Assembly (NCBI GenBank): GCA_016787345.1
Contig: JAEUUU010000175.1
Span: forward strand, 62,001-126,000
Length of the DNA: 64,000 nt
Origin: Saprospiraceae bacterium
GTDB taxonomy: Bacteria > Bacteroidota > Bacteroidia > Chitinophagales > Saprospiraceae
Direction of reading: 5' to 3'
The position numbers were made by a program, and so were the translations under genes. Below the pieces are notes generated by a model that saw only the letters and a list, made by a program, of their open reading frames with translations, ran no database searches and had not been told where the DNA came from. Positions 1 through 64,000 of this stretch are shown in pieces (within the stretch, counting starts at the first letter, position 1; every line of letters begins with the position of its first letter).

Positions 1-991
1 CGGCAAACGCTTCATTCAGCTCGATGACGTCTACATCGTCCAGTTTTAGTCCCGCTTTGGCCAATGCCTTCTGCGATGCCGCCACCGGGCCAATGCCCAT
101 GATGCGCGGCTCGACGCCAACAACGGCCGTACTCACCAGACGGGCCAGGGGGCGCAGATTGTGGCGATTCAGCGCCGCTTCGGACGCAATCAGCAGGGCG
201 GCAGCACCGTCGTTCAGCCCTGAAGCATTGCCGGCCGTCACGGAGCCGTCTTTCTTAAAAGCTGGCTTGAGTTTGGCTAAAATATCAGGAGAGGTGCCTG
301 GTTTTATAAATTCATCTGCTGAAAAAAGCACCGTTTCGCCCTTCGATTGTGGAATGGGCACCGGTGCGATTTCTTCGGCCAGAAGCCCTTCGGCACGGGC
401 GCGGGTTGCTTTTTGCTGACTGGCAAATGCGAATTGATCCTGGTCTTCGCGGCTAATGCCGTCCAGATCAGCCAGATTTTCCGCTGTTTGCCCCATAGCA
501 TCCGTGCCGTACATCTGCTGCATTTTGGGATTGATAAAACGCCAGCCAAAACTGGAGTCGTACATCTGGGCATCGGTACCGAAGGGTTTTGCACTTTTGC
601 TGATGACGTATGGCCCCCGGGTCATGTTTTCCACCCCGCCCGCCAGGAAAAGATCGCCATCGCCACACTCGACAGCGCGTTTTGCGTGAATGGCCGCCGC
701 CATACCACTGGCGCAAAGTCGATTGATGGTTTCGCCGGGGACCGACCAGGGCAAGCCTGCCAGTAAAAGCGCCATACGGGCGACATTCCGGTTGTCTTCT
801 CCCGCCTGATTGGCGCAACCCATTATCACGTCGTCGATCAGTGCGGGATCGAGATTGGGATGACGCTGAATCAATTCGCGAAGAACATGCGCCGCCAGAT
901 CGTCGGTACGAATGCCGGACAAACTGCCGCCAAAGTTTCCGATGGGCGTTCGTATGCCATCGACGAGATATGCTGATGTTAGAGTAGCCAT
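1..991 (-). CDS. Acetyl-CoA acyltransferase (thiolase), 3' end missing
   Basis: Thiolase-superfamily enzyme that joins or cleaves acyl-CoA at the beta-keto position (beta-oxidation or 3-oxoadipyl-CoA type). The 330 codons present begin MATLTSAYLVDGIRTPIGNF, the usual thiolase opening. The acyl-accepting cysteine lies in NRLCASGMAA (C93), followed by GGVENMTRGP and, further on, GNASGLNDGA. The reading frame runs off the left edge at IELNEAFA, before the C-terminal catalytic His and Cys motifs, so about 65-75 residues are missing. The N-terminus resembles PcaF/PaaJ 3-oxoadipyl-CoA thiolases more than FadA, but without the rest of the operon the substrate is uncertain. A consensus -7 box lies 27 nt upstream of the start. 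Confidence 0.93.
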   Translation of the reverse strand, partial: MATLTSAYLVDGIRTPIGNFGGSLSGIRTDDLAAHVLRELIQRHPNLDPALIDDVIMGCANQAGEDNRNVARMALLLAGLPWSVPGETINRLCASGMAAAIHAKRAVECGDGDLFLAGGVENMTRGPYVISKSAKPFGTDAQMYDSSFGWRFINPKMQQMYGTDAMGQTAENLADLDGISREDQDQFAFASQQKATRARAEGLLAEEIAPVPIPQSKGETVLFSADEFIKPGTSPDILAKLKPAFKKDGSVTAGNASGLNDGAAALLIASEAALNRHNLRPLARLVSTAVVGVEPRIMGIGPVAASQKALAKAGLKLDDVDVIELNEAFA

Positions 992-1017
992 GTGACCGTA
1001 CTTTTCTGTTTGGGCGG

Positions 1018-1025
1018 CAAAGGTA
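1018..1025 (-). promoter_or_regulatory. -7 promoter element of the thiolase gene
   Basis: TACCTTTG on the minus strand is a perfect match to the Bacteroidota -7 consensus TAnnTTTG, 27 nt before the thiolase ATG. No clear TTTG was seen at -33. Confidence 0.6.
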
Positions 1026-1256
1026 ATCCCCGCGGTTTGATAAGACGGAAGTTCGGAACGCGTTAAAAAATTGTATTTTTTTGCAACCCTTACTTGTCGA
1101 CTGCGTTAAAGCCATACATTCACTGCCGATAAACATGATGTCGCCCAATACTTTGCATATGACTTGTTGCTGTTGTTGTCTTTCCGCCCCGGAAAGGCGA
1201 TGCGGTTATTGGTCTACTGTGCTTTAAGTACAACGGCGCATTTGGTCATTCAACCG

Positions 1257-1295
1257 AAAACCCTTTCCCGACAATGTTCGTGAAAGGGTTTTTTT
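1257..1295 (+). terminator. Intrinsic terminator / attenuator just upstream of cysE
   Basis: An 11-bp stem (AAAACCCTTTC at 1257-1267 with GAAAGGGTTTT at 1282-1292) and a 14-nt loop run straight into seven T residues. No plus-strand gene precedes it, so it either ends a small RNA or acts as an attenuator in the cysE leader. Confidence 0.75.
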
Positions 1296-1308
1296 ATTTC
1301 CCTTGCTT

Positions 1309-2145
1309 ATGTTTTCCATTAGTCCGACACTCGATGCATTTTTTACCCGCCTGGACCAGGAAAGGGATCTTTTTTCCGTGCGAATACCTCCCAAAACCGA
1401 GGCGCAGCGCCTTGCCGACGGCTTATTCGAATTGCTTTTTCCGATCAATGAATCCGATCACTACCCGGCAGCCGTCCGATATGGCCATTTACGAAGCGAT
1501 TTGTTCAAATTATTGTCCGAATTGCTCGCGGGAAGAAACGATATAAGCGTGTTGGCAGACCGCTTTTTTGAACAATTGCCCGAAATACACCAGCAATTGC
1601 TGGAAGATGCTGCGGCGATCTTGCAGTTTGATCCTGCGGCTACATGTATGGAGGAGGTAGTAGCAACCTATCCTGGATTTTACGCTATCGCTAATTACCG
1701 GATTGCCAATTTGTTGCATCGTCTGGGTGTGCCGCTTTTGCCCAGGGTTTTCTCTGAATATGTGCACGGGAAGACGGGGATAGACATCCACCCCTCTGCG
1801 ACGATCGGCAGGTCTTTCTTTATCGACCACGGCACCGGGGTCGTGATTGGCGCGACTGCCGTGATTGGCAATCAGGTCAAAATCTATCAGGGGGTAACAT
1901 TGGGCGCCTTACAGGTCGACAAATCGCTGGCAAACACCAAACGACATCCTACCATCGAAGATAATTGCGTGTTGTACGCCAATTGTACCATTCTGGGCGG
2001 GAAAACCATCGTGGGGCACGACACGGTTGTGGGCGGGAATGCCTGGCTGACCGAGAGCGTGCCGCCTTTTTCCATCGTCGTGCACCAATCTCAGGTGAAA
2101 GTGCGCACACGCGCTTTCGACGAGCCGATCAATTTTGTCATTTAA
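1309..2145 (+). CDS. cysE: Serine O-acetyltransferase
   Basis: Transfers an acetyl group from acetyl-CoA to L-serine, giving O-acetylserine for cysteine synthesis. The 278-residue protein has an alpha-helical N-terminal half and a left-handed beta-helix of hexapeptide repeats in the C-terminal half. The typical SAT signature [20 protein letters not shown] is followed by [17 protein letters not shown] and the closing VVGGNAWL. The longer N-terminus resembles the EpsC/CysE group of Bacteroidota. ATG at 1309 was chosen over the in-frame TTG six bases upstream. cysK follows 32 nt downstream on the same strand, so the two steps of cysteine synthesis are probably co-transcribed. The terminator immediately upstream suggests attenuation. 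Confidence 0.95.
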
Positions 2146-2177
2146 AAAACATCATATCACAACACAGTTTCAAACAC

Positions 2178-3122
2178 ATGAAAGCGCACAACATTCTGGA
2201 AACCATCGGCAATACGCCGCACGTACGCATCAACCGGTTGTTCGGCGAACAACACGAGATCTGGCTCAAACTGGAGCGCGCCAATCCAGGCGGAAGCATC
2301 AAGGACAGGATTGCACTCTCCATGATCGAAGATGCCGAACGCCGGGGCGACCTGAAACCGGGTTCGGTAATCGTCGAACCAACCAGCGGTAATACTGGTA
2401 TCGGCCTGGCTATGGTAGCGGCTGTAAAAGGCTACGCCCTGATTTTGGTCATGCCGGAAAGTATGTCGGTCGAGCGGCGCCGGTTGATGGCTGCTTATGG
2501 GGCAAAATTCGACCTGACGCCCCGGGAAAAAGGCATGAAAGGCGCTATTGAACGCGCCGGCCAGTTGCTTCAGGAGATTCCCAATGCCTGGATGCCGCAA
2601 CAGTTTGAAAACGAAGCTAATTTGGCCGTTCACCGCGCGACCACTGCCGCGGAGATCCTCGCGGATTTTCCCGAGGGACTGGATTACCTGATTACCGGTG
2701 TAGGCACCGGCGGCCATATCACCGCGGTGGGGGAGGTATTGAAGAGTCATTTTCCCAAGTTGAAAGTTTACGCCGTCGAACCCGCATTGAGTCCCGTGAT
2801 TTCCGGCGGTAGCCCTTCTCCGCACCCGATACAAGGGATCGGCGCCGGATTTATCCCCAAAAATCTGCATACGGATGTGCTGGATGGCGTCATCCAGATA
2901 TCCAAAGACGAAGCGTTTGAATACGCCAGGCGCGCCACCGTCGAAGAGGGGATTTTCGGCGGAATTTCTTCGGGGGCAACCCTGGCTGCCATTGCGCAGA
3001 AACTACCGGAAATACCCGAAGGAGCGCGAGTGCTGGGCTTCAACTACGACACGGGAGAGCGTTATCTCTCCATTGAAGGGCTGTACGAGTGGGAAAATGC
3101 CCAGTCGGTAGCGGTTGGTTAA
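2178..3122 (+). CDS. cysK: Cysteine synthase (O-acetylserine sulfhydrylase)
   Basis: PLP enzyme that replaces the acetyl group of O-acetylserine with sulfide to make cysteine. In the 314 residues, K42 in NPGGSIKDR is the PLP-binding lysine, [12 protein letters not shown] is the substrate-binding loop, [17 protein letters not shown] binds the PLP phosphate, and GIGAGFIP and [11 protein letters not shown] are family-typical. The start [14 protein letters not shown] at 2178 matches the family N-terminus; the open frame extends further upstream inside cysE but is out of frame with it and has no family similarity. It sits directly behind cysE. Its stop overlaps the stop of the convergent thioredoxin gene by three bases. 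Confidence 0.96.
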
Positions 3123-3655
3123 TTCGCCGCTTTGTATTGCTCCCAGGTAGTTTTATTGTAGTGTTCTTCGGCTGAAAAGCGCAACTCCTTCATCATATCG
3201 AAGGGCTCTTTGTAGCCTGCGGAAATCATGATGCGCTCATACTTTTCGTTGAGGAACACTACAGTCGGGTACTGCATTTGTCCGTCGAGCAGGGAATAGG
3301 CCAGGGTATGTACGCCGCGGCCATTCCCTGTGTCTACGAATTTGAAGACTTCGCCGTTGAAGTTGATGTCCTGGCGTTGTTCGGCGTTGAGTTTGACCGG
3401 GTAAAAATGCTCGGTCAGATAAGCGGCTACCTGCGGGTCGTTGAACGTGGCCTTATCCATCTTTTTACACCAACCGCACCAATCGGTGTACACATCGACC
3501 ATAATCTTTTTCGGTTTGGTTTTATTGAGAGCAACCGCTTCTTCCCAGGTGTACCATTTCAATTCGGTGACGGGCTGGGTGGACGAAGGAATGATAAAAG
3601 CGGAAACGCCGGCCAACAGGACGAACAAGGCGGAGGCGAGGAGAATTTTTTTCAT
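3119..3655 (-). CDS. Secreted thioredoxin-family protein (WCGWC)
   Basis: A 178-residue exported protein with a short hydrophobic N-terminus (residues 1-20) and one thioredoxin-like domain. The redox motif is WCGWC with cysteines C60 and C63, preceded by MVDVYTDW, as in the thioredoxin_7 / DUF255-like group of small periplasmic thioredoxins. The cis-proline region is probably [13 protein letters not shown]. It likely reduces or rearranges disulfides in the periplasm; the partner is unknown. No lipobox cysteine was seen. The gene has its own consensus -7 promoter and converges on cysK. Confidence 0.88.
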
Positions 3656-3689
3656 GTCTGTACGGGTAAAAAATCTGAAATTTCGGGAG

Positions 3690-3697
3690 CAAAAGTA
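3690..3697 (-). promoter_or_regulatory. -7 promoter element of the thioredoxin gene
   Basis: TACTTTTG on the minus strand fits TAnnTTTG exactly, 35 nt before the ATG at 3655. Confidence 0.6.
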
Positions 3698-3778
3698 ACC
3701 GCTTCATTTTGCCGGCGTCGTTAACAATACGTCAAAGTCGGCCAAGTGCCCCCTTGCTTCCTTTATCAACCGAAACAG

Positions 3779-4093
3779 ATGCCTTTTCTGCTTTTTTACG
3801 TGACACACCCCGACGAAGATTCGGCCCGCCGCCTGGCCGACCACCTGCTTGAACAGAAACTCGTTGCCTGTGCCAATATTTTTCCCATTGAAAGTGCTTA
3901 CCAGTGGAACGATGCTATACAACACGAACGGGAATGGGTGTCGATCCTTAAAACCCGGACAAGCCTGGAAACACATCTGGAGAAGGCGATTCAATCCTTT
4001 CATACTTATGAGACGCCCTGTATCCTGCGCTATGAAGTACGCGCCAACGCAGCCTACGAAGCCTGGATCATAGAGAGTACTGCGGAAATATAG
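3779..4093 (+). CDS. cutA: Divalent-cation tolerance protein CutA
   Basis: Small (104 aa) trimeric ferredoxin-fold protein linked to copper and divalent-metal tolerance; its biochemical role remains unclear in general. Family marks are the N-terminal FYVTHPDEDSARRLADHLLE, LVACANIFPIESAYQWND (the CANI..I.S.Y.W signature) and the C-terminal ETPCILRYEV. ATG at 3779 was chosen because it gives the standard CutA start; an upstream GTG extension adds eleven residues of no similarity. It is convergent with tsaD, with three bases between the stops. Confidence 0.93.
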   Translation: MPFLLFYVTHPDEDSARRLADHLLEQKLVACANIFPIESAYQWNDAIQHEREWVSILKTRTSLETHLEKAIQSFHTYETPCILRYEVRANAAYEAWIIESTAEI

Positions 4094-4096
4094 CCC

Positions 4097-5092
4097 TTAT
4101 TGCCTTGCATATGGCACGGCGTCCTGGCCGCAAAACTCTCCGGCCAGGTATTTGTAATAGGCTGTGACGCCGATCATGCCGGCGTTGTCGGTACAAAATT
4201 CAAACCTTGGGATGTGCGTCGTCCAGCCTTCCCGGCCGCCCATTTCTTCGAGGGCCTGACGGAGTCCGGAATTGGCGCTTACGCCACCGGCAATTGCAAT
4301 GTCGCGGATGCCCCGCTGGCGGGCAGCTTTGCGAAGTTTTTTCAACAAAATGGTCACAATTGAATGTTGAATGGAGGCGCAAATGTCGTTCAGGTTTTGT
4401 TCAATAAAAGCCGGGTTTTCTGCCACTTTTCCGCGGAGAAAGTATAAAATTGAGGTTTTCAACCCGCTGAAACTAAAATCGAGTCCCGGAATAGAAGGCT
4501 CCGGAAAAGGGAAAACTGGGTGCCCCTCGCGCGCCAGTTTGTCGATCAAAGGGCCGGCGGGGTAACCCAGTCCGAGTAGTTTTCCCGATTTGTCAAATGC
4601 CTCCCCGGCAGCGTCGTCGAGGGTTTTGCCGATAATCTCCATGTCGAGAAAATCGCGTACCAACACAATCTGGGTATGCCCGCCGCTTACGGTCAGGCAA
4701 AGAAAAGGAAATCGGGGGTGGGGCGTTTCGGCAAAATGTGCCAGTACGTGCGCCTGCATGTGGTTTACTTCGATGAGCGGAAGATTGCGACTCAGCGCAA
4801 ATCCTTTGGCAAATGAAGCGCCGACCAACAAAGAACCCAGCAGCCCGGGCCCGCGTGTAAAGGCAACTGCACTGATGTCTTCAGCAGCAACATCCGCTTT
4901 TTTTAATGCCAGATCGACTACCGGAACGATGTTGGCCTGGTGCGCGCGGGAGGCGACTTCGGGCACTACGCCGCCGTACAAGCGGTGCGCTTCTTGCCCC
5001 GCAACACAATTGGACAAGACCTGTCCGTTCCGGATAACGGCTGCCGACGTATCATCGCACGAGGATTCAATAGCCAAAATAGTAACATTCAT
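4097..5092 (-). CDS. tsaD: tRNA N6-adenosine threonylcarbamoyltransferase
   Basis: Transfers the threonylcarbamoyl group to A37 of ANN-decoding tRNAs (t6A). The 331-residue ASKHA-fold protein opens with ILAIESSCDDTSAAV. Metal ligands H111 and H115 lie in EVNHMQAHVLAHF. Nucleotide-binding motifs SGGHTQ (136-141), the DDAAGEAFDKSGKLLGLGYP region, IAGGVSANSGLR and CTDNAGMIG are all present. Length and motifs are those of a complete bacterial TsaD. A consensus -7 box lies 52 nt upstream on the minus strand. Confidence 0.97.
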   Translation of the reverse strand: MNVTILAIESSCDDTSAAVIRNGQVLSNCVAGQEAHRLYGGVVPEVASRAHQANIVPVVDLALKKADVAAEDISAVAFTRGPGLLGSLLVGASFAKGFALSRNLPLIEVNHMQAHVLAHFAETPHPRFPFLCLTVSGGHTQIVLVRDFLDMEIIGKTLDDAAGEAFDKSGKLLGLGYPAGPLIDKLAREGHPVFPFPEPSIPGLDFSFSGLKTSILYFLRGKVAENPAFIEQNLNDICASIQHSIVTILLKKLRKAARQRGIRDIAIAGGVSANSGLRQALEEMGGREGWTTHIPRFEFCTDNAGMIGVTAYYKYLAGEFCGQDAVPYARQ

Positions 5093-5143
5093 AAGTATTT
5101 GTCTGGCAGCCTATAATGTGCAAATTTGTACATAATTTCGCTG

Positions 5144-5151
5144 CAAAATTA
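5144..5151 (-). promoter_or_regulatory. -7 promoter element of tsaD
   Basis: TAATTTTG on the minus strand fits TAnnTTTG and leaves a leader of about 45 nt before tsaD. Confidence 0.55.
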
Positions 5152-5282
5152 CGAAAAAACCAGGCTGTTTCATACCGCACTTCCGCGGCAAAGTCGGAAT
5201 TGGCACGATTCTTTATAACAGTTGATGTCCGCTACAAAACGGGCGGATTTTACTCCTTATCTATTAACCTCCTGATATCGCC

Positions 5283-5690
5283 ATGTTTGCAAGTAGTACC
5301 AAAGACAAAAAAACAACCAGCCCAGCGCTCGCCAACACAATTGGAAACGACAAAGATGCCACGACAGTGATTGCCAAGGGAACCGTGCTGGAAGGCAAAT
5401 TTGCCTGCACGGAAAATGTACGCCTCGACGGCTCGATTCACGGTGAAGTGAAAGTAGACAAGCGCCTTGTGATGGGCGATTCCAGTTTTGTACAAGGAAA
5501 TATTGTCGCCCGCGACGCGGCCATTCAGGGACGTATCAAAGGCGATCTGGTCGTCAATGGCGCCTTGCACCTGATGGAGTCGGCCGTGATTGAAGGCAAT
5601 ATTTCTGCCCGTACGATGGTCGTTGATGAAGGTGCGCGCTACAACGGCACCTGCAAAATCGGCGAACCCGCCACTTCGGCTAAAAACTAA
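5283..5690 (+). CDS. Bactofilin family cytoskeletal protein
   Basis: A 135-residue polymer-forming protein of the bactofilin (DUF583) family, which assembles nucleotide-independent filaments at the membrane. The core, about residues 25-125, is a beta-helix of short repeats such as GTVLEGKFACTENVRLDGSI, HGEVKVDKRLVMGDSS and GRIKGDLVVNGALHL. The tails are short and disordered (KDKKTTSPA at the start, EPATSAKN at the end). It precedes the DUF3822 gene by 57 nt on the same strand. A role in cell shape or wall placement is inferred from the family only. Confidence 0.93.
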   Translation: MFASSTKDKKTTSPALANTIGNDKDATTVIAKGTVLEGKFACTENVRLDGSIHGEVKVDKRLVMGDSSFVQGNIVARDAAIQGRIKGDLVVNGALHLMESAVIEGNISARTMVVDEGARYNGTCKIGEPATSAKN

Positions 5691-5747
5691 GCCGTTTATA
5701 CGGCGAAAACCCGCCGGGAAGCTTAGGTTTGCCGTTCGGTTGACGCC

Positions 5748-6593
5748 ATGGATAAAAGAAGTTTTGAATACACGGATAGCCGTCTGGAAACCGGCGCCGC
5801 AGCGTTGTACGAACTCAACGTCGTGGCCGGTACTGACGGCTTTTCGTTTTTGGCAGCCGACCCGACCGGCACGATCCTTTCGCTGAAATCCTGGCATTTC
5901 GACCCGTATGAAGATCCTGCCCAGGGGCCGTCGTCGGCCATTCTTCGGATACTCGATGAAGAACCCTTGCTCAACGCCGTGTTCAGTCATGTACGGTATG
6001 CTGTGTTTGGCACAGAAACGACCCTGGTTCCTCGCCGTTTGTTCAATCATGACGAATTGCCCGCTTATTTCAGGCTGTTGTTGCCTCCAGGTAATTTCGA
6101 GTTTGGACATAGCGCTTTGCCGGATTTCGATTGTTACCTCGCTTACGCGGTCGAGCAAGAACTGGCTTCTGTATTGCGACAACGTTTTCCGGCAGCACAA
6201 AGCCTCCATCTGGCGGCGCCTGTGCTCTCCAGGGCCCTTCAAATCATCGGTTTCGACTCGACTGGCGTAATGGCTAATTTGCGCCACGGCGTCGTTCAGA
6301 TTGTAGCGCTGGAACGAGGCAATCTGCTGTTTTACAACACGTTCAAATTCGATACAGCCAGCGATCTCTTGTACTTTGTACTGTTGGTATACGACCAATG
6401 CCGGCTGAATCCGGATCAGATGCCGCTGTATCTGGCTGGCGAATTGTTGCCCGATTCGGAGATTTATAAAGTATTGTACCGCTATATCCGCCATTTAAAC
6501 TTTGTCGGCCCACCGCTCAACTATTTCTGGCCTCACGACGTCGCCGCACCGCCGGATCACCTCTTTTTTGATCTGTACAGCCTGAAATTCTGA
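5748..6593 (+). CDS. DUF3822 family protein
   Basis: A 281-residue protein that matches the Bacteroidota family DUF3822, whose fold suggests an ASKHA-like ATPase relative but whose function is not established. Visible features are an N-terminal FEYTDSRLETGAAALYELNVV, the central FDCYLAYAVEQEL segment, and the C-terminal HLNFVGPPLNYFWPHD. No signal peptide or membrane helix is present. It lies 12 nt upstream of rsmD on the same strand; this DUF3822-rsmD order is common in the phylum, suggesting a linked role or simple co-expression. Confidence 0.8.
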   Translation: MDKRSFEYTDSRLETGAAALYELNVVAGTDGFSFLAADPTGTILSLKSWHFDPYEDPAQGPSSAILRILDEEPLLNAVFSHVRYAVFGTETTLVPRRLFNHDELPAYFRLLLPPGNFEFGHSALPDFDCYLAYAVEQELASVLRQRFPAAQSLHLAAPVLSRALQIIGFDSTGVMANLRHGVVQIVALERGNLLFYNTFKFDTASDLLYFVLLVYDQCRLNPDQMPLYLAGELLPDSEIYKVLYRYIRHLNFVGPPLNYFWPHDVAAPPDHLFFDLYSLKF

Positions 6594-6605
6594 TCAATTT
6601 GATTT

Positions 6606-7142
6606 ATGCGTATCATCGGAGGAAAATTCAAAGGCCGGCGTTTCAATCCGCCGGCCGATAAATGGCCAACCCGGCCTACGACCGACTTTGCCAAGGAAGC
6701 ATTGTTCAATATCCTGAACAACCTGCTTGATTTTGAATCGGTACGTTTTCTCGACCTTTTCGGGGGGACGGGCAGTCACAGTTATGAGTTTATTTCCAGA
6801 GGCTGCACAGATGTAACTTATGTCGACAAATTCCCCGGTTGTGTGCAATTTGTACAAAAAACAGCCCGGGAGTTAGGCATACAGGAGCAACTTCGCATCC
6901 TGCATATCGACGTATTCCGTTTTATTGAAAGCGCTTCGGGCCAATGGGACTACATTTTTGCAGGTCCGCCCTATGCTTTGCCTACCATCGATACCATTCC
7001 CGACCTGATTTTTGAAAAAAACCTGCTGGCGCCCGAGGGGCTGTTCGTACTGGAGCACAATCCGCACCACGATTTTGTCAACCATCCGCGTTTGAAAGAC
7101 GTGCGGAATTACGGGCAGACGTACTTCAGTTTTTTTGAATAA
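6606..7142 (+). CDS. rsmD: 16S rRNA (guanine966-N2)-methyltransferase with altered catalytic motif
   Basis: RsmD-type SAM-dependent methyltransferase for G966 of 16S rRNA, 178 residues. Seen: the N-terminal MRIIGGKFKGRRF and RPTTDFAKEALFNIL that define RsmD, SAM motif I FLDLFGGTGSHSYEF (49-62), the acidic VDK after it, and motif IV at residues 117-123. Motif IV reads FAGPPYA where the family normally has (D/N)PPY. The codon at 6963-6965 is GGT, one base from GAT. All other parts look intact, so this may be a clade-specific tolerance, a recent mutation, or a sequencing error. Confidence 0.9.
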   Translation: MRIIGGKFKGRRFNPPADKWPTRPTTDFAKEALFNILNNLLDFESVRFLDLFGGTGSHSYEFISRGCTDVTYVDKFPGCVQFVQKTARELGIQEQLRILHIDVFRFIESASGQWDYIFAGPPYALPTIDTIPDLIFEKNLLAPEGLFVLEHNPHHDFVNHPRLKDVRNYGQTYFSFFE

Positions 7143-7172
7143 GCCCTGGGCTCATCCCGGTCATTTTTACGG

Positions 7173-7685
7173 TTACTGCTTGCAAATCAGGATGATAGGC
7201 GGTAACGCTACTTCATTGCTGACGTGCCCGGCGCGGTCGCGGATATTGACTTTGTAAATCACCGTATCGCGCAAAAAATTGGGCGCAACACTGGGGTCGC
7301 AGGGTGGGAGAGGGATGCCGTTCAGCGGCGGCGGTATGCAGCAGGTTGGAGGCAGAACGAAAGAAATAGTGCCCGAAATGCCGTTTCCGGCGCCTTGTTG
7401 TTCTACCAGCGGCAGACTGAGCGTGTCGCCCGAATTGTCGCGGGTATCGATCACACTGATGTCATTGCCTTTTTCAGCCGAACCCAGGTCGCCGTCGCCG
7501 TCGGTAAATTCAAGCGTGACCAGCAGCGTGTCTGTATCGTCAATGGCGCTCTGGAATTGGGTGTTTTTGGTCAGGCTTTTAAACGTAATGACCGGTTCAT
7601 CGGGATAATCCGGCGGTTTTACGCAAAACTGGAGGGCGCCGGCGAAGGCAAACAGGATCAGGAGAAAAGGTGCGATGTTTTTCAT
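7173..7685 (-). CDS. Putative lipoprotein, function unknown
   Basis: A 170-residue exported protein. A hydrophobic signal (residues 1-20) ends at C21 in GALQFC, which would be a weak lipobox. The mature part has an acidic TDGDGDLGS loop and the ISVIDTRDNSGD region resembling Ca-binding beta-sandwich loops, then VNIRDRAGHVSNE near the end. Two adjacent cysteines (PPTCCIPPP) and a C-terminal cysteine suggest disulfides. ATG at 7685 was chosen because it places the signal peptide at the N-terminus. It resembles small lipoproteins common in Saprospiraceae; no enzymatic motif was recognised. Confidence 0.75.
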   Translation of the reverse strand: MKNIAPFLLILFAFAGALQFCVKPPDYPDEPVITFKSLTKNTQFQSAIDDTDTLLVTLEFTDGDGDLGSAEKGNDISVIDTRDNSGDTLSLPLVEQQGAGNGISGTISFVLPPTCCIPPPLNGIPLPPCDPSVAPNFLRDTVIYKVNIRDRAGHVSNEVALPPIILICKQ

Positions 7686-7744
7686 AGCAGGTGGACGGTT
7701 CGCGATGTCGTATTTTGCGACCAAAATTGCGCAATTTGTACGAG

Positions 7745-8737
7745 ATGCCAACACCCGATCGAGCTGAATTGTTGTCTGCCCTGGCTGATTTGACACCGGA
7801 GAACTTTGAGACGACCGCACTGGCGGTATTTCGTTACCAGGCCGCAACCAATCCCTTGTTTGCCCGATGGCTTCACCTGCTGGGAAGGGACCCGCTGAGC
7901 GTCCGGCGTCTTACCGAGATCCCCTGTCTGCCCATTCGTTTTTTTAAAACAATGGATATTAAAAGCGGGCAATGGAAGGAGCAGACGGTGTTTACCAGCA
8001 GCGCGACCACCGGTCAGACCCCCTCACGACACCTGGTGCGGCAACTTGACAACTACTTGCTGAATACCAGAAAAGGCTTCGCGGAACAATACGGGCCGCC
8101 TGAAAACTGGTGTTACCTGGCTTTGCTGCCTGCTTATCTGGAACGCAGCGGCTCTTCACTTGTCGTGATGGCCGACGACCTGATCAGTCGTTCCCTTTAT
8201 GCGCAAAGCGGCTTTTTTTTGAATGATTTTGAACGACTGCGCGACACGATTCAGGTGTGTCAGTCGCAAAAAATACCGACTATTTTGCTCGGCGTGAGTT
8301 TTGCCCTGCTTGATTTTGCGGATCAATATCCGATGGCTTTGCACGGTATTACCGTGATGGAAACCGGCGGGATGAAAGGTCGCAGAAAGGAATTGACGCG
8401 CCAGGAACTGCACGAAATCTTGCAGAAAGCGTTTCAGATACCGGAAATTCATTCGGAATACGGCATGACGGAGTTGTTTTCCCAGGCATACAGCAGGGGA
8501 AATTTGTTTCAACCGGCGGCAAGTTTGCGGGTTGTAGCGACCGAAGTCAATGACCCGTTCTGTCCGGTTGGCCCCGGGCGAACCGGCGTGCTCAACTGTA
8601 TTGATTTGGCCAATCTGGATACCTGTAGTTTTATAGCTACCGAGGATCTCGGGAAAGTTGGCGCCGACCATCGTTTCGAAGTGCTGGGGCGACTGGATCT
8701 CGCAGAAATGCGCGGTTGCAACCTCATGGTTGAATGA
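7745..8737 (+). CDS. LuxE-like acyl-protein synthetase
   Basis: A 330-residue protein of the acyl-protein synthetase (LuxE/PF04443) type, relatives of adenylating enzymes. Typical marks are the N-terminal FRYQAATNPLF, the IPCLPIRFFKT segment, the serine/threonine-rich adenylation loop TVFTSSATTGQTPSRH (about residues 80-95), METGGMKGRRKELTR, and EYGMTELFSQAY as the adenylate-contacting loop. C-terminal IATEDLGKVG and FEVLGRLD close the domain. It lacks the lux operon; in Bacteroidota these proteins probably activate a carboxylic acid for lipid or surface-polymer work, which is inference. ATG at 7745 was preferred to an upstream ATG lacking family similarity. Confidence 0.85.
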   Translation: MPTPDRAELLSALADLTPENFETTALAVFRYQAATNPLFARWLHLLGRDPLSVRRLTEIPCLPIRFFKTMDIKSGQWKEQTVFTSSATTGQTPSRHLVRQLDNYLLNTRKGFAEQYGPPENWCYLALLPAYLERSGSSLVVMADDLISRSLYAQSGFFLNDFERLRDTIQVCQSQKIPTILLGVSFALLDFADQYPMALHGITVMETGGMKGRRKELTRQELHEILQKAFQIPEIHSEYGMTELFSQAYSRGNLFQPAASLRVVATEVNDPFCPVGPGRTGVLNCIDLANLDTCSFIATEDLGKVGADHRFEVLGRLDLAEMRGCNLMVE

Positions 8738-8773
8738 AGTTTGAATTAATAACCTGTTGTCAAACAGAAATTT

Positions 8774-9277
8774 ATGCGAATTGGTCTTCTCTCGGATACC
8801 CACTCTTTTCTCGACGACCGGATATTTACGCATTTTGAGGAATGTGATGAAATCTGGCATGCCGGTGATTTTGGTAACATGGAGGTGCTGATGCGCCTGC
8901 GCGAGTTCAAACCGTTGAGAGGAGTTTATGGAAATATCGACGACAAAAAAATTCAGGCCGAGGTGCCGCTCGACCTTCGCTTCGAATGTGAAGGCGTACC
9001 TGTTTTTATGACGCATATCGGCGGGTACCCGGGGCGTTACAACCCGCGGGTAAAAAAGATTTTACAGGAAAATCCACCTGTGAACGGGTTGTTTATCTCC
9101 GGGCATTCGCATATCCTCAAAATCATGCCCGATCCTGTGCTCCATTTTCTGCACATCAACCCCGGCGCTTGCGGCAATGAAGGCTGGCATCAGGTCAAAA
9201 CCTTGGTTCGGTTTACATTGGAAAAGGGAAAGATCGATGCGGTGCAGGTGATTGAATTGGGCAAAAGAGGGCGATAG
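8774..9277 (+). CDS. YfcE/MJ0936-type metallophosphoesterase
   Basis: A 167-residue calcineurin-like phosphoesterase. All five metal-binding blocks are visible: DTHS near the N-terminus, AGDFG, YGNIDD, MTHIGGYPG and SGHSHILK. These small enzymes hydrolyse phosphodiesters in vitro; the natural substrate is usually unknown. It lies 36 nt after the LuxE-like gene on the same strand and may be co-transcribed. Confidence 0.9.
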   Translation: MRIGLLSDTHSFLDDRIFTHFEECDEIWHAGDFGNMEVLMRLREFKPLRGVYGNIDDKKIQAEVPLDLRFECEGVPVFMTHIGGYPGRYNPRVKKILQENPPVNGLFISGHSHILKIMPDPVLHFLHINPGACGNEGWHQVKTLVRFTLEKGKIDAVQVIELGKRGR

Positions 9278-9371
9278 TTGGGCAGATAACAGATATTTGC
9301 ATACACGATTGGGAGAAACCTTTTCATAGCAGTGTCGTTTTGTTTATTTCGTTCATTCAAACCAATTTATT

Positions 9372-10418
9372 ATGAAGCGTTTCTTTCTACTCTTACCCAT
9401 TTTAATGTTTCTGTGCGTGAATGTCAGTGCACAAGTTGTTGACACCGTGTTGTTTGAAGATTTTCAAGGTGATGTCGACCCTACCGAAGACTGGTTGCTT
9501 TTCCCGTTGGGCAACGATACGACCTGGGTCAATCTGGATGAGGATGGTCTGGTGCCTTTCGACGGTGAGGATTATTCGTACCGTTGGTTCTCCACTGAGT
9601 TTTTTGTGGATGCAACTGACTCGGTGACCGGTATCACCAACTACTGCATTGCGTCGCTGTCGTACATGCAGGATTTTCTGCCGGGCAACCGCAACTGGAT
9701 TATTACTCCGCCTATTCAGGTAACGGACGACTCTTACACGTTGCACTGGAAATCGGCGCCTTTCCAGTTGCCCCGGTACATGGACGGGTACTCCGTTTGG
9801 CTTTCCACCAATGGAAATGACCTCTTCGGTGCGAGCAATCCCTTCACCAACTTGTTGTTTCGCGCGGCATCCATGGAGGCCATCACGGGAGAAGGAGAAA
9901 GTATCGACTTGTCCAATTTCGCGTTTACGCCCGGGTATATTCACGCTGATTCGCTGCGCGATCAAGAATATTTCCGGCTTTGGGCGCCAGGCGATTCCAC
10001 ACTTTGCCGCGGCTACCTGGAACCGCATTCTGTCAGTTTGGCTGCTTATGCCGGCCAGACGGTCTATATCGCCTTCCTGCACGATTCGGACGACGACTAT
10101 TACCTCGCCATGGATGATTTTCTGATTACCCGCACACCTGCTTCGGGCGTTAGCTGGCTGGAACAGGATTTGCGTTTGCGCACTTTTCCGAATCCCGCCG
10201 ATCGTTATCTGAACGTCATGTTCCGCCTTCAGGAAGCCACTCGGGTAACCCTGCAGGTGCACAACATCAATGGCCAACTGGTATGGCAACAATCGGGCAA
10301 TATGGCCTCGGGCGAACAAATGCTGGATATTCAGCTGGCGCACTGGCCGGCCGGCGCTTATACGCTCAGCCTGCAAACCTGTCAGGGCACATTGAGCCGT
10401 CCCTTTGTGAAAAAATAA
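9372..10418 (+). CDS. Secreted T9SS cargo with choice-of-anchor J domain
   Basis: A 348-residue exported protein. The signal peptide (about residues 1-20, ending VSAQ) is followed by a beta-sandwich of the choice-of-anchor J / cleaved-adhesin type: VLFEDFQGD, NRNWIITPPIQV, YTLHWKSA, YIAFLHDSDDDYYLAMDDFLI. The C-terminal 75 residues form a T9SS type A sorting domain (LRTFPNPADRYLNV, VHNINGQLVWQQ, WPAGAYTLSL, FVKK). It is expected to cross the outer membrane through the type IX system and be anchored or released at the surface. Ligand unknown. Confidence 0.9.
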   Translation: MKRFFLLLPILMFLCVNVSAQVVDTVLFEDFQGDVDPTEDWLLFPLGNDTTWVNLDEDGLVPFDGEDYSYRWFSTEFFVDATDSVTGITNYCIASLSYMQDFLPGNRNWIITPPIQVTDDSYTLHWKSAPFQLPRYMDGYSVWLSTNGNDLFGASNPFTNLLFRAASMEAITGEGESIDLSNFAFTPGYIHADSLRDQEYFRLWAPGDSTLCRGYLEPHSVSLAAYAGQTVYIAFLHDSDDDYYLAMDDFLITRTPASGVSWLEQDLRLRTFPNPADRYLNVMFRLQEATRVTLQVHNINGQLVWQQSGNMASGEQMLDIQLAHWPAGAYTLSLQTCQGTLSRPFVKK

Positions 10419-10473
10419 GATGTTTTGGGAAAAAACTCATCCCACTTCATTCATCACCCGCAACACACAACTT

Positions 10474-10481
10474 TATCTTTG
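10474..10481 (+). promoter_or_regulatory. -7 promoter element of tRNA-Arg
   Basis: TATCTTTG matches TAnnTTTG exactly and ends 10 nt before the mature tRNA 5' end, the expected spacing for a tRNA promoter. Confidence 0.65.
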
Positions 10482-10491
10482 CCGTCGATAC

Positions 10492-10563
10492 GACCTCATA
10501 GTTCAACGGATAGAATAGGAGTTTCCTAAACTCTTGATGTGGGTTCGATTCCCGCTGAGGTCA
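10492..10563 (+). tRNA. tRNA-Arg (anticodon CCT)
   Basis: The 72-nt cloverleaf folds fully: acceptor GACCTCA/TGAGGTC, D stem GTTC/GAAT, anticodon stem GGAGT/ACTCT around loop TTCCTAA, T stem GTGGG/CCCGC with TTCGATT loop, and discriminator A. The anticodon CCT reads AGG. The 3' CCA is not encoded. Confidence 0.95.
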
Positions 10564-10631
10564 CATACATGGCGCGCAATCCACTGGTTTTGAGTTGTTT
10601 GAAGATTGGGTGGGTTGAGTAGGGTGCGTAT

Positions 10632-10668
10632 AAAAAAATCCCGTTCCGGAATATCCGGGACGGGATTT
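10632..10668 (-). terminator. Terminator of the DUF1573 gene
   Basis: On the minus strand a long stem (AAATCCCGT, then CCGG, paired with CCGG and ACGGGATTT, one mismatch) is followed by seven T residues. It lies 28 nt beyond the DUF1573 stop. Confidence 0.85.
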
Positions 10669-10695
10669 ATCATTTGAACGATATGCTGCTTTAAA

Positions 10696-11313
10696 TCAGT
10701 GACCGTGGCCGTCGTTGTTGGTTACGTTGCCTTTGCCGACCGGCATTTCTTTGCCGCGTACCTCGCCGGCTACTTCGATGAAGGTTTCGGTCGGTACCGT
10801 ATTGGCCGTTACGGTGACGCGTTTGCTTTGGCGACCGGGTTTTCCTTTTGTATTAAACTCGACCTTGATTTCGCCGGAGCCGCCCGGAGGAATGGGTTCT
10901 TTCGGCCAGGTGGGCACCGTGCAACCGCAGGAGCCTTTGCAATTGGTAATCAGGAGGGGCTCGGAGCCGACGTTTTTGAACTTGAAAATATGCTTGACAA
11001 CTTCGCCCTCATCGGCAACGCCGAAGTCAAACTTGTCTTGCTCATACTGGATCGTGGTTGTCGGACCGGTGGGAGCCGGCGTGGCGTTTTGATTCATGCC
11101 GGGGATATTGCCGCTACCGTCGGGGTTTTGGCTGGGGTCGGCAGTGATTTTGTTGACGGTTTGGCCGTTGATTTCCATCGTCGAAGCGGCAGAACGGATT
11201 TGGTCGCCTTCGGAAGAGAACCAGTTTTTAAAACCGCCTCCGAAAAGGTTGGCAATCAGCAAGAGGGCAACGAGTGCCACAAGACCGATCTGAATCTTTT
11301 GTTTTTTCTCCAT
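10696..11313 (-). CDS. Membrane-anchored DUF1573 protein
   Basis: A 205-residue protein. One N-terminal membrane segment (about residues 7-26, IGLVALVALLLIANLFGGGF) is followed by a low-complexity linker rich in N, P, G and T, then a DUF1573 Ig-like (ASH/MSP-type) domain from about residue 90: KFDFGVADEGEVVKHIFKFK, NVGSEPLLITNCKGSCGC, VPTWPKEPIPPGGSGEIKV. The C-terminus ends in a histidine-containing DGHGH. DUF1573 is very common in Bacteroidota; its role is unknown, with suggestions of carbohydrate or protein binding at the cell surface. It has its own promoter and a strong terminator. Confidence 0.88.
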   Translation of the reverse strand: MEKKQKIQIGLVALVALLLIANLFGGGFKNWFSSEGDQIRSAASTMEINGQTVNKITADPSQNPDGSGNIPGMNQNATPAPTGPTTTIQYEQDKFDFGVADEGEVVKHIFKFKNVGSEPLLITNCKGSCGCTVPTWPKEPIPPGGSGEIKVEFNTKGKPGRQSKRVTVTANTVPTETFIEVAGEVRGKEMPVGKGNVTNNDGHGH

Positions 11314-11373
11314 GATATTTAATACGAGTAGTAGTAATGGTGAAGAGTTGATGTGGACTTGTCAATCTGCGGC

Positions 11374-11381
11374 CAAAATTA
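11374..11381 (-). promoter_or_regulatory. -7 promoter element of the DUF1573 gene
   Basis: TAATTTTG on the minus strand fits TAnnTTTG, about 60 nt before the ATG at 11313. Confidence 0.5.
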
Positions 11382-11443
11382 CGCCTTTCAACAGAGCGAC
11401 CTGCGTATGTTATTTCAGTTTGCAAATGGTTAACGCTTCACAC

Positions 11444-13069
11444 TCATATTTTGATTTCTCTCTGGAATATCTGGCCGCCCGATTGAAGCCGGTATTGATA
11501 CACACCCGGTGCGATATACCAGTCGGAGGGTTTGAACTGGAATATATAGCTGCCGCGGTCTTTATATTCACTGACGAGCGTGCGAAGCACATGTCCGGCA
11601 TGGTCGAGCAATTGCAGGCGGACAGGACCGTCGTTCATCATGGCATATTTAATCTCAATGCTCCCGTCGGACGTTTTGCCGGGATTGTGGCCTAGCAAAA
11701 CACAGGCGTTGTTGTCGCCGGTTGTGGGTGTTGCAGCGGGTACCAGGCCGGGTATGATCGGCAACGCATTGCCGCCCATGACGAAGTTGGACAGTTCGGG
11801 CGATGCGCCCAGCCATTCCTGTAAAACGCTCGAATAGACCGAACGAAAATCGACGCTGAATGCCGGGTCGGAATACGGATCGGGGTTGCTCAGGTCTTGA
11901 TACTGACCGACGACCCCGTTGCCGATTTCGCCACCGAACAGCAGCATATGTGTGCCCCATCCGTGGTCGGTGCCAAGGGAGTCGTTTTCAAAAATTGTTC
12001 GGCCGAACTCGGAGAAAGTCATGCCCAGCACTTTTTGGGGCCACGCTGCATTGCCGCCGAACCCGAGGTCGTCGTAAAATGCCTTGACCGCGTTGGCCAG
12101 ATTGGCGAGCAAATACAGGTGGTAGTCGTATTGTTCGGCATGGGTGTCGAAACCGCCGATCTCTACCATAAAAACCCGGGTGCCCAGATTTCCTTTGATG
12201 AGCCGGGCAACGATGGCCAATTGTTCGGCCAGATAGTTGTTGGTAGGGTAGTCGACCTGGTTTTTGCCACGCGCATAAGCATCTTTAATGCTGCTGGCGT
12301 ACCGGAATGCTGCATTGGCGGTCTGGCGCATGTATGCCAGTTCCAGTTCGCGGGGGGTGTTGCCGAGCAAAGCCGTGTCGTACAATTGGCCGGATTGCGC
12401 AATTTGATAAAACTCCTGCGGGCTGCTCACGGCGAGTGCCATATTGGCCTCGTCGGCGCGGAAAATCAGGTTGGATTCCACACCGATTTGCAAAGCAGGC
12501 GGCACTGTGGGCGGCGTTTCCAGGAATACGGGGTATTCATTGTCGAGGAAACGGCCAACCCAGCCGGTGTTCCAGTATTGGTCGGACTCGCTGCCGGATG
12601 CAATTATGTCGAATGAACGGAAATGGCTGTAATTCGGCTCCGGATAACCCACGTTCAGGATGGTTTTCATCATGCCATTGTCCCAAAGCGGCTGGAGCGC
12701 ATTGGTGGAGAGTGGCATTCCAAACTGGCTGTTCAGCGCCCACATGTTGTTTTCCTGGATGGCGATGGTCGGGCGGATGTTGTAGTAAAAAGAGTTGCCG
12801 CGCTCGATGACCGTATTCAGGCCGTCGTTTCCGCCGTCCATACGGATGAGTACGAGAATGCGGTCGCTGTCGCCGTTGGCCAGGGCTGCCATGAGCGGCG
12901 AGGGCTGAAAGGTGCGGATGGGCATTTTCCCCAGCAACAACGAACCTGCGCCGAGCAATCCGGTGGCGGTCAGGAAATCGCGTCGCGACCAGTTCTGGTG
13001 TTCACGAGCGTGGGCTTCACCGTGTTCGAGTGCGCTGCCGAGACGTTTGGATGTATGTTTTTCACACAT
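11444..13069 (-). CDS. DUF1501 protein with Tat signal and T9SS-like C-terminus
   Basis: A 541-residue protein of the DUF1501 (sulfatase/alkaline-phosphatase-like) family. The N-terminus carries a twin-arginine signal, SRRDFLTATGLLGAGSLLLG (28-47). The core has LVLIRMDGGNDGLNTVIERG, HFRSFDIIASGSE, VEIGGFDTHAEQ, TFSEFGRTIFEN and DHGWGTHMLLFGG, all family-typical. After about residue 460 a separate domain (IEIKYAMMNDGPVRLQLLDH, GVYQYRLQSGG, REIKI) resembles a T9SS type A sorting domain. Just upstream on the same strand is DUF1800, its usual partner. Combining Tat export with T9SS secretion would fit a protein that folds with a cofactor first; that is inference. Confidence 0.88.
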   Translation of the reverse strand: MCEKHTSKRLGSALEHGEAHAREHQNWSRRDFLTATGLLGAGSLLLGKMPIRTFQPSPLMAALANGDSDRILVLIRMDGGNDGLNTVIERGNSFYYNIRPTIAIQENNMWALNSQFGMPLSTNALQPLWDNGMMKTILNVGYPEPNYSHFRSFDIIASGSESDQYWNTGWVGRFLDNEYPVFLETPPTVPPALQIGVESNLIFRADEANMALAVSSPQEFYQIAQSGQLYDTALLGNTPRELELAYMRQTANAAFRYASSIKDAYARGKNQVDYPTNNYLAEQLAIVARLIKGNLGTRVFMVEIGGFDTHAEQYDYHLYLLANLANAVKAFYDDLGFGGNAAWPQKVLGMTFSEFGRTIFENDSLGTDHGWGTHMLLFGGEIGNGVVGQYQDLSNPDPYSDPAFSVDFRSVYSSVLQEWLGASPELSNFVMGGNALPIIPGLVPAATPTTGDNNACVLLGHNPGKTSDGSIEIKYAMMNDGPVRLQLLDHAGHVLRTLVSEYKDRGSYIFQFKPSDWYIAPGVYQYRLQSGGQIFQREIKI

Positions 13070-13118
13070 GGCCTGTGTTGATTTGCGAGTTGGAATGATG
13101 ATGTCTGGTGAAAAATGC

Positions 13119-14609
13119 TCAGGTCAGTTGGTATTCGGGCAATTTGACCAGATAATACAGCATATTGACTACCTGATAGGGCGCTTCGTCCCAATACAGG
13201 TTCCAGGACCCATCGAGGAAATAATTCTCCGGAATACCGGATTTGAAATAGGACACGGCGGCGTTGAGGTGAACAGGTTCGAGGGTTTGACCCAGGAAAT
13301 GCTCTACCAGGGCGGCCACGATCACCTGCGGATCATTGCTGTCGTTGGACAAGGTGATGGCCAAATTGCGCAGATTTTCGCGCAGGGGCTCTTTCACCGT
13401 CATGTAATACGCCACCGAGCTATTGAATTTCCAGCGGGCAGTCATGGTGCTTTCGTTGATCCAGGCCCTGTATCCGGCCCAGCCCGATACGTTTGGCGGG
13501 TTGAATATTTCCTGCCCCAGCAAGAAGCTCCAGTAGCCGATGGCGTTCCACCAGTTGGTGTCCATATCGGCCGCCGATACGCCGCCGGCTTTCAGCAGCG
13601 GGATCATCGACTCGATGGGGTTTTTGACGCGGGCGCTGATGAATTGATCGTCGAAGAAATGCTCGCTTTTGAACAGTTGTTTCAGCATGGGCAGCAATTC
13701 CCAGTTGTTGTTCTGGAAGGTTTGTGCCAGCCCATCGATCACCTGCGGGTCGGGGTATTGATAAACGAAGTTTTTGTAAATTTTAGAGGGGATAAAATGC
13801 GCTACCTGCTGGGCCCTCGCTGTGAAAATGAGGTTGTGCGCGCTGGTAAAGTTGAAGTTGCCGCTTTGTCCGAAAATGGTTTTGACGCCATTGTCGTGCC
13901 GCGTAGCGTCGTAATAAGCCGGGGTGCAGAGGTAAGCTTTGGCTTGCCAGCCGGTGAGTGCGCGCGCCATTTCCACGATGTCGCTTTGCGTGTAGCCATT
14001 TCCTTCGCCCATGGTGAAAAGTTCCATGAGTTCGCGGGCATAGTTTTCGTTGGGCGAGCCGGCCACGTTGAGGTTGCCGTTGAGATAGTCGAGCATTGCC
14101 GCGTTTTTGCCCATCTCCCGCACAAAAACCTTGAAGTTGCCGAAAGCATGTTCGTGGAGGAGGGAATAATAATCCCACATGTAGGCATTGCACTGGTAGT
14201 CAATCAGTTCGGTGGCAAAATGGTTGTGCCAGAACAGCGCCATCTTGGCGCGAATACCCTCTTCCAGCATTTCGCTGAGCCAGCGATTGCGCATTTCCCG
14301 GCGGTGGGTGAATACCGAATCGGGGTCGGCGTCGTAATCGTCGGAAGTGTAACCGGCCCAATACGGCGGGTCGGGCGTGCCGAGGTCGGCGACATTGTCG
14401 AGCAACTGGTCGACCAGTTCGGAAGGACTCATTTGCAGCCCTTGTTGTATTTGGGCCAGACTGGCGCCAAACCCGAGCCGGCGGTAAAGGTGGGCTACCC
14501 GCCGGGCAGTCCAGGGCTTTTCAGCGGAAGGGACATAGGGCTGCAGCGGATCTTCGACTGCCACCTGGTTATGGGTTATTTTTTCCGGGAAATCAGCGTG
14601 CGTGGGCAT
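13119..14609 (-). CDS. DUF1800 family protein
   Basis: A 496-residue protein of the DUF1800 family, almost always paired with DUF1501 and of unknown function. Seen: HLYRRLGFGASLAQIQQGL near the N-terminus, MALFWHNHFATE (about 135), the ARELMELFTMGEGNGYTQSD block, EMARALTGW, VKNPIESMIPLL, NPPNVSGWAGYRAWINES. No clear signal peptide: the first residues are charged, so export may depend on the Tat-borne partner by piggy-back (inference). It lies 49 nt upstream of the DUF1501 gene, forming a two-gene operon. Confidence 0.88.
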   Translation of the reverse strand: MPTHADFPEKITHNQVAVEDPLQPYVPSAEKPWTARRVAHLYRRLGFGASLAQIQQGLQMSPSELVDQLLDNVADLGTPDPPYWAGYTSDDYDADPDSVFTHRREMRNRWLSEMLEEGIRAKMALFWHNHFATELIDYQCNAYMWDYYSLLHEHAFGNFKVFVREMGKNAAMLDYLNGNLNVAGSPNENYARELMELFTMGEGNGYTQSDIVEMARALTGWQAKAYLCTPAYYDATRHDNGVKTIFGQSGNFNFTSAHNLIFTARAQQVAHFIPSKIYKNFVYQYPDPQVIDGLAQTFQNNNWELLPMLKQLFKSEHFFDDQFISARVKNPIESMIPLLKAGGVSAADMDTNWWNAIGYWSFLLGQEIFNPPNVSGWAGYRAWINESTMTARWKFNSSVAYYMTVKEPLRENLRNLAITLSNDSNDPQVIVAALVEHFLGQTLEPVHLNAAVSYFKSGIPENYFLDGSWNLYWDEAPYQVVNMLYYLVKLPEYQLT

Positions 14610-14727
14610 AGCAGATAGTTTTGCCTGTTTTGGTAAGCAAGGTTAATGCAATTTTTGGAGTTGGAATTTCTAAAAAATGAAAATCAGCAGGAAATTTTAT
14701 TAGGCTGAATTTTTTGCACCGTCCAAC

Positions 14728-14757
14728 TTGGCAAATCCAAAGGAGCACCTACCTTTA
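14728..14757 (+). promoter_or_regulatory. Putative promoter of the 1081-residue T9SS protein
   Basis: TTG at 14728-14730, a 19-nt spacer, and TACCTTTA at 14750-14757 (7 of 8 matches to TAnnTTTG) lie 27 nt before the ATG at 14784. This spacing fits Bacteroidota sigma promoters. Confidence 0.5.
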
Positions 14758-14783
14758 ATTCCAGTTTTTGAATCGAAAAATCC

Positions 14784-17700
14784 ATGCTTATGCGCCCGTG
14801 GTTTGTTTACGCCGCTTGTTTTTTCCTGGCTTTTATTCAGATTGCCCCGCTTCGGGCACAAGCTACCCTATTGGAGGAAAATTTTGACAATTGTATCCTC
14901 TCTCCCGGTTGGGAGGTCAATATCAACGGCAACCCGAATGCCGTGTGGTATGTCGACAGCACGGTGCAAAACAACGACAACAACGGCCAAAGTATGAACG
15001 GCTCTTGTTTTCTGTTTATCGACGACGATGCCGCGGGTAATCAGACGCCGGCCTATGTGATCGATTTCGTTTCACCGCCGTTCAATACCTTGCAATACCC
15101 GACAGTGGAACTGAGCCTGGATGTCCATTACCGCGACTGGCCCCAGGCAAACGAATATTTTGAAGTGCTGGTCACCGACGGCACAACGGAAACCCCGCTG
15201 CGGCGTTTTGACCAGACGAGCGCAACCGGGAGTAATCTAACCCAGTTTGTCACGCTCAAATACGACCTCTCGCTGATCGCTCCTGCCGCCAACCTGCGCC
15301 TCATTCTGCGCTACGACGACGGCGGTGGCTTTTGCTGGTGGGCCGGTGTCGATAATATTTCCGTCGTCGGCAAAGGCGTCGGAACCAACGTCATCGGCCA
15401 GAACTTCAACGCCTGCGACAAACCCGCCGGCTGGGAAACCCAGATATTGAGCGGCGACGACGATTGGCTGTTTGGCAAGGCCAGCGCTTCCGGCAGCGCC
15501 ATCCAGAACTCTATCGACGGCTCTTGTATGGTGTATTTCGACGACGACAACCTGGGCGATTCCGCCGCATACTCTCGCGTGCGCCTGCTCTCTCCCTGGT
15601 TCGACGGCACCGATTTTGGGCAATTCCAACTCGAATTCGACCTGATCTACCGCTACTACACCGACTTCTTTTCTGTGTATGTTATTAATGGCGATGGAGA
15701 AGAAAGCCTCGTGCAGCAATGGACCGACGATGTCGGCGGACCCTATTTCAACACCTATCTCCACCAATCCCTCGACCTGTCGCCCTACCGCTCGAAGGAG
15801 ATGCGCGTGGTTTTTGAATACGACGATGCCAACCAGTGGGGCTGGTGGGTCGGCCTCGACAACGTAAAAATCATCGGCAACGGCGCGGCCAACGACCTTT
15901 GTGCCAATGCCCACGAACTGCTCACCGGGGCCGAATGTATCCCCGGCGATAACCGCAATGCCGTATTCGACGGCCCGCAACCCCTTTGTGTTGAAAAAGC
16001 GTCGGGCGGATTGTGGTTCCGCTGGCAAGCCGATTTTACAGGCGTAGCGCAGCTGGCTACTTCGGCTACCTTCAACGATGTTGTTGATGTCTTCACCGGC
16101 GGCTGTCAGTCGTTGACAACTTATGTATGCGACAACTACGACGAACACGGCTTTATCGGTGAAAAAACGCGTTTTAATGCTGCTGCCGGTACGCAATACC
16201 TGATTCGGGTAAGCGGGCAGGAAGGCGGATTCGGGCGCTCCCGCGGCGATCTTTGTATCGAAATTGACCAAACCAACGGCTTCCCGACCGCCCCCGCCAA
16301 TGACGACTGCGCCAACGCTGTACCGCTCGGCATTGCAACTGCCTGCGTGGAAGGAAGCAACCGCAACGCAACCTTGTCCACAAGCCCTTCCCTGAACAGC
16401 CTGGCACGTGCCGATATTTGGTACAAGTTTACGGCCCCCAATTCCACGTTGCCCTTTACGGTGTTCAGCAATGCCAACTTTTCCGACATCATCACCTTGT
16501 ACTCGGGTGGATGCAACAACCTCTCTGAAATCGCCGGTAACCACAAAGGACAAAAACTCGATATGCCTCCGCTGACGGCAGGTGAAACCTATTATTTGCA
16601 GGTGGCCGGCAATTTTGCAACCGTCGAAGGAGAAGTTTGTATGGTGATTGCTCCCGCCTCCAATGTTGCGCCGCCAAATATTATCTGCGAACAGGCAATT
16701 CCGGTAACCATCGGCGGCGCGTGCGTGGCAGGCGATAATGCCTTTGCATTCTCATCGGGTTATCACCCGAGTTGCGTGGTCGATTTCGATCACGCGATCT
16801 GGTATTCCTTTGTCGCCCCGGCTTCCGGAAGTGTGCAGATCAATACCGGCGCTACATTTGAACACGTATTGTCTATCTGGACGGGCGATTGTACCGATTT
16901 GTCGGAGGTCGCCTGCGCGGTGAACCCGCTGCGCTGCAACGGCTTCGTCAACTACCACGACCTGGTTCCCGGCCAAACGTATTACGTGCAAATCGCCTCC
17001 TGGAAATCGCCTTCCGGCTTGTCAACCGGCGAAATTTGCCTTCAAATCGCCGACGGCGTTGCCCCGCCGCCATTTGAAGCGCTCGAACTGGACGTACAGG
17101 AACAATGTATCGACATCGACCTGGCCAAACTCAACATCGGCGTCAGTGGCGGCACGCAACCCTACGAGTTGCTTGGTGCTGCCGACGGACAACATTTCGC
17201 GAGCGGCACGGAGTACCTCGTCGTCGTGCGCGATGCCGCCGGCTGCGAACAAGCCCTGACGGGTATTGTCGATGAATGCACCGAAGCCGGATGTTTCGTT
17301 ACCGCCGCTTTTACACTGCAAAACCCGCTTTGTAACGGACAAGCTAACGGCGCCCTTACGGCCCAGCCTTCCGGCGGCGCCGATCCCTACACCTACCTTT
17401 GGTCCAATGGCGCAACAACTGCCGACAACATCGGTCTGAATGCGGGCGTATACCTGGTAACCATCACCGATGCCAACGGCTGCGAATACGTGACGGCCCA
17501 AACCCTGACCGAACCGACTCTGATCACAGGCTCCATCCTGACGGTCGGTCATCCGCACCAGGGATTGTCCGACGGCACGGTAGAGATCGAAATCAGCGGC
17601 GGTACCGGAAGTTTGAGTTATGTATGGAGCCTGAATGGCCAGGCCGTCGCCAGTACGCAAAACCTTTCCAATGCGCCTGCTGGCGATTACACGCTTGTGG

Positions 17701-18029
17701 CGACGGATGAAAACGGCTGCACGTTCAGCCTGAACGTCACCCTGACGGAGACCGTGGGCGCCAACGATCCGAACCTGACCTTTTTTGTCGAAGTGATACC
17801 CAATCCGTTGAGCGACAAAGGCTTTTTGCAAATAAAACTGCCTGCATCAGCCGATTTATTCCTCGCATTGAGCGATGCCCAGGGCCGCAACCTGCACGAG
17901 TGGTCGGCCGGTACGGTCCAGGATCAAAAAGTGCCGCTCGATTTTGGCGATTTGCCGGCCGGTATGTACTGGCTTAAAATTGTTGCCGGAAAAGACGTGG
18001 CCGTGAGAAAAGTGGTGGTGAGCAGGTAA
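14784..18029 (+). CDS. Large modular T9SS surface protein with SprB-like repeat
   Basis: A 1081-residue exported protein with signal peptide (about residues 1-27, ending PLRAQ). Domains in order: two cleaved-adhesin/choice-of-anchor J beta-sandwiches (LLEENFDNC, then VIGQNFNACDKPAGW); three related modules each opening with a cysteine-rich NDLCANA, NDDCANA or NIICEQA motif plus a GDN/GSN turn; a linker region; an SprB-type repeat (NPLCNGQANGALTAQPSGG, YLWSNGATT, GVYLVTITDANGC) and a second partial copy; and a T9SS type A sorting domain (VIPNPLSDKGFLQ, PAGMYWLKIV, VRKVVVSR). SprB repeats occur in gliding adhesins, so a cell-surface adhesin is a reasonable guess. Confidence 0.88.
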   Translation: MLMRPWFVYAACFFLAFIQIAPLRAQATLLEENFDNCILSPGWEVNINGNPNAVWYVDSTVQNNDNNGQSMNGSCFLFIDDDAAGNQTPAYVIDFVSPPFNTLQYPTVELSLDVHYRDWPQANEYFEVLVTDGTTETPLRRFDQTSATGSNLTQFVTLKYDLSLIAPAANLRLILRYDDGGGFCWWAGVDNISVVGKGVGTNVIGQNFNACDKPAGWETQILSGDDDWLFGKASASGSAIQNSIDGSCMVYFDDDNLGDSAAYSRVRLLSPWFDGTDFGQFQLEFDLIYRYYTDFFSVYVINGDGEESLVQQWTDDVGGPYFNTYLHQSLDLSPYRSKEMRVVFEYDDANQWGWWVGLDNVKIIGNGAANDLCANAHELLTGAECIPGDNRNAVFDGPQPLCVEKASGGLWFRWQADFTGVAQLATSATFNDVVDVFTGGCQSLTTYVCDNYDEHGFIGEKTRFNAAAGTQYLIRVSGQEGGFGRSRGDLCIEIDQTNGFPTAPANDDCANAVPLGIATACVEGSNRNATLSTSPSLNSLARADIWYKFTAPNSTLPFTVFSNANFSDIITLYSGGCNNLSEIAGNHKGQKLDMPPLTAGETYYLQVAGNFATVEGEVCMVIAPASNVAPPNIICEQAIPVTIGGACVAGDNAFAFSSGYHPSCVVDFDHAIWYSFVAPASGSVQINTGATFEHVLSIWTGDCTDLSEVACAVNPLRCNGFVNYHDLVPGQTYYVQIASWKSPSGLSTGEICLQIADGVAPPPFEALELDVQEQCIDIDLAKLNIGVSGGTQPYELLGAADGQHFASGTEYLVVVRDAAGCEQALTGIVDECTEAGCFVTAAFTLQNPLCNGQANGALTAQPSGGADPYTYLWSNGATTADNIGLNAGVYLVTITDANGCEYVTAQTLTEPTLITGSILTVGHPHQGLSDGTVEIEISGGTGSLSYVWSLNGQAVASTQNLSNAPAGDYTLVATDENGCTFSLNVTLTETVGANDPNLTFFVEVIPNPLSDKGFLQIKLPASADLFLALSDAQGRNLHEWSAGTVQDQKVPLDFGDLPAGMYWLKIVAGKDVAVRKVVVSR

Positions 18030-18050
18030 AAAACGGAATATCCAGGTAAT

Positions 18051-18100
18051 AAAAACAGCGGCCGCCGAGTAGTATAATTCTCGGCGGCCGCTTTGTTTTT
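18051..18100. terminator. Bidirectional terminator between T9SS gene and glnS
   Basis: A perfect 13-bp GC-rich stem (AGCGGCCGCCGAG with CTCGGCGGCCGCT) is flanked by an A-run on the left and TTGTTTTT on the right. It serves the convergent genes ending at 18029 (plus) and 18118 (minus). Confidence 0.9.
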
Positions 18101-18117
18101 ATATGAAAAACAGGCGC

Positions 18118-19797
18118 TTACCCTTTCTTCTGTTCTTTTGCCCAGGCGTCTTTCAAGGTCACGGTTCGGTTAAAAACCGGTTTGCCGGGTGTCGAATCCG
18201 GGTCGACGCAGAAATAGCCAAGCCGGGTAAACTGGAACTTGTCGCCCGGCTGCACTTGCAACAAAGCGGGTTCCACCACGGCATTCTCCGCAACGCGCAG
18301 TGAATTCGGATTGAGCGTAGATTTGAAATCCTCTTCGGACGCGGGGTCTTCCACCTGAAACAGGCGATCGTACAGCCGTACTTCGGCCGGAACAGCTTCG
18401 CTGACCGAAAGCCAGTGAATCACGCCTTGCACTTTCAGACCCGAAGTATCCTGGCCGGAGCGGCTTTCGGGGATGTAAGTGCAGTGCACTTCGGTAACGT
18501 TGCCGGCTGTATCCTTTGCCACACTGTCGCATCGGATGATAAACGCCGATTTCAGGCGCACCATGTTGCCTGGCGACAGGCGGAAATACTTGGGCGGAGG
18601 ATTCTCCATAAAATCGTCGCGCTCGATCCAGAGCTCGCGGGTAAAGGCCAGAGTGCGTTTGCCGGCATCCGGATCTTCCGGGTTGTTTTCCGTCTCCATC
18701 CACTCGGTTTGTCCTTCGGGGTAGTTGGTAATCACCACTTTAAGCGGATCGAGTACGGCAAAGCGGCGCAGGGCGCGTTTGTTCAGGTCTTCCCGGATGC
18801 AAAATTCGAGCAGCGACATGTCGGCCACCATTTCGCGTTTACCCACGCCGATGCGGTCGCAAAACTCCCGTATGCTCTCGGGCGTATAGCCCCGCCGACG
18901 GTACCCGCTGATGGTCGGCATGCGCGGATCGTCCCAGCCGCGTACGTGGTTTTCTTCCACGAGTTGTTTGAGTTTGCGTTTGCTGGTGACGGCATACGAC
19001 AGGTTTCGGCGGGCAAATTCGTATTGTTTCGAGGGGAAAATACCCAGATGATTGATGCACCAATCGTACAGTTCACGGTGGGGCACAAATTCCATGGTGC
19101 AGATCGAATGCGTAATACCTTCGATGCTGTCGCTTTGGCCGTGCGCCCAGTCGTACATGGGGTAAATGCACCAGGCATCGCCAGTGCGGTGGTGGTGCGC
19201 TTTTTTGATCCGGTAGAGCAAGGGGTCGCGCATGATCATATTGGGGGAGGCCATGTCGATTTTTGCGCGCAGCGTGCAATGTCCGTCGGGGAATTCTCCG
19301 GCTTTCATTTTTTCAAACAAAGCCAGGTTTTCCTCCGGCGCGGTATCGCGGTAGGGGCTGTTGCGGCCCGGCTCTGTCGGCGTGCCTTTCATGGCGGCGA
19401 TTTCTTCTGCGGAAGAAAAGTCCACATAAGCCAGCCCTTTGTTAATCAGCACTTTGGCCCATTCGTAGAGTTGTTCGAAGTAGTCGGATGCATACAGGAT
19501 ATTGGCGGGATCGAAGCCCAGCCAGCGCACGTCGGCGATGATGCTTTCTACGTATTCCGTGTCTTCAGTGACCGGGTTGGTATCGTCGAAGCGAAGGTTG
19601 GTTTTGCCGCCGTACTTCAGCGCCAGTCCGAAATTGAGGCAGATGCTGGTGGCATGGCCAATATGAAGATAACCGTTGGGCTCCGGCGGGAAACGGGTCA
19701 GGATGCTGGTGTGTTTGCCGGAGGCGAGGTCTGCCTCGATGATTTCTTCCAAAAAATTAAGCGATTCGGCTGCTGCCGCTGCGTTTTCGGTGCTCAT
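18118..19797 (-). CDS. glnS: Glutaminyl-tRNA synthetase
   Basis: Class I synthetase that charges tRNA-Gln; 559 residues, the normal length. The HIGH motif is in [16 protein letters not shown] (45-48), the KMSKS counterpart is VTSKRKL near residue 270, and LRFDDTNP and the tRNA-binding [18 protein letters not shown] block are typical. The two-barrel anticodon-binding region is complete ([10 protein letters not shown] near the C-terminus). A near-consensus -7 box (TTTCTTTG) lies on the minus strand a short distance upstream. It converges on the T9SS gene across a shared terminator. Confidence 0.97.
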
Positions 19798-19959
19798 ATC
19801 TGTGTTAAAAAAGTGGGCTGCAAAGAAACGGATTTTTAGAGAGCCAAAGCCGTCAATGGCAAGATGGGACGCAAATCATAATTCTTCCTGATTGTCATCA
19901 TTAATCAAGCAGGAAAAATGAACCAACTATGTACCAATTTTTAATAAATATCATCAGTT

Positions 19960-22710
19960 ATGAAAGACGGCAGTTCAACAACCCTGAAATACGTATACAG
20001 TTTCGGCGGCGGCAAAGCCGACGGCAACGAATCAATGAAGAACCTGCTTGGCGGCAAGGGCGCCAATCTGGCCGAAATGGCGGGGCATCCCGAATTGCAG
20101 CTGCCGGTTCCACCGGGTTTTACCCTGACGACCGACGTCTGCACCTATTATTATAACAACAAACACGCTTACCCAAAATCGCTCCGCAATGAAGTGGACG
20201 CAGCTTTGACAGAAGTAGAAAAACTCATGGGGCGCCAATACGGCGACGCCAAAAATCCGCTCCTGCTTTCGGTTCGCTCTGGCGCCCGCCGCTCGATGCC
20301 CGGCATGATGGAAACCATTCTGAACATCGGCCTCAACGACGTCACGCTGCAAGGACTGATCGAACGAACCAACAATCCGCGTTTCGCCTATGACTCGTAC
20401 CGGCGCCTGATTATGATGTACGCCGATGTGGTCATGGAAAAAGCCGCGGGCATCGAAGTCAAAAACGGTAAGGGTATCCGAAAAGTTCTCGACGAACAAC
20501 TCGAAAAAATCAAACACGAAAAAGGCTACAAAAACGACACCGATCTCACGGTGGAAGACCTCAAAAAACTGGTCGAATCCTATAAAAAAACGGTCGAGCA
20601 TGTACTGGGAAAACCTTTCCCGCAAGACCCTGACGCGCAACTTTGGGGCGGTATCGGCGCCGTTTTTTCCAGTTGGAACGGTAAACGGGCCGTCGAGTAC
20701 CGGCGTATCGAGAAAATACCGGATGAGTGGGGTACCGCCGTCAACGTACAGGCCATGGTATTTGGCAACATGGGCAACGATTGCGCTACCGGGGTCGCTT
20801 TTACGCGCAATCCGGGAACCGGTGAAAACCAGTTTTATGGCGAATACCTGGTTAATGCCCAGGGAGAAGACGTGGTTGCCGGCATTCGTACGCCCGCACC
20901 GGTAAACGAATATTCCAAGAACCCGCAAAGCATGCACCTGCCCACCCTGGAAAAGATCATGCCGGGCTTGTACAAGGAATTGTACGGCTACCAGAAAAAA
21001 CTCGAAGCCCACTACAACGACATGCAGGACATCGAGTTTACCATCGAAAACGGCGTGCTCTACATGCTGCAATGCCGCGTTGGCAAACGCAACGGCATCG
21101 CTGCTACCCGCATGGCCACGGAAATGTTCAGGGAAAAAATGATCGACCGCGAAACGGCCATCATGCGCGTTGGCCCCAACCAATTGGTCGAATTGCTCCT
21201 CCCGATGCTCGACCCGCGCGACGAACAACTCAAATCGCCGATTGCCAAAGGTTTGCCGGCAGGCCCCGGTGGTGCAAAAGGACGCGTGGTGTTTTCTTCA
21301 GAAGAAGCGGTAGAGTGGGCAAAAAAAGGGGAAAAAGTGATCCTCGTGCGGGAAGAAACCTCCCCGGAAGATGTCGACGGTATGCACAAAGCCGAAGCAA
21401 TCCTGACCACTAAAGGCGGCATGACCTCGCACGCCGCACTGGTCGCCCGAGGCTGGGGTAAATGCTGCATCGTCGGTTGCGGCGACATTCAGATTGCCGA
21501 CGACCACCGGTCGTTCCGCGCCCGCAACGGCGCCGTTGTCAAAGAGGGCGACTGGATTAGTCTGAACGGCACCAAAGGCCTGGTGTACGAAGGCTCGCTG
21601 GATCTGATTAGTGTGGATATCAATGCCAACAAACCTTTCCGCGACCTGATGAAACTGGTCGATGAGGTGAAAAAACTGCACGTCCGCGCCAACGCCGACA
21701 CCCCGAAAGACGCCCTTCAAGCCCTGAATTTTGGCGCCGAAGGCATCGGTCTGTTTCGTATCGAACACATGTTCTACGGGGAAGGAAGCGCCGACCCGCT
21801 GTTCCTGTTGCGCAAAATGATTGTCAGCAATACCGAAGCGGAGCGCCGAATAGCGCTCGACGAGCTCTATACCTTTATAAAAAAAGACATCAAATCGACC
21901 CTCGAATTGATGAAAGGACGGCCGGTAACCTTCCGGTTGCTTGATCCGCCTTTGCACGAATTTGTGCCGCACGACCGCGAAAAACTCCATCAATTGAGCA
22001 AGGAACTGGGCATCAGCGTCAGTTTGCTCAAACGCCGCGTACTGGCCCTGCACGAAAACAACCCGATGCTCGGGCACCGAGGGGTACGACTAGGGGTCAG
22101 TTATCCGGAAATCACCGAAACGCAGGTCAGGGCGATCCTGGAAGCCGCGGTAGAATTGATTAATGACGGGCAAAAAGTAATGCCGGAGATTATGATTCCG
22201 GTCACCTGCACCGCCAACGAACTCGCCCACCAGAAAGAAATCGTGGATCGTGTGTGTCATGAAGTGTGCGAACGTTTCGGCATGAAAAAAATCCCGTTCC
22301 TCTACGGCACCATGATTGAAATCCCGAGAGCAGCGCTCAAAGCCGATCGCATGGCCGAACACGCCCAGTTTTTCAGTTTTGGCACCAACGACCTGACTCA
22401 AATGAGCTTCGGATTCAGCCGCGACGACATCGGCGGGTTCCTGCCGCTGTACCTCGATCAGAAGTTGTTGTCGTTCGACCCGTTTCAAACCATCGATCAG
22501 GAAGGCGTGGGCGAGCTCATTCGCCTCGGCATCGAACGCGGACGCCGTACAAGGCCCGAACTGGAAGTCGGGATATGCGGCGAACACGGCGGCGATGCGG
22601 AAAGTGTAAAATTCTGCCACCGGGTAGGCATGGACTACGTCAGCTGTTCGCCTTTCCGGGTACCGATCGCACGCCTGGCAGCCGCGCAGGCGGTGATTGA
22701 AAACAAATAG
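19960..22710 (+). CDS. ppdK: Pyruvate, phosphate dikinase
   Basis: Interconverts pyruvate, ATP and phosphate with phosphoenolpyruvate, AMP and pyrophosphate. The 916-residue protein has the three expected parts: an N-terminal nucleotide-binding domain (YSFGGGKADGNESMKNLLGG, SGARRSMPGMMETILN), the central phosphohistidine domain with GGMTSHAALVARGWG (H491), and the C-terminal PEP/pyruvate barrel (LFRIEHMF, MLGHRGVRLG, SFGTNDLTQ, GICGEHGGD with catalytic C873). ATG at 19960 gives the standard start; it stands alone with about 160 nt of non-coding DNA upstream. A tight inverted repeat follows the stop. Confidence 0.97.
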   Translation: MKDGSSTTLKYVYSFGGGKADGNESMKNLLGGKGANLAEMAGHPELQLPVPPGFTLTTDVCTYYYNNKHAYPKSLRNEVDAALTEVEKLMGRQYGDAKNPLLLSVRSGARRSMPGMMETILNIGLNDVTLQGLIERTNNPRFAYDSYRRLIMMYADVVMEKAAGIEVKNGKGIRKVLDEQLEKIKHEKGYKNDTDLTVEDLKKLVESYKKTVEHVLGKPFPQDPDAQLWGGIGAVFSSWNGKRAVEYRRIEKIPDEWGTAVNVQAMVFGNMGNDCATGVAFTRNPGTGENQFYGEYLVNAQGEDVVAGIRTPAPVNEYSKNPQSMHLPTLEKIMPGLYKELYGYQKKLEAHYNDMQDIEFTIENGVLYMLQCRVGKRNGIAATRMATEMFREKMIDRETAIMRVGPNQLVELLLPMLDPRDEQLKSPIAKGLPAGPGGAKGRVVFSSEEAVEWAKKGEKVILVREETSPEDVDGMHKAEAILTTKGGMTSHAALVARGWGKCCIVGCGDIQIADDHRSFRARNGAVVKEGDWISLNGTKGLVYEGSLDLISVDINANKPFRDLMKLVDEVKKLHVRANADTPKDALQALNFGAEGIGLFRIEHMFYGEGSADPLFLLRKMIVSNTEAERRIALDELYTFIKKDIKSTLELMKGRPVTFRLLDPPLHEFVPHDREKLHQLSKELGISVSLLKRRVLALHENNPMLGHRGVRLGVSYPEITETQVRAILEAAVELINDGQKVMPEIMIPVTCTANELAHQKEIVDRVCHEVCERFGMKKIPFLYGTMIEIPRAALKADRMAEHAQFFSFGTNDLTQMSFGFSRDDIGGFLPLYLDQKLLSFDPFQTIDQEGVGELIRLGIERGRRTRPELEVGICGEHGGDAESVKFCHRVGMDYVSCSPFRVPIARLAAAQAVIENK

Positions 22711-22711
22711 T

Positions 22712-22736
22712 TTAACCCGTATCTTTGACGGGTTAA
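22712..22736 (+). promoter_or_regulatory. Inverted repeat with a -7 box in its loop
   Basis: TTAACCCGT (22712-22720) and ACGGGTTAA (22728-22736) form a perfect 9-bp inverted repeat around ATCTTTG. The consensus -7 element TATCTTTG spans 22720-22727, 23 nt before the ATG of the next gene. It may be a promoter with an overlapping operator, or the 3' hairpin of ppdK mRNA. Confidence 0.5.
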
Positions 22737-22750
22737 CTTAAAAAGTGCTT

Positions 22751-24307
22751 ATGTCGAAGATACTGCCGTTTATCGGGGCCCTGATCTTGAATATTTCTGC
22801 GGTTGCGCAACACACCAATATTCAGATCGGGGTCCTTTCCAATCCCAACGAGCCCTCCATTTGTCTCGATCCCCAAGACCCGGCCCGCATCGTGGCCGGC
22901 GCCAATCTCAACAACTTTTACTATTCCAGCGATACGGGCAAAACCTGGACCGGCGGCAGCCTCACTTCTCCTTTCGGCGTGTGGGGCGATCCGGTGATTA
23001 GCGTCGACACCAACGGACATTTTTTGTTCCTGCACCTCTCCAACCCGACTGGCGGCAACTGGATCGATCGTATTGTTTGTCAAAAATCGGTGAATGGCGG
23101 CCAAAGCTGGTCGCCCGGAACCTATACCGGCCTGAACGGCGCCCGGGCCCAGGACAAACACTGGATCGCCATCGACCGAACCAATAACCATTATTACGTG
23201 ACCTGGACAGAGTTCGACAACTATGGGTCTTCCAATCCGCTCGACAGCTCGCGCATTCTTTTTTCAAAAAGCGTCAATGCCGGTCAAACCTGGACGCCTG
23301 CCAAACAAATCAATGCCATCAGCGGCGACTGTATCGACAGCGACGAGACGACCGAAGGAGCAGTGCCTTGTATCGGTCCCAACGGTGAGATTTTCGTTTC
23401 CTGGGCCGGACCGGCCGGTCTCGTTTTTGATCGCTCGTTCGATGGCGGCGCTACCTGGCTCGACGAGGATATACAGATTGATGACTTCCTCGGCGGATGG
23501 GACTACAACATTCCCGGGCTGTCGCGTTGTAACGGCTTGCCCGTCACCGTGTGCGATCTGAGTAATGGTCCGTATCACGGTACAATTTACGTCAATTGGA
23601 CCGATCAGCGCAACGGGGCAAATGATACGGATGTCTGGCTGGTCAAAAGCACGGATGGCGGCAATACCTGGTCGGCGCCGGCGCGCGTCAACAACGACCC
23701 GGCCGGCCGTCACCAGTTTCTGACCTGGATGGCTGTGGATCAGGCTACTGGCTGGTTGTGGTTTGTCTTTTACGATCGCCGCAATTATGCCGACAACGGC
23801 ACGGATGTGTACATGGCGGTATCGAAAGACGGGGGCCTGAGTTTTCACAATTTTAAAATCAGCGAGACTGCCTTTATGCCCAATACGAACCAGTTTTTCG
23901 GCGACTACAACAACGTGACGGTGCATAACAACATCATCCGGCCGATCTGGACCCGTATGGACGGGCTGAATACCAGTGTCTGGACGGCCCTGATCGATGT
24001 AAATATATTGCCCAGTGTCGGCGCCGGAGCGCCTGATGCAGCGGTCGATTTGTTCGATACTTACCCCAATCCGGCCGAAACAGAGACCTGGATACCGTTT
24101 AAAATCCACGAAAAGACCGAAGCCACCCTGTTGTTGCTGGATGCGCAGGGGAGGGTAGTGCAAACGATTTTTTCCCAAAAAACCTTCGAGTATGGCAAGT
24201 ACATCGAGCGGGTGCCGCTCGAAGATTGGCACTTGCCCGCCGGGCAGTACACGGTGGTCTTGATTTCAGGGGAGAAGGTGTTGGCGCGGAAGGTGGTGAA
24301 GAGGTGA
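22751..24307 (+). CDS. Sialidase/BNR-repeat T9SS cargo protein
   Basis: A 518-residue exported protein. The signal peptide (residues 1-19, ending AVAQ) is followed by a beta-propeller with BNR/Asp-box repeats: YSSDTGKTWTGG, KSVNGGQSWSPG, KSVNAGQTWTPA, RSFDGGATWLDE, KSTDGGNTWSAP and VSKDGGLSFHNF. The C-terminal 75 residues are a T9SS type A sorting domain (DTYPNPAETETWIPF, LLLDAQGRVVQT, LPAGQYTVVL, ARKVVKR). The Asp-box fold is shared by sialidases and many binding proteins; the sialidase RIP motif and catalytic residues were not identified, so glycosidase activity is not claimed. ATG at 22751 is preferred to a GTG six bases upstream. Confidence 0.87.
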   Translation: MSKILPFIGALILNISAVAQHTNIQIGVLSNPNEPSICLDPQDPARIVAGANLNNFYYSSDTGKTWTGGSLTSPFGVWGDPVISVDTNGHFLFLHLSNPTGGNWIDRIVCQKSVNGGQSWSPGTYTGLNGARAQDKHWIAIDRTNNHYYVTWTEFDNYGSSNPLDSSRILFSKSVNAGQTWTPAKQINAISGDCIDSDETTEGAVPCIGPNGEIFVSWAGPAGLVFDRSFDGGATWLDEDIQIDDFLGGWDYNIPGLSRCNGLPVTVCDLSNGPYHGTIYVNWTDQRNGANDTDVWLVKSTDGGNTWSAPARVNNDPAGRHQFLTWMAVDQATGWLWFVFYDRRNYADNGTDVYMAVSKDGGLSFHNFKISETAFMPNTNQFFGDYNNVTVHNNIIRPIWTRMDGLNTSVWTALIDVNILPSVGAGAPDAAVDLFDTYPNPAETETWIPFKIHEKTEATLLLLDAQGRVVQTIFSQKTFEYGKYIERVPLEDWHLPAGQYTVVLISGEKVLARKVVKR

Positions 24308-24321
24308 GTCGTCACGGTAAT

Positions 24322-24366
24322 AAAAAAAGGGCCAACTTTCTGTTTGTCAGATTGTTGGCCCTTTCT
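24322..24366 (-). terminator. Terminator after tRNA-Pro (also serving the BNR gene)
   Basis: An 11-bp stem (AAAGGGCCAAC with GTTGGCCCTTT) with a 17-nt loop. Read on the minus strand it ends in a run of seven T residues, so it terminates the tRNA transcript; on the plus strand the T-run is shorter. Confidence 0.8.
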
Positions 24367-24370
24367 GTTG

Positions 24371-24444
24371 TCGGGATACCAGGATTCGAACCTGGGACCC
24401 CCTGCTCCCAAAGCAGGTGCGCTACCGGACTGCGCTACATCCCG
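24371..24444 (-). tRNA. tRNA-Pro (anticodon TGG)
   Basis: The 74-nt cloverleaf on the minus strand: acceptor CGGGATG/TATCCCG (G-T ends allowed), D stem GCGC/GCGC, anticodon stem CCTGC/GCAGG around TTTGGGA, T stem CCAGG/CCTGG with TTCGAAT, discriminator A. The anticodon TGG reads CCN proline codons. CCA is not encoded. Confidence 0.95.
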
Positions 24445-24511
24445 AAAAAGAGTGGCAGTCGCTGCAACAGATTGCAGAAAAAACTGCCTCCTGCTACTGC
24501 TACTGCCACTC
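24445..24511 (-). terminator. Hairpin with T-run between tRNA-Ser and tRNA-Pro
   Basis: GAGTGGCAGT (24450-24459) pairs with ACTGCCACTC (24502-24511) and encloses a second small stem (CTGCAA/TTGCAG, 24462-24477). Read on the minus strand it ends in TTTTT directly against the first base of tRNA-Pro. It could partly terminate the tRNA-Ser transcript or guide processing of a two-tRNA transcript. Confidence 0.55.
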
Positions 24512-24518
24512 AAAACTG

Positions 24519-24608
24519 CGGAGAGTGAGGGATTCGAACCCTCGGTACGAGTTAACCCCGTACGACGGTTTAGCAAACCGTTGGTTTCAGCCACTCACCC
24601 AACTCTCC
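24519..24608 (-). tRNA. tRNA-Ser (anticodon GCT)
   Basis: The 90-nt class II tRNA on the minus strand: acceptor GGAGAGT/ACTCTCC, anticodon stem ACGGT/ACCGT around TTGCTAA, a long variable arm (GTACGGGG ttaa CTCGTAC), T stem GAGGG/CCCTC with TTCGAAT, discriminator G. The anticodon GCT reads AGC and AGT. Confidence 0.95.
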
Positions 24609-24685
24609 AGGGGTCGTGCTAAAAGCGAGCGCAAAGGTAAGGGTGTAGTCAGAAAATCCCCAAACCTTTTTTGCTTTCTTTTCAC

Positions 24686-26122
24686 TTATTCGTTCAAACT
24701 CATCTTGATTTTTTTCTCCAGTTCGGCCACGGTATCCTTGAAGATCAGGTCCGTGTCCATCATATCCTGTACGGCTTTGCAGGAATAAATGACGGTGCTG
24801 TGGTCGCGGCCGCCGAAGATTTCCCCGATGGATTTCAGCGATTTGTTGGTCAGCTTTTTGGCCAGGAACATCGAGAGCTGACGAGCGATCACGATGTTGC
24901 GCTTGCGCGTCTCCTGATGCAGCCGCTCGACGGGCACCTTGAAGTGCTCGGCTACCAGTTGCTGGATCGATTCGACCGTTATTTCCTTGTTGAGCGTCAC
25001 CACGAAGTTGCGGATCACCTCCTTGGCCAGTTCCATATCGACATTCCGGCGAATGAGCGTCGATTGCGCCAGCAGGGAAATCATGACGCCTTCCAGTTCC
25101 CGGATATTGTTTTTGATGTTGTAGCAAATGAATTCGAGTACGTCCTGATCAACTTCCACACCCTCGCTGTTCATTTTGCTGTCGAGAATAGCCATGCGCG
25201 TTTCCAGATCGGGCGCCTGGAGGTCGGCGCTCAGTCCCCATTTGAAACGGGAAATCAGGCGGTCTTCGATGCCTTCCAGGTTTTTCGGCGCCCGGTCGGA
25301 GGTCAGGATGATCTGTTTGCCGTTCTGGTGCAGCTGGTTGAAAATGTGGAAGAAAATTTCCTGGGTTTTCTGTTTGCCGCTCAAAAACTGGATATCGTCG
25401 AGAATCAGGACGTCGATCAGCTGGTAAAAGTTGACAAAATCGTTGACCGCGTTGTTTTTGATAGCCTGAATGATCTGATTTGTAAATTTTTCGGCAGAAA
25501 CATACAGGACCGCTTTGTTCTCAAAGTTTTTGACGACCTCATTGCCGATGGCCTGGGCCAGGTGGGTTTTACCCAGGCCGACATCGCCAAAAACGACAAG
25601 TGGGTTGAAAGCGGTGCCGCCGGGCTTTTTGGCAATTGCCAGGCCTGCATTGCGGGCAAGCCGGTTGCAGTCGCCCTCGATGAAGTTGTCGAAAGTATAG
25701 TTGGTATTGAGTTGCGGGTCAACTTTAATGCGGCGGATACCGGGGATGACAAACGGATTCTTGATCATCTCGGCGTCGAATACGCCAGGCACAGGCTCAT
25801 TGTCTTTTTCGGCAGAGGGTTTGTTGGATTTGGGAGTAGTCTGTTGCGTGAACGTCACGGCAGGCGCTCCGTTCTCAGGAATGTGGTACACCAGACGCCC
25901 GCGGTCACCCAGTTCCTGACGGATGCTGGTCTTCAGCAATTGTACATAGTGCTCTTCCAGCCACTCGAAGAAGAACTTGTTGGGCACCTGGATGGTGAGC
26001 ACATTGTTGTCCAGCAGCACTGGCTTGATGGGTTCAAACCAGGTTTTGAAACTTTGTGGGCTTACGTTTTTTTTGATGATACGCAGACAGCTGTCCCATA
26101 CCATCTGGCAGTCGTTCGTCAT
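24686..26122 (-). CDS. dnaA: Chromosomal replication initiator protein DnaA
   Basis: AAA+ initiator that binds DnaA boxes and melts the origin; 478 residues. Domain I at the N-terminus (VWDSCLRIIKKNVSPQSFKTWFEPIKP), a linker to about residue 125, AAA+ domain III with Walker A GDVGLGKTH (179-187), Walker B VLILDDIQFLSG and sensor motifs, then domain IV with the box-binding GGRDHSTVIYSCKAV. NYTFDNFIEGDCNRLARNAG just before the AAA+ core is typical. Two tRNA genes lie downstream and a 544-bp AT-rich gap upstream. No dnaN or rpmH is next to it, a common situation in Bacteroidota. Confidence 0.97.
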   Translation of the reverse strand: MTNDCQMVWDSCLRIIKKNVSPQSFKTWFEPIKPVLLDNNVLTIQVPNKFFFEWLEEHYVQLLKTSIRQELGDRGRLVYHIPENGAPAVTFTQQTTPKSNKPSAEKDNEPVPGVFDAEMIKNPFVIPGIRRIKVDPQLNTNYTFDNFIEGDCNRLARNAGLAIAKKPGGTAFNPLVVFGDVGLGKTHLAQAIGNEVVKNFENKAVLYVSAEKFTNQIIQAIKNNAVNDFVNFYQLIDVLILDDIQFLSGKQKTQEIFFHIFNQLHQNGKQIILTSDRAPKNLEGIEDRLISRFKWGLSADLQAPDLETRMAILDSKMNSEGVEVDQDVLEFICYNIKNNIRELEGVMISLLAQSTLIRRNVDMELAKEVIRNFVVTLNKEITVESIQQLVAEHFKVPVERLHQETRKRNIVIARQLSMFLAKKLTNKSLKSIGEIFGGRDHSTVIYSCKAVQDMMDTDLIFKDTVAELEKKIKMSLNE

Positions 26123-26666
26123 ACCGGAATGGGCATTTGGATGATGGGAATAAACCTTAAAATATGTAGTAGAGAGATTTATTTTCGCTCAGACAGGGTT
26201 ACAAAGTTTCTGCTTTTATCCTAATCGGCGAAGTGTTTGGGGGACTTTTTCGACAAAAAAATTTGAAAAAAACGGGCTGCGGGGGAATAGATTCAATAGC
26301 AGGTAAAAGAAGATTAAGATAAAATTATATGTGTTTAAAAATTTGATATAATGGCAAAAAGCAGCGTATTAATTGGGTAATACGAAAGAAGATAAAAAAA
26401 TATTTTGATTTTAGATTGAATTGCCAATGCGCAAAACAGGGCCCGGCGCAAACTTTTTTGCCGGCTGTTCTGCAAAAAACTGAATATCAGGTATTAAGCG
26501 AATTAATACGGACTACCGACTTTTTCAGCGCGTCAATGCCAGGCTCAACCCGACTTCCGGGCCATTATTCGTACCCTGAAATGGTAATCTAATTTCGTAA
26601 ATGTATTGTTATGTAAGATGCTAAAACCTAAACCAGCGGTTATCAGCACATTACAGGCCGGGTAAT
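26123..26666. other. AT-rich gene-free region upstream of dnaA
   Basis: This 544-bp gap is markedly richer in A and T than its surroundings and has no supported reading frame. Only two weak (7 of 9) matches to the DnaA box TTATCCACA were found: TTATCCTAA at 26216-26224 and TGTGTTTAA (reverse) near 26334. That is not enough to call an origin. It should hold the dnaA promoter on the minus strand, but no perfect TAnnTTTG was found there. Confidence 0.4.
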
Positions 26667-27191
26667 TTAAAATAGCTGACCGGCTTCCGCGCGAAGTGCC
26701 ATGATGGCGCGTTGTAGGGGAGAGGGTTGGCCTTGTTGTTCGAGAAGGCGGATCAGATTCTCGACCAAGGCATCATCGGGCGCCTGAGGATCGAGTCCGG
26801 CCGATGCTGTGACGACAAGATTGAGGGTTTCATCTTTGGCCAGACTGATAATTTTCCACAGCGTATCGGACACGTAGAGTTGTTGTGAGGTGTTGTGGTC
26901 AAATTCCTGGCTGATGGCTACTAAAAGAGCGCCTTTCAGGGCGGCCACGCTCATCCCGTCCATACGGATACGGAGCAATACGTTCATCACTTCCATCCGG
27001 TCGCACAACAAGGTCAGTCTTTCATAAGCTTGAAGTTTCAGCGGAATTGACACTTTTTGCGCTTCGGAGCGGAGCGTATGCTGGTTGCTGCGCTGCACAT
27101 CGTCGAGGTATAATTTCAGCAGATGATAAGCCGTGGCAAAGACGATCAGACCGGGTATGGTATATTTCAGAATTTCCAAAAATGCTTCCAT
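26667..27191 (-). CDS. Conserved Bacteroidota membrane-anchored protein of unknown function
   Basis: A 174-residue protein with one N-terminal membrane segment (about residues 8-28, LKYTIPGLIVFATAYHLLKLYL) and a cytosolic helical domain: VSIPLKLQAYERLTLLCDRM, DGMSVAALKGALLVAISQEFDHNTSQQLYVSD, TLWKIISLAKDETLNLV. The ISQEFDHN...QQLYVSDTLW stretch recurs in short anchored proteins of this phylum (a DUF7935-like family, named from memory and not verified). No catalytic motif was seen. A consensus -7 promoter lies 36 nt upstream. Confidence 0.75.
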   Translation of the reverse strand: MEAFLEILKYTIPGLIVFATAYHLLKLYLDDVQRSNQHTLRSEAQKVSIPLKLQAYERLTLLCDRMEVMNVLLRIRMDGMSVAALKGALLVAISQEFDHNTSQQLYVSDTLWKIISLAKDETLNLVVTASAGLDPQAPDDALVENLIRLLEQQGQPSPLQRAIMALRAEAGQLF

Positions 27192-27226
27192 GGGAATCGG
27201 TAGCGGATGCTTGTTAAAAAGGGCGT

Positions 27227-27234
27227 CAAAGGTA
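27227..27234 (-). promoter_or_regulatory. -7 promoter element of the 174-residue membrane protein gene
   Basis: TACCTTTG on the minus strand, a perfect TAnnTTTG, 36 nt before the ATG at 27191. Confidence 0.55.
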
Positions 27235-27279
27235 GTATTCGGAGAAAACTTTTCGCGACTGGAAATGTTTTATTCACCG

Positions 27280-27287
27280 TAATTTTG
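27280..27287 (+). promoter_or_regulatory. -7 promoter element of the IscA-type gene
   Basis: TAATTTTG fits TAnnTTTG, 23 nt before the ATG at 27311, leaving a very short leader. Confidence 0.6.
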
Positions 27288-27310
27288 TAGCCGACATTTA
27301 TTGAACAAAC

Positions 27311-27670
27311 ATGGAAAACTTAGTTGATACTGCCACGGCGACCCAGCCGATCATGCTTACAAATGGCGCTGCCGAGCAATTAAACCTGATTCGTCAGCAG
27401 GAAAATATACCTTCCGACTACTGTTTGCGCGTCGGTGTAAAGGGCGGAGGCTGCTCCGGATTTTCGTACATCCTTGGTTTTGACCAGATGGAAGCCAACG
27501 ACGACGTATTCGAAGTCAACGGCATTCGTGTCGTCATGAACAAGGCGCATGCGATTTATTTGCTGGGTATGGAAATTGACTTTGTGAACGGTCTCGACAA
27601 TCGCGGCTTCACTTTCAACAACCCGAATGCAGAATCCACCTGCGGCTGCGGCACTTCTTTTTCCGCCTGA
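27311..27670 (+). CDS. A-type iron-sulfur carrier (IscA/ErpA/SufA-like)
   Basis: A 119-residue HesB/IscA-fold protein that carries Fe-S clusters to apoproteins. The three cluster-binding cysteines are in place: C48 in KGGGCSGFSY, and C111 and C113 in STCGCGTSF. The opening LTNGAAEQLNLIRQQENIP and central VNGIRVVMNKAHAIYLLGMEIDF are family-typical. No isc or suf genes lie nearby, so it stands alone with its own promoter and terminator. ErpA or SufA assignment cannot be settled from sequence alone. Confidence 0.93.
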   Translation: MENLVDTATATQPIMLTNGAAEQLNLIRQQENIPSDYCLRVGVKGGGCSGFSYILGFDQMEANDDVFEVNGIRVVMNKAHAIYLLGMEIDFVNGLDNRGFTFNNPNAESTCGCGTSFSA

Positions 27671-27689
27671 GTTTTTTCTGTACAGCATA

Positions 27690-27732
27690 AAAAAAGGCCG
27701 AATCCACCATCGCGGGTTCGGCCTCTTTTTTT
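27690..27732. terminator. Bidirectional terminator between IscA-type gene and rlpA
   Basis: AGGCCGAA (27695-27702) pairs with TTCGGCCT (27717-27724), with an A-run on the left and CTTTTTTT on the right, so both convergent transcripts are served. Confidence 0.9.
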
Positions 27733-27747
27733 ATGCTATTGACGGTT

Positions 27748-28647
27748 TCAAATCTTGCTGAGATCGACGACAAAGCACTTGGGATACCCTTTTTTGGCCG
27801 CTTCGACGCGAATCTTATCAGCCATTGCGCGGTCGGTAAACGGTCCGAGGATGAGTTTGTAAACGGTGTTTTCCGTCGCTTCGGGCATGGGTTGCATGCT
27901 GACCATGACTTTTCCGGGCCAGTATTTTTGCAGTTTGCTTACTTCCGGAAAAACGTTCGGTGCGTTGTACAGGGTTGAAACCTGGACGCCGAAGCCGGTT
28001 TTGGCCGGCTTTTGCACATCGATTTGATAAATTTCGTTGCCACCGGCGGCGGCGGGCGATTTGGCTGCCGGGAGTTTTGTCGCGTCGGCGCCCGAGGCTG
28101 TTGCCGGCGACTTGGTTGCACTGGCGGTTGGTGTTGGTTTGGTGGAAGCGGGCGTGCTGTATTGCGCCGGTCGGGCTGCTTCAGTGCCCGTTGCCCGCAC
28201 ATCGGCGGCACTGGGGCGTGCTGATTTTGCCGCGGCGCCGAGGTTTACCGTTTCAGCGCTTTCTTCACTGGGTTTTTCAATGACCTCCAGTTTAACTTTG
28301 GCTGAGCCGGCTTTGATCAGATCGAGCTCTTCGGCGCCCCGTCGCGATACCTCTACGATATATCCGTCGCGGTATGGGCCGCGGTCATTTACCCGGGCAA
28401 CGAGCGACAACTTGTTGTCGAGCCGGGTGATGCGAACCAGCGTGCCAAAGGGCAGTGTTTTATGGGCGCAGGTGAGCAGGTTTTTATCGTACTTTTCGCC
28501 GCTGGCTGTCTTGCGGCCGTGCAGCGTGTCGGAATAATAACCGACTTTGCCGTATTCTTCGCGAAGCAGTTTGAAGGAGGAAAAGACCAGGCCTGCGCCA
28601 GCCATCATGCCCAGAAATAATAACAGAATCGAACGTTGGCGGATCAT
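27748..28647 (-). CDS. rlpA: RlpA-like septal lytic transglycosylase with SPOR domain
   Basis: A 299-residue exported protein. An N-terminal hydrophobic anchor or signal (about residues 6-25) is followed by the RlpA double-psi beta-barrel at about 35-120: KVGYYSDTLHGRKTASGEKYD, HKTLPFGTLVRITRLDN and VNDRGPYRDGYIVEVSRRGAEEL. A low-complexity A/T/P/S linker (about 130-205) leads to a C-terminal SPOR domain (GFGVQVSTLYN, YKLILGPFTDRAMADKIR) that binds denuded septal peptidoglycan. RlpA enzymes cut naked glycan strands at division sites. The linker sequence is highly repetitive, as in other secreted proteins here. Confidence 0.92.
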   Translation of the reverse strand: MIRQRSILLLFLGMMAGAGLVFSSFKLLREEYGKVGYYSDTLHGRKTASGEKYDKNLLTCAHKTLPFGTLVRITRLDNKLSLVARVNDRGPYRDGYIVEVSRRGAEELDLIKAGSAKVKLEVIEKPSEESAETVNLGAAAKSARPSAADVRATGTEAARPAQYSTPASTKPTPTASATKSPATASGADATKLPAAKSPAAAGGNEIYQIDVQKPAKTGFGVQVSTLYNAPNVFPEVSKLQKYWPGKVMVSMQPMPEATENTVYKLILGPFTDRAMADKIRVEAAKKGYPKCFVVDLSKI

Positions 28648-28687
28648 AAAGGAGCGGTGTTTACGTGAAAGTTAACTGGTGGATCGA

Positions 28688-28695
28688 CAAAGGTA
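28688..28695 (-). promoter_or_regulatory. -7 promoter element of rlpA
   Basis: TACCTTTG on the minus strand, a perfect TAnnTTTG, about 40 nt before the ATG at 28647. Confidence 0.6.
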
Positions 28696-28783
28696 ACAAC
28701 GAAACAAAGCCAATCTTTCGTTATTCTCCCGAAAAAAAAATCAATATTGAAAGATAAAATATTGACTATCAGATTCAAGCGAT

Positions 28784-30049
28784 ATGAAAAAGTCAAACGC
28801 ACTTGATCGACAAAGGACGGTTTACCTTGATGGCGCCTTTGGTTACCGGCAGGCAATTCCGTTTGTCTACGCCGAAATTGAGCGCCTTGCCCGGCAAAAA
28901 TTGTCGCCGGAAGCCTGGGCGTATATCGCCGGGAGCGCGGGACTTGAGCAGACGGCCAGGTCGAATGAATCGGACTTTCAGCATTGGAAAATCGTGCCGA
29001 GAATGCTGCGAAATGTTGAGGAGCGCGATTTGTCAATACAATTTTTAGGCCATACCCTTCCTGCCCCCTTTTTCCTGGCCCCCATTGGGGCGCTTGAAAT
29101 GGCGCACCCAGAGGCTGATCTTGCCGTTGCGAGGGCTTGCGGGGCCTTGGGCATACCCTACATATTTTCCAACCAGGCCTCCGTGCCCATGGAAGAATGT
29201 GCTGTGACAATGGGTGAAACACCCCGAATGTTTCAATTGTACTGGAGTCGCTCTGATGAACTGGCCGTCAGTTTGCTCCAGCGCGCCGAGGCCTCCGGGT
29301 GCTCCGCGATTGTGGTCACCCTCGACACAACCATGTTGGGGTGGCGCACCCGGGATCTTGACCTGGGTTATTTACCTTTTCTGAAAGGAATAGGCATTGC
29401 CCAGTATACTTCTGATCCAGTGTTTCGCAGGCTTCTGGAAGAACCCCTGGAAGCCCCTTCCGGAAACCGCCGTCCGAGTTTCGATGCGATCCGGACCCTC
29501 ATTTCTTCTGCCCAAAAATATCCGGGCGGTTTTTGGCGTAATCTCCGTTCAGGGATCGGACGAAAAGCGGTGCAGAAGTTCACGCAGATTTACTCTCGTC
29601 CAAATATTACCTGGACCGATCTGCCGTTTTTGCGGAAACATACCCGGCTTCCAATCATATTAAAAGGTGTTTTACACCCTGATGACGCCAAAAAAGCCCT
29701 TGATTACGGTGTCGACGGCATATACGTCTCCAATCACGGAGGGCGTCAGGTCGACGGCGCAATTTCCAGTATCGAGGCTCTGCCCGGTATTGTCGAAGCG
29801 GTTCGCGGCAAGGCGCCCATCCTGTTCGACAGCGGTGTCCGAGGGGGCGCCGATGCCTTTAAGGCGCTTGCGCTGGGCGCCACAGCGGTGGGTATCGGTC
29901 GGCCGTATTGTTACGCGCTCGGCATCGGCGGTCAGGCGGGCGTCGAGGCGCTGTTGCTCAACTGGATGGCCGATCTCGAATTGACAATGGGCTTATCCGG
30001 ATGCAAAAACATTGCAGAAATCCATTCAACGATCCTGCATCGTGGTTGA
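28784..30049 (+). CDS. FMN-dependent alpha-hydroxy-acid oxidase/dehydrogenase
   Basis: A 421-residue TIM-barrel flavoprotein oxidising 2-hydroxy acids to 2-keto acids, closest in layout to lactate 2-monooxygenase. Motifs: AYIAGSAGLEQTARSNESDF, FFLAPIGALEMAHPEADLAV, MFQLYWSRSDE, VVTLDTTMLGWRTRDLDLGY, IILKGVLHPDDA, the catalytic SNHGGRQVDG with H318 and R321, then FDSGVRGGADAFKALALGA and GIGRPYCYALG for FMN phosphate. The long insert around residues 205-270 is typical of lactate monooxygenase-like members. The natural substrate (lactate, mandelate, glycolate) cannot be assigned from sequence. It converges on the next gene with one base between stops. Confidence 0.9.
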   Translation: MKKSNALDRQRTVYLDGAFGYRQAIPFVYAEIERLARQKLSPEAWAYIAGSAGLEQTARSNESDFQHWKIVPRMLRNVEERDLSIQFLGHTLPAPFFLAPIGALEMAHPEADLAVARACGALGIPYIFSNQASVPMEECAVTMGETPRMFQLYWSRSDELAVSLLQRAEASGCSAIVVTLDTTMLGWRTRDLDLGYLPFLKGIGIAQYTSDPVFRRLLEEPLEAPSGNRRPSFDAIRTLISSAQKYPGGFWRNLRSGIGRKAVQKFTQIYSRPNITWTDLPFLRKHTRLPIILKGVLHPDDAKKALDYGVDGIYVSNHGGRQVDGAISSIEALPGIVEAVRGKAPILFDSGVRGGADAFKALALGATAVGIGRPYCYALGIGGQAGVEALLLNWMADLELTMGLSGCKNIAEIHSTILHRG

Positions 30050-30050
30050 A

Positions 30051-33000
30051 TCACTGGAACACAATTTGCCCACTGAATTGCCTTTCTCCTGCACTCAAGT
30101 GCCAAAAGTAAATGCCTTTGGAAGGGAATAAACCGACAGGCAAATACTGCGGACTGCCTTCTTCCGCGCGATACGTGCGCTCGTAGATCAAACGTCCCTG
30201 TGTGTCAATTATCCGGAAGCCAAGTTCGGGGGCTTTAGTTTCAGGTAATTGCAGCCAGGCGCCTCCGGCTCCGAAAGGGTTGGGGTAAACGCCTGCCTCT
30301 GTGTTCGTTACAGCCAGAGCGGCAAGTAGTTCCGGAAGCAGTGCAAATCCGTCGTCCTGGAAAGCATACCTCGGCGTCGGGAAATCGGCCAAGCCCAGAC
30401 TGGAGACAAGTGTTCCGGTATTTACCGTGCGAAAAACAATGCGGAACAAAGGACTTTCAACGGCGAAATCACCTATGGCTAGCGGGTTCTCAAAAGCAAA
30501 ACTCACCAAACCGTTTTCAACCCGGTTGATGCCAAAATGATCGGTTGAAAGATCAGGGTGAAGCGGCTCGATTTTTTCAAAAACCAAATTTGATTGGTCA
30601 AAAGCGATGCTCAGTTGGACGCCGGCATAGGCGTTGATATTGCCCGAAAAATCGGCGCTTACGCGTTCCCCGGGTTCGAATTTTTTGTCGCGCAGTACCA
30701 ATGGCCAGCGCAAACCCGTACGAACCTCCGTTTCGTTTGTGTTGAAGGATGGAATAACGGAACCGTTTACATCCCCAGTTTTTATACCAATAAAATTAAG
30801 TTCGGTCATGGAAGTGCCCTGCAAGACCACTGCGATGGAATCGGGGAAGGGCGCAACCGTGAACGGATTCCCGGGGCTTGGGAAGATGAAGTTTTCGGGT
30901 ATGAACCGCCAGGAAGTATTGTTCACGAAGACCGAGTCGATGCCCAGCAGTATTTTTCGAATGGCTACGATATCGAATGTCGTTACGCTGTTTGATTTGT
31001 TGGCATCGGCTGCAATGATTTTGTAGGGGGAGTTGAGCAATTCGATCCCCAGAATATGTTTGCTGATCAGGGCCAGATCGAAGGTGCTGACCCCATTCAG
31101 GGGGGCGTCGTTGCGAGATGGCCGTACGGTGTAGGTTTGGCAATCGGGGACTCCGGCCACCGTAAAAACACCATTGTCGTTCGATGCCGTTGTTGCTACC
31201 GCAACATTGGCCACAGCGCTGTCGGTTTCTGTGCGGATGTTGCCGCTGAGCGATACTGTGGATGGTATTTGTTGCATCAACAAGGAATCGATCGGATACG
31301 ACCAAAGGCCGCGCGCATGTGTTGCGGCCAGCAGTTGTTTTTTGACCGGATTGTGCTCAAGGTCGAAAACCGGGATGACCGGCATGTTGTTGCCCAGGCG
31401 ATTCCAGAGGGTTCCGCCGTTGAGTGTGACATAAACCCCGGCATCGGTGGCGGCAAACAGGATGCTGTCGTTGTGCCCGGGCAAGACATACAGGTCATTT
31501 ACAGGCACTTGCGGCAGATTGCCGGTGATGTTGACCCAGACTCCGCCGTTGTTGTCGGAACGGTGGATGTGCGGTATGTTTTCGTTGTCCCGAAACCCGG
31601 AGTGAGTGACGTAAAAGCGGTTGGGAAGAGTAGGGGAGCCGCAAACCGAGGTGACGTAGCGATTGGGCAGTGCTGTTACCACGACATACCAGTCTCCGTT
31701 GGCATCGCGCCAGCTGACATTGCCATCGGAGGTCCCGACAAACAGTTTCCCGGGTACGATGGGCGACTCCGCGAGGGCGGAAATATTGTGAAAACGTTCG
31801 CCGTAGATTACGCCATCGGTGAGATCGATTGAAATCGGCGACCAGCCCGAGCCGCCAAAACCAGAATAGACCCTGTATGTGCCGGCGTAAAATAATTCCG
31901 GATTGTGAGGGCTTGTAAATACGGGCATATCCCAATTACACCGGTCGCCGGTGCCCAGTGCTCTTTGGCCAAATTGCCAGGAGTTACCGCCGTCCATTGT
32001 TTTGTGGATGGTGCCGTTTTGTATTTCGACCCAGAAAGTATTGGAGTCAGTGGGGTGGAAAAGGCTTCTGAAGCCGTCGGCAGAGAAGACAGACAGCCAG
32101 TTGTTCAGGCTCTGCCCGTTTCCTGTTTGAACGCCGTTGTCCTGCGCCCCAGCCCAGTAGACATCCGGGGTGTGCGGGTTGAAATTGGTGCGATAAAACT
32201 GAGTTGTGGGCAGGTTTTTACTTTTAACCCAAAGCATCTGATTCGGATCATTGCGGTACACACCACCGTCGGTTGCCAGGTAGCGACGGCCGGAGGAGAC
32301 GAAAACAAGATCATGCGTATCCGCGTGTGCGCCGGCGCCAACTTGCCAGGCATTGCTGCCGGCGGCTTTTCGCCACAACAGAACCCCCAGAATATACACT
32401 TCCTCGTCGTTGGTCGGATTGATTCTCACTTTGCCGAAATACCAGCCGAAATCGCTGAAAGCATCGTCGATGGTTGTGGTATTCACCGTCGTCCAGGATG
32501 CGCCGCCATCGGTGGTTTTGTAGAGGCCGCCCACAGTAGCCAGCGTATCGACGTAAATTGCGTAGAGTTTGTCCGGATTTTGTGGAGAAATTGCAAGTCC
32601 CGTTCGACCCATTGGACCGGAAGGCAGGCCATTGCTGAGAAGCGTCCAGGTTGATCCGCCATCGGTCGTTTTATAAATCTTGGCATTAGGGCCGTGAATG
32701 ACCGATTCCTGATTGCTGCGTATTCTGTCCCAAAAGGAAGCGTACAGAATTTGGGGATTGGCGGGATTGATGACCAGGTCGCTGGCGCCGGCCTGGTTGC
32801 TTACAAACAGGACCTTGCTCCAGGATAAACCCCCATTGGTACTTTTATAAATGCCCCGGTGCTCGTCGCGGATGTATGGGTTGCCCATTACCGCGGCATA
32901 CAGCGTGCTTGAGTTGGAGGGGTCTATAATAACTTTTGAAATGATGCCTTGTTGGCCAAGGGCCAGATAAGCCCAGGTTTCGCCGCCATCGATGCTTTTG

Positions 33001-33536
33001 TACAGGCCGTTGCCATTAAAAACAATCGAAGGAACGTTCGGGTCGCCCGTGCCGGCATACACGATATTGGGGTTGTTGGGGTCGTAGGTGATGTCGCCTA
33101 TGGCCAGTTCGGGTTGATCATCGAAAACAGGCCGCCAGTTGACGCCGCCGTCGGTTGTTTTGAAAATTCCGCCGCCAGCAAAGCCGGCCAAAAGGGTCGT
33201 TTCTGCGCCAGGTTGAACGGCCAGTGTATTGACCCGTCCGGCTACATTGGCGGGCCCTTGTAAAGTCCATTGGTTCGATTGTCCCGGGCAGTCGGAGCGT
33301 TCCGAAGCTTTTGATTGCTCTTGAAGCCGCACACCCTGTATTGCCTTGCGCCAGCCTTGCCAGTCGAAGTACGGATCGGGGTATGATCGTTGGAAGGAGA
33401 ATAAATCGTAAGGTTCAGTCTTGTGGTCCAGAGCGTTGCCTACAGATTCCTCTGTCCGGATTTTTCCGGTTGTCTGGCAGCCGACAAGTAAAAGCAAACC
33501 CGCGAGCAGGAAAACGTTAGTGTAGTTGTTTCTCAT
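30051..33536 (-). CDS. Giant BNR-propeller lipoprotein with dockerin-like and T9SS domains
   Basis: A 1161-residue surface protein. The signal peptide ends in a lipobox (LLLLVGC, C20), then two beta-propellers of sortilin/Vps10-like BNR repeats with many TTDGGxxWT motifs (KTTDGGVNWRPV, KSIDGGETWAYL, KTTDGGASWTTV). After about residue 790 come a carboxypeptidase-regulatory-like segment, a dockerin-like pair of calcium loops (DANKSNSVTTFDIVAIRKIL), a cohesin/Big-like sandwich and a T9SS type A sorting domain (GVYPNPFGAGG, FRIIDTQGRLIY, KGIYFWHL). ATG at 33536 was selected since the upstream TTG-type extension adds no signal. Carrying both a lipobox and a T9SS tail is unusual. Confidence 0.87.
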   Translation of the reverse strand: MRNNYTNVFLLAGLLLLVGCQTTGKIRTEESVGNALDHKTEPYDLFSFQRSYPDPYFDWQGWRKAIQGVRLQEQSKASERSDCPGQSNQWTLQGPANVAGRVNTLAVQPGAETTLLAGFAGGGIFKTTDGGVNWRPVFDDQPELAIGDITYDPNNPNIVYAGTGDPNVPSIVFNGNGLYKSIDGGETWAYLALGQQGIISKVIIDPSNSSTLYAAVMGNPYIRDEHRGIYKSTNGGLSWSKVLFVSNQAGASDLVINPANPQILYASFWDRIRSNQESVIHGPNAKIYKTTDGGSTWTLLSNGLPSGPMGRTGLAISPQNPDKLYAIYVDTLATVGGLYKTTDGGASWTTVNTTTIDDAFSDFGWYFGKVRINPTNDEEVYILGVLLWRKAAGSNAWQVGAGAHADTHDLVFVSSGRRYLATDGGVYRNDPNQMLWVKSKNLPTTQFYRTNFNPHTPDVYWAGAQDNGVQTGNGQSLNNWLSVFSADGFRSLFHPTDSNTFWVEIQNGTIHKTMDGGNSWQFGQRALGTGDRCNWDMPVFTSPHNPELFYAGTYRVYSGFGGSGWSPISIDLTDGVIYGERFHNISALAESPIVPGKLFVGTSDGNVSWRDANGDWYVVVTALPNRYVTSVCGSPTLPNRFYVTHSGFRDNENIPHIHRSDNNGGVWVNITGNLPQVPVNDLYVLPGHNDSILFAATDAGVYVTLNGGTLWNRLGNNMPVIPVFDLEHNPVKKQLLAATHARGLWSYPIDSLLMQQIPSTVSLSGNIRTETDSAVANVAVATTASNDNGVFTVAGVPDCQTYTVRPSRNDAPLNGVSTFDLALISKHILGIELLNSPYKIIAADANKSNSVTTFDIVAIRKILLGIDSVFVNNTSWRFIPENFIFPSPGNPFTVAPFPDSIAVVLQGTSMTELNFIGIKTGDVNGSVIPSFNTNETEVRTGLRWPLVLRDKKFEPGERVSADFSGNINAYAGVQLSIAFDQSNLVFEKIEPLHPDLSTDHFGINRVENGLVSFAFENPLAIGDFAVESPLFRIVFRTVNTGTLVSSLGLADFPTPRYAFQDDGFALLPELLAALAVTNTEAGVYPNPFGAGGAWLQLPETKAPELGFRIIDTQGRLIYERTYRAEEGSPQYLPVGLFPSKGIYFWHLSAGERQFSGQIVFQ

Positions 33537-33564
33537 AAATCGGTTTGTTTTGATTAAAAGCGTA

Positions 33565-33572
33565 CAAAAATA
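33565..33572 (-). promoter_or_regulatory. -7 promoter element of the giant BNR lipoprotein gene
   Basis: TATTTTTG on the minus strand fits TAnnTTTG, 28 nt before the ATG at 33536. Confidence 0.5.
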
Positions 33573-33677
33573 CCAATTTAACGGCACCTTTGTTTAAACC
33601 GAAGAATCGGCCCGGATGTTTACAGCAAAATTTCTGCCGAATAATCAGGCTTCCGTTTTTACACCTATATATAATAT

Positions 33678-34286
33678 ATGCAAGCAAACCAGGAATTGGA
33701 GGACGATAATTTCATGTTCCATCCGGGCAACGTGATGTTGAGCATTTTGCTGTTCGGTTTGTCGGCGCTTTTTCTTGCGCTGACGGTGGCTTATGTTTAC
33801 ACCCGGGTGACGATGGAAGTGCCTCCGGTAAAACTCCCGGCTTTGTTTTTGTTCAATACCCTCATTCTGCTGGGGAGCAGCTACACGATGATTCAGGCTA
33901 AAAAGTGTTACCTGGCCGATGATACGAAGGGCTATCAACAAAACTTGCGACTGACCATTCTGCTTTCCGGTTTGTTCATGCTGATGCAATTACTTGCCTG
34001 GACCCTGTTGTTCAACAACAATATTCAACTGAACTCCTCCACTACGACGGCCTATCTCTACGTCATCTCTTTTGTGCATCTTGCGCACGTGATCGGCGGG
34101 TTGCCATTTTTGGTTAGTTTCTACCGAACGGCTAAAAAACGGATGGTTGACCCGGTGACGGTGCTTGTCTACTTCTCTGATCCGGAGAAACGACTCAAAC
34201 TGAAATTGTTGACCAAATACTGGCACTTTCTGGATGGCCTATGGATCTACCTGGTGTTGTTTTTTGGCATCAATTACCTGATTTGA
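33678..34286 (+). CDS. Cytochrome c oxidase subunit III-like membrane protein
   Basis: A 202-residue heme-copper oxidase subunit III with five membrane helices (about residues 18-40, 53-72, 90-110, 125-145, 178-200). Family marks are the N-terminal MFHPGNVMLSILLFGLSALF, the LLGSSYTMIQAKKCY segment, VHLAHVIGGLPFLV, and the C-terminal YWHFLDGLWIYLVLFFG. Subunit III supports proton uptake and stability of the aa3-type complex. No subunit I or II gene is near, so it is an isolated copy. The terminator downstream lies mainly on the opposite strand. Confidence 0.88.
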   Translation: MQANQELEDDNFMFHPGNVMLSILLFGLSALFLALTVAYVYTRVTMEVPPVKLPALFLFNTLILLGSSYTMIQAKKCYLADDTKGYQQNLRLTILLSGLFMLMQLLAWTLLFNNNIQLNSSTTTAYLYVISFVHLAHVIGGLPFLVSFYRTAKKRMVDPVTVLVYFSDPEKRLKLKLLTKYWHFLDGLWIYLVLFFGINYLI

Positions 34287-34291
34287 GCCAT

Positions 34292-34327
34292 AAAAAAACC
34301 GCCCCCTGCATTCAGGTGGCGGTTCTT
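34292..34327 (-). terminator. Terminator of the Ig-like T9SS gene
   Basis: AACCGCC (34297-34303) with GGCGGTT (34318-34324), continued inward by CCTG/CAGG. Read on the minus strand a T-run follows; on the plus strand the tail CTTAG is weak, though it may help end the subunit III transcript. Confidence 0.8.
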
Positions 34328-34363
34328 AGTATGCCATGAATTGAAATTTCTTAAAACAGTTTT

Positions 34364-36880
34364 TCAGCGCACCACCTGAAATTTTTTCGTAACCTGACCG
34401 CTTTGCGTGCGGGCAACGGCAATGTAATTGCCTTCAGGTAGTTGGCTTACGCTGATTTCGGCATGTTCCCACTGTACATCTCCCGACTGATAAACTACCC
34501 GCCCGGTCATATCAAGGAAAACGAGCGACTCGATAACGTCATTGCCGTTCAGGTGGATATTCAGCAAATCGCTTACCGGAGAGGGATAAACCAGAAAATC
34601 CTGGCTGGATACCGAAACCGGCGCGCTGTTGCGCTCCATGTTGATCGGAATTTTAAGGGTCAGGCTTTCTCCGGTACTGTTGCTGCCATCGGCCCACATC
34701 ATGGTGGGGGAGTCGATGGTAAGGACAGCGTAGGCCTGTTCATCAGGTTTGGCGCCATCTACAATATCGATAATTACGAATTCGAACTGTCCGATTAGCC
34801 CGTATCCGCTGACGGAAGTTCCATTTATTCTGGTATAAGCCGATTCCAGGCGGCCCTGACTGGGGCGTTTTGAAAGGCAGAGATACGGTGCATTCATATT
34901 CAGCCAGGTATTGGCAAAATAGCGCATCTCAAAAAGCGTATCGACTATTTGAGGACTAAGATTGAGGTCGAGGGTAAAGCCGTACAGATTGGTCAGCGGC
35001 AAAGTATTGTTGCCCAGCGAAACCTCTACTTGCACCAAATCACCAATACCGGGATTGGGCGTCAGTACATTGAAAAAGAAAGGCAGGTTTTTAGAAGTGG
35101 GCGGAATAATTGGAGTGAGATTGTGGGTCTGGCCGTAAAACACCATCAGCGCCAGAGTGTCGTCCGAGGTGATCAGACCGTTGCCGTCGGTATCGGCATG
35201 TTTGAGATCGATCGGGCTGCCAGTGTAGGGGTTCGACCAGTTGTCGGCGTACTGACCGTACCATTCGAGACTGGCATTGTTGCGCAGTTCGCCGTCGAGG
35301 CCCATAAAATAACCAAGCGGAAGCAGGTCTTTGTTGTTGACCTTGCCATCGTAGTTGATGTCGCCGGCCCAGACGCAATCGTCGACGCAGTAGGGGCCGG
35401 ACGTACTAAACACATCGACAACGTTTGCCGTAATTTTTACCAGTTGGCACTGACCATTGGAAGTGACGCAGTAATTGATCTCCATTTGATCAACACCCAC
35501 GTAGCCATTCTGCGGCGTGTAGATGAGCAAATTATTGCCGGAAACAGACTGGTTGTTGATCGTGTGGGTGGAGTAACCGGGGTAAAATTGCAGGGCGCCG
35601 TGATCTGGTGCATCGACAACCGAAAAATCAAACCCGATGAAAGGAATCTGGTAGTTGATGACCATCGGCGTGCTCTTCGGCGTCGTCAGGTCGAAGGTTG
35701 CAGCCGAGGGCGGGAGATTACCTACAATAACATTGACAGCGGCCATTTCGAGGTCGCTGACGAACATGTTACCAATCTTATAGTAGAAAGTCGCTATACC
35801 GGAGTAGTTGTTGTTGGGGGTGAACGTGACGGTTCCGTTGGGCGTACTGGGCGAAATGGTGCCCGGGAGGTTGTTGGGAGATACCCAGCTTTTTACCGAA
35901 AGATTGCCGATGTCGTTATCCCGGACATTGAGGGTGATCGGTGTATTTTTGGGCGTAAAGACGTAGTCATCCATCGCCATGGTGTTCTGAGTGGGCGTAT
36001 TCAGAACGGTAACATTGACCGTTTTGAACACAGTTGGTCCATTGGACAAGACAAACTGATCGGAGCCGGTGTAGTTCAGGTTGGGGGTATAACGGAACGA
36101 ATAGCCGTTTTGAATGCTTACGGAGCCGTTGGATGGGCCCTGGAACAACGAATAGCCGTTGTAGGTCAACGGCATGTTCAGCGGTGTATTTTTGGCGGTT
36201 GCGACTTGTAGCGTGTCGCTCACCGGAGCGGCATTGTTGTTGATACCAATGGTAACGGGGGCTGATTTGCAATTCAGCAGGGCGTCGCAAACGGTGTAAC
36301 TGAGATGTGCAACACCCGTGTAGCCCGCATCCGGTGTGAAGATGACGTTGTTGCCGGAAATGGAGGCGGAGCCGTGATTGGTCATGGTCAGGGCGCTCAA
36401 CGAGAGCGGCCCGTTAGAGCCGGCATCGTTGGCCAGAACATCAATCGTTACAGGCGCCCCGATCGTCGTAATTGCGAAGTCGGATCTGGGATTGAGCAGC
36501 GAAGGGTAAACGGAAACGCGGTATGCCTGATAAACCTGAAACGGGTAGTTGCCCGTGTAGATCATTTCAACCGTAAAGGTGTCGACTCCTGTAAAACCGG
36601 CATCCGGTTGGTACTTAATCTGAACCGTGGCCGGATTACCATTGCCACCGGGCGACAAAACGGTTTTGGTCACCGTACCGTGCTGAGGAGACGGACTGGA
36701 GACGTAAATATTCAGATTGAGACCGGAAAGAGTGTCGAAAACAGGGGCGCCGATTGAAGTCACCAAATTCTTGTAGGGACTGCCGCCGCTTTGACTGTAG
36801 GCAGTCAGTGGCGACAAGCCAAAGGCAAGAAACAAGAATAAAAATGATCGGGCTAGTGCTAAGCGTAAATTCACATTCAT
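34364..36880 (-). CDS. Ig-like/cadherin-like T9SS surface protein with dockerin-like module
   Basis: An 838-residue exported protein. The signal peptide (about residues 1-29, ending AYSQ) precedes about six tandem Ig-like (Big/cadherin-type) repeats with recurring FTPDAGYTGVAHLSYTV, YTPNLNYTGSDQFVLS and FTPNNNYSGIATFYYKI motifs. A dockerin-like calcium module follows (GDINYDGKVNNKDLLPLGYF, HADTDGNGLITSDDTLALMV), then a cohesin-like sandwich (VEVSLGNNTLPLTNLYGFTL) and a T9SS type A sorting domain (LVYPSPVSDLLNIHLNG, PEGNYIAVART, KKFQVVR). Likely a surface or matrix protein; ligand unknown. A perfect -7 promoter lies 24 nt upstream. Confidence 0.88.
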   Translation of the reverse strand: MNVNLRLALARSFLFLFLAFGLSPLTAYSQSGGSPYKNLVTSIGAPVFDTLSGLNLNIYVSSPSPQHGTVTKTVLSPGGNGNPATVQIKYQPDAGFTGVDTFTVEMIYTGNYPFQVYQAYRVSVYPSLLNPRSDFAITTIGAPVTIDVLANDAGSNGPLSLSALTMTNHGSASISGNNVIFTPDAGYTGVAHLSYTVCDALLNCKSAPVTIGINNNAAPVSDTLQVATAKNTPLNMPLTYNGYSLFQGPSNGSVSIQNGYSFRYTPNLNYTGSDQFVLSNGPTVFKTVNVTVLNTPTQNTMAMDDYVFTPKNTPITLNVRDNDIGNLSVKSWVSPNNLPGTISPSTPNGTVTFTPNNNYSGIATFYYKIGNMFVSDLEMAAVNVIVGNLPPSAATFDLTTPKSTPMVINYQIPFIGFDFSVVDAPDHGALQFYPGYSTHTINNQSVSGNNLLIYTPQNGYVGVDQMEINYCVTSNGQCQLVKITANVVDVFSTSGPYCVDDCVWAGDINYDGKVNNKDLLPLGYFMGLDGELRNNASLEWYGQYADNWSNPYTGSPIDLKHADTDGNGLITSDDTLALMVFYGQTHNLTPIIPPTSKNLPFFFNVLTPNPGIGDLVQVEVSLGNNTLPLTNLYGFTLDLNLSPQIVDTLFEMRYFANTWLNMNAPYLCLSKRPSQGRLESAYTRINGTSVSGYGLIGQFEFVIIDIVDGAKPDEQAYAVLTIDSPTMMWADGSNSTGESLTLKIPINMERNSAPVSVSSQDFLVYPSPVSDLLNIHLNGNDVIESLVFLDMTGRVVYQSGDVQWEHAEISVSQLPEGNYIAVARTQSGQVTKKFQVVR

Positions 36881-36903
36881 GGCTGCGGTATTAAAAAGAC
36901 CTC

Positions 36904-36911
36904 CAAAATTA
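36904..36911 (-). promoter_or_regulatory. -7 promoter element of the Ig-like T9SS gene
   Basis: TAATTTTG on the minus strand fits TAnnTTTG exactly, 24 nt before the ATG at 36880. Confidence 0.6.
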
Positions 36912-37062
36912 GAAATCTTCCGGGGAACCTACCAAGTGTGGAGACGAAAAAAGTAATTTTGTGCAAAAATTCTATTTAAGTAACTGAAAATCAGTTTGAT
37001 ATATTAGTGTTTTCCAGCCTGCTGGTTTTCAGGTTTCTGCGTTATCCTAATCTTCGCACACC

Positions 37063-38517
37063 ATGTCGGGAGTAAAAAAGTCGGAAAAGGTCGCTCTTCA
37101 CACCAACAGAGTTTATCAGGCGCTCAGTCATCTCGAAAACGGCGAGTTGAAGCGCTTGTCCAAATACCTGCAGTCGCCCTATTTCAACCAAAGTAAATCG
37201 CTCAATAAATTGTTTGAATTGCTGCTTCGGTATGTCGAGGACCAGAAGGAAGGCTTTGACCGTTATGAGGTCTGGAGAAAGATGTTTGCGGGTGAGCCTT
37301 ACGACGATACCAATTTTCGAAAATACTGTTCGGACCTGTTGAAACTCGTGGAGAATTTTATGGCGCATGAAACACTCGAGCGAGATGAGACGCGCCAACG
37401 GATTCATACGCTTGAATTCGTCGTCAAAGATAAAGTTGAGCCCCTGTATAACAGTGTTTTAAGGCAGGCCAGATTACATGCAGACGCTGATTCGTACCGA
37501 AATCTTTATTACTTTTATAATGCTTACCTTATAGAACGGCAGTATTATGCAATGTCGGATTTTGATGTGAGACTGGATGTGCGCCCTAATATTGAAGAGA
37601 TTTCATATAATCTCGATATATTTTACTGGATCGAAAAACTGAAAATACAAATCGCTGTATTAAGCCAGAAAAAAACGAGGAGTCATGTATATTCGGTCAA
37701 CTTCATGGAGGAAATTATTGCTTTTTTGCAAAAATTCCCTATGGATTCTATACCAGAATTATCTCTATATTATTATTCTTTTTTAACGCTCTACGATGAG
37801 GAAAACCCTAGTCATTACTATAAATTAAGGTCGCTGCTGGATGAGTATGGCAATGATATGCCACAAAAAGAAGCGGTTGAGTTGTATGACCTGGCTCTCC
37901 ATTACTGTACAGGAAAATTAAATCAGGGCGACCGCGTGTTCCTGCAGGAATACTTCGACGTTTTTGACGAAGCGATGCTTCGCAAAATATTTATTATAAA
38001 TGGAGAATTGGCTTCCTGGCGTTTTAACAATGCCATTGGAGTGGCCCTGCGCCTGGGGAAAATGGACTGGGCCGAAAAATTTATTACCACTTACAAAGAG
38101 AACCTGCCTGCTCAAACAAGAGAAAATACGTCGTCGTTTTCATTGTCCAGGGTTTACTTGTATCAAAAACGCTACAAAGACGTACTTAGGATATTGCAAA
38201 ATGTTGATTATGAAGATATTGGCTATAATTTGATTAGTAAGGCCGTACTCATAATTACCTACTATGAACTGGATGAAGCAGATGCGCTGGACTCCTTCCT
38301 CGAGTCCTTCCGCGTTTTCCTCAATCGCCACAAAAATATACCCGCCCAACGCCGAAAAAGTTACCTCAACCTGATTAAGTACGTCCGCCGGCTCACCCGC
38401 CTGCTCCCCAATGACCAGGCTGGAATTACCAGACTCCGGGAGGAAATCATACGTGATAAGGCTTCTACCGTCAATCATGAATGGTTGCTGGAAAAACTGG
38501 CCGAACTGGATGGTTAA
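37063..38517 (+). CDS. Long helical-repeat (TPR-like) protein, unknown function
   Basis: A 484-residue soluble, mainly helical protein without signal peptide or membrane segment. The N-terminal 100 residues (ELKRLSKYLQSPYFNQSKSL, YDDTNFRKYCSDLLKLVENF) look like a separate helical module; the rest has TPR-like pairs such as LYQKRYKDVLRILQNVDYED. The central part (about 37500-37800) is AT-rich relative to neighbours. Its layout matches the 502-residue protein encoded at 55028-56536: similar length, N-terminal module, an aromatic-rich middle and a closing RRxSxxxLI helix. I do not recognise a named family; the class is common in Saprospiraceae. Scaffold or peptide-binding roles are guesses. Confidence 0.75.
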   Translation: MSGVKKSEKVALHTNRVYQALSHLENGELKRLSKYLQSPYFNQSKSLNKLFELLLRYVEDQKEGFDRYEVWRKMFAGEPYDDTNFRKYCSDLLKLVENFMAHETLERDETRQRIHTLEFVVKDKVEPLYNSVLRQARLHADADSYRNLYYFYNAYLIERQYYAMSDFDVRLDVRPNIEEISYNLDIFYWIEKLKIQIAVLSQKKTRSHVYSVNFMEEIIAFLQKFPMDSIPELSLYYYSFLTLYDEENPSHYYKLRSLLDEYGNDMPQKEAVELYDLALHYCTGKLNQGDRVFLQEYFDVFDEAMLRKIFIINGELASWRFNNAIGVALRLGKMDWAEKFITTYKENLPAQTRENTSSFSLSRVYLYQKRYKDVLRILQNVDYEDIGYNLISKAVLIITYYELDEADALDSFLESFRVFLNRHKNIPAQRRKSYLNLIKYVRRLTRLLPNDQAGITRLREEIIRDKASTVNHEWLLEKLAELDG

Positions 38518-38604
38518 ACACTGCCCGTCGTCAAGGCTTTCGTTTCGGACAATTTTATCTACCACGCCGCGTTTTTCTTGTCGCTGTACAAGAAACAAAC
38601 CGCC

Positions 38605-39591
38605 ATGTATCTGACAATCAAAAAGATATTCGTACTCGCTTCGCTGATCTTTTTCTTGATGCCCAGGCAGGGCCATGCGCAAAACAAAACCGCACGGGCG
38701 GGGGCGCTCAGCCAGGAGGCAATTGCACAACTTCATCTTGCCGAGGATACTTTGGCTATTCTTGCTTTCGCCGTAGTCAACGATTCCCTGGAAACCACTC
38801 GTTTCGGCGCCTGTCGTGCCCTTATTACCTGTCTGGTACGCAACCTCAAAGCGGAAAATTCTTTCAATTATCCGTTCAGCAGGCTCAAAAGCCTGTCCAT
38901 CATGGCGCCTCCCGACAGCAGTTTCCGCATTTTTACCTGGCAATTGTTTGTCAATGATTCCACCTACCGTTATTACGGCGCCATTCAGATCAACCGCGGC
39001 GAACTGGAGCTTTATCCGTTGATCGACCGAAGTTTTGAATTTGAAACACCTCCTCCTTTTTACGAAAAATACAGCCCCGAGCGCTGGTATGGCGCCCTTT
39101 ACTACAATTTGCGCCAGTTCGATACCCGCGAAGGGCGCAAATACCTCTTGTTCGGATTCGATGCCTATTCCTTTTTTGAAAAAAGAAAGGTGATCGAAGT
39201 GCTGCATTTTGATGCAAAAGGCAAACCCGTGTTCGGCGCCGAAGTATTTGCCAACATGCCCGGCCGGGAGCGCGGCCCGCAAGTATCGCGCCTGATCTTT
39301 GAATATGCGTCCGACGCTTCGGTGCGGGTCAATTGGGACGAACAGTACCAGATGGTGCTTTTCGATCACCTGATTCCCATGGCGAGTCCTTATGGCCGCG
39401 GAATGGCGATGGTGCCCGACGGCAGTTACGACGGCTTGAAACTGGACAAAGCCGGCCGCTGGGTATGGGTCGATAAAGTATTTAATGATGTAATGGACGA
39501 AGCACCCCGTCCCGAACCCATACTCGACGATCGAAAGGGCAAAGACATTACGGGTAAGCCTAAACAAAGCAAAGGGGAGCGGCGTCCCTGA
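38605..39591 (+). CDS. Secreted protein of unknown function
   Basis: A 328-residue exported protein with signal peptide (about residues 1-25, ending HAQ). The mature part is a conserved-looking alpha/beta domain: AILAFAVVNDSLETTRFGAC, SFNYPFSRLKSLSIMAPPDS, FRIFTWQLFVNDSTYRYYGA, WYGALYYNLRQFDTREGRKY, FGAEVFANMPG and WVWVDKVFNDV. It ends in a charged, proline-rich tail (RPEPILDDRKGKDITG). Similar proteins occur across Bacteroidota but I know no function. ATG at 38605 was preferred to one nine codons upstream, since it places the signal peptide correctly. It converges with one base to spare on the next gene. Confidence 0.75.
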   Translation: MYLTIKKIFVLASLIFFLMPRQGHAQNKTARAGALSQEAIAQLHLAEDTLAILAFAVVNDSLETTRFGACRALITCLVRNLKAENSFNYPFSRLKSLSIMAPPDSSFRIFTWQLFVNDSTYRYYGAIQINRGELELYPLIDRSFEFETPPPFYEKYSPERWYGALYYNLRQFDTREGRKYLLFGFDAYSFFEKRKVIEVLHFDAKGKPVFGAEVFANMPGRERGPQVSRLIFEYASDASVRVNWDEQYQMVLFDHLIPMASPYGRGMAMVPDGSYDGLKLDKAGRWVWVDKVFNDVMDEAPRPEPILDDRKGKDITGKPKQSKGERRP

Positions 39592-39592
39592 T

Positions 39593-40495
39593 TTAACGAA
39601 TCAGCGCCAGGTCCCCGGTTTTTACCAGAATTCGCCCGTCTACCAGTTCGATCTCCGCCCGGAATGCATACACGCCCCCCGGCGCCCATTCGCCCCGGAT
39701 TTTCCCGTCCCAACCCTCATCTGGGTCGTTGGCCGGCAGGTTTTCTTTTAAATAAACCAGGTCACCCCAGCGGTCGATGATCAACATGCGCTGTATTTGC
39801 CGGACACCGGCATCGGCACTGAGATAATAGCGAGCATTGGGCCCTTCGCTTTCTCCCGGACTGAACACATTTGGAGCATAGACAAAACCCTCGGTGGAAG
39901 GGCAAAATTCGCGAAACAACAACCCTATCTGCACAATGGAATCGCAGCCGTTGGCCGCCAACCCAGTCAGTATTTCTATGCCGGAAGGGTTGTCGCGGTC
40001 GTACCGCTTGTTGTTGATCATTCTGAATTCATCGGGACAAAGCGAGTCGATCAGAACTGAATCCGGCACGGGAATCACTTCAAGGTCGATGTGGATGATA
40101 CTGTCGCAGCCATTACTTGCGCCGTTTTCGATGGTTTCTTCACCCAGATAAAAATTGGCATGATACGGCACGTTGTTGACCCAGATGGTGTCGCCACTAC
40201 AGATGCTGCCGTCGAGCAAGGCCATTGTTGCTGAAAAAAAAGTCAGATCAACGTGTATGATGCTGTCGCCTCCATTGGCAGCCGCGCCGGGCAAAGTATC
40301 AATTCCGGACGGGTGATCGGGGCCGTAAAACTGCCCGTTAATCAGCAATAACTGGTTGTTGCAGAAGGTGTCGCGATAAAAAAAATGGCCAGGAATGGTG
40401 TCGCAAACGGCGGCTTTTAGCCCGTTGTACTGGCTCAGAAATACCAGAAAATAAATAACGATTCGCGACCGCTGGAGGAGGGTAGTGCGCGTCAT
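39593..40495 (-). CDS. T9SS type B (gliding-motility C-terminal) surface protein
   Basis: A 300-residue exported protein with signal peptide (about residues 1-28) and three related repeats closing in NGGDSIIHVDL, NGCDSIIHIDL and NGCDSIVQIGL, each preceded by a GIDTLPGAAA-like turn. From about residue 205 lies a gliding-motility-associated C-terminal (CHU_C, type B T9SS) domain: FVYAPNVFSPGES, MLIIDRWGDLVYLKE, EGWDGKIRGEWAPGGVYAFR. Type B tails depend on T9SS with a dedicated PorP/SprF partner; none was seen in this window. Confidence 0.85.
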   Translation of the reverse strand: MTRTTLLQRSRIVIYFLVFLSQYNGLKAAVCDTIPGHFFYRDTFCNNQLLLINGQFYGPDHPSGIDTLPGAAANGGDSIIHVDLTFFSATMALLDGSICSGDTIWVNNVPYHANFYLGEETIENGASNGCDSIIHIDLEVIPVPDSVLIDSLCPDEFRMINNKRYDRDNPSGIEILTGLAANGCDSIVQIGLLFREFCPSTEGFVYAPNVFSPGESEGPNARYYLSADAGVRQIQRMLIIDRWGDLVYLKENLPANDPDEGWDGKIRGEWAPGGVYAFRAEIELVDGRILVKTGDLALIR

Positions 40496-40514
40496 AGTTG
40501 TTTTTCAGTTTTGT

Positions 40515-40584
40515 AAAAAAACATGCCTTCCCGTACGACAAGGCTGTTGCCGGTCAGGCAAACAATGTCGGGCGGGAAGGCATG
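40515..40584 (-). terminator. Long structured terminator of the tail-fibre gene
   Basis: A 12-bp outer stem (CATGCCTTCCCG at 40522-40533 with CGGGAAGGCATG at 40573-40584) encloses two smaller helices (GACA/TGTC and TTGCC/GGCAA). Read on the minus strand it is followed by seven T residues. Confidence 0.8.
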
Positions 40585-40608
40585 TGATTAAAGTCGGAAG
40601 GGGGGATT

Positions 40609-43600
40609 TTAGTCCTTTTTCATCCCTTGCTCTATTTTTTCCAACCGCGATTCGAGCTTGTCGGTGCGCTGGCGCAGGGCCGCGTTCTCCAGTTTCAGTT
40701 GTTCGATTTGCGCTTGTTGCTCCTGAATGGCTTTGACCGTCAGCACACTGAACCCTGCATAGTTGAGCGCCAGGTATTGCTCCGTACCTTCCTGATTGCT
40801 GGCTGAGCCGACGAGTTCAGGAAACAGCGTTTGAACATCCTGCGCGAGGAAGCCGATCGAACGTGCTTGTTGGGCGTTGTCATGACGGTAATGGTAGGTA
40901 ACGGGTTGAAGCAATAGCATTTTGTCCAGCACCTTGTCGAGGCCGAGCACGTCACGTTTCAGGCGGCGGTCGGAGGCTGTGTACACGCCGTTGACGGCAA
41001 AGGTGCCTACCGGGTCGCCGCCATTGGCGCTGTTGAATAACTGGAGGGTTGCATCATTTTCATTGACCGAGATGGTCCAGTTTTCGCCGCTAAGGGCATT
41101 TTGAAGGGTGATGCCGCCTTTGTCGTGGTACAAGGTCAGTTGCGAGTTAGTTGGCGCGCCGCCTATGCTGGCATGACCATTGACGCCGCTTAAAATGAAG
41201 CCTGCAGCAGGGCCTGATTTTATTGTAATATTGGAAGCATCGTTGGTGCCGAGCAGGAAGCCGTTGGCATTGTGTTGGAGGAATGCATCGGGAGCGCCCG
41301 CGCCGTTCGAGAGTCCGATCAGCGGATTGGTGCCTTCCACGCGGACGATTTCGTTGCTGCCGCCTTTTACGTGGAGTTTGGCAGCCGGCGCATTGGTGCC
41401 GACACCGACATTTGCCGAGTTGGTATTGGAAATATTGTTCCCTGAGGCTGCCCAAAGATTGAGGCCGCCGCTGGCCAGTATGGTATCCAGGTTGACTTCC
41501 GTATTGGTCTGTGAAATTTTCAACTTGGTGCCGTTGAGGCTCAGCGTTTGAAGTTCGTTGTCGGGGTCGTTGTCGGCGTCGCCTGTGTTGTTAATCACAA
41601 AATTGGGCGCTGTGCCGGTTATGCTGATACCGGTTCCGGCGGCGTAGTTGTTGCCGGCGGGCAGATTGACCGAGCCGCCTCCATCGGAGAGCGTAAGCAC
41701 GTTGCCGGCCAGGCTGAGGGTCTGGAGTTCGTTGGTTTCATCCAGATCGCCGGTGTTGTTGATCACGAAATTGGGTGAAGAACCGGTGATATCGATCCCG
41801 ACACCGGCAGCATAGTTGTCGCCCGAGCCGCCACCGCCGCCCGTGTTATCGTTGGCGGGCAACCAGGCGGAGCCGCTCCATTTGAGCACCTGGCCGGCGG
41901 TAGCGCCTTGTTGTGCCAGATTGAGGGGGCTGCCGAGGGTACCGTTTCCGACGAGCGTCAATCCTGTTTTTGCCGTTTGAGCCCCCCAGTCGTCGCCCGG
42001 TACGTCGTCGGGCCCCCAACTGCTGCCATTCCAGGTCATCACCTGGCCGTTGGTAGCGCCCTGTTGGGCGAGCCCCAGTACGTTGCCGGCGACGCCGGTT
42101 CCGCTCAGGGTCGTATTGGTTTGCACGAATTGTGTGCCCCAGTTGTCGGCGCCGGTATTGTTGTCGGCCGCGGGCGCCCAGGTGGTACCGTTCCATTTGA
42201 GCACCTGGCCGTTGGTAGCGCCTTGTTGGGCGATGCCGAGCGCGCTGCCCGTAATACCCGTGCCGCTCAATGTGCTGTTGGCTACGACGACCTGTGTCCC
42301 CCAGTTGTCGCCGCTGCCACCCGATTGGTCGGCCGCGGGCGCCCAGGTGGTGCCGTTCCATTTGAGCACCTGACCGCTGGTCGCACCCATTTGAGCGATT
42401 TTCGCGCCGGTGACTGCGCCCGGGGCGATATTGTTGGTGGCAACGCCGTTGAGCATGATTTCGAAGTTGCCCACCGTTCCGTTTTTGATCTGCAGGTTGT
42501 TGAACGGGCCGCTGATATCGCCGTCGGCCTGTGAAAAGATCGTAATGTCGTTGGAGCCGTCGGTGTCGCCAATATTGGTGATGGTGTACACGCCGTTGAC
42601 GACATCTACGTCGATGCCATTGCCCTGAACGATATTGGTGACGCCCTGTGCATCGGCCGCGGGCGCCCAGGTCGTGCCGTTCCATTTGATGACTTGGCCG
42701 TTCGTGGCGTTCATATTGTCAATTTTGGCCGCGGTAATGGCGCCGTTGGCTATTTTAGTAGTGGTGACGGCATTGTCGCCGATTTTGGGGTTGGTGACGG
42801 CGCCGTCGGCGAGGTCGGCGGTAGCCACGCCACCGTTGGCGATTTCGGCAGTTCCGACTACCCCCGCTGCAATTTGCAGGTTGTTGAACGGACCAGTCAC
42901 GTCGCCATTGGCCTGCGTGCTGGTCGTGATATCGTCGGCTGCATTGGTATCGCCGCTGTTGCTGATGGTAAAGTTGGGAGAACTTCCGGTCACATTGATC
43001 CCGTTACCCGCCGTTATACCGATACTGGTAATACCCTGCGCGTCGACGGCCGGCGCCCAGCTGGCGCCGTTCCATTTGAGTACCTGTCCCGAACTGGCGC
43101 CCATGTCGGCCAGTTTGGCGGCCGTGACGGCATCGTCGGCAATTTTGTTCGTGCTTACGGCATTGTCGGCGAGATCCAGGTTGCCGACGGAATTGTTGGC
43201 GATTTCGGCGCTGCCGACTGCGCTGGCATTGATCTGAAGGTTGGAAAATGTGCCGCTTACGTCGCCGCTGGCGGTCGAGCTGAACGTGAGGTCGTCTCCG
43301 GCATTGGTGTCGCCGGTATTGGTAATGACGAAATTGAACCCGTTCTGTTGCACATTGATACCAAAACCACCGTCGATATTAACCGTTCCGGGTTGGGGTA
43401 CCACGGTAAACACGTCGGTAACCCGGCCATTTGCATCGATTTGAATAACCGGAATTTGTGTCGCGCTGCCGTAAATACCAGGCGTCACGCCAGAAGGGCT
43501 CAGTTGGATGGTGCCCGAAGTAGTGATCGGGCCGCCGCTCAGGCCTGCACCGGTATTGATTTGTGTAACCGTTCCGTTGAAACCGTTGTCGTTCAGGTCG

Positions 43601-44178
43601 TTGGAGGGGGTCCATTGCGAGCCGTCCCATTTGAGTGTTTGGCCGGGTTGGGCGCCTTGTTGCGCCAGACTGAGCGGGTTGCCGGCGGTGCCATTGCCAC
43701 TCAGAACAGGGGAGGTCTGGACGGTTTGGCTGCCCCAATTGTCGCCTCCGCCTCCGCCGCCGCCATTGGCTGCCGTTTGGGCGTAGAGCGCATAGGGCAC
43801 ACTCATCAGCTGCGTCGCGCCGAGGTCGTCGAAAGCGCCGGGGGAAGTTTCGATGGCTACGGTCAGGAATTTGGCGCCGCCGCCCCAATTGATGGTGGCA
43901 AAGTCGCCCAACTGGGGCTGACCGCCCTGGCCGATGGTCAGGTTGATCAAACCAAATTCGTTGGTTGAAACGATTTGCTTTTCTGCATAGGCAATCGGGC
44001 CGTTGGGTGCGCCACTGCGAATAGTGAAGAGCAATGAAACCGTTTGGTTGGACAGCGCAGTGCCATCGGCGCCGCGTACAACGCTTTGATAATTAAAGCC
44101 TTGGGGAGTGAATTGGGCAAAAGCCTGGAATGAGATGCCGAGGCAGAACGCCAACAGGAACAGTAATCTTTGTTTCAT
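40609..44178 (-). CDS. Tail-fibre-like protein with S74 chaperone domain
   Basis: A 1189-residue exported protein. The signal peptide (about residues 1-22, ending AFAQ) is followed by the Bacteroidota N-terminal domain beginning FTPQGFNYQSVVRGADG and ending QLMSVPYALYAQ. A long repetitive stalk holds seven GQVLKWNGTTWAPA-type units and repeated IANNSVGNLDLADNAV stretches. The C-terminus is an intramolecular chaperone of endosialidase (peptidase S74): SDRRLKRDVLGLDKVLDKM has the Ser and Lys expected for self-cleavage, then SIGFLAQDVQTLFPEL and a coiled coil (EQLKLENAALRQRTDKLES). The S74 domain trimerises fibres and is often cut off. It is not part of a phage cluster here. Confidence 0.9.
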   Translation of the reverse strand: MKQRLLFLLAFCLGISFQAFAQFTPQGFNYQSVVRGADGTALSNQTVSLLFTIRSGAPNGPIAYAEKQIVSTNEFGLINLTIGQGGQPQLGDFATINWGGGAKFLTVAIETSPGAFDDLGATQLMSVPYALYAQTAANGGGGGGGDNWGSQTVQTSPVLSGNGTAGNPLSLAQQGAQPGQTLKWDGSQWTPSNDLNDNGFNGTVTQINTGAGLSGGPITTSGTIQLSPSGVTPGIYGSATQIPVIQIDANGRVTDVFTVVPQPGTVNIDGGFGINVQQNGFNFVITNTGDTNAGDDLTFSSTASGDVSGTFSNLQINASAVGSAEIANNSVGNLDLADNAVSTNKIADDAVTAAKLADMGASSGQVLKWNGASWAPAVDAQGITSIGITAGNGINVTGSSPNFTISNSGDTNAADDITTSTQANGDVTGPFNNLQIAAGVVGTAEIANGGVATADLADGAVTNPKIGDNAVTTTKIANGAITAAKIDNMNATNGQVIKWNGTTWAPAADAQGVTNIVQGNGIDVDVVNGVYTITNIGDTDGSNDITIFSQADGDISGPFNNLQIKNGTVGNFEIMLNGVATNNIAPGAVTGAKIAQMGATSGQVLKWNGTTWAPAADQSGGSGDNWGTQVVVANSTLSGTGITGSALGIAQQGATNGQVLKWNGTTWAPAADNNTGADNWGTQFVQTNTTLSGTGVAGNVLGLAQQGATNGQVMTWNGSSWGPDDVPGDDWGAQTAKTGLTLVGNGTLGSPLNLAQQGATAGQVLKWSGSAWLPANDNTGGGGGSGDNYAAGVGIDITGSSPNFVINNTGDLDETNELQTLSLAGNVLTLSDGGGSVNLPAGNNYAAGTGISITGTAPNFVINNTGDADNDPDNELQTLSLNGTKLKISQTNTEVNLDTILASGGLNLWAASGNNISNTNSANVGVGTNAPAAKLHVKGGSNEIVRVEGTNPLIGLSNGAGAPDAFLQHNANGFLLGTNDASNITIKSGPAAGFILSGVNGHASIGGAPTNSQLTLYHDKGGITLQNALSGENWTISVNENDATLQLFNSANGGDPVGTFAVNGVYTASDRRLKRDVLGLDKVLDKMLLLQPVTYHYRHDNAQQARSIGFLAQDVQTLFPELVGSASNQEGTEQYLALNYAGFSVLTVKAIQEQQAQIEQLKLENAALRQRTDKLESRLEKIEQGMKKD
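41846..43640 (-). repeat. Degenerate repeat array inside the tail-fibre gene
   Basis: DNA encoding the stalk repeats. Seven units encode variants of GQVLKWNGTTWAPA, and two blocks encode IANGGVATADLADGAV-like strings. The repeats are imperfect, so they diverged, but the recurring wording is obvious and would favour recombination or assembly collapse. Confidence 0.75.
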
Positions 44179-44254
44179 GAACAATGCAGTTTTGGAATGA
44201 TCATGCTGATAAATGAACAGGCAGAGACGGATGCCTCCTGAGCAGGATTATCGT

Positions 44255-44761
44255 TTAAAGCCGGACAAAACGAATCGTCGCTGATGCCCGGGTTTGCGTA
44301 TCTATTAGTTGTAAAAAATAGACGCCGGCCTGCCAATCGGTGCAGTCCAGCAAAGTGCCTTCAGGGGTATCCAATACAATATCGTAGGCCACCGGACGAC
44401 CCATCAGGTCATAAACGGCCGCCTTCAATTGACCGGACGACTGGGCAGTATACCGTATATATAAATGGTCTGTAGCAGGATTGGGGAACACCTCAATTTC
44501 CCAGGCAGCCAGGGAAGCCTCCTGTGTGGAGACGGAAAGACACAAATCGGGCTGGTGAAATCCCTGGGTGAGTTGATAGCCGGAAACAGGGCCGAGTGTA
44601 AAAATGACCGGCTCTCCTACCGTCCAGGCCCAGATATTGCCTTGCTGAACGGTAATATCGCCACCGGCAGCCAAAACCTGATTGCAGAGCGCGATGTTTT
44701 GTGCGGAAAGGGGCAATGCGAACAGCCCCGCGAAGAAGGGAAGTAGTACAAATCGGTTCAT
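44255..44761 (-). CDS. Small T9SS type A protein
   Basis: A 168-residue exported protein with signal peptide (residues 1-20, ending LSAQ), a short beta domain (VLAAGGDITVQQGNIWAWTV, GPVSGYQLTQGFHQPDLC) and a T9SS type A sorting domain (EIEVFPNPATDHLYIRY, VYDLMGRPVAY, WQAGVYFLQLIDT). It lies 76 nt upstream of the tail-fibre gene on the same strand; such small T9SS proteins often precede tail-fibre proteins in this group, and the two may be made together. Confidence 0.85.
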   Translation of the reverse strand: MNRFVLLPFFAGLFALPLSAQNIALCNQVLAAGGDITVQQGNIWAWTVGEPVIFTLGPVSGYQLTQGFHQPDLCLSVSTQEASLAAWEIEVFPNPATDHLYIRYTAQSSGQLKAAVYDLMGRPVAYDIVLDTPEGTLLDCTDWQAGVYFLQLIDTQTRASATIRFVRL

Positions 44762-44905
44762 GGTAACAATTGGATTGAAAAACGCCGGGCGGCAATGACC
44801 GGAGATATAGTTTATTTTGTACCAAAAATCGGGCCGGAATCTTGTGATGTTTCCCCTGTTTCGGCCCGTTTGATACGTTTGCCGTCAAAAATCGTCACCT
44901 TTTAC

Positions 44906-45343
44906 ATGAAAAACGTTCTTTTCTTCTCACTTTTTCTGCTTTTCTCACCACAACTTGCCACAGCACAGTCGGGCCAGATTACAGGCGACCGCGGGGTGGC
45001 GACCGACGAGCAACGCAGGTTCGAATTTATGGTCCGGGTCGATACTGCCGGTCTTTCGCCATACCTGTCGGCCGATCTTGTTTACATTCACTCCAATGGC
45101 CTGGTAGAAACCAAGACGGAACATTTGCAGGCCATTGCCAATGGCAAACTGGTGTACAAACTCATGGAGCGTGAGAACGTAAAAATTCGGCGCTATGGCA
45201 AAATCGCGATCAGTAACGGAGTGTTGCATGTCGCCGGTATCCTTAACCAGAATCCGTTTGATATCCGGCTGCTATATACGGCCGTGTACCAAAAAAGTAA
45301 GAGTAAATGGCAGTTGCTCAACTGGCAATCCACCCGAATTTAA
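44906..45343 (+). CDS. Secreted NTF2-like (DUF4440-type) protein
   Basis: A 145-residue exported protein with signal peptide (about residues 1-21, ending ATAQ). The remainder resembles a SnoaL/NTF2-like fold of the DUF4440 group: DLVYIHSNGLVETKTEHLQA, LMERENVKIRRYGKIAI, AVYQKSKSKWQLLNWQSTRI. Family members range from enzymes to simple binding domains; the function here is unknown. ATG at 44906 was chosen for the signal peptide. Confidence 0.8.
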   Translation: MKNVLFFSLFLLFSPQLATAQSGQITGDRGVATDEQRRFEFMVRVDTAGLSPYLSADLVYIHSNGLVETKTEHLQAIANGKLVYKLMERENVKIRRYGKIAISNGVLHVAGILNQNPFDIRLLYTAVYQKSKSKWQLLNWQSTRI

Positions 45344-45365
45344 GTGGCAGGCCGCCCTTTTTCTC

Positions 45366-45373
45366 TACTTTTG
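45366..45373 (+). promoter_or_regulatory. -7 promoter element of the E1 fusion gene
   Basis: TACTTTTG fits TAnnTTTG exactly, 32 nt before the ATG at 45406, just after the NTF2-like stop. Confidence 0.6.
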
Positions 45374-45405
45374 CGCCCGCTTTGCCCAACCGAATATTTT
45401 TGAAG

Positions 45406-47502
45406 ATGCCTGTATTGACGAAAAAACAAAAACAACCTGCCGAAAAATCCAGTCTGCGCGATGTTGAACTGGCCTTCCGTTTAATGGCCACCGCCAAAGC
45501 CATGACGGAATTGTACGAGGCCAATTTCAAGTTTGTCTCCAAATACGTACATGCAACGTCCAGAGGCCATGAGGCCATTCAATTGGCCATCGGGATGCAA
45601 TTGCTTCCCCAGGACTACGCCTACCCGTATTACCGCGACGACGCCATGTTGCTGGGGATGGGCTTGCGGCCCTTCGAACTGATGTTGCAATTGATGGCCA
45701 AAAAAGACGACCCTTTTTCAGGCGGCCGATCCTATTATTGCCACCCAAGTTTGCGCCGCCCCGACAAGCCTAAAATTCCGCATCAAAGCAGCGCTACCGG
45801 TATGCAGGCCATCCCGGCCACCGGCGCAGCCCTGGGTTTTTGGTACAAAGAACAAATGGGGCTGTTTGACGCAGATGAAACAAAGCGTCCGCCCCTGGTG
45901 GTTTGTTCCCTGGGCGATGCATCGGTTACGGAAGGCGAAGTTGCCGAGGCTTTCCAAATGGCGGTTTTGAAAAAATTACCCATTTTGTTCCTGGTGCAGG
46001 ACAACGGCTGGGATATCTCCGCCAATGCGGCCGAAACCCGTGTCGCCAATGCCGCCCAGTACGCCAAAGGCTTTCCTGGCCTGGAAACCAGAAGTATCGA
46101 CGGCAACGATTACGAAACCTGCCGCGATACGGTTGCTGAAATATTCGAAACCATTCGGCGCGAACGGCGCCCGTTTCTGCTGCACGCGCGGGTACCGCTA
46201 CTCAATCACCACACTTCCGGCGTACGCAAAGAGTGGTATCGCGACGATCTGGCGGAGCACCAAAGCCGCGATCCTTACCCGATGCTTCGCAACCGTATGT
46301 CGACACTGGGTTTTACCGAACAGGCACTCATCGATATTGAAAATCAGGCTTCTGCCATGGTTGAGGAAGATTTCTACGCCGCGCGGAATGCACCCGATCC
46401 GGAGCCGGCCGACTTGTACCAGTTCGATCTGGCGCCTACGCCTGTGCTGGAGGAAACCGGAGAGCGCTCGCCAGCGGGTCGTGAAGCCAAGGTCATGGTC
46501 GACAGTGCTTTGTTTGCCATCGAAGAACTGATGCGTGCCGATGCGCATTGCCTGTTGTACGGTCAGGACGTCGGTCGCCGGCTGGGCGGCGTATTTCGCG
46601 AGGCGGCTACATTGGCCGAAAAATTCGGCGATCACAGGGTGTTCAACACGCCCATCCAGGAAGCGTTTATCATTGGCAGTACGGCGGGCATGAGCGCAGT
46701 TGGTTTGAAACCGATTGTCGAGGTCCAGTTTGCCGATTATATCTGGCCGGGGCTCAATCAGCTGTTCACCGAAGTCAGCCGCTCTAACTACCTCTCCAAC
46801 GGCAAATGGCCTGTTTCCTGTATCATCAGGGTGCCCATCGGCGCATACGGAAGCGGCGGGCCCTATCACTCCAGCAGTGTGGAGAGTGTTGTGACCAATA
46901 TCAGGGGTATAAAAATAGCATACCCCAGCAATGGCGCCGACCTGAAAGGCTTGCTGAAATCGGCTTATCACGACCCCAATCCGGTGGTAATATTTGAGCA
47001 CAAAGGACTATACTGGAGCAAAGTGCCGGGTACCGAACTTGCGCGTACCGTGGAGCCTGCCGAGGATTACCTGTTGCCGTTCGGCCAGGCGCGCATCGCC
47101 CTGTTGGCCGATGAACAACAGGTGAAATCGGGCGGCACCCTCGGTGTCGTTACTTATGGTATGGGCGTACACTGGGCCATCAACGCAGCCCAAAAATGGC
47201 CGGGCCGGATTGAAGTACTCGACCTGCGCACCCTTGCGCCGCTCGACGAAGAAGCGATGTACACCCTGGCTAAAAAGCACGGCAAAGTATTGGTGGTGAC
47301 CGAAGAGCCGGTCAACAATACATTTGCCCAAAGCCTTGCCGCCCGAATCGGCGAGCATTGTTTCCAATGGCTCGACGCGCCGGTGCGCACACTCGGATCG
47401 GTCAATATGCCGGCTGTGCCGCTCAATGCCACGCTCGAAGCGGAGATGATTCCTTCGACCGACAAGGTGGCAGCAGCCATGGATGCTTTATTGCGCTGGT
47501 GA
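45406..47502 (+). CDS. 2-oxoacid dehydrogenase E1 component, alpha and beta fused
   Basis: A 698-residue thiamine-diphosphate enzyme, the decarboxylating E1 part of a branched-chain or related 2-oxoacid dehydrogenase complex. The alpha half (1 to about 350) has FVSKYVHATSRGHEAIQLAI, YPYYRDDAMLLGMGL and the ThDP motif GDASVTEGEVAEAFQMAVLK (about residue 170). The beta half (about 365-698) has EELMRADAHCLLYGQDVGRR, TPIQEAFIIGSTAGMSAVGL, VEVQFADYIWPGLNQL and the closing VVTEEPVNNTFAQSLAARIG. Fused E1 proteins are common in Bacteroidota. ATG at 45406 follows the promoter by 32 nt. It overlaps the convergent lipoprotein gene by 15 bp. Confidence 0.93.
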   Translation: MPVLTKKQKQPAEKSSLRDVELAFRLMATAKAMTELYEANFKFVSKYVHATSRGHEAIQLAIGMQLLPQDYAYPYYRDDAMLLGMGLRPFELMLQLMAKKDDPFSGGRSYYCHPSLRRPDKPKIPHQSSATGMQAIPATGAALGFWYKEQMGLFDADETKRPPLVVCSLGDASVTEGEVAEAFQMAVLKKLPILFLVQDNGWDISANAAETRVANAAQYAKGFPGLETRSIDGNDYETCRDTVAEIFETIRRERRPFLLHARVPLLNHHTSGVRKEWYRDDLAEHQSRDPYPMLRNRMSTLGFTEQALIDIENQASAMVEEDFYAARNAPDPEPADLYQFDLAPTPVLEETGERSPAGREAKVMVDSALFAIEELMRADAHCLLYGQDVGRRLGGVFREAATLAEKFGDHRVFNTPIQEAFIIGSTAGMSAVGLKPIVEVQFADYIWPGLNQLFTEVSRSNYLSNGKWPVSCIIRVPIGAYGSGGPYHSSSVESVVTNIRGIKIAYPSNGADLKGLLKSAYHDPNPVVIFEHKGLYWSKVPGTELARTVEPAEDYLLPFGQARIALLADEQQVKSGGTLGVVTYGMGVHWAINAAQKWPGRIEVLDLRTLAPLDEEAMYTLAKKHGKVLVVTEEPVNNTFAQSLAARIGEHCFQWLDAPVRTLGSVNMPAVPLNATLEAEMIPSTDKVAAAMDALLRW

Positions 47503-48447
47503 GCCTGCCGGGGCTTCTGTCGGCACAACCGGCGGCATGGGCAGTGTCTTGATCTTTTTGCCATCGAGGAAAAAAGACACCGATTGGGCATTGCCCCGGT
47601 TCACGTCGACTATTGCCGTTGGTTTGATGGCATACGTCTGACTGCCGCCTTTGCGCAGTTGAAAGCGAACATTGATCTCACCGTTTTCTTCGCTCGCCGA
47701 TTCGAAATGCAGCTCTGTTGCTTGCTGGGTTTGTTGCAACGCCATGCCAATGATCACTTCCTTATTGAAATCAGGACTGATAAACGAGGTCGTTTTGTGC
47801 GCCATGAGCCGTTTTGAAAATTCAGGCTGGTTGCCGATGACTGTACAGTAGGGGGCGTTGTCGGTCAGGACATTTTCCGTAAAAAAATAATTGGTCAGAA
47901 CGCTGCCGCCGTTGGTCTTGTTCAGTTGTTCGCCATCGGGCGCCGGCGCCGGAAAGGAACTGATTTGGACGTTATTTTGAATAAAGTTGATCGTTTTGAT
48001 CTGCTCTTTGCGCGGAAAACTAAATAACAGGACCGGCTGTGCCGTCCAGGTCAACTGATCTTTCCCTTCCACGATTTCAAAATGTACATTGGCCGCATCG
48101 CCTTCCTGAACGATTTTACTGACCCGTATATCCGTCATTCTGGTGGTCGGAGGCACAGCAATAGCGGCAATGAAATCGGTGTCGAAATGAGGAATGCTGA
48201 TTTCGTTTTCGATAGTTTTTCCGAGCCCGAAATGATCGGAAAATGCTTGCGCGTTGGGCAATAGCCAACACTGGCGTTCTTTGATTTCCACCGTATTGAG
48301 CAGAAAGTAACTTTTGAGAACGCTCACCGGCAGATTGGTCGTGCCAGTGCCGGCGTTATCACTTTTTTGATCCTGATTTGAAGTGCCGGACTGGCAACCG
48401 AATGCGAGCAGAAAAGAGGCCGCAACGAAAAGAAGGTATTTATTCAT
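47488..48447 (-). CDS. Lipoprotein of unknown function, coupled to nhaA
   Basis: A 319-residue lipoprotein: signal peptide with lipobox LLAFGC (C18) and an S/T/N-rich linker. Two similar beta-rich halves follow, each with a short LNTVEIKERQCWLLPNAQAF- or NYFFTENVLTDNAPYCTVIG-like unit and a DTDFIAAIAVPP / DFNKEVIIGMALQ motif, suggesting an internal duplication. It ends in a P/A-rich tail. No family was recognised. Its start overlaps the nhaA stop by 4 bp (ATGA), so translation is probably coupled. Confidence 0.78.
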   Translation of the reverse strand: MNKYLLFVAASFLLAFGCQSGTSNQDQKSDNAGTGTTNLPVSVLKSYFLLNTVEIKERQCWLLPNAQAFSDHFGLGKTIENEISIPHFDTDFIAAIAVPPTTRMTDIRVSKIVQEGDAANVHFEIVEGKDQLTWTAQPVLLFSFPRKEQIKTINFIQNNVQISSFPAPAPDGEQLNKTNGGSVLTNYFFTENVLTDNAPYCTVIGNQPEFSKRLMAHKTTSFISPDFNKEVIIGMALQQTQQATELHFESASEENGEINVRFQLRKGGSQTYAIKPTAIVDVNRGNAQSVSFFLDGKKIKTLPMPPVVPTEAPAGSPAQ

Positions 48448-49592
48448 GATGATTTGTTTGATTGTCGATGGAATGCGAGTATCAGGTAGCCGGTAAGGCC
48501 GGCCAGCAAGGAAGCAAACAGTATGGCAGTTTTGGCCACCTCAATTTCGGCCGACGTTTCAAAAGCCAGCAAGGTGATGAAAATTGACATGGTAAAGCCG
48601 ATCCCGGCCAGCATACTACCTCCGACCAATGCCTTGCGATTCAGTTCGGAAGGTATAATCGCACCGAGGCGCAGGGCAAGCCAGACACCCATGCCGATGC
48701 CCAGCGGTTTGCCAACCACCAGCCCGAGTATGATTCCGAGTCCGATGGTGGAAGTCAGTGCATTGGTCCATCCATGTTCGAGGACCAGGCCGGCATTGGC
48801 CAAAGCAAACAAGGGCATAATCATAAAGGCGACGGGTTTGTGAAGGGCGTGCTGCAAACGCGCCGACGGACTATTGTCTCCGCCTTTACCAAAAGGTATG
48901 GTAAATGCCGTGATCACCCCCGCGATGGTAGCGTGTATGCCGGTTGCGTGCAGGGTATACCACAAAGCAGCGCCCAGTATAAGGTAAAGCGCGATGGCGT
49001 TGACCCGAAACCGGTTGAGTGCGATCATCAGGGCAAAAATGCCGGCCGACACGCCCATCCAGAGCCAGGAAAAATCCTGGGTGTAAAAAATAGCGATGAC
49101 CAGTATGGCGCCCAGATCGTCGATGATGGCGAGAGCGGTTAAAAATACCTTGAGGGCGTTCGGGATTTTATTGCCGGCCAGCGACAATACACCCAGCGCG
49201 AACGCAATATCGGTGGCCATCGGGATGCCAAAGCCGCGTTGCGAGATCGCTTCCGTGTTAAAAAAAAGGTAAACGGCCGCGGGAACAACCATTCCACCGA
49301 TCGCAGCGCCGACGGGTAGCAATGCGTTACGGCGATCGGAAAGTTCGCCGACGTAGAGTTCGCGTTCTATTTCGAGACCGATCAGCAGGAAAAAGATTGC
49401 CATCAGGCCGTCGTTGATCCAAAATTCGAGTGAACCGCCGGGAAGTTGCAGGCGCCAGAAGTCGAGATACTGGCTACCGATCGTCGAGTTGGCAGCTATT
49501 ATCGCTACCAAGGCGCAGAACATGAGCAGGTAACCGCCGGATTTTTCACTTTCTGCGAATTCTCGGAATAATTTCGTCAGCTGATAAACCAT
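48444..49592 (-). CDS. nhaA: Na+/H+ antiporter NhaA
   Basis: A 382-residue inner-membrane sodium-proton antiporter with about twelve helices. The conserved aspartates are present: D128 in MATDIAFALG and the pair D158-D159 in ALAIIDDLGAILVIAIFY. The N-terminus FAESEKSGGYLLMFCALVAI and FFLLIGLEIERELYVGEL are also NhaA signatures. It exchanges cytosolic Na+ for external protons, giving salt and alkali tolerance. Its 3' end overlaps the downstream lipoprotein gene by 4 bp, suggesting an operon. Confidence 0.96.
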   Translation of the reverse strand: MVYQLTKLFREFAESEKSGGYLLMFCALVAIIAANSTIGSQYLDFWRLQLPGGSLEFWINDGLMAIFFLLIGLEIERELYVGELSDRRNALLPVGAAIGGMVVPAAVYLFFNTEAISQRGFGIPMATDIAFALGVLSLAGNKIPNALKVFLTALAIIDDLGAILVIAIFYTQDFSWLWMGVSAGIFALMIALNRFRVNAIALYLILGAALWYTLHATGIHATIAGVITAFTIPFGKGGDNSPSARLQHALHKPVAFMIMPLFALANAGLVLEHGWTNALTSTIGLGIILGLVVGKPLGIGMGVWLALRLGAIIPSELNRKALVGGSMLAGIGFTMSIFITLLAFETSAEIEVAKTAILFASLLAGLTGYLILAFHRQSNKSS

Positions 49593-49664
49593 AATGTCTC
49601 AATTTTCCAGGCCTGCAAATCACGAGAGTTTGCACCTGATTTTCAAAATAAATACGTTGCGCTT

Positions 49665-50183
49665 ATGAAGTATATCAAGGAAACCGCCCCCTTCGCTTAC
49701 GTGATTTTTCTGGGGATTGCCATATTTCTGCTGGATTTATTCGAGTTTTCCAGCGAGAGCGTACGTAAAGGAATACTGATACCGGTCGCTTTGTTCAAGG
49801 CAAGTTACTTTTTATACCTGCTGATCAGCCGGTTGAGAAAAACTGCCGGGCAACAGTTTTTCTTTTACCAGTTTGCCAATTTCATCGCGCTGAGTGTTTT
49901 GCTCGTCGTCGTTTCGTTTTCCCTGGACTACTACTGTTTTTACCGGATCGATGCCAGTTCTTTTAGTGGCATCCCGCCCGGAATATCAACGCTGAAGGAA
50001 TTTTTGGCCTTCTTTTATTTCTCCGTAAGTACGTTCACGACCGCCGGGCTGGGCGATATCACCCCGCGAGGAAGCCTCACGCAGGTTTTGGTTGCCCTGC
50101 AATTGTCGATCGGTTGGCTGACAACCGTATTGGTCATCGGAAATATTGCGCATTTGCGCGAAGACCTGACTCAAAGGCACTGA
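49665..50183 (+). CDS. Small membrane ion channel protein with pore-loop motif
   Basis: A 172-residue membrane protein with about four hydrophobic segments (9-27, 36-54, 68-88, 140-160). Between the last two is a pore-loop-like FYFSVSTFTTAGLGDITPRG, comparable to the potassium channel filter TVGYGD with V to A and Y to L changes. It fits the Ion_trans_2 group of small two-pore-helix channels. Ion selectivity is uncertain given the altered filter. It starts 72 nt from the divergent nhaA. Confidence 0.8.
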   Translation: MKYIKETAPFAYVIFLGIAIFLLDLFEFSSESVRKGILIPVALFKASYFLYLLISRLRKTAGQQFFFYQFANFIALSVLLVVVSFSLDYYCFYRIDASSFSGIPPGISTLKEFLAFFYFSVSTFTTAGLGDITPRGSLTQVLVALQLSIGWLTTVLVIGNIAHLREDLTQRH

Positions 50184-50188
50184 AACCA

Positions 50189-51613
50189 CTATTTTCCTCG
50201 CCCTTGCAGCAATACCAGTGCCGTATAGAACATAATTTTAAAGTCGAGCGCCAGCGACATGTTTTCGATGTAAAGCAGGTCGAATTTGAGGCGTTGCAAC
50301 ATTTCTTCGACCGTAGAGGCGTAGCCATATTTGACCTGTCCCCAGGATGTGATACCCGGCCGCACTTTGAGCAGGTGTTTGTAGTGCGGGTTGTGGGCCA
50401 TGATTTGATCGATAAAATGCCTGCGCTCCGGGCGCGGCCCGACCAGCGACATATCGCCCCGCAAGACGTTCCAGAAATTCGGGATTTCATCGAGCCGCCA
50501 TTTGCGCATGGTGGCGCCCCAGGGCGTACAGCGCGGATCGTTTTCTCCGGTAGACAGTTGCGGGCCCAGTTTTTCAGCATCCACGTACATGGAGCGGAAT
50601 TTAATAATCGTAAAAGGATGACCTTGCAAACCCAATCGCTCCTGCCGGTAAAATATGGGGCCCGGAGACGACAGCCTGACCCGCAGTGCGATAAACAAAA
50701 GCAAGGGCGACAGCAGAATCAGTACCACTGCACTGGCGGCTACGTCGATCAGCCTTTTGATGGCCCTTTGCCATTTGGGCATGAGCCCCTGACGTATTTC
50801 GATCAAAACTGCGCCGTACAAATGGCTCATTTTTACCGAACCGAGCAGGATGTCGTACATATCGGGGATGATTTTGACCAGCACGTGTTCGCCAAAATCG
50901 AAAACGACATTCAGGATATCCCTGACCTTGTTGTGTTCGGAGGTCTCGATGGCAATGATGATTTCCTCGATGTCGTACGATCTGACCACTGATTCAAGGT
51001 CTTTCAGATCGCCGAGGCGCTTCAAATAGCGGCCCAGTTCGCCGTCTTTTTCTCCATTGATGTCGAGGTAGCCGGCAAATTTGTAACCCAGACTTTTCGG
51101 GCGACTGATGATGTCCTGGTAAAGTTCGAGCGCATTCTGATTGCCCCCGATAACCAATGTGTTGAAAGCCACTTTCCCCGCTTTGATGCGTCGGCTGGCG
51201 CGCGTCAGCAGGATCATTCTGCTTGTTGTCGTCAGGACAAAATGCAGGGAAAAAAGGATCAGGAAAGAGCGATAGTAGGTGTGATAATCCCGCACCACAT
51301 CATCGAGCACCAGGGTAAAGAAGAGAAACATTACCCCGAAGAGGCTAAGAAAAAAAGTACGCATAAACACGGTAAGCCGCGACATGCGATACACATCGGT
51401 GTGGTGATCAAAAATGCCGTACAGAAACGTCCAGCCCAGCGGTACTACCAGTGTGCCGAGGTACAGATTAGGATCTTTCAATATTTCGGCACTGAGGGGG
51501 ACGCCTTCCAGATGTTTGCGGAAAATAAAAAACAGGGCCCAGGCCAGCATCGCCATAATGAAATCGGCGACGCCATAGTAGAAAGTATCGCGTTGGCGTT
51601 GTTGGCGGGACAT
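50189..51613 (-). CDS. Polyprenyl-phosphate sugar phosphotransferase
   Basis: A 474-residue membrane protein of the polyisoprenyl-phosphate hexose-1-phosphate transferase family that starts exopolysaccharide or O-antigen repeats on undecaprenyl phosphate. Four N-terminal helices (about residues 12-125) are followed by a Rossmann-like domain (VIGGNQNALELYQDI, EEIIIAIETSEHNK). The C-terminal catalytic domain has KRLIDVAASAVVLILLSPLL, SSPGPIFYRQERLG, FTIIKFRSMYVDAE, RKWRLDEIPNFWNVLRGDMS and LVGPRPERRHF. No other polysaccharide genes are adjacent, so the sugar is unknown. Confidence 0.92.
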   Translation of the reverse strand: MSRQQRQRDTFYYGVADFIMAMLAWALFFIFRKHLEGVPLSAEILKDPNLYLGTLVVPLGWTFLYGIFDHHTDVYRMSRLTVFMRTFFLSLFGVMFLFFTLVLDDVVRDYHTYYRSFLILFSLHFVLTTTSRMILLTRASRRIKAGKVAFNTLVIGGNQNALELYQDIISRPKSLGYKFAGYLDINGEKDGELGRYLKRLGDLKDLESVVRSYDIEEIIIAIETSEHNKVRDILNVVFDFGEHVLVKIIPDMYDILLGSVKMSHLYGAVLIEIRQGLMPKWQRAIKRLIDVAASAVVLILLSPLLLFIALRVRLSSPGPIFYRQERLGLQGHPFTIIKFRSMYVDAEKLGPQLSTGENDPRCTPWGATMRKWRLDEIPNFWNVLRGDMSLVGPRPERRHFIDQIMAHNPHYKHLLKVRPGITSWGQVKYGYASTVEEMLQRLKFDLLYIENMSLALDFKIMFYTALVLLQGRGK

Positions 51614-51666
51614 TGGCTGGTTTTATCGTTGCTGTGTTGGCAGGGCTGCTGCCGGATTTGATCGGG

Positions 51667-52527
51667 TTAGAAATGTGCCAGCCTGATATTATCGAGTCGT
51701 ACGGCGCCATTGAGCTGGGAATAATTTCCGCTGTCGTCGGTCGGCAAATTGGCCACGAAGTAGAGTCGATATTGTTCCTGATTCAGGCTGATGAGGAACT
51801 CGGTAAGGTTGAGATAAATTTTATTCCATTCGCCATCGGTGGAGCCAAATGCATAAACCGGTTGGGGAATTTCAGAAAGCCCACCGCTTTGACCGATCAG
51901 GATGAGGCTGAACGGCATGTCGCAGGCATAATGGAGTTCCATCCATACCTGGTTTTCAAAGGTAGCAGGCAGGGAAGTTGCCTCGGTTGCGATTTGCATC
52001 AGGAAGTGGGATGTGTCGACCGTCATGACAAGCGAATTGCCTGCAAAAGCACCGGAGGTGGTGATTTGAAAGGAATTGTCGGGATCGCCGTCGCGGTTTT
52101 CAATGCCGATGGTCGAACCGCCGTCGAAACTGGTCCGGTTGAATGCCCAGGGGAACACGGCTGCCGGATCATAGGCGGTTTGGGGCTGAATCGTAGTTGT
52201 TTCGCCAGGTTTTAATGCCTTTGTCAGTTCAAATCTTGACAAAAAAGGGTAAATGTTGGGCGTAGAGGTGACGCCGTTTTCTTTGACGCCCGGAAATACA
52301 ATGATATCAACCTCGCCTTCTGCCAGCACAGGTATCGTTGCCGGCAAGGTGTAGGCGCCCAAAAACTCGCCGTCGACATACAGCCAGCCTTCAGACAATT
52401 CATGCCAGCCCGCACCGCCTTCCGCGTTAACGATAAAAGGTTCGATTTTCAGGTAGGCCGGTATTTGCTCCACTTCGTCTTTGCACCCGAAAAACAGAAG
52501 TGGCAGGAGAAAAAACAGTTTTTTCAT
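51667..52527 (-). CDS. Lipoprotein of unknown function
   Basis: A 286-residue lipoprotein with a short signal and lipobox LLFFGC (C15). The mature chain opens with EQIPAYLKIEPFIVNAEGGA, a phrase common in Bacteroidota lipoproteins with Ig-like folds, then GWLYVDGEFLGAYTLPATIP (a PEGA-like turn), VDIIVFPGVKENG and a C-terminal jelly-roll part ending LDNIRLAHF. Possibly a carbohydrate or surface binding protein; not assigned. Confidence 0.78.
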   Translation of the reverse strand: MKKLFFLLPLLFFGCKDEVEQIPAYLKIEPFIVNAEGGAGWHELSEGWLYVDGEFLGAYTLPATIPVLAEGEVDIIVFPGVKENGVTSTPNIYPFLSRFELTKALKPGETTTIQPQTAYDPAAVFPWAFNRTSFDGGSTIGIENRDGDPDNSFQITTSGAFAGNSLVMTVDTSHFLMQIATEATSLPATFENQVWMELHYACDMPFSLILIGQSGGLSEIPQPVYAFGSTDGEWNKIYLNLTEFLISLNQEQYRLYFVANLPTDDSGNYSQLNGAVRLDNIRLAHF

Positions 52528-52605
52528 GTGTGTTTATTTTGATCAGGTAATCGTTTGTCGGTTCAAACGCCGCCGGTATTGGAAATGATGCCCGCGTTTG
52601 AGCGA

Positions 52606-53907
52606 TTACTTGGCCCGCATATAGACTTCGATGGTTACGCCTTTGAAATTGAAATGTTTACGTAACTGGTTTTCAAGGAATTGTTTGTATGAATCCCGCA
52701 CATAGTTGGGATTATTGACAAAAAAAGCAAAAGACGGATAATGCGTCGGCAACTGCGTAATGTATTTGAATTTCGGGTAGCGCCCTTTTACGGAGGGTGG
52801 GGGAGTTGCCTCGATGATCGGCAGCATTAGATCGTTCAACTCGGAGGTTTTGATCTTTCGTGTGCGATTTTGATAAACCTCCATTGCCGCTTCGATGGCC
52901 TGGAAAATGCGCTGTTTTTCGGTAGCGGAGATAAATACTACCGGAACATCGTCGAACGGCGCCATGCGGGCTTTGATACCCTGTTCATAATCGCGGGCCG
53001 TATTGGTTTCCTTTTCGACCAAATCCCACTTGTTGACCAGGATCACGATGCCTTTGTGGCGTTTTTGAGCCAGGCGAAGTATGGCCAGGTCCTGGGCTTC
53101 GAGACCTTGCGTGGCATCGATGACCAGAAGGCATATATCGGCTTCTTCCACGGCTTTGACGGCGCGCATGACGGAGTAGAATTCCAGATCTTCTTCCACC
53201 TTCGCTTTTTTACGGATTCCGGCGGTGTCGATCAGCATAAACTCCATGCCAAACTTGTTGTAATGTGCGTGTATCGGGTCGCGGGTGGTGCCGGCGATGG
53301 GCGTTACAATGTTGCGCTCTTCGCCGAGCAGGGCATTGGTCAGCGAGGATTTACCCACGTTGGGCCTGCCGATGATGGCGAATTTGGGCAGTTCCGTTTC
53401 AAGATCGGGCTCATTGTCGATATGTTCCACGACTGCATCGAGCAGATCGCCGGTGCCGCTGCCGCTGATGGAGGCAACAAAAAAGACGTTTTCGAACCCA
53501 AGGCTGTAAAACTCATTGGCATCGAGGTAACTCGAGTGGTTGTCGACCTTGTTGACCACTACGAATACCGGTTTAGTGCTGCGGCGCAGGCGCTTGGCAA
53601 TGTCTTCGTCGAGGTCGGTGATGCCGGTTTGCGCATCTACCATAAATAAAATGACGGCCGCTTCATTGATGGCGACGCTCACCTGGGTCCGGATGGCGGA
53701 TTCAAAAACATCGTCGGAGCCGTGTACGAAGCCACCGGTATCGACAACGGTGAAACGTTTGCCGTTCCAGTCCGAGAAGCCGTATTTGCGGTCGCGGGTT
53801 ACGCCGGAAAAATCATCGGTGATTGCGTCGCGCGCGCCGACAAGGCGGTTGTAAAGGGTGGATTTGCCGACATTAGGGCGGCCAACAATTGCTACTATAT
53901 TTCCCAT
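52606..53907 (-). CDS. der: Ribosome-assembly GTPase Der (EngA)
   Basis: A 433-residue double-GTPase needed for 50S subunit maturation. Two G domains are visible: first GRPNVGKSTLYNRLVGARDA, DTGGF and NKVD; second GRPNVGKSSLTNALLGEERN, DTAGIRKKAKVEEDLEFYSV and NKWD. The C-terminal KH-like domain ends with YPKFKYITQLPTHYPSFAFF and FNFKGVTIEVYMRAK. Length and motif order are standard. A perfect -7 box lies about 63 nt upstream, and the leader contains a short inverted repeat (AATTAG cac TAATT). Confidence 0.97.
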   Translation of the reverse strand: MGNIVAIVGRPNVGKSTLYNRLVGARDAITDDFSGVTRDRKYGFSDWNGKRFTVVDTGGFVHGSDDVFESAIRTQVSVAINEAAVILFMVDAQTGITDLDEDIAKRLRRSTKPVFVVVNKVDNHSSYLDANEFYSLGFENVFFVASISGSGTGDLLDAVVEHIDNEPDLETELPKFAIIGRPNVGKSSLTNALLGEERNIVTPIAGTTRDPIHAHYNKFGMEFMLIDTAGIRKKAKVEEDLEFYSVMRAVKAVEEADICLLVIDATQGLEAQDLAILRLAQKRHKGIVILVNKWDLVEKETNTARDYEQGIKARMAPFDDVPVVFISATEKQRIFQAIEAAMEVYQNRTRKIKTSELNDLMLPIIEATPPPSVKGRYPKFKYITQLPTHYPSFAFFVNNPNYVRDSYKQFLENQLRKHFNFKGVTIEVYMRAK

Positions 53908-53969
53908 CGATTCGTTGTAACTTACAGGTTTAAATAAGGTGTCAGAATTTAATTAGCACTAATTCGCTG

Positions 53970-53977
53970 CAAAAGTA
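53970..53977 (-). promoter_or_regulatory. -7 promoter element of der
   Basis: TACTTTTG on the minus strand fits TAnnTTTG, about 63 nt before the ATG at 53907. Confidence 0.55.
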
Positions 53978-54119
53978 GAATTTTCGCCCGACAAAGCCTG
54001 TGCCGGTGGCTCCCGTTCCGCCAACAGCCTGAACATTCCGTTAAAGGAGGGGTTTAGTTTATCTTCTGCATCGTCTTCAAACCGCTTTTAACCTAGCCAA
54101 AACACTAAGAGACCAGGCC

Positions 54120-55031
54120 ATGAATCACATCATTTATCGTGATCCCTACATCACGATTTTTCAAAGCGTTCTTTTTCAGACCAACTCCACCGTCATTAAA
54201 ACTGACGAAGTGGTACTGGTTGTCGATCCTGCCTGGCTGCCCGACGAGGTACTGGCCATCCGTCAATACGTCGACCTGATCCGCGAAGACCGCGCAGTTT
54301 TCCTCATTTTTACCCATTCCGACTACGATCACATCCTTGGATACCGGGCTTTTGATGCCGACAAGGTATTTATGACCGAAGCATTTGCCAACAACCCGGG
54401 TAAAGAAGATATCATCGAACAGATCCTCGAATTCGACGAGAAATACTACATCGAAAGGCCTTACCCGATCGAATACCCAAAAGGCGACTTTCTGGTGTTC
54501 CGCGATGGCGTACATTACCGCCACGGCAATACCAAAATGACTTTTTACCTCGCCCCTGGCCATACGGCCGACAGTATGATGGTCGTGATCTGGCAACTCG
54601 GACTTTGTATTGCCGGCGATTATCTTTCCAATATCGAATTCCCCTTCATCTATCACAGCAGCGTGGAATACGAGCGCACCCTGGACAAAATGCCGCGAAT
54701 TCACGACCGTAACTGGTTTACAAGACTCATTCCGGGGCACGGCGACCCGGCGCTCAACATCAACGACTGGCTGCGGCGCCGGACCGAAAGCCTGGCGTAC
54801 ATCTATGCGTTAAGGGAAAGTATAGCTACGGGCGTTCCGTTTGATGAAGATTCGTTGTGGACCCGATACCGCTACCCACGTCTGCAACAGCAGTACCATA
54901 CCAATAATGTGATGTTGATGCGCCGTGAATACGAACAAGGTCTGTGGACCTGGGATCCCGATGCGTTGAGCGATCTACACTCGGCCGACTTGCCCGAACA
55001 GGGCTCGGAACTGGAAGAGGACAACGATTAG
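54120..55031 (+). CDS. Metallo-beta-lactamase-fold hydrolase with variant metal motif
   Basis: A 303-residue cytosolic MBL-fold protein. Metal-site residues: first motif FTHSDYDHILG (66-71), where the usual HxHxDH has Asp at the second His position; then H148 in APGHTADSMMV, D167 in CIAGDYLSN, and H207 in IPGHGDPA. The C-terminal 90 residues (RRRTESLAYIYALRES, NNVMLMRREYEQGLWTWDP) are helical and acidic at the end. Substrate unknown; many such proteins are glyoxalase II- or RNase Z-like. It overlaps the convergent gene by 4 bp. Confidence 0.85.
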   Translation: MNHIIYRDPYITIFQSVLFQTNSTVIKTDEVVLVVDPAWLPDEVLAIRQYVDLIREDRAVFLIFTHSDYDHILGYRAFDADKVFMTEAFANNPGKEDIIEQILEFDEKYYIERPYPIEYPKGDFLVFRDGVHYRHGNTKMTFYLAPGHTADSMMVVIWQLGLCIAGDYLSNIEFPFIYHSSVEYERTLDKMPRIHDRNWFTRLIPGHGDPALNINDWLRRRTESLAYIYALRESIATGVPFDEDSLWTRYRYPRLQQQYHTNNVMLMRREYEQGLWTWDPDALSDLHSADLPEQGSELEEDND

Positions 55032-56536
55032 GCCTCGGGTTTCAGGATTTCCCAGAGGTCTTCGTAGGGAATAATTTCCACGGCAAAGGTTTGTCCTGCC
55101 ACGCGGGGACCTTCTGCGGCGAGCACTTCCAGTTCCTTGGCGATTTTGCGGTCGGCCGGGCCGGGTCGGAAAGGCCGGTCGGAGAGCGCAAACAGGATTT
55201 TCATAAACGAGGCGCTGCGGCGGTTGAGATCGTTGTTGAGGTAGCGAATGCGGTATTTTTCAAGCGCCTCGACGGAGCGGCCGTACTCCTGGTGGTCGCC
55301 GGAGGCAAGGCTGAACAACACGGGAAGCATGACGAGCGGGATGTTCATACCGAGTTTGTCTTTGTCAAAGACCTTGATTTCGTTGGAAAATTTGGCGTAG
55401 CGGAAAGCGCCAACGACATTTTCCACTTCTTTTTTGTCAAGTTTGTCAAGTGCTGCGAGCAAGTGAAGATATCCCCCAAAAAGATGCCACTCGTCCCTTG
55501 CGTTGTCGGAGAGAAGTTTGAATCGGGCCTGATTTGTAGCCTGCCGGTATATCTCGAGTGCGTCCTCGTATCTTTTTCCGTAGATGGAGTAATAAAAGTA
55601 GAGGCTCATGGCCTTATACCAGTTGTAACCGCCTTCTTCTGAAAGTTCAAGGCATTGCTTGGCGGTCTCATCGTTTTGCTCAAAAATGTGTAATTGAGTG
55701 AGGCATGCCAGTTTATTCAGGGCGAACGTCAGTATCGTGCCACGGTTGGCTGCTTTTCGGTTTTTAAGAAGCGGCAGGATTTCCTCACAAAGTTTCAGTG
55801 CACCCTGGCAGTCATTGATGGAAAAATGCTGGATTAGACCGATAGAATAGGTGTTGTAATAAAATTCGTGCGTGTCAATCTCCTTCAAGCGGGGCTGTAA
55901 TTCCAAAAAGTAAGCAGTGGCCTGTTCGTGAATCTCTTGATCGGGAGAACGTTTGACGATGTAATGGTTTAGTAATGTTTCGTAATAGTCGAAAGAAATC
56001 GTCTCCCAGCCCCTTTTGTGCTCATACGAACGATGAAGTTCGGCGTAGTATTCATGCTGGGATCGGTCGCCAAGCGAGCGACTATATTGCTTGCGCAATG
56101 CTTTGAGAATCTCGCAGGTAATTTCGGTGAATTCAAATTTGAGCGACTGCTCAAGCGTCAGGAGCAACAGGTAGGACCCCGCTTTTTTGGCCTGCCTTGC
56201 AATTAGAATTTGCGCAGCAGCCAGGTCTCGATTGCAGTTTACGAAAGCGGTATTTCTGTCTCCAAAAAGGCTTTGCTGGGCATCAATAAAAAAAGAGGTG
56301 TTTACAAGTTGGCGAATCAGTTTGGCTCTAACACGCTTGTAGGAAGGATCTTTTGCGTTCACTTTCAGCAAACCCTGGGCGGCATCCTCGTCGGTTTTGA
56401 ACTTTCCTTTCGCTATTCCTTCGTACAACAATTCGGTCCGGCTTTCCTCTTGCCCCGGGTTGCCGAGAACCTCAATCTGTTTCACCTTGTTTCGTGTAAT
56501 AATATTAACAAGGTCGCTAAGTACGTCAAAATCCAT
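55028..56536 (-). CDS. Long helical-repeat (TPR-like) protein, unknown function
   Basis: A 502-residue soluble helical protein. The N-terminal module (about residues 1-90) contains ESRTELLYEGIAKGKFKTDE and SYKRVRAKLIRQLVNTSFFI; the rest has TPR-like helix pairs such as YGKRYEDALEIYRQATNQAR, ending NDLNRRSASFMKILFALSD and PYEDLWEILKP. It shares length and layout with the protein at 37063-38517, so both likely belong to one rapidly evolving family. It reads divergently from the AT-rich region that holds the small tagged proteins; a role as their receptor or regulator is speculative. No DNA-binding HTH was recognised. Confidence 0.75.
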   Translation of the reverse strand: MDFDVLSDLVNIITRNKVKQIEVLGNPGQEESRTELLYEGIAKGKFKTDEDAAQGLLKVNAKDPSYKRVRAKLIRQLVNTSFFIDAQQSLFGDRNTAFVNCNRDLAAAQILIARQAKKAGSYLLLLTLEQSLKFEFTEITCEILKALRKQYSRSLGDRSQHEYYAELHRSYEHKRGWETISFDYYETLLNHYIVKRSPDQEIHEQATAYFLELQPRLKEIDTHEFYYNTYSIGLIQHFSINDCQGALKLCEEILPLLKNRKAANRGTILTFALNKLACLTQLHIFEQNDETAKQCLELSEEGGYNWYKAMSLYFYYSIYGKRYEDALEIYRQATNQARFKLLSDNARDEWHLFGGYLHLLAALDKLDKKEVENVVGAFRYAKFSNEIKVFDKDKLGMNIPLVMLPVLFSLASGDHQEYGRSVEALEKYRIRYLNNDLNRRSASFMKILFALSDRPFRPGPADRKIAKELEVLAAEGPRVAGQTFAVEIIPYEDLWEILKPEA

Positions 56537-56594
56537 TATTTACAATCTTTTGTATATTAAATATATTATTAATGTATATAAGATTTTCGTAAAT

Positions 56595-56656
56595 CTGCAC
56601 GAAGTGAATTATAGAAAATTGTCCTGTTTTTTAGTATCGACATGCGTGCACCTTTG
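56595..56656 (+). promoter_or_regulatory. Repeated promoter-like element, copy 1
   Basis: CTGCACGAAGTGAA at 56595, GTCCTGTT at 56621-56628, a 20-nt spacer, and CACCTTTG at 56649-56656 (7 of 8 to TAnnTTTG). It shares order, spacing and most bases with copies 2 and 3. Confidence 0.55.
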
Positions 56657-56694
56657 CTCCGAATAATTCTGTAAAAATAAACCATTCTTTACGA

Positions 56695-56826
56695 ATGTCA
56701 CGTGCAATGTCCAGGCTAGTGCTTGAGGATTCAGCCACCCTGGTCCAGATATTTTTCGTGATGAGAGTCAGGAAGGTTTTAAAATTGCTAATGCCAAGTA
56801 TTGAAAAAAAAAATAAAATTTCGTGA
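56695..56826 (+). CDS. Possible 43-residue small protein downstream of promoter copy 1
   Basis: A short frame (43 codons) starting 39 nt after the -7 box of promoter copy 1, a distance close to the 35 nt of the real gene behind copy 2. The product would begin MSRAMSRLVLEDSATL and has a hydrophobic and basic second half (MRVRKVLKLLMPS). It has neither a clear signal peptide nor the DFIIVDDTDM tail. It may be a decayed relative or chance. Confidence 0.25.
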   Translation: MSRAMSRLVLEDSATLVQIFFVMRVRKVLKLLMPSIEKKNKIS

Positions 56827-56872
56827 TATGAAATAATAGGTTATAATAATATATAAGTAGCGGATGTACACC

Positions 56873-56913
56873 GATTAAAAACCGATTTGCCTTCGGTAAT
56901 CCCTATTTTTTTT
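56873..56913 (+). terminator. Weak terminator candidate after promoter copy 1 unit
   Basis: ACCGA/TCGGT with outer GATT/AATC separated by an AAAA bulge, followed after five bases by eight Ts. The stem is short, so confidence is low. Confidence 0.3.
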
Positions 56914-56975
56914 GAAGATTTTGAACCAGTTTGCACGGCAAGTGTAAAGCGTGGAAAGCCATCTTTTTGCCCAAA

Positions 56976-57036
56976 CTGCACGTAGTGAAACTTGGAGAAG
57001 TGTCCTGTTCCAGGCCGTCGGGTAGCTTGACTTTTG
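56976..57036 (+). promoter_or_regulatory. Repeated promoter-like element, copy 2
   Basis: CTGCACGTAGTGAA at 56976, GTCCTGTT at 57002-57009, a 19-nt spacer, and GACTTTTG at 57029-57036. It sits 34 nt before the first tagged gene and probably drives both. Confidence 0.6.
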
Positions 57037-57070
57037 TCTCAGAATTTTTGAACAAATTAATTCAAGCGCC

Positions 57071-57220
57071 ATGACTCTCATTACTCTCGCACTCGGACTG
57101 CTCCTCTCCACCTTAGAGCCTTCTAATTCTTCATCCGAAATTCAGCAAACAGAACAGCAAGCTCTGCAAAGCCAAGGTGAAGGATGTGACTTTATTATCG
57201 TAGACGATACGGACATGTAA
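57071..57220 (+). CDS. 49-residue protein with C-terminal DFIIVDDTDM tag
   Basis: A tiny protein: a hydrophobic N-terminus without positive charge (TLITLALGLLLSTL, residues 2-15), a hydrophilic Ser/Gln-rich middle (SSSEIQQTEQQALQSQGEG) and the tail CDFIIVDDTDM, whose last ten residues D40-M49 are identical to the end of the next protein. A single cysteine, C39, directly precedes the tag. No family was recognised. It is the first gene behind promoter copy 2 and lies 56 nt before its partner. The identical tail, encoded by different codons, is the main evidence that the gene is real. It could be a secreted peptide precursor, a tagged effector, or a ribosomally made natural-product precursor; none of these is shown. 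Confidence 0.6.
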   Translation: MTLITLALGLLLSTLEPSNSSSEIQQTEQQALQSQGEGCDFIIVDDTDM

Positions 57221-57276
57221 GGCAATTTTATTTGTATTTGAACATTTCATTCAATCAAATTTAATGTCTTGCATCG

Positions 57277-57612
57277 ATGAAGCGAATTTATATTTTATTT
57301 ATTTTAATTTTTCTTGCTTTTTTCTCATTCCAAAACAAAACGCAAGCCCAGACTGCTGCCGATCCTACGGACGCCATTTACGACCTCAACATCACCCATA
57401 GCTCCCCAACAAGTGTGATGCTGGTTTGGGATTCGTACAACAGCGGCGGATCGTACTTGGTAACGGTCAGAAATGCAAGTAATAATCAGATTGTACGAAA
57501 TCTGGAAACTTCCGGCACTAGCCTGCATGTCGATGGATTGGAAATTGGTACGAAGTACATCTTTACAGTCTCGAAAAATGATTTCATAATCGTTGACGAC
57601 ACTGATATGTAA
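57277..57612 (+). CDS. Secreted fibronectin III-like protein with C-terminal DFIIVDDTDM tag
   Basis: A 111-residue protein with a clear signal peptide (residues 1-25, KRIYILFILIFLAFFSF, ending TQAQ) and one fibronectin type III-like domain at about 31-99 (DLNITHSSPTSVMLVWDSYN, GSYLVTVRNA, LHVDGLEIGTKYIFTVSKN). The place of the last strand is taken by DFIIVDDTDM (102-111), the same ten residues that end the 49-residue protein upstream. No T9SS sorting domain or lipobox is present. Co-transcription with the upstream gene is likely (56-nt gap, no terminator). The tail may be a sorting, processing or recognition signal. Confidence 0.75.
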   Translation: MKRIYILFILIFLAFFSFQNKTQAQTAADPTDAIYDLNITHSSPTSVMLVWDSYNSGGSYLVTVRNASNNQIVRNLETSGTSLHVDGLEIGTKYIFTVSKNDFIIVDDTDM

Positions 57613-57840
57613 GATAAAGACCGCCATTACTTAATACGAATCCGGTACTTCAATATCGAAAATTTCAATCTTGATATAAAAATTATATTTAATATATAGG
57701 AGCCCTTTTTTTTAGGCAACCTTATGCATAAAATATTGATTAATAATTTGTTGTGTGTGTCTGCCTAATGCAAACATACATTGATTAATCACATTCCCGC
57801 CTCCCGGTACACACCGGAACTCCTTCCGCTAGCCCTCAAT

Positions 57841-57901
57841 CTGCATGGGTTAAAATGGGTCGTTTTGTCCTGTTTTGAGGTCAGGCACAGCCTCACCTTT
57901 G
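57841..57901 (+). promoter_or_regulatory. Repeated promoter-like element, copy 3
   Basis: CTGCATGGGTTAAA at 57841, GTCCTGTT at 57867-57874, a 19-nt spacer and CACCTTTG at 57894-57901. The match extends past the -7 box (TTTGTGTCGGAAAGTTT compared with TTTGTCTCAGAATTTTT in copy 2). Confidence 0.55.
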
Positions 57902-57944
57902 TGTCGGAAAGTTTAGTCAACGAATAGTCGAATCTTTTTTCCGC

Positions 57945-58016
57945 TTGATTCTTAAGAGGGTCCCCGTCTTTACTTTAATCCTTTGCCTTCCATCGCTACT
58001 GGCGATACCCTTCTAA
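57945..58016 (+). pseudogene. Decayed small secreted-peptide frame behind promoter copy 3
   Basis: A TTG-started frame 44 nt after the -7 box encodes a signal-peptide-like string (ILKRVPVFTLILCLPSLLAIPF) and then a stop. No ATG lies where copy 2 has one, and no DFIIVDDTDM tail was found downstream in any frame. It looks like the remnant of a third unit, but chance cannot be excluded. Confidence 0.25.
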
Positions 58017-58052
58017 TCGTGTTTCCCAATTCCCCACCAGAACACCCCACCT

Positions 58053-58090
58053 AAAAAAACTTTTCCGGTGATGTTTCACCGGATCAAAAG
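58053..58090 (-). terminator. Minus-strand terminator hairpin
   Basis: CCGGTGA (58065-58071) pairs with TCACCGG (58076-58082), extended by CTTTT/AAAAG across a 3-nt bulge. Read on the minus strand it is followed by seven Ts. It lies 15 nt beyond a possible 30-codon minus-strand frame. Confidence 0.65.
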
Positions 58091-58104
58091 ACATCAACCT
58101 TTGG

Positions 58105-58197
58105 TCATGCGATCCAGGTCCGCTGTCGTTCAGATGGCATGACGCTTTTTAATCCTTTCCTTACCAATCCACGCTTTTTTCTCTCCTTATTCTCCAT
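58105..58197 (-). CDS. Possible 30-residue basic peptide
   Basis: A minus-strand frame of 30 codons beginning MENKERKKRGLVRKGLK and ending RQRTWIA; ten of 30 residues are Lys or Arg. A strong minus-strand terminator begins 15 nt after its stop, which a random frame would seldom have. No promoter consensus or known family was seen. It might be a small ribosome-associated or nucleic-acid-binding peptide, or only part of a non-coding RNA. Confidence 0.3.
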   Translation of the reverse strand: MENKERKKRGLVRKGLKSVMPSERQRTWIA

Positions 58198-58230
58198 GTG
58201 AGAGAATTCGACAGGTTTTCTCATTACGCT

Positions 58231-58267
58231 GAGCCGGCGCACCGCAAGGGATGCCGGCTCTTTTTTT
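58231..58267 (+). terminator. Plus-strand terminator upstream of valS
   Basis: A perfect 8-bp GC stem (GAGCCGGC with GCCGGCTC) and seven Ts, directly before the valS promoter. It would end a transcript started at promoter copy 3, about 350 nt upstream. Confidence 0.85.
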
Positions 58268-58280
58268 CGTGGCTTCGCCC

Positions 58281-58288
58281 TACCTTTG
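58281..58288 (+). promoter_or_regulatory. -7 promoter element of valS
   Basis: TACCTTTG, a perfect TAnnTTTG, 32 nt before the ATG at 58321 and downstream of the terminator, so valS has its own short-leader transcript. Confidence 0.65.
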
Positions 58289-58320
58289 GGCCGCTCAAAT
58301 CGAACACAATACTTTCCGAT

Positions 58321-60996
58321 ATGTCCAATCCGACCCGGTACACCCCCGCCGAAACTGAAGAACGCTGGTACGCCCATTGGGAAAACCGCGGGTATTTTCG
58401 CTCCACACCCGACGAACGGGAGCCTTTTACCATTGTGATCCCGCCACCCAACGTGACAGGCGTATTGCACATGGGCCACATGCTCAACAATACCATCCAG
58501 GATATCCTCGTCCGCAAAGCCCGCCTCGACGGCAAAAACGCCTGCTGGGTGCCCGGTACCGACCATGCCAGTATCGCCACGGAAGCCAAAGTGGTGCGCT
58601 GGCTCCGCGACGAAAAAAAACTGCGCAAGGCCGATCTTACCCGCGAGCAGTTCCTCGAATACGCCTACCAATGGAAAGATAAATACGGGGGGATTATCCT
58701 CCGCCAGCTCCGCAAACTGGGCGCTTCCTGCGATTGGGACCGCACGGCTTTTACCATGGACCCTGGTTATTACGCCGACGTCATCCGCGTTTTTGTTGAA
58801 CTCTACCGCCGGGGCAAACTTTACCGCGGCCTGCGTATGGTCAACTGGGACCCGGAGGCTAAAACGGTGTTGTCCAACGAAGAGGTCCTTTATAAAGAGG
58901 AACTTTCCCAGCTCTTTCATATCCATTACCGCCTCGAAGATGGCTCCGATGGCTTGGTGATTGCTACCCAGCGCCCGGAAACCATTTTTGCCGACGTGGC
59001 CGTGTGCGTGCACCCCAAAGACCCGCGCTACACCCACCTGGTAGGCAAAAAGGTGCTGATTCCGCTGATCAACCGCCCCATTCCGGTTATCGCCGACGAC
59101 TATGTGGACGTTGAATTCGGCACTGGCGCCCTCAAAATTACCCCGGCGCACGACCCCAACGACTACGAGATCGGCCTGCGCTACCAACTCGAAGTGCTCG
59201 ACACCATCAACGACGACGGCACCATCAACGAAGTGTGCGCATACCAGCCGATTGTCGGGCTCGACCGATTTGAGGCCCGTAAACGGATGAAGCCCGCACT
59301 CGAAGAGAGTGGCAACCTGGTCAAAATTGAAGACTACACCACCAACATCGGCCGCTCCGAGCGCACCAATGCCGTGGTGGAGCCCAAGCTTTCACTCCAG
59401 TGGTTTGTCCGCATGACCGACCTGCGCGACCCGGCTGTCGATGCCGTGGAAAGTCGTGAAGTGCGTTTTTACCCCGACAACATCCGCAATTCGTACCGCA
59501 CCTGGATGGATGGCCTGCGTGACTGGTGCATCAGTCGCCAGTTGTGGTGGGGGCACCGAATCCCGGCGTGGTACGGTCCTGCCAAAGACGGCGCCACAGA
59601 AGAAGCCGTGTTTGTCGCCGAAACCGCCGAAGCAGCCCTGGCACAAGCGCGTGAATACTACGGCAATCCGGCGCTCAGTCTCGACGATCTGCGTCAGGAT
59701 GAAGACGTGCTCGACACCTGGGCATCATCGTGGCTGTGGCCCATCAGTGTGTTCGACGGTTTTAAGAACCCGGACGGCGAGTTTAAGTATTATTATCCGA
59801 CCAATGTACTCGTCACGGCCCCGGAAATCCTCTTTTTCTGGGTGGCTCGAATGATCATGGCCGGTTTTGAATTTACGGGAAAAAAGCCGTTCAGTCACGT
59901 CTATTTTACCGGTATCGTGCGCGACAAGCTGCGCCGTAAAATGTCCAAATCGCTTGGAAATTCGCCCGATCCGCTGGATTACATCGCCGAACATGGCGCG
60001 GATGCCGTGCGCTATGGCATGTTGTCGAGCGCTTCAGCCGGCAACGACATCCTGTTCGACGACAAAATGGTCGAAAACGGCCGCAACTTCTGCAACAAAC
60101 TCTGGAATGCCTCGGTCGGTCTCGTCAAAAGCTGGCAAGTGAGCGATACGCCTGAAAACGAGGAGACCGCGCGCAAAAATGCCCTCGCCGTGCGCTGGGT
60201 GCGCGAAAAATTCAACCAGACTGTCGGAGAGATCGAAGAGAATTTCAAAAACTTCCGCCTTAGCGAAGCGCTGCTGGGCTTGTATGGCTTCATTTGGGAC
60301 GATTTTTTCAACTTTTACCTCGAAGTGATTAAGCCGACTTTCGGCCAGCCGATCGATCGCCCGACTTATGAGGCGACCCTCGATATTTTCTCCGATCTGA
60401 TGATCGTACTGCACCCGTTCATGCCTTTCGTAACAGAAGAAATCTGGCACCAGTTGCGCGAACGCGCGCCTGGTGACGACTGTATGATACAGCGTTGGCC
60501 GACGTCGCAGACCTGGGATGCCGAGCTGGTTAAATCGATGGCGGCGGCCCAGGATGTGATCGGCAAGATTCGCGATGTGCGCAATCAGAATCAGATCAAG
60601 CCCAAGGAGGAACTAAAAGTACTGGTTCAGGACAGCGAGTCGGCCCGCAAGCTTTTTGCCCGCGACGGCTTGCGCGAGTTGGTCGTCAAAATGGCTTTCC
60701 TTTCGGAACTCAGCTTCACCAATGCCGATGTAACGAATGCCAAATCGTTTGTTTCCGGTACGGAAAAGTACTTCGTCGAGCTCAATCAGGAGATCGATGC
60801 CGAGGCCGAACGTGAGAAAATCGAAAAGGAACTGGAATACCAGCGCGGTTTTGTCAAATCAGTGGAAGCTAAATTGTCGAACGAACGTTTCGTCAGCGGC
60901 GCTCCCGTACAAGTAGTTGACAATGAGCGCAGAAAACTGGCCGATGGCCTGGCTCGTATTCAAATTCTGGAAGAATCGCTGGCGCGCTTGTCGTGA
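58321..60996 (+). CDS. valS: Valyl-tRNA synthetase
   Basis: Class I synthetase that charges tRNA-Val and edits threonine; 891 residues. The HIGH motif reads HMGH in NVTGVLHMGHML (50-53), KMSKS is in RRKMSKSLGNSPDPLDY (near 540), the editing domain carries IATQRPETIFADVAV and TPAHDPNDYEIGLR, and the C-terminus has a coiled-coil arm (IEKELEYQRGFVKSVEAKL). ATG at 58321 (MSNPTRYTPAETEERW) was chosen; an upstream ATG frame would include the terminator. It has its own promoter. Confidence 0.97.
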   Translation: MSNPTRYTPAETEERWYAHWENRGYFRSTPDEREPFTIVIPPPNVTGVLHMGHMLNNTIQDILVRKARLDGKNACWVPGTDHASIATEAKVVRWLRDEKKLRKADLTREQFLEYAYQWKDKYGGIILRQLRKLGASCDWDRTAFTMDPGYYADVIRVFVELYRRGKLYRGLRMVNWDPEAKTVLSNEEVLYKEELSQLFHIHYRLEDGSDGLVIATQRPETIFADVAVCVHPKDPRYTHLVGKKVLIPLINRPIPVIADDYVDVEFGTGALKITPAHDPNDYEIGLRYQLEVLDTINDDGTINEVCAYQPIVGLDRFEARKRMKPALEESGNLVKIEDYTTNIGRSERTNAVVEPKLSLQWFVRMTDLRDPAVDAVESREVRFYPDNIRNSYRTWMDGLRDWCISRQLWWGHRIPAWYGPAKDGATEEAVFVAETAEAALAQAREYYGNPALSLDDLRQDEDVLDTWASSWLWPISVFDGFKNPDGEFKYYYPTNVLVTAPEILFFWVARMIMAGFEFTGKKPFSHVYFTGIVRDKLRRKMSKSLGNSPDPLDYIAEHGADAVRYGMLSSASAGNDILFDDKMVENGRNFCNKLWNASVGLVKSWQVSDTPENEETARKNALAVRWVREKFNQTVGEIEENFKNFRLSEALLGLYGFIWDDFFNFYLEVIKPTFGQPIDRPTYEATLDIFSDLMIVLHPFMPFVTEEIWHQLRERAPGDDCMIQRWPTSQTWDAELVKSMAAAQDVIGKIRDVRNQNQIKPKEELKVLVQDSESARKLFARDGLRELVVKMAFLSELSFTNADVTNAKSFVSGTEKYFVELNQEIDAEAEREKIEKELEYQRGFVKSVEAKLSNERFVSGAPVQVVDNERRKLADGLARIQILEESLARLS

Positions 60997-61089
60997 CCCT
61001 AACGCAATAGTGCCACCACATTTTCTGGCAATTATTCAGGCGGCGAATGACCTTTGCAGCCTGAATTTTTTTCATTTAATCGGTTCCCT

Positions 61090-61656
61090 ATGCCACGTCT
61101 TTTTGTCCCGATCGGTTTGCTGCTCCTTTGCTGTGCTTTCTCTTTTTCAGCACACGTCTGGCCCCCTCCCGACGGGTTTACCTTTGTTTTTAAAAAACAA
61201 AATATCCGGCTGACACAGCGGATGAAGCTGCACCCGTCCAAGATGAGACAGAAGGGCGGCCTCACCGACGCGCAACTGGACACGCTGAGCCATGTATTGT
61301 ACACGTCGAGGCAATACGTGGAGATCGTACGACAGGACGCCCCGTACAACCCTCGCCTGGGCCTGGCGCTGGCGTTTGAATTTGACGAAACAAACGGCGA
61401 ATACCCTTACACCCCCGCTTATGCTGTGATGCAATTGAAGGATTTCGGCTGGGGCGGGGTGGAATTCAGTACGGTGGATACGCTCAACTACACGGGTGTT
61501 TCAAACAACGTTAGCGACGACATTTTCATCGAAGTCGACACGTTTTACCGTGACACAATCGTCGGGCGTTTTTCAGGTTTGCTGCTGAGCGGGGCCGGGG
61601 CTATGATGCCGATCGATAGCGGGCATTTCAAGGTCAGACTTTACCGCCGTCCCTGA
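61090..61656 (+). CDS. Secreted protein of unknown function
   Basis: A 188-residue exported protein with signal peptide (about residues 1-22, LFVPIGLLLLCCAFSFSAHV). The mature chain is mixed alpha/beta: DGFTFVFKKQNIRLTQRMKL, LDTLSHVLYTSRQYVEIVRQ, YPYTPAYAVMQLKDFGWGGV, DDIFIEVDTFYRDTIVGRFS, HFKVRLYRR. No family was recognised. Its stop abuts the stop of the convergent phosphatase-family gene with no base between. Confidence 0.75.
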   Translation: MPRLFVPIGLLLLCCAFSFSAHVWPPPDGFTFVFKKQNIRLTQRMKLHPSKMRQKGGLTDAQLDTLSHVLYTSRQYVEIVRQDAPYNPRLGLALAFEFDETNGEYPYTPAYAVMQLKDFGWGGVEFSTVDTLNYTGVSNNVSDDIFIEVDTFYRDTIVGRFSGLLLSGAGAMMPIDSGHFKVRLYRRP

Positions 61657-62700
61657 CTATTTTTTCTTCAGGGCAAAAAAGTAGACCGGCAAGTGGTCGC
61701 TGTACCCGTTGATGAAAATATCGCCGACGAAGGTCCGGAAGGGGTAGCCTTTAAACGCGCCCTCGGTTTGAAGCAGCCAGGGCTCGTTGAAAACCAGCGA
61801 TTTGTACACTTGCCATCCGCCGGATTTTTTATTGACGAAGGGGCGTGTTACCATGATTTGATCGAACAGATTCCAGGCGTCGCGATAGGCCAGCGTGCCA
61901 TTGCCGTTTTTGAAATGGCTGTACATCAGGTTGTAAAAATCGCCGGTTTTCATGTCGTCGATTTCTGCTTTGGCGCCTACGCCATCGGTCAGGCTTTTGT
62001 TGTTGGGGTCGTCGTTGAGGTCGCCCATGATGATGATTTTGGCCTCCGGATCGTGTTGCCGCACACTGTCGGCAACTTCCCGGCAGCGGCGTGCAGCGGC
62101 CATACGCGACCATTCAGAGGCTTTTTCACCACCCCGGCGTGAAGGCCAGTGGCAGACCATGATGTGCAGCGGTTCGCCGTCGAAGCGGCCGGCTACGTAA
62201 AGAATGTCGCGGGTATAGTCGGCAACGGTGTCTTTGGGGCTTTTCAGCGCGACAGGCACGGCACGGCTGCCCAAGACGGTGAAATAACGGGGATTGTACA
62301 GCAAGCCGCAATCGATACCCCGCTCGTCGGGGGAGTCGTAATGCACGATTTTGTAGTTGCGGGCTTTGAGCGGCTCCTGTGCTACGAGGTCTTCCAGCAC
62401 TTTTTGGTTTTCGATCTCAGCCACGCCAAGAATGGCCAGGCCGTCGGGGTTCAATTCCGTGCCCAACAAACTGATTACCTTGGCCATATTGGCCTGTTTC
62501 GACACGTATTTTTCCGTATTCCAGAGCAGACGGCCGCCGGGGGTGAAGTCGATATCGTTCGTATTGGGTGAATCGATGGTGTCGAACAGGTTTTCGAGGT
62601 TGTAAAAGCCGATGGCGGCTACTTTGTATTCGTCATTTTTTTGGGCGAATGCAAGTAAAGGGAATAAGGCAATCGCCAGAAAAAAACATGTTTTACGCAT
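61657..62700 (-). CDS. Secreted endonuclease/exonuclease/phosphatase-family protein
   Basis: A 347-residue exported protein with signal peptide (residues 1-20, ending AFAQ). EEP-fold catalytic blocks: GFYNLENLFD (N34, E36), LAILGVAEIENQKVLEDL, IVHYDSPDERGIDCGLLYN, VCHWPSRRGGEKASEWSRM, IIMGDLNDDPNN and the closing NGYSDHLPVYF. Members cut DNA, RNA or phosphoesters; periplasmic versions may scavenge phosphate or nucleotides. ATG at 62700 was preferred to an upstream ATG because it starts the signal peptide. It is divergent from the TonB-dependent receptor. Confidence 0.88.
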   Translation of the reverse strand: MRKTCFFLAIALFPLLAFAQKNDEYKVAAIGFYNLENLFDTIDSPNTNDIDFTPGGRLLWNTEKYVSKQANMAKVISLLGTELNPDGLAILGVAEIENQKVLEDLVAQEPLKARNYKIVHYDSPDERGIDCGLLYNPRYFTVLGSRAVPVALKSPKDTVADYTRDILYVAGRFDGEPLHIMVCHWPSRRGGEKASEWSRMAAARRCREVADSVRQHDPEAKIIIMGDLNDDPNNKSLTDGVGAKAEIDDMKTGDFYNLMYSHFKNGNGTLAYRDAWNLFDQIMVTRPFVNKKSGGWQVYKSLVFNEPWLLQTEGAFKGYPFRTFVGDIFINGYSDHLPVYFFALKKK

Positions 62701-62805
62701 AAAATCAGGATTTACGGCGGCAAAGGAAAGCATTTGGCCATAAGAACTGCCCGCTTTGCAATAAATTAACAGCAGCAGTCGCGACGGCATCCCAAGGGCT
62801 TTGTC

Positions 62806-62813
62806 TACTTTTG
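62806..62813 (+). promoter_or_regulatory. -7 promoter element of the TonB-dependent receptor gene
   Basis: TACTTTTG, a perfect TAnnTTTG, 45 nt before the ATG at 62859. Confidence 0.55.
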
Positions 62814-62858
62814 TGGCCCTTTAACGCCTTGGGGATACCTTATAAAAAATTTCATTAA

Positions 62859-64000
62859 ATGATTCGAACCCAGTTCATTGCCGGCCTGCTCCTGCTGCTG
62901 GCACTACCCGTGTGGGCACAAAAAGCCACTTTGCGTGGCCGGGTGACCGACGCGGAAGACGCTCACCCGCTTGCAAATGTCTCCGTTGTTCTGGCCCAGA
63001 CCGGGCTGTTTGCCGCCACGGACGGCGATGGCAATTACGTACTTGAAAACGTTCCCGAAGGCCGGTTTTTGCTGGTCGTTTCTACTACGGGCTACCTGCC
63101 TGCCGATCAAAACGTTGAATTAAAAAGCGGACAGGAGAGCCAGGTCAACATTACGTTGCGCCGAGACCCTACCAACAACGCGGGTGAAATCCCGACGGTG
63201 ACGCTCGACGAAGCCGAGGCGGAAACAGAAGGCGCGGGTGAGGTGGCCAACCTCTTGCATGCCAGTCGCGACGTGTACCAGAACATCGCCAACTTCGGTT
63301 GGGGTTTCTTTCGTTTTCGCGAGCGCGGCTACGAATCCGAGCATTTCCCGCTCTTTCTGAATGGCGTGAGTATCAACGACCCCGAAACCGGCATCGCTTT
63401 CTTCGGCGAATTCGGCGGCCTCAACGACGTGCTCCGCCAACGCGAAACCGTGATTGGCATCGAAGCATCCGATTTTGCTTTCAACACCGTCGGCGGCGCC
63501 ACGCGACTCGATACCCGTGCCAGCGTGCAACGCAAACAGATTCGCGCCACTTACGCGCTTAGCAACCGTACCTACAACCAGCGCGTCATGCTGACCGCCA
63601 GCACCGGCCTGATGCCCGGCGGCTGGGCCGTGTCTGTGTCGGGCAGCCATCGCTGGGCCGAGGAAGCCTGGTACGACGGCACTTTTTTCGACGCCTATTC
63701 CTACTTCGTATCGGTCGATAAAAAATTCGGTTCTACCCATAGCCTCAACCTGACGGTACTGGGCGCGCCGAGCCGCCGGGGCCGGAATACCGATACCTTT
63801 CAGGAAATGTACGACCTGGCCGGCACCACCCGCTACAACCCGAGCTGGGGCTACTGGAACGGCGAAAAACGCAATGCCAACGTCACCCACAGCCACCAGC
63901 CGATCGCTCTGCTGCGCTACGACTATACGCCCAGCCGCCGCCTCGGCATGACCCTGACGGCTTACGGACAAGCGGGCGAACGCGGCCAAACCCGTCTCGA
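62859..64000 (+). CDS. TonB-dependent outer-membrane receptor, 3' end missing
   Basis: The first 380 codons of an outer-membrane protein. The signal peptide (about residues 1-20, ending PVWAQ) is followed by a carboxypeptidase regulatory-like domain (LRGRVTDAEDAHPLANVSVV, GNYVLENVPEG, 22-105). An acidic spacer leads to a plug-like segment (YQNIANFGWGFFRFRERGYE, FPLFLNGVSINDPETG, FAFNTVGGATRLDTRASVQR) and the first beta-barrel strands. No SusD-like gene can be judged since the frame leaves the window. The substrate is unknown. Confidence 0.88.
   Translation, partial: MIRTQFIAGLLLLLALPVWAQKATLRGRVTDAEDAHPLANVSVVLAQTGLFAATDGDGNYVLENVPEGRFLLVVSTTGYLPADQNVELKSGQESQVNITLRRDPTNNAGEIPTVTLDEAEAETEGAGEVANLLHASRDVYQNIANFGWGFFRFRERGYESEHFPLFLNGVSINDPETGIAFFGEFGGLNDVLRQRETVIGIEASDFAFNTVGGATRLDTRASVQRKQIRATYALSNRTYNQRVMLTASTGLMPGGWAVSVSGSHRWAEEAWYDGTFFDAYSYFVSVDKKFGSTHSLNLTVLGAPSRRGRNTDTFQEMYDLAGTTRYNPSWGYWNGEKRNANVTHSHQPIALLRYDYTPSRRLGMTLTAYGQAGERGQTRL

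Follow-up and report, generated by a model that had tools for sequence, protein, structure and literature searches.

Two adjacent small genes of a Saprospiraceae bacterium encode proteins that end in the same ten residues, DFIIVDDTDM, and this tail is probably the active part of a secreted peptide signal that would be sensed by a cytoplasmic TPR receptor encoded next to them. We favor a peptide signal with an intracellular receptor because the short precursor joins a leader to a species-specific core, a TPR gene lies adjacent to it, and related precursors in Hymenobacter carry tandem cores with an importer gene in the same run. The window, that is, the whole stretch of 64,000 nucleotides that was analyzed, contains the features listed in Table 1. 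The initial annotation had placed the two small genes correctly but omitted the divergent TPR gene.

Table 1. Features of the locus (positions in the window)
Feature	Position	Strand	Description and basis
49-aa candidate signal precursor	57071..57220	+	Leader hydrophobic and free of K/R; linker variable; 10-aa core at the C terminus
Core (tail DFIIVDDTDM) of the short precursor	57188..57217	+	Putative mature signal
111-aa FnIII-domain protein	57277..57612	+	Hydrophobic start; same ten C-terminal residues; candidate second signal carrier
Tail DFIIVDDTDM of the FnIII protein	57580..57609	+	Last beta strand in the model
Promoter-like element	56972..57043	+	27 nt 5′ of the short precursor ATG; E 7.5e-14; part of the element model
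Second element copy	56592..56657	+	Some 55 nt away from the start codon of the TPR gene; E 1.7e-8; outside the element model
Third element copy	57837..57905	+	Strongest in the window; 3′ of the FnIII gene; E 6.1e-15; outside the element model
502-aa all-helical TPR-like protein	55028..56536	-	Candidate cytoplasmic receptor; AlphaFold, homologs, Foldseek

Two adjacent proteins end in the same ten residues

Rereading of both open reading frames (ORFs) confirmed that the 49-aa and the 111-aa protein each end in DFIIVDDTDM followed by TAA. The identity of the adjacent C termini is far beyond chance, with a rough uniform estimate of about 6e-13 per pair for ten identical residues at two such ends. 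A comparison of codons agreed with the initial annotation that seven of the ten tail codons differ between the two genes; all of the differences are silent. Without gaps, the 60-nt stretches directly 5′ of the tails share 12% identity. Because of the silent differences and the unlike flanks, the pair is not a recent DNA copy, as the initial annotation had already concluded.

When back-translated, the tail pattern occurs in exactly two copies in the organism's own genome assembly, which is rated 94% complete. With up to two mismatches allowed, the exact tail was found in 1 of 60 genomes, its own, and was absent from the 59 related ones. The search for the tail in other genomes that had been suggested with the initial annotation therefore gave a divided answer: among the genomes searched, the exact letters are confined to this one, but their pattern and position recur in relatives.

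The short precursor belongs to a family with a patterned core

A protein search with the 49-aa gene returned homologs in three genomes of the same genus (E 2e-5 to 4e-3) and weaker matches in six more. These relatives carry species-specific tails of similar pattern at their C termini. In the loci read for them and for homologs of the FnIII protein, examples of such C termini are DFVVIEEIYP and NFIITEEGMP, and helical genes of about 470 to 510 aa lie nearby in most of these loci. We compiled 23 precursors, 22 of them with clade-1 TPR genes and one from locus L085; since they were found by tail or leader rules, this set leans towards the pattern. Counted from the leader Met, the precursors are 42 to 57 aa long. 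Their last ten positions are mostly D/E/N, then Y/F, I, I, two variable residues, mostly D/E, two more variable residues, and P or M. The final residue is P in 21 of the 23 and M in the other 2, including the precursor of the window. A strict form of the pattern, [DEN][FY][IV][IV]xx[DE]xxP, fits 17 of 23 and leaves out the window, L096, L098, L101, L132, and L085. The linker is nearly free in sequence. No K or R is found within the first 15 residues of any of the 23 leaders when the start is set at the leader Met; an earlier start is present in 10 of the 23 ORFs and would run through the promoter-like element described below.

The core is under purifying selection. Pooled over 16 ortholog pairs, pN/pS was 0.38 overall, 0.29 in the leader, 0.48 in the linker, and 0.27 in the tail, values that come from nonindependent pairs and, in several tails, from saturated pS. 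The tail value, together with a second genome in which a precursor and an FnIII gene also share their tail through silent differences only, supports the suggestion of the initial annotation that selection acts on the peptide. The closest relative, G025, carries a TPR fragment 95% identical to that of the window, and its contig ends inside the locus; many of the compared genomes are metagenome assemblies.

A short hydrophobic N terminus that lacks positive charges would also suit a membrane toxin or membrane regulator, with the C terminus merely a topological tail. The constrained core positions speak against such a role, as do the identical tail on a folded FnIII protein and the tandem cores of Hymenobacter, and we regard it as very unlikely.

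The precursor is paired with a divergent TPR gene

To describe the pairing, we used 84 TPR genes, deduplicated by their last 120 residues; 6 with a short upstream flank were dropped, which left 78. No minimum was set for the downstream flank, and 4 of the 24 closer TPR genes had less than 700 nt of it. Under the tail rule, which was written after tails had been seen, a small ORF with a hydrophobic start and a loosely matching tail was counted. Among genes at least 38% identical to the TPR gene of the window, a divergent upstream precursor was present in 20 of 24, as against 2 of 24 upstream on the same strand and 0 and 0 of 24 in the downstream positions. Fisher's test of the divergent position against the other upstream strand gave a P value of 2e-7, a figure that takes related genes to be independent. 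All four genes without a hit lie in TPR tandems, as the second or third copy. Partners became scarce with distance: among the 31 genes of 28 to 38% identity, the tail rule found 5 divergent precursors, 2 upstream on the same strand, and 0 and 5 downstream; the numbers for the 23 genes below 28% were 1, 1, and 0 and 1, a group that includes Hymenobacter loci, whose precursors fail the tail rule and are counted as misses.

In three sets of loci, a leader-only rule, which disregards the tail and was written after leaders had been seen, placed a candidate divergently upstream in 13 of 16, 21 of 33, and 12 of 28. Its counts elsewhere in these sets were 1, 1, and 1 for the same strand upstream; 1, 1, and 1 for the opposite strand downstream; and 0, 0, and 6 for the same strand downstream. 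Around an unrelated helical family (A3), the rule gave 0 and 0 of 30 upstream and 3 and 7 of 30 downstream, and the 3 on the opposite strand are FnIII tail genes. The leader-like ORFs found downstream on the same strand, both beside A3 (7 of 30) and beside TPR genes of the phylum set (6 of 28), were rejected as candidates; they mostly resemble fragments of ordinary genes. By eye, a divergent leader peptide of 40 to 46 aa is visible in distant loci titled Saprospiraceae (L118, L123, L129, L134, L136, L153, L119, L135, and L138).

The TPR protein is a candidate cytoplasmic receptor

Homologs of the 502-aa protein occur in all 37 genomes of the genus that were searched (the organism's own is one of them) and, over the whole set, in 45 of 60. 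Inspection by eye revealed no signal sequence. The AlphaFold model is an all-helical row with a pLDDT of 87, and the nearest solved structures in a Foldseek search are mostly TPR proteins, led by eukaryotic LGN/Pins, with NprR at ranks 12 and 33; none of the matches reaches an E value of ≤0.001. Since the matches are weak and led by the eukaryotic proteins, the predicted fold says only that this is a TPR-like protein. The protein of the window has no Pfam match of its own at an E value of ≤1, and some of 16 orthologs show weak Pfam TPR matches. A profile of 16 TPR sequences recovered none of the PDB sequences at an E value of ≤10. No Pfam match to a DNA-binding, helix-turn-helix (HTH), or phosphatase-type effector domain was found in the window protein, the 16 orthologs, or the Hymenobacter loci. 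In an alignment of 54 sequences, four of the five invariant columns fall in the segment VEIIPYEDLW (residues 485 to 495), which looks like the peptide tails; we speculate that it might serve as a built-in pseudo-ligand, to be displaced by the peptide.

The annotated neighbors in the window are the Der GTPase, an MBL-fold protein (54120 to 55031), and valyl-tRNA synthetase (ValRS). Searches of family libraries returned fn3 for the FnIII gene and MBL-fold for 54120 to 55031 above the cutoff and nothing else. Two Saprospiraceae-like TPR loci, L096 (in a record titled Thermoanaerobaculia) and L117 (Kordia), are possibly on misbinned contigs.

A promoter-like element precedes the precursor genes

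A 72-nt promoter-like element precedes the precursor gene. It consists of a CAATC-N6-GATTG-like dyad, TGTCCTTTTTT, and then ACTTTTG-N2-CA at fixed spacing. The model was made from an ungapped alignment of 22 loci, cropped to equal length; locus L132, where no element was evident, was excluded from the alignment and later scored 15.1 bits (E 0.008). In all 19 loci measured, the element lies 27 to 35 nt before the ATG of the peptide gene. A second copy, outside the model, is found near the TPR start in 20 of the 21 named loci where a peptide is visible, with E values from 2e-12 to 0.013. Matches are present in 17 of 38 genomes, all in the genus, and in 0 of 14 genomes outside it, and the strongest of them are mostly at TPR loci. 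No small ORF is evident after the third copy in the window, which precedes the valyl-tRNA synthetase gene. A search for a wider regulon gave several strong matches that are not at TPR loci (G004:C140, G008:C63, G004:C18, and G014:C182); neither these nor the weaker matches shared a consistent downstream gene.

The FnIII protein as a second carrier of the tail

The 111-aa protein matches Pfam fn3 with an E value of 6e-6 and 26.8 bits (cutoff, 25). Its AlphaFold model was made from only 2 sequences and has a mean pLDDT of 74, with about 71 over residues 101 to 110; the tail forms the last strand (residues 103 to 110), in agreement with the view in the initial annotation that it takes the place of the last FnIII strand. 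Homologs are found in 24 of 60 genomes at an E value of ≤0.01, many within larger open frames. Locus L103 (the same place as L075, genome G010) encodes a 57-aa precursor ending in DYIIAMDINP, and directly 3′ of it lies an FnIII gene with the same tail, written with silent differences at 6 of 10 codons. Each of the two loci, the window's and L103, thus has one tail shared by peptide and FnIII protein, and the tail differs from one locus to the other.

Alternatively, the identical tails of the window might have arisen by recombination or chance and share no function. Such pairs were found at these two loci only, the related locus L143 gave no FnIII match, and the peptide and FnIII tails differ in seven other genomes (G004, G008, G021, G024, G027, G033 and, within contig reach, G020). 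In all seven, the FnIII gene lies away from the peptide gene, often beside the second helical family. However, both identical pairs differ by silent changes only and their flanking sequence is unlike, and we give this explanation little credence. Among the genomes in which a clade-1 peptide was read together with an FnIII tail protein, identity is restricted to the window genome and G010, so the idea of a second carrier rests on two loci; probably the FnIII gene serves only occasionally as a further carrier of the signal. If its last strand were the signal itself, the fold would hide the signal until cleavage.

We rejected the idea that the second helical family, A3, belongs to the same receptor family, as there was no profile match (hhalign probability, 0.5%). 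FnIII tail neighbors were seen in 6 of 30 A3 loci; five of these are loci from which the profile was built, which leaves 1 of 25 others. A member of this family of about 470 aa is encoded in the window at 37099 to 38505 (+), and the family has 28 matches in the window genome. Locus L052 has two neighboring FnIII lipoprotein-like genes (7893 to 8273 and 8797 to 9183, both on the minus strand) with a tail-like stretch inside the domain and at the C terminus; the internal stretches read DFIIVTDDVV and DFIIVVDEEV.

Hymenobacter precursors carry tandem cores beside an importer gene

The TPR gene is present in 112 of 120 Hymenobacter genomes searched. We read 33 loci, of which 30 were the best scoring rather than a random sample. 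The precursor gene is divergent from the TPR gene and encodes a leader like MFELLxxALFQF followed by core copies, for example, GGTGWGGD. Core copies lie on the divergent strand in all 33 loci (20 found by pattern, 9 by eye, and 4 as frame-based arrays); the frame-based arrays are L206, L219, L227, and L228, three of which run off the contig. The number of copies ranges from 1 (L207 and L209) to 16 (L206). Copies inside one precursor are alike, with few variants, and a hand count gave 21 different majority cores among 31 scored loci, about seven of them common to two or three loci. In L213, six copies do not differ even at the DNA level, and recent duplication therefore contributes to the tandem cores. 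Some of these precursors exceed 100 aa, up to 184 aa. With the start set at the leader, K and R are absent from the first 20 residues of 20 of 20 leaders. In all 7 loci with a longer flank, which are among the 33, the gene directly 3′ of the precursor encodes SBP_bac_5, the OppA family; a BPD_transp_1 permease then follows in both loci tested. The window genome has two SBP_bac_5 genes, away from the TPR locus, and at least one is present in 39 of 41 genomes of the genus. On the other side of the TPR gene in L161, a LytTR response regulator and a hybrid histidine kinase are encoded (6174 to 9376, minus strand); it is possible that they are the output of the system.

Could the tail act inside the cell, as a docking tag? 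TPR carboxylate clamps, such as those of Hop and CHIP, bind EEVD tails, and our case likewise combines a TPR superhelix, as predicted, with an acidic-hydrophobic C-terminal peptide. The TPR protein, as a chaperone or secretion adaptor, would then bind the C terminus and aid export, and no signaling would be involved. An adaptor would fit the gene pairing equally well and would find the same tail on the FnIII protein. Unlike clamp ligands, however, the tails belong to small, presumably exported proteins and vary between species, and in the short precursor there is no further domain that could be exported. The Hymenobacter cores, moreover, are in tandem, many of them internal, and OppA is the next gene in all seven longer loci. 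We consider a docking tag unlikely.

A sorting tag, one of the meanings offered in the initial annotation, fits poorly: the tails diverge between species, accompany the TPR gene, and become tandem internal cores in Hymenobacter. C-terminal sorting domains of the type IX secretion system (T9SS) occur on secreted Bacteroidota proteins, and the tail resembles them as a C-terminal element on presumably secreted proteins of this phylum. It differs in being only ten residues long, species variable, and tied to one adjacent TPR gene, and neither window protein matched a T9SS sorting-domain family in Pfam or NCBIfam at an E value of ≤1.

The layout of leader, linker, and core and the multicore precursors are found in ribosomally made modified peptides (RiPPs) too, and the short genes might encode modified or antimicrobial peptides of the RiPP or bacteriocin kind, with the TPR protein as immunity protein or regulator; the core of a modified peptide was also among the meanings offered in the initial annotation. 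This seems improbable, as no RiPP-type enzyme is among the annotated neighbors in the window and seven Hymenobacter loci; those annotated in Hymenobacter are OppA, the permease, the LytTR regulator, and the kinase.

The TPR family was detected in 21 of 296 genomes drawn from the phylum, which fall in the organism's own family, one family of the same class, and five further families. Both loci of the same-class family (L235 and L236) have Hymenobacter-like precursors. By eye, divergent leader peptides with other C termini are seen in about ten of the 29 loci L231 to L259, and four of these end in DRxED.

A proposed signaling mechanism and its known counterparts

The mechanism we propose is as follows. 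The 49-aa gene would encode a precursor with a hydrophobic leader, a variable linker, and a species-specific C-terminal core, and the divergently transcribed TPR gene would encode its cognate cytoplasmic receptor. The precursor would be exported and cut, and the peptide would accumulate outside the cell. An Opp-type importer would then take it up, and the peptide would bind in the TPR superhelix. The bound peptide may alter the receptor's action on a partner, and this partner would control promoters with the 72-nt element, the peptide's own included. Less certainly, the folded FnIII protein would carry this signal as well. Of the three meanings that had been offered at first for the tail, a released signal peptide fits best; the release itself we infer.

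RRNPP systems are treated as a Bacillota or Gram-positive family in passages of PMC10075063, PMC13220807, and PMC9765709. PMC10075063 gives a precursor size range of 10 to 100 aa and describes a detector run on Firmicutes and viruses, and PMC11343458 describes tandem propeptides in RRNPP(A). Like Rap-Phr, NprR-NprX, PlcR-PapR, and AimR-AimP, the system described here has a short-precursor gene adjoining a TPR gene, with export presumed in our case. The putative mature peptide is C terminal or in tandem copies, going by sequence, and the cores are species specific. An Opp importer gene is next door in Hymenobacter and elsewhere in the window genome, and NprR is among the Foldseek neighbors of the window TPR model. 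The window-type precursors fall inside the size range, whereas some of those in Hymenobacter are longer. The predicted all-helical model and the weak Foldseek and Pfam matches are consistent with a TPR superhelix as the receptor.

There are also differences. The host phylum is Bacteroidota; no sequence relation to solved receptors was detected in the PDB, a comparison that covers solved members of the family; the receptor has no HTH or other effector domain recognized by Pfam; the leaders lack K and R; and an FnIII second carrier and the 72-nt element are additional. Because no sequence kinship to solved receptors was detected and no HTH was found, we do not file the system as an RRNPP member. 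Our best reading, by analogy, is a Bacteroidota system that operates in the manner of RRNPP quorum sensing.

We lean towards a broader interpretation as well, that peptide communication of this kind extends across the phylum Bacteroidota. Species-specific oligopeptides, with cores from single C-terminal ones to sixteenfold tandem arrays, would be exported, taken up, and sensed by a TPR family that has no detectable sequence kinship to RRNPP receptors, and a secreted FnIII protein would sometimes display the signal too, as its last strand. No description of such a Bacteroidota system was found in the literature within reach, which comprised titles and the starts of abstracts and excluded bioRxiv and most subscription journals. 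If the proposal is true, a Gram-negative phylum has quorum-type peptide-TPR signaling, and candidate density signals are at hand; synthetic peptides of the predicted sequence could be tested at once. One would then have to ask by what route a linear peptide gets across two membranes, and there would be an independent case of peptide-TPR signaling in which to study the continued match between signal and receptor.

Another class of peptides is encoded downstream of TPR paralogs (L066, L065, L087, L088, L126, and L127), two of which are in the organism's own genome. Peptides of the L066 type end in patterns like SVIIIDITGV or IIVIDVMGV.
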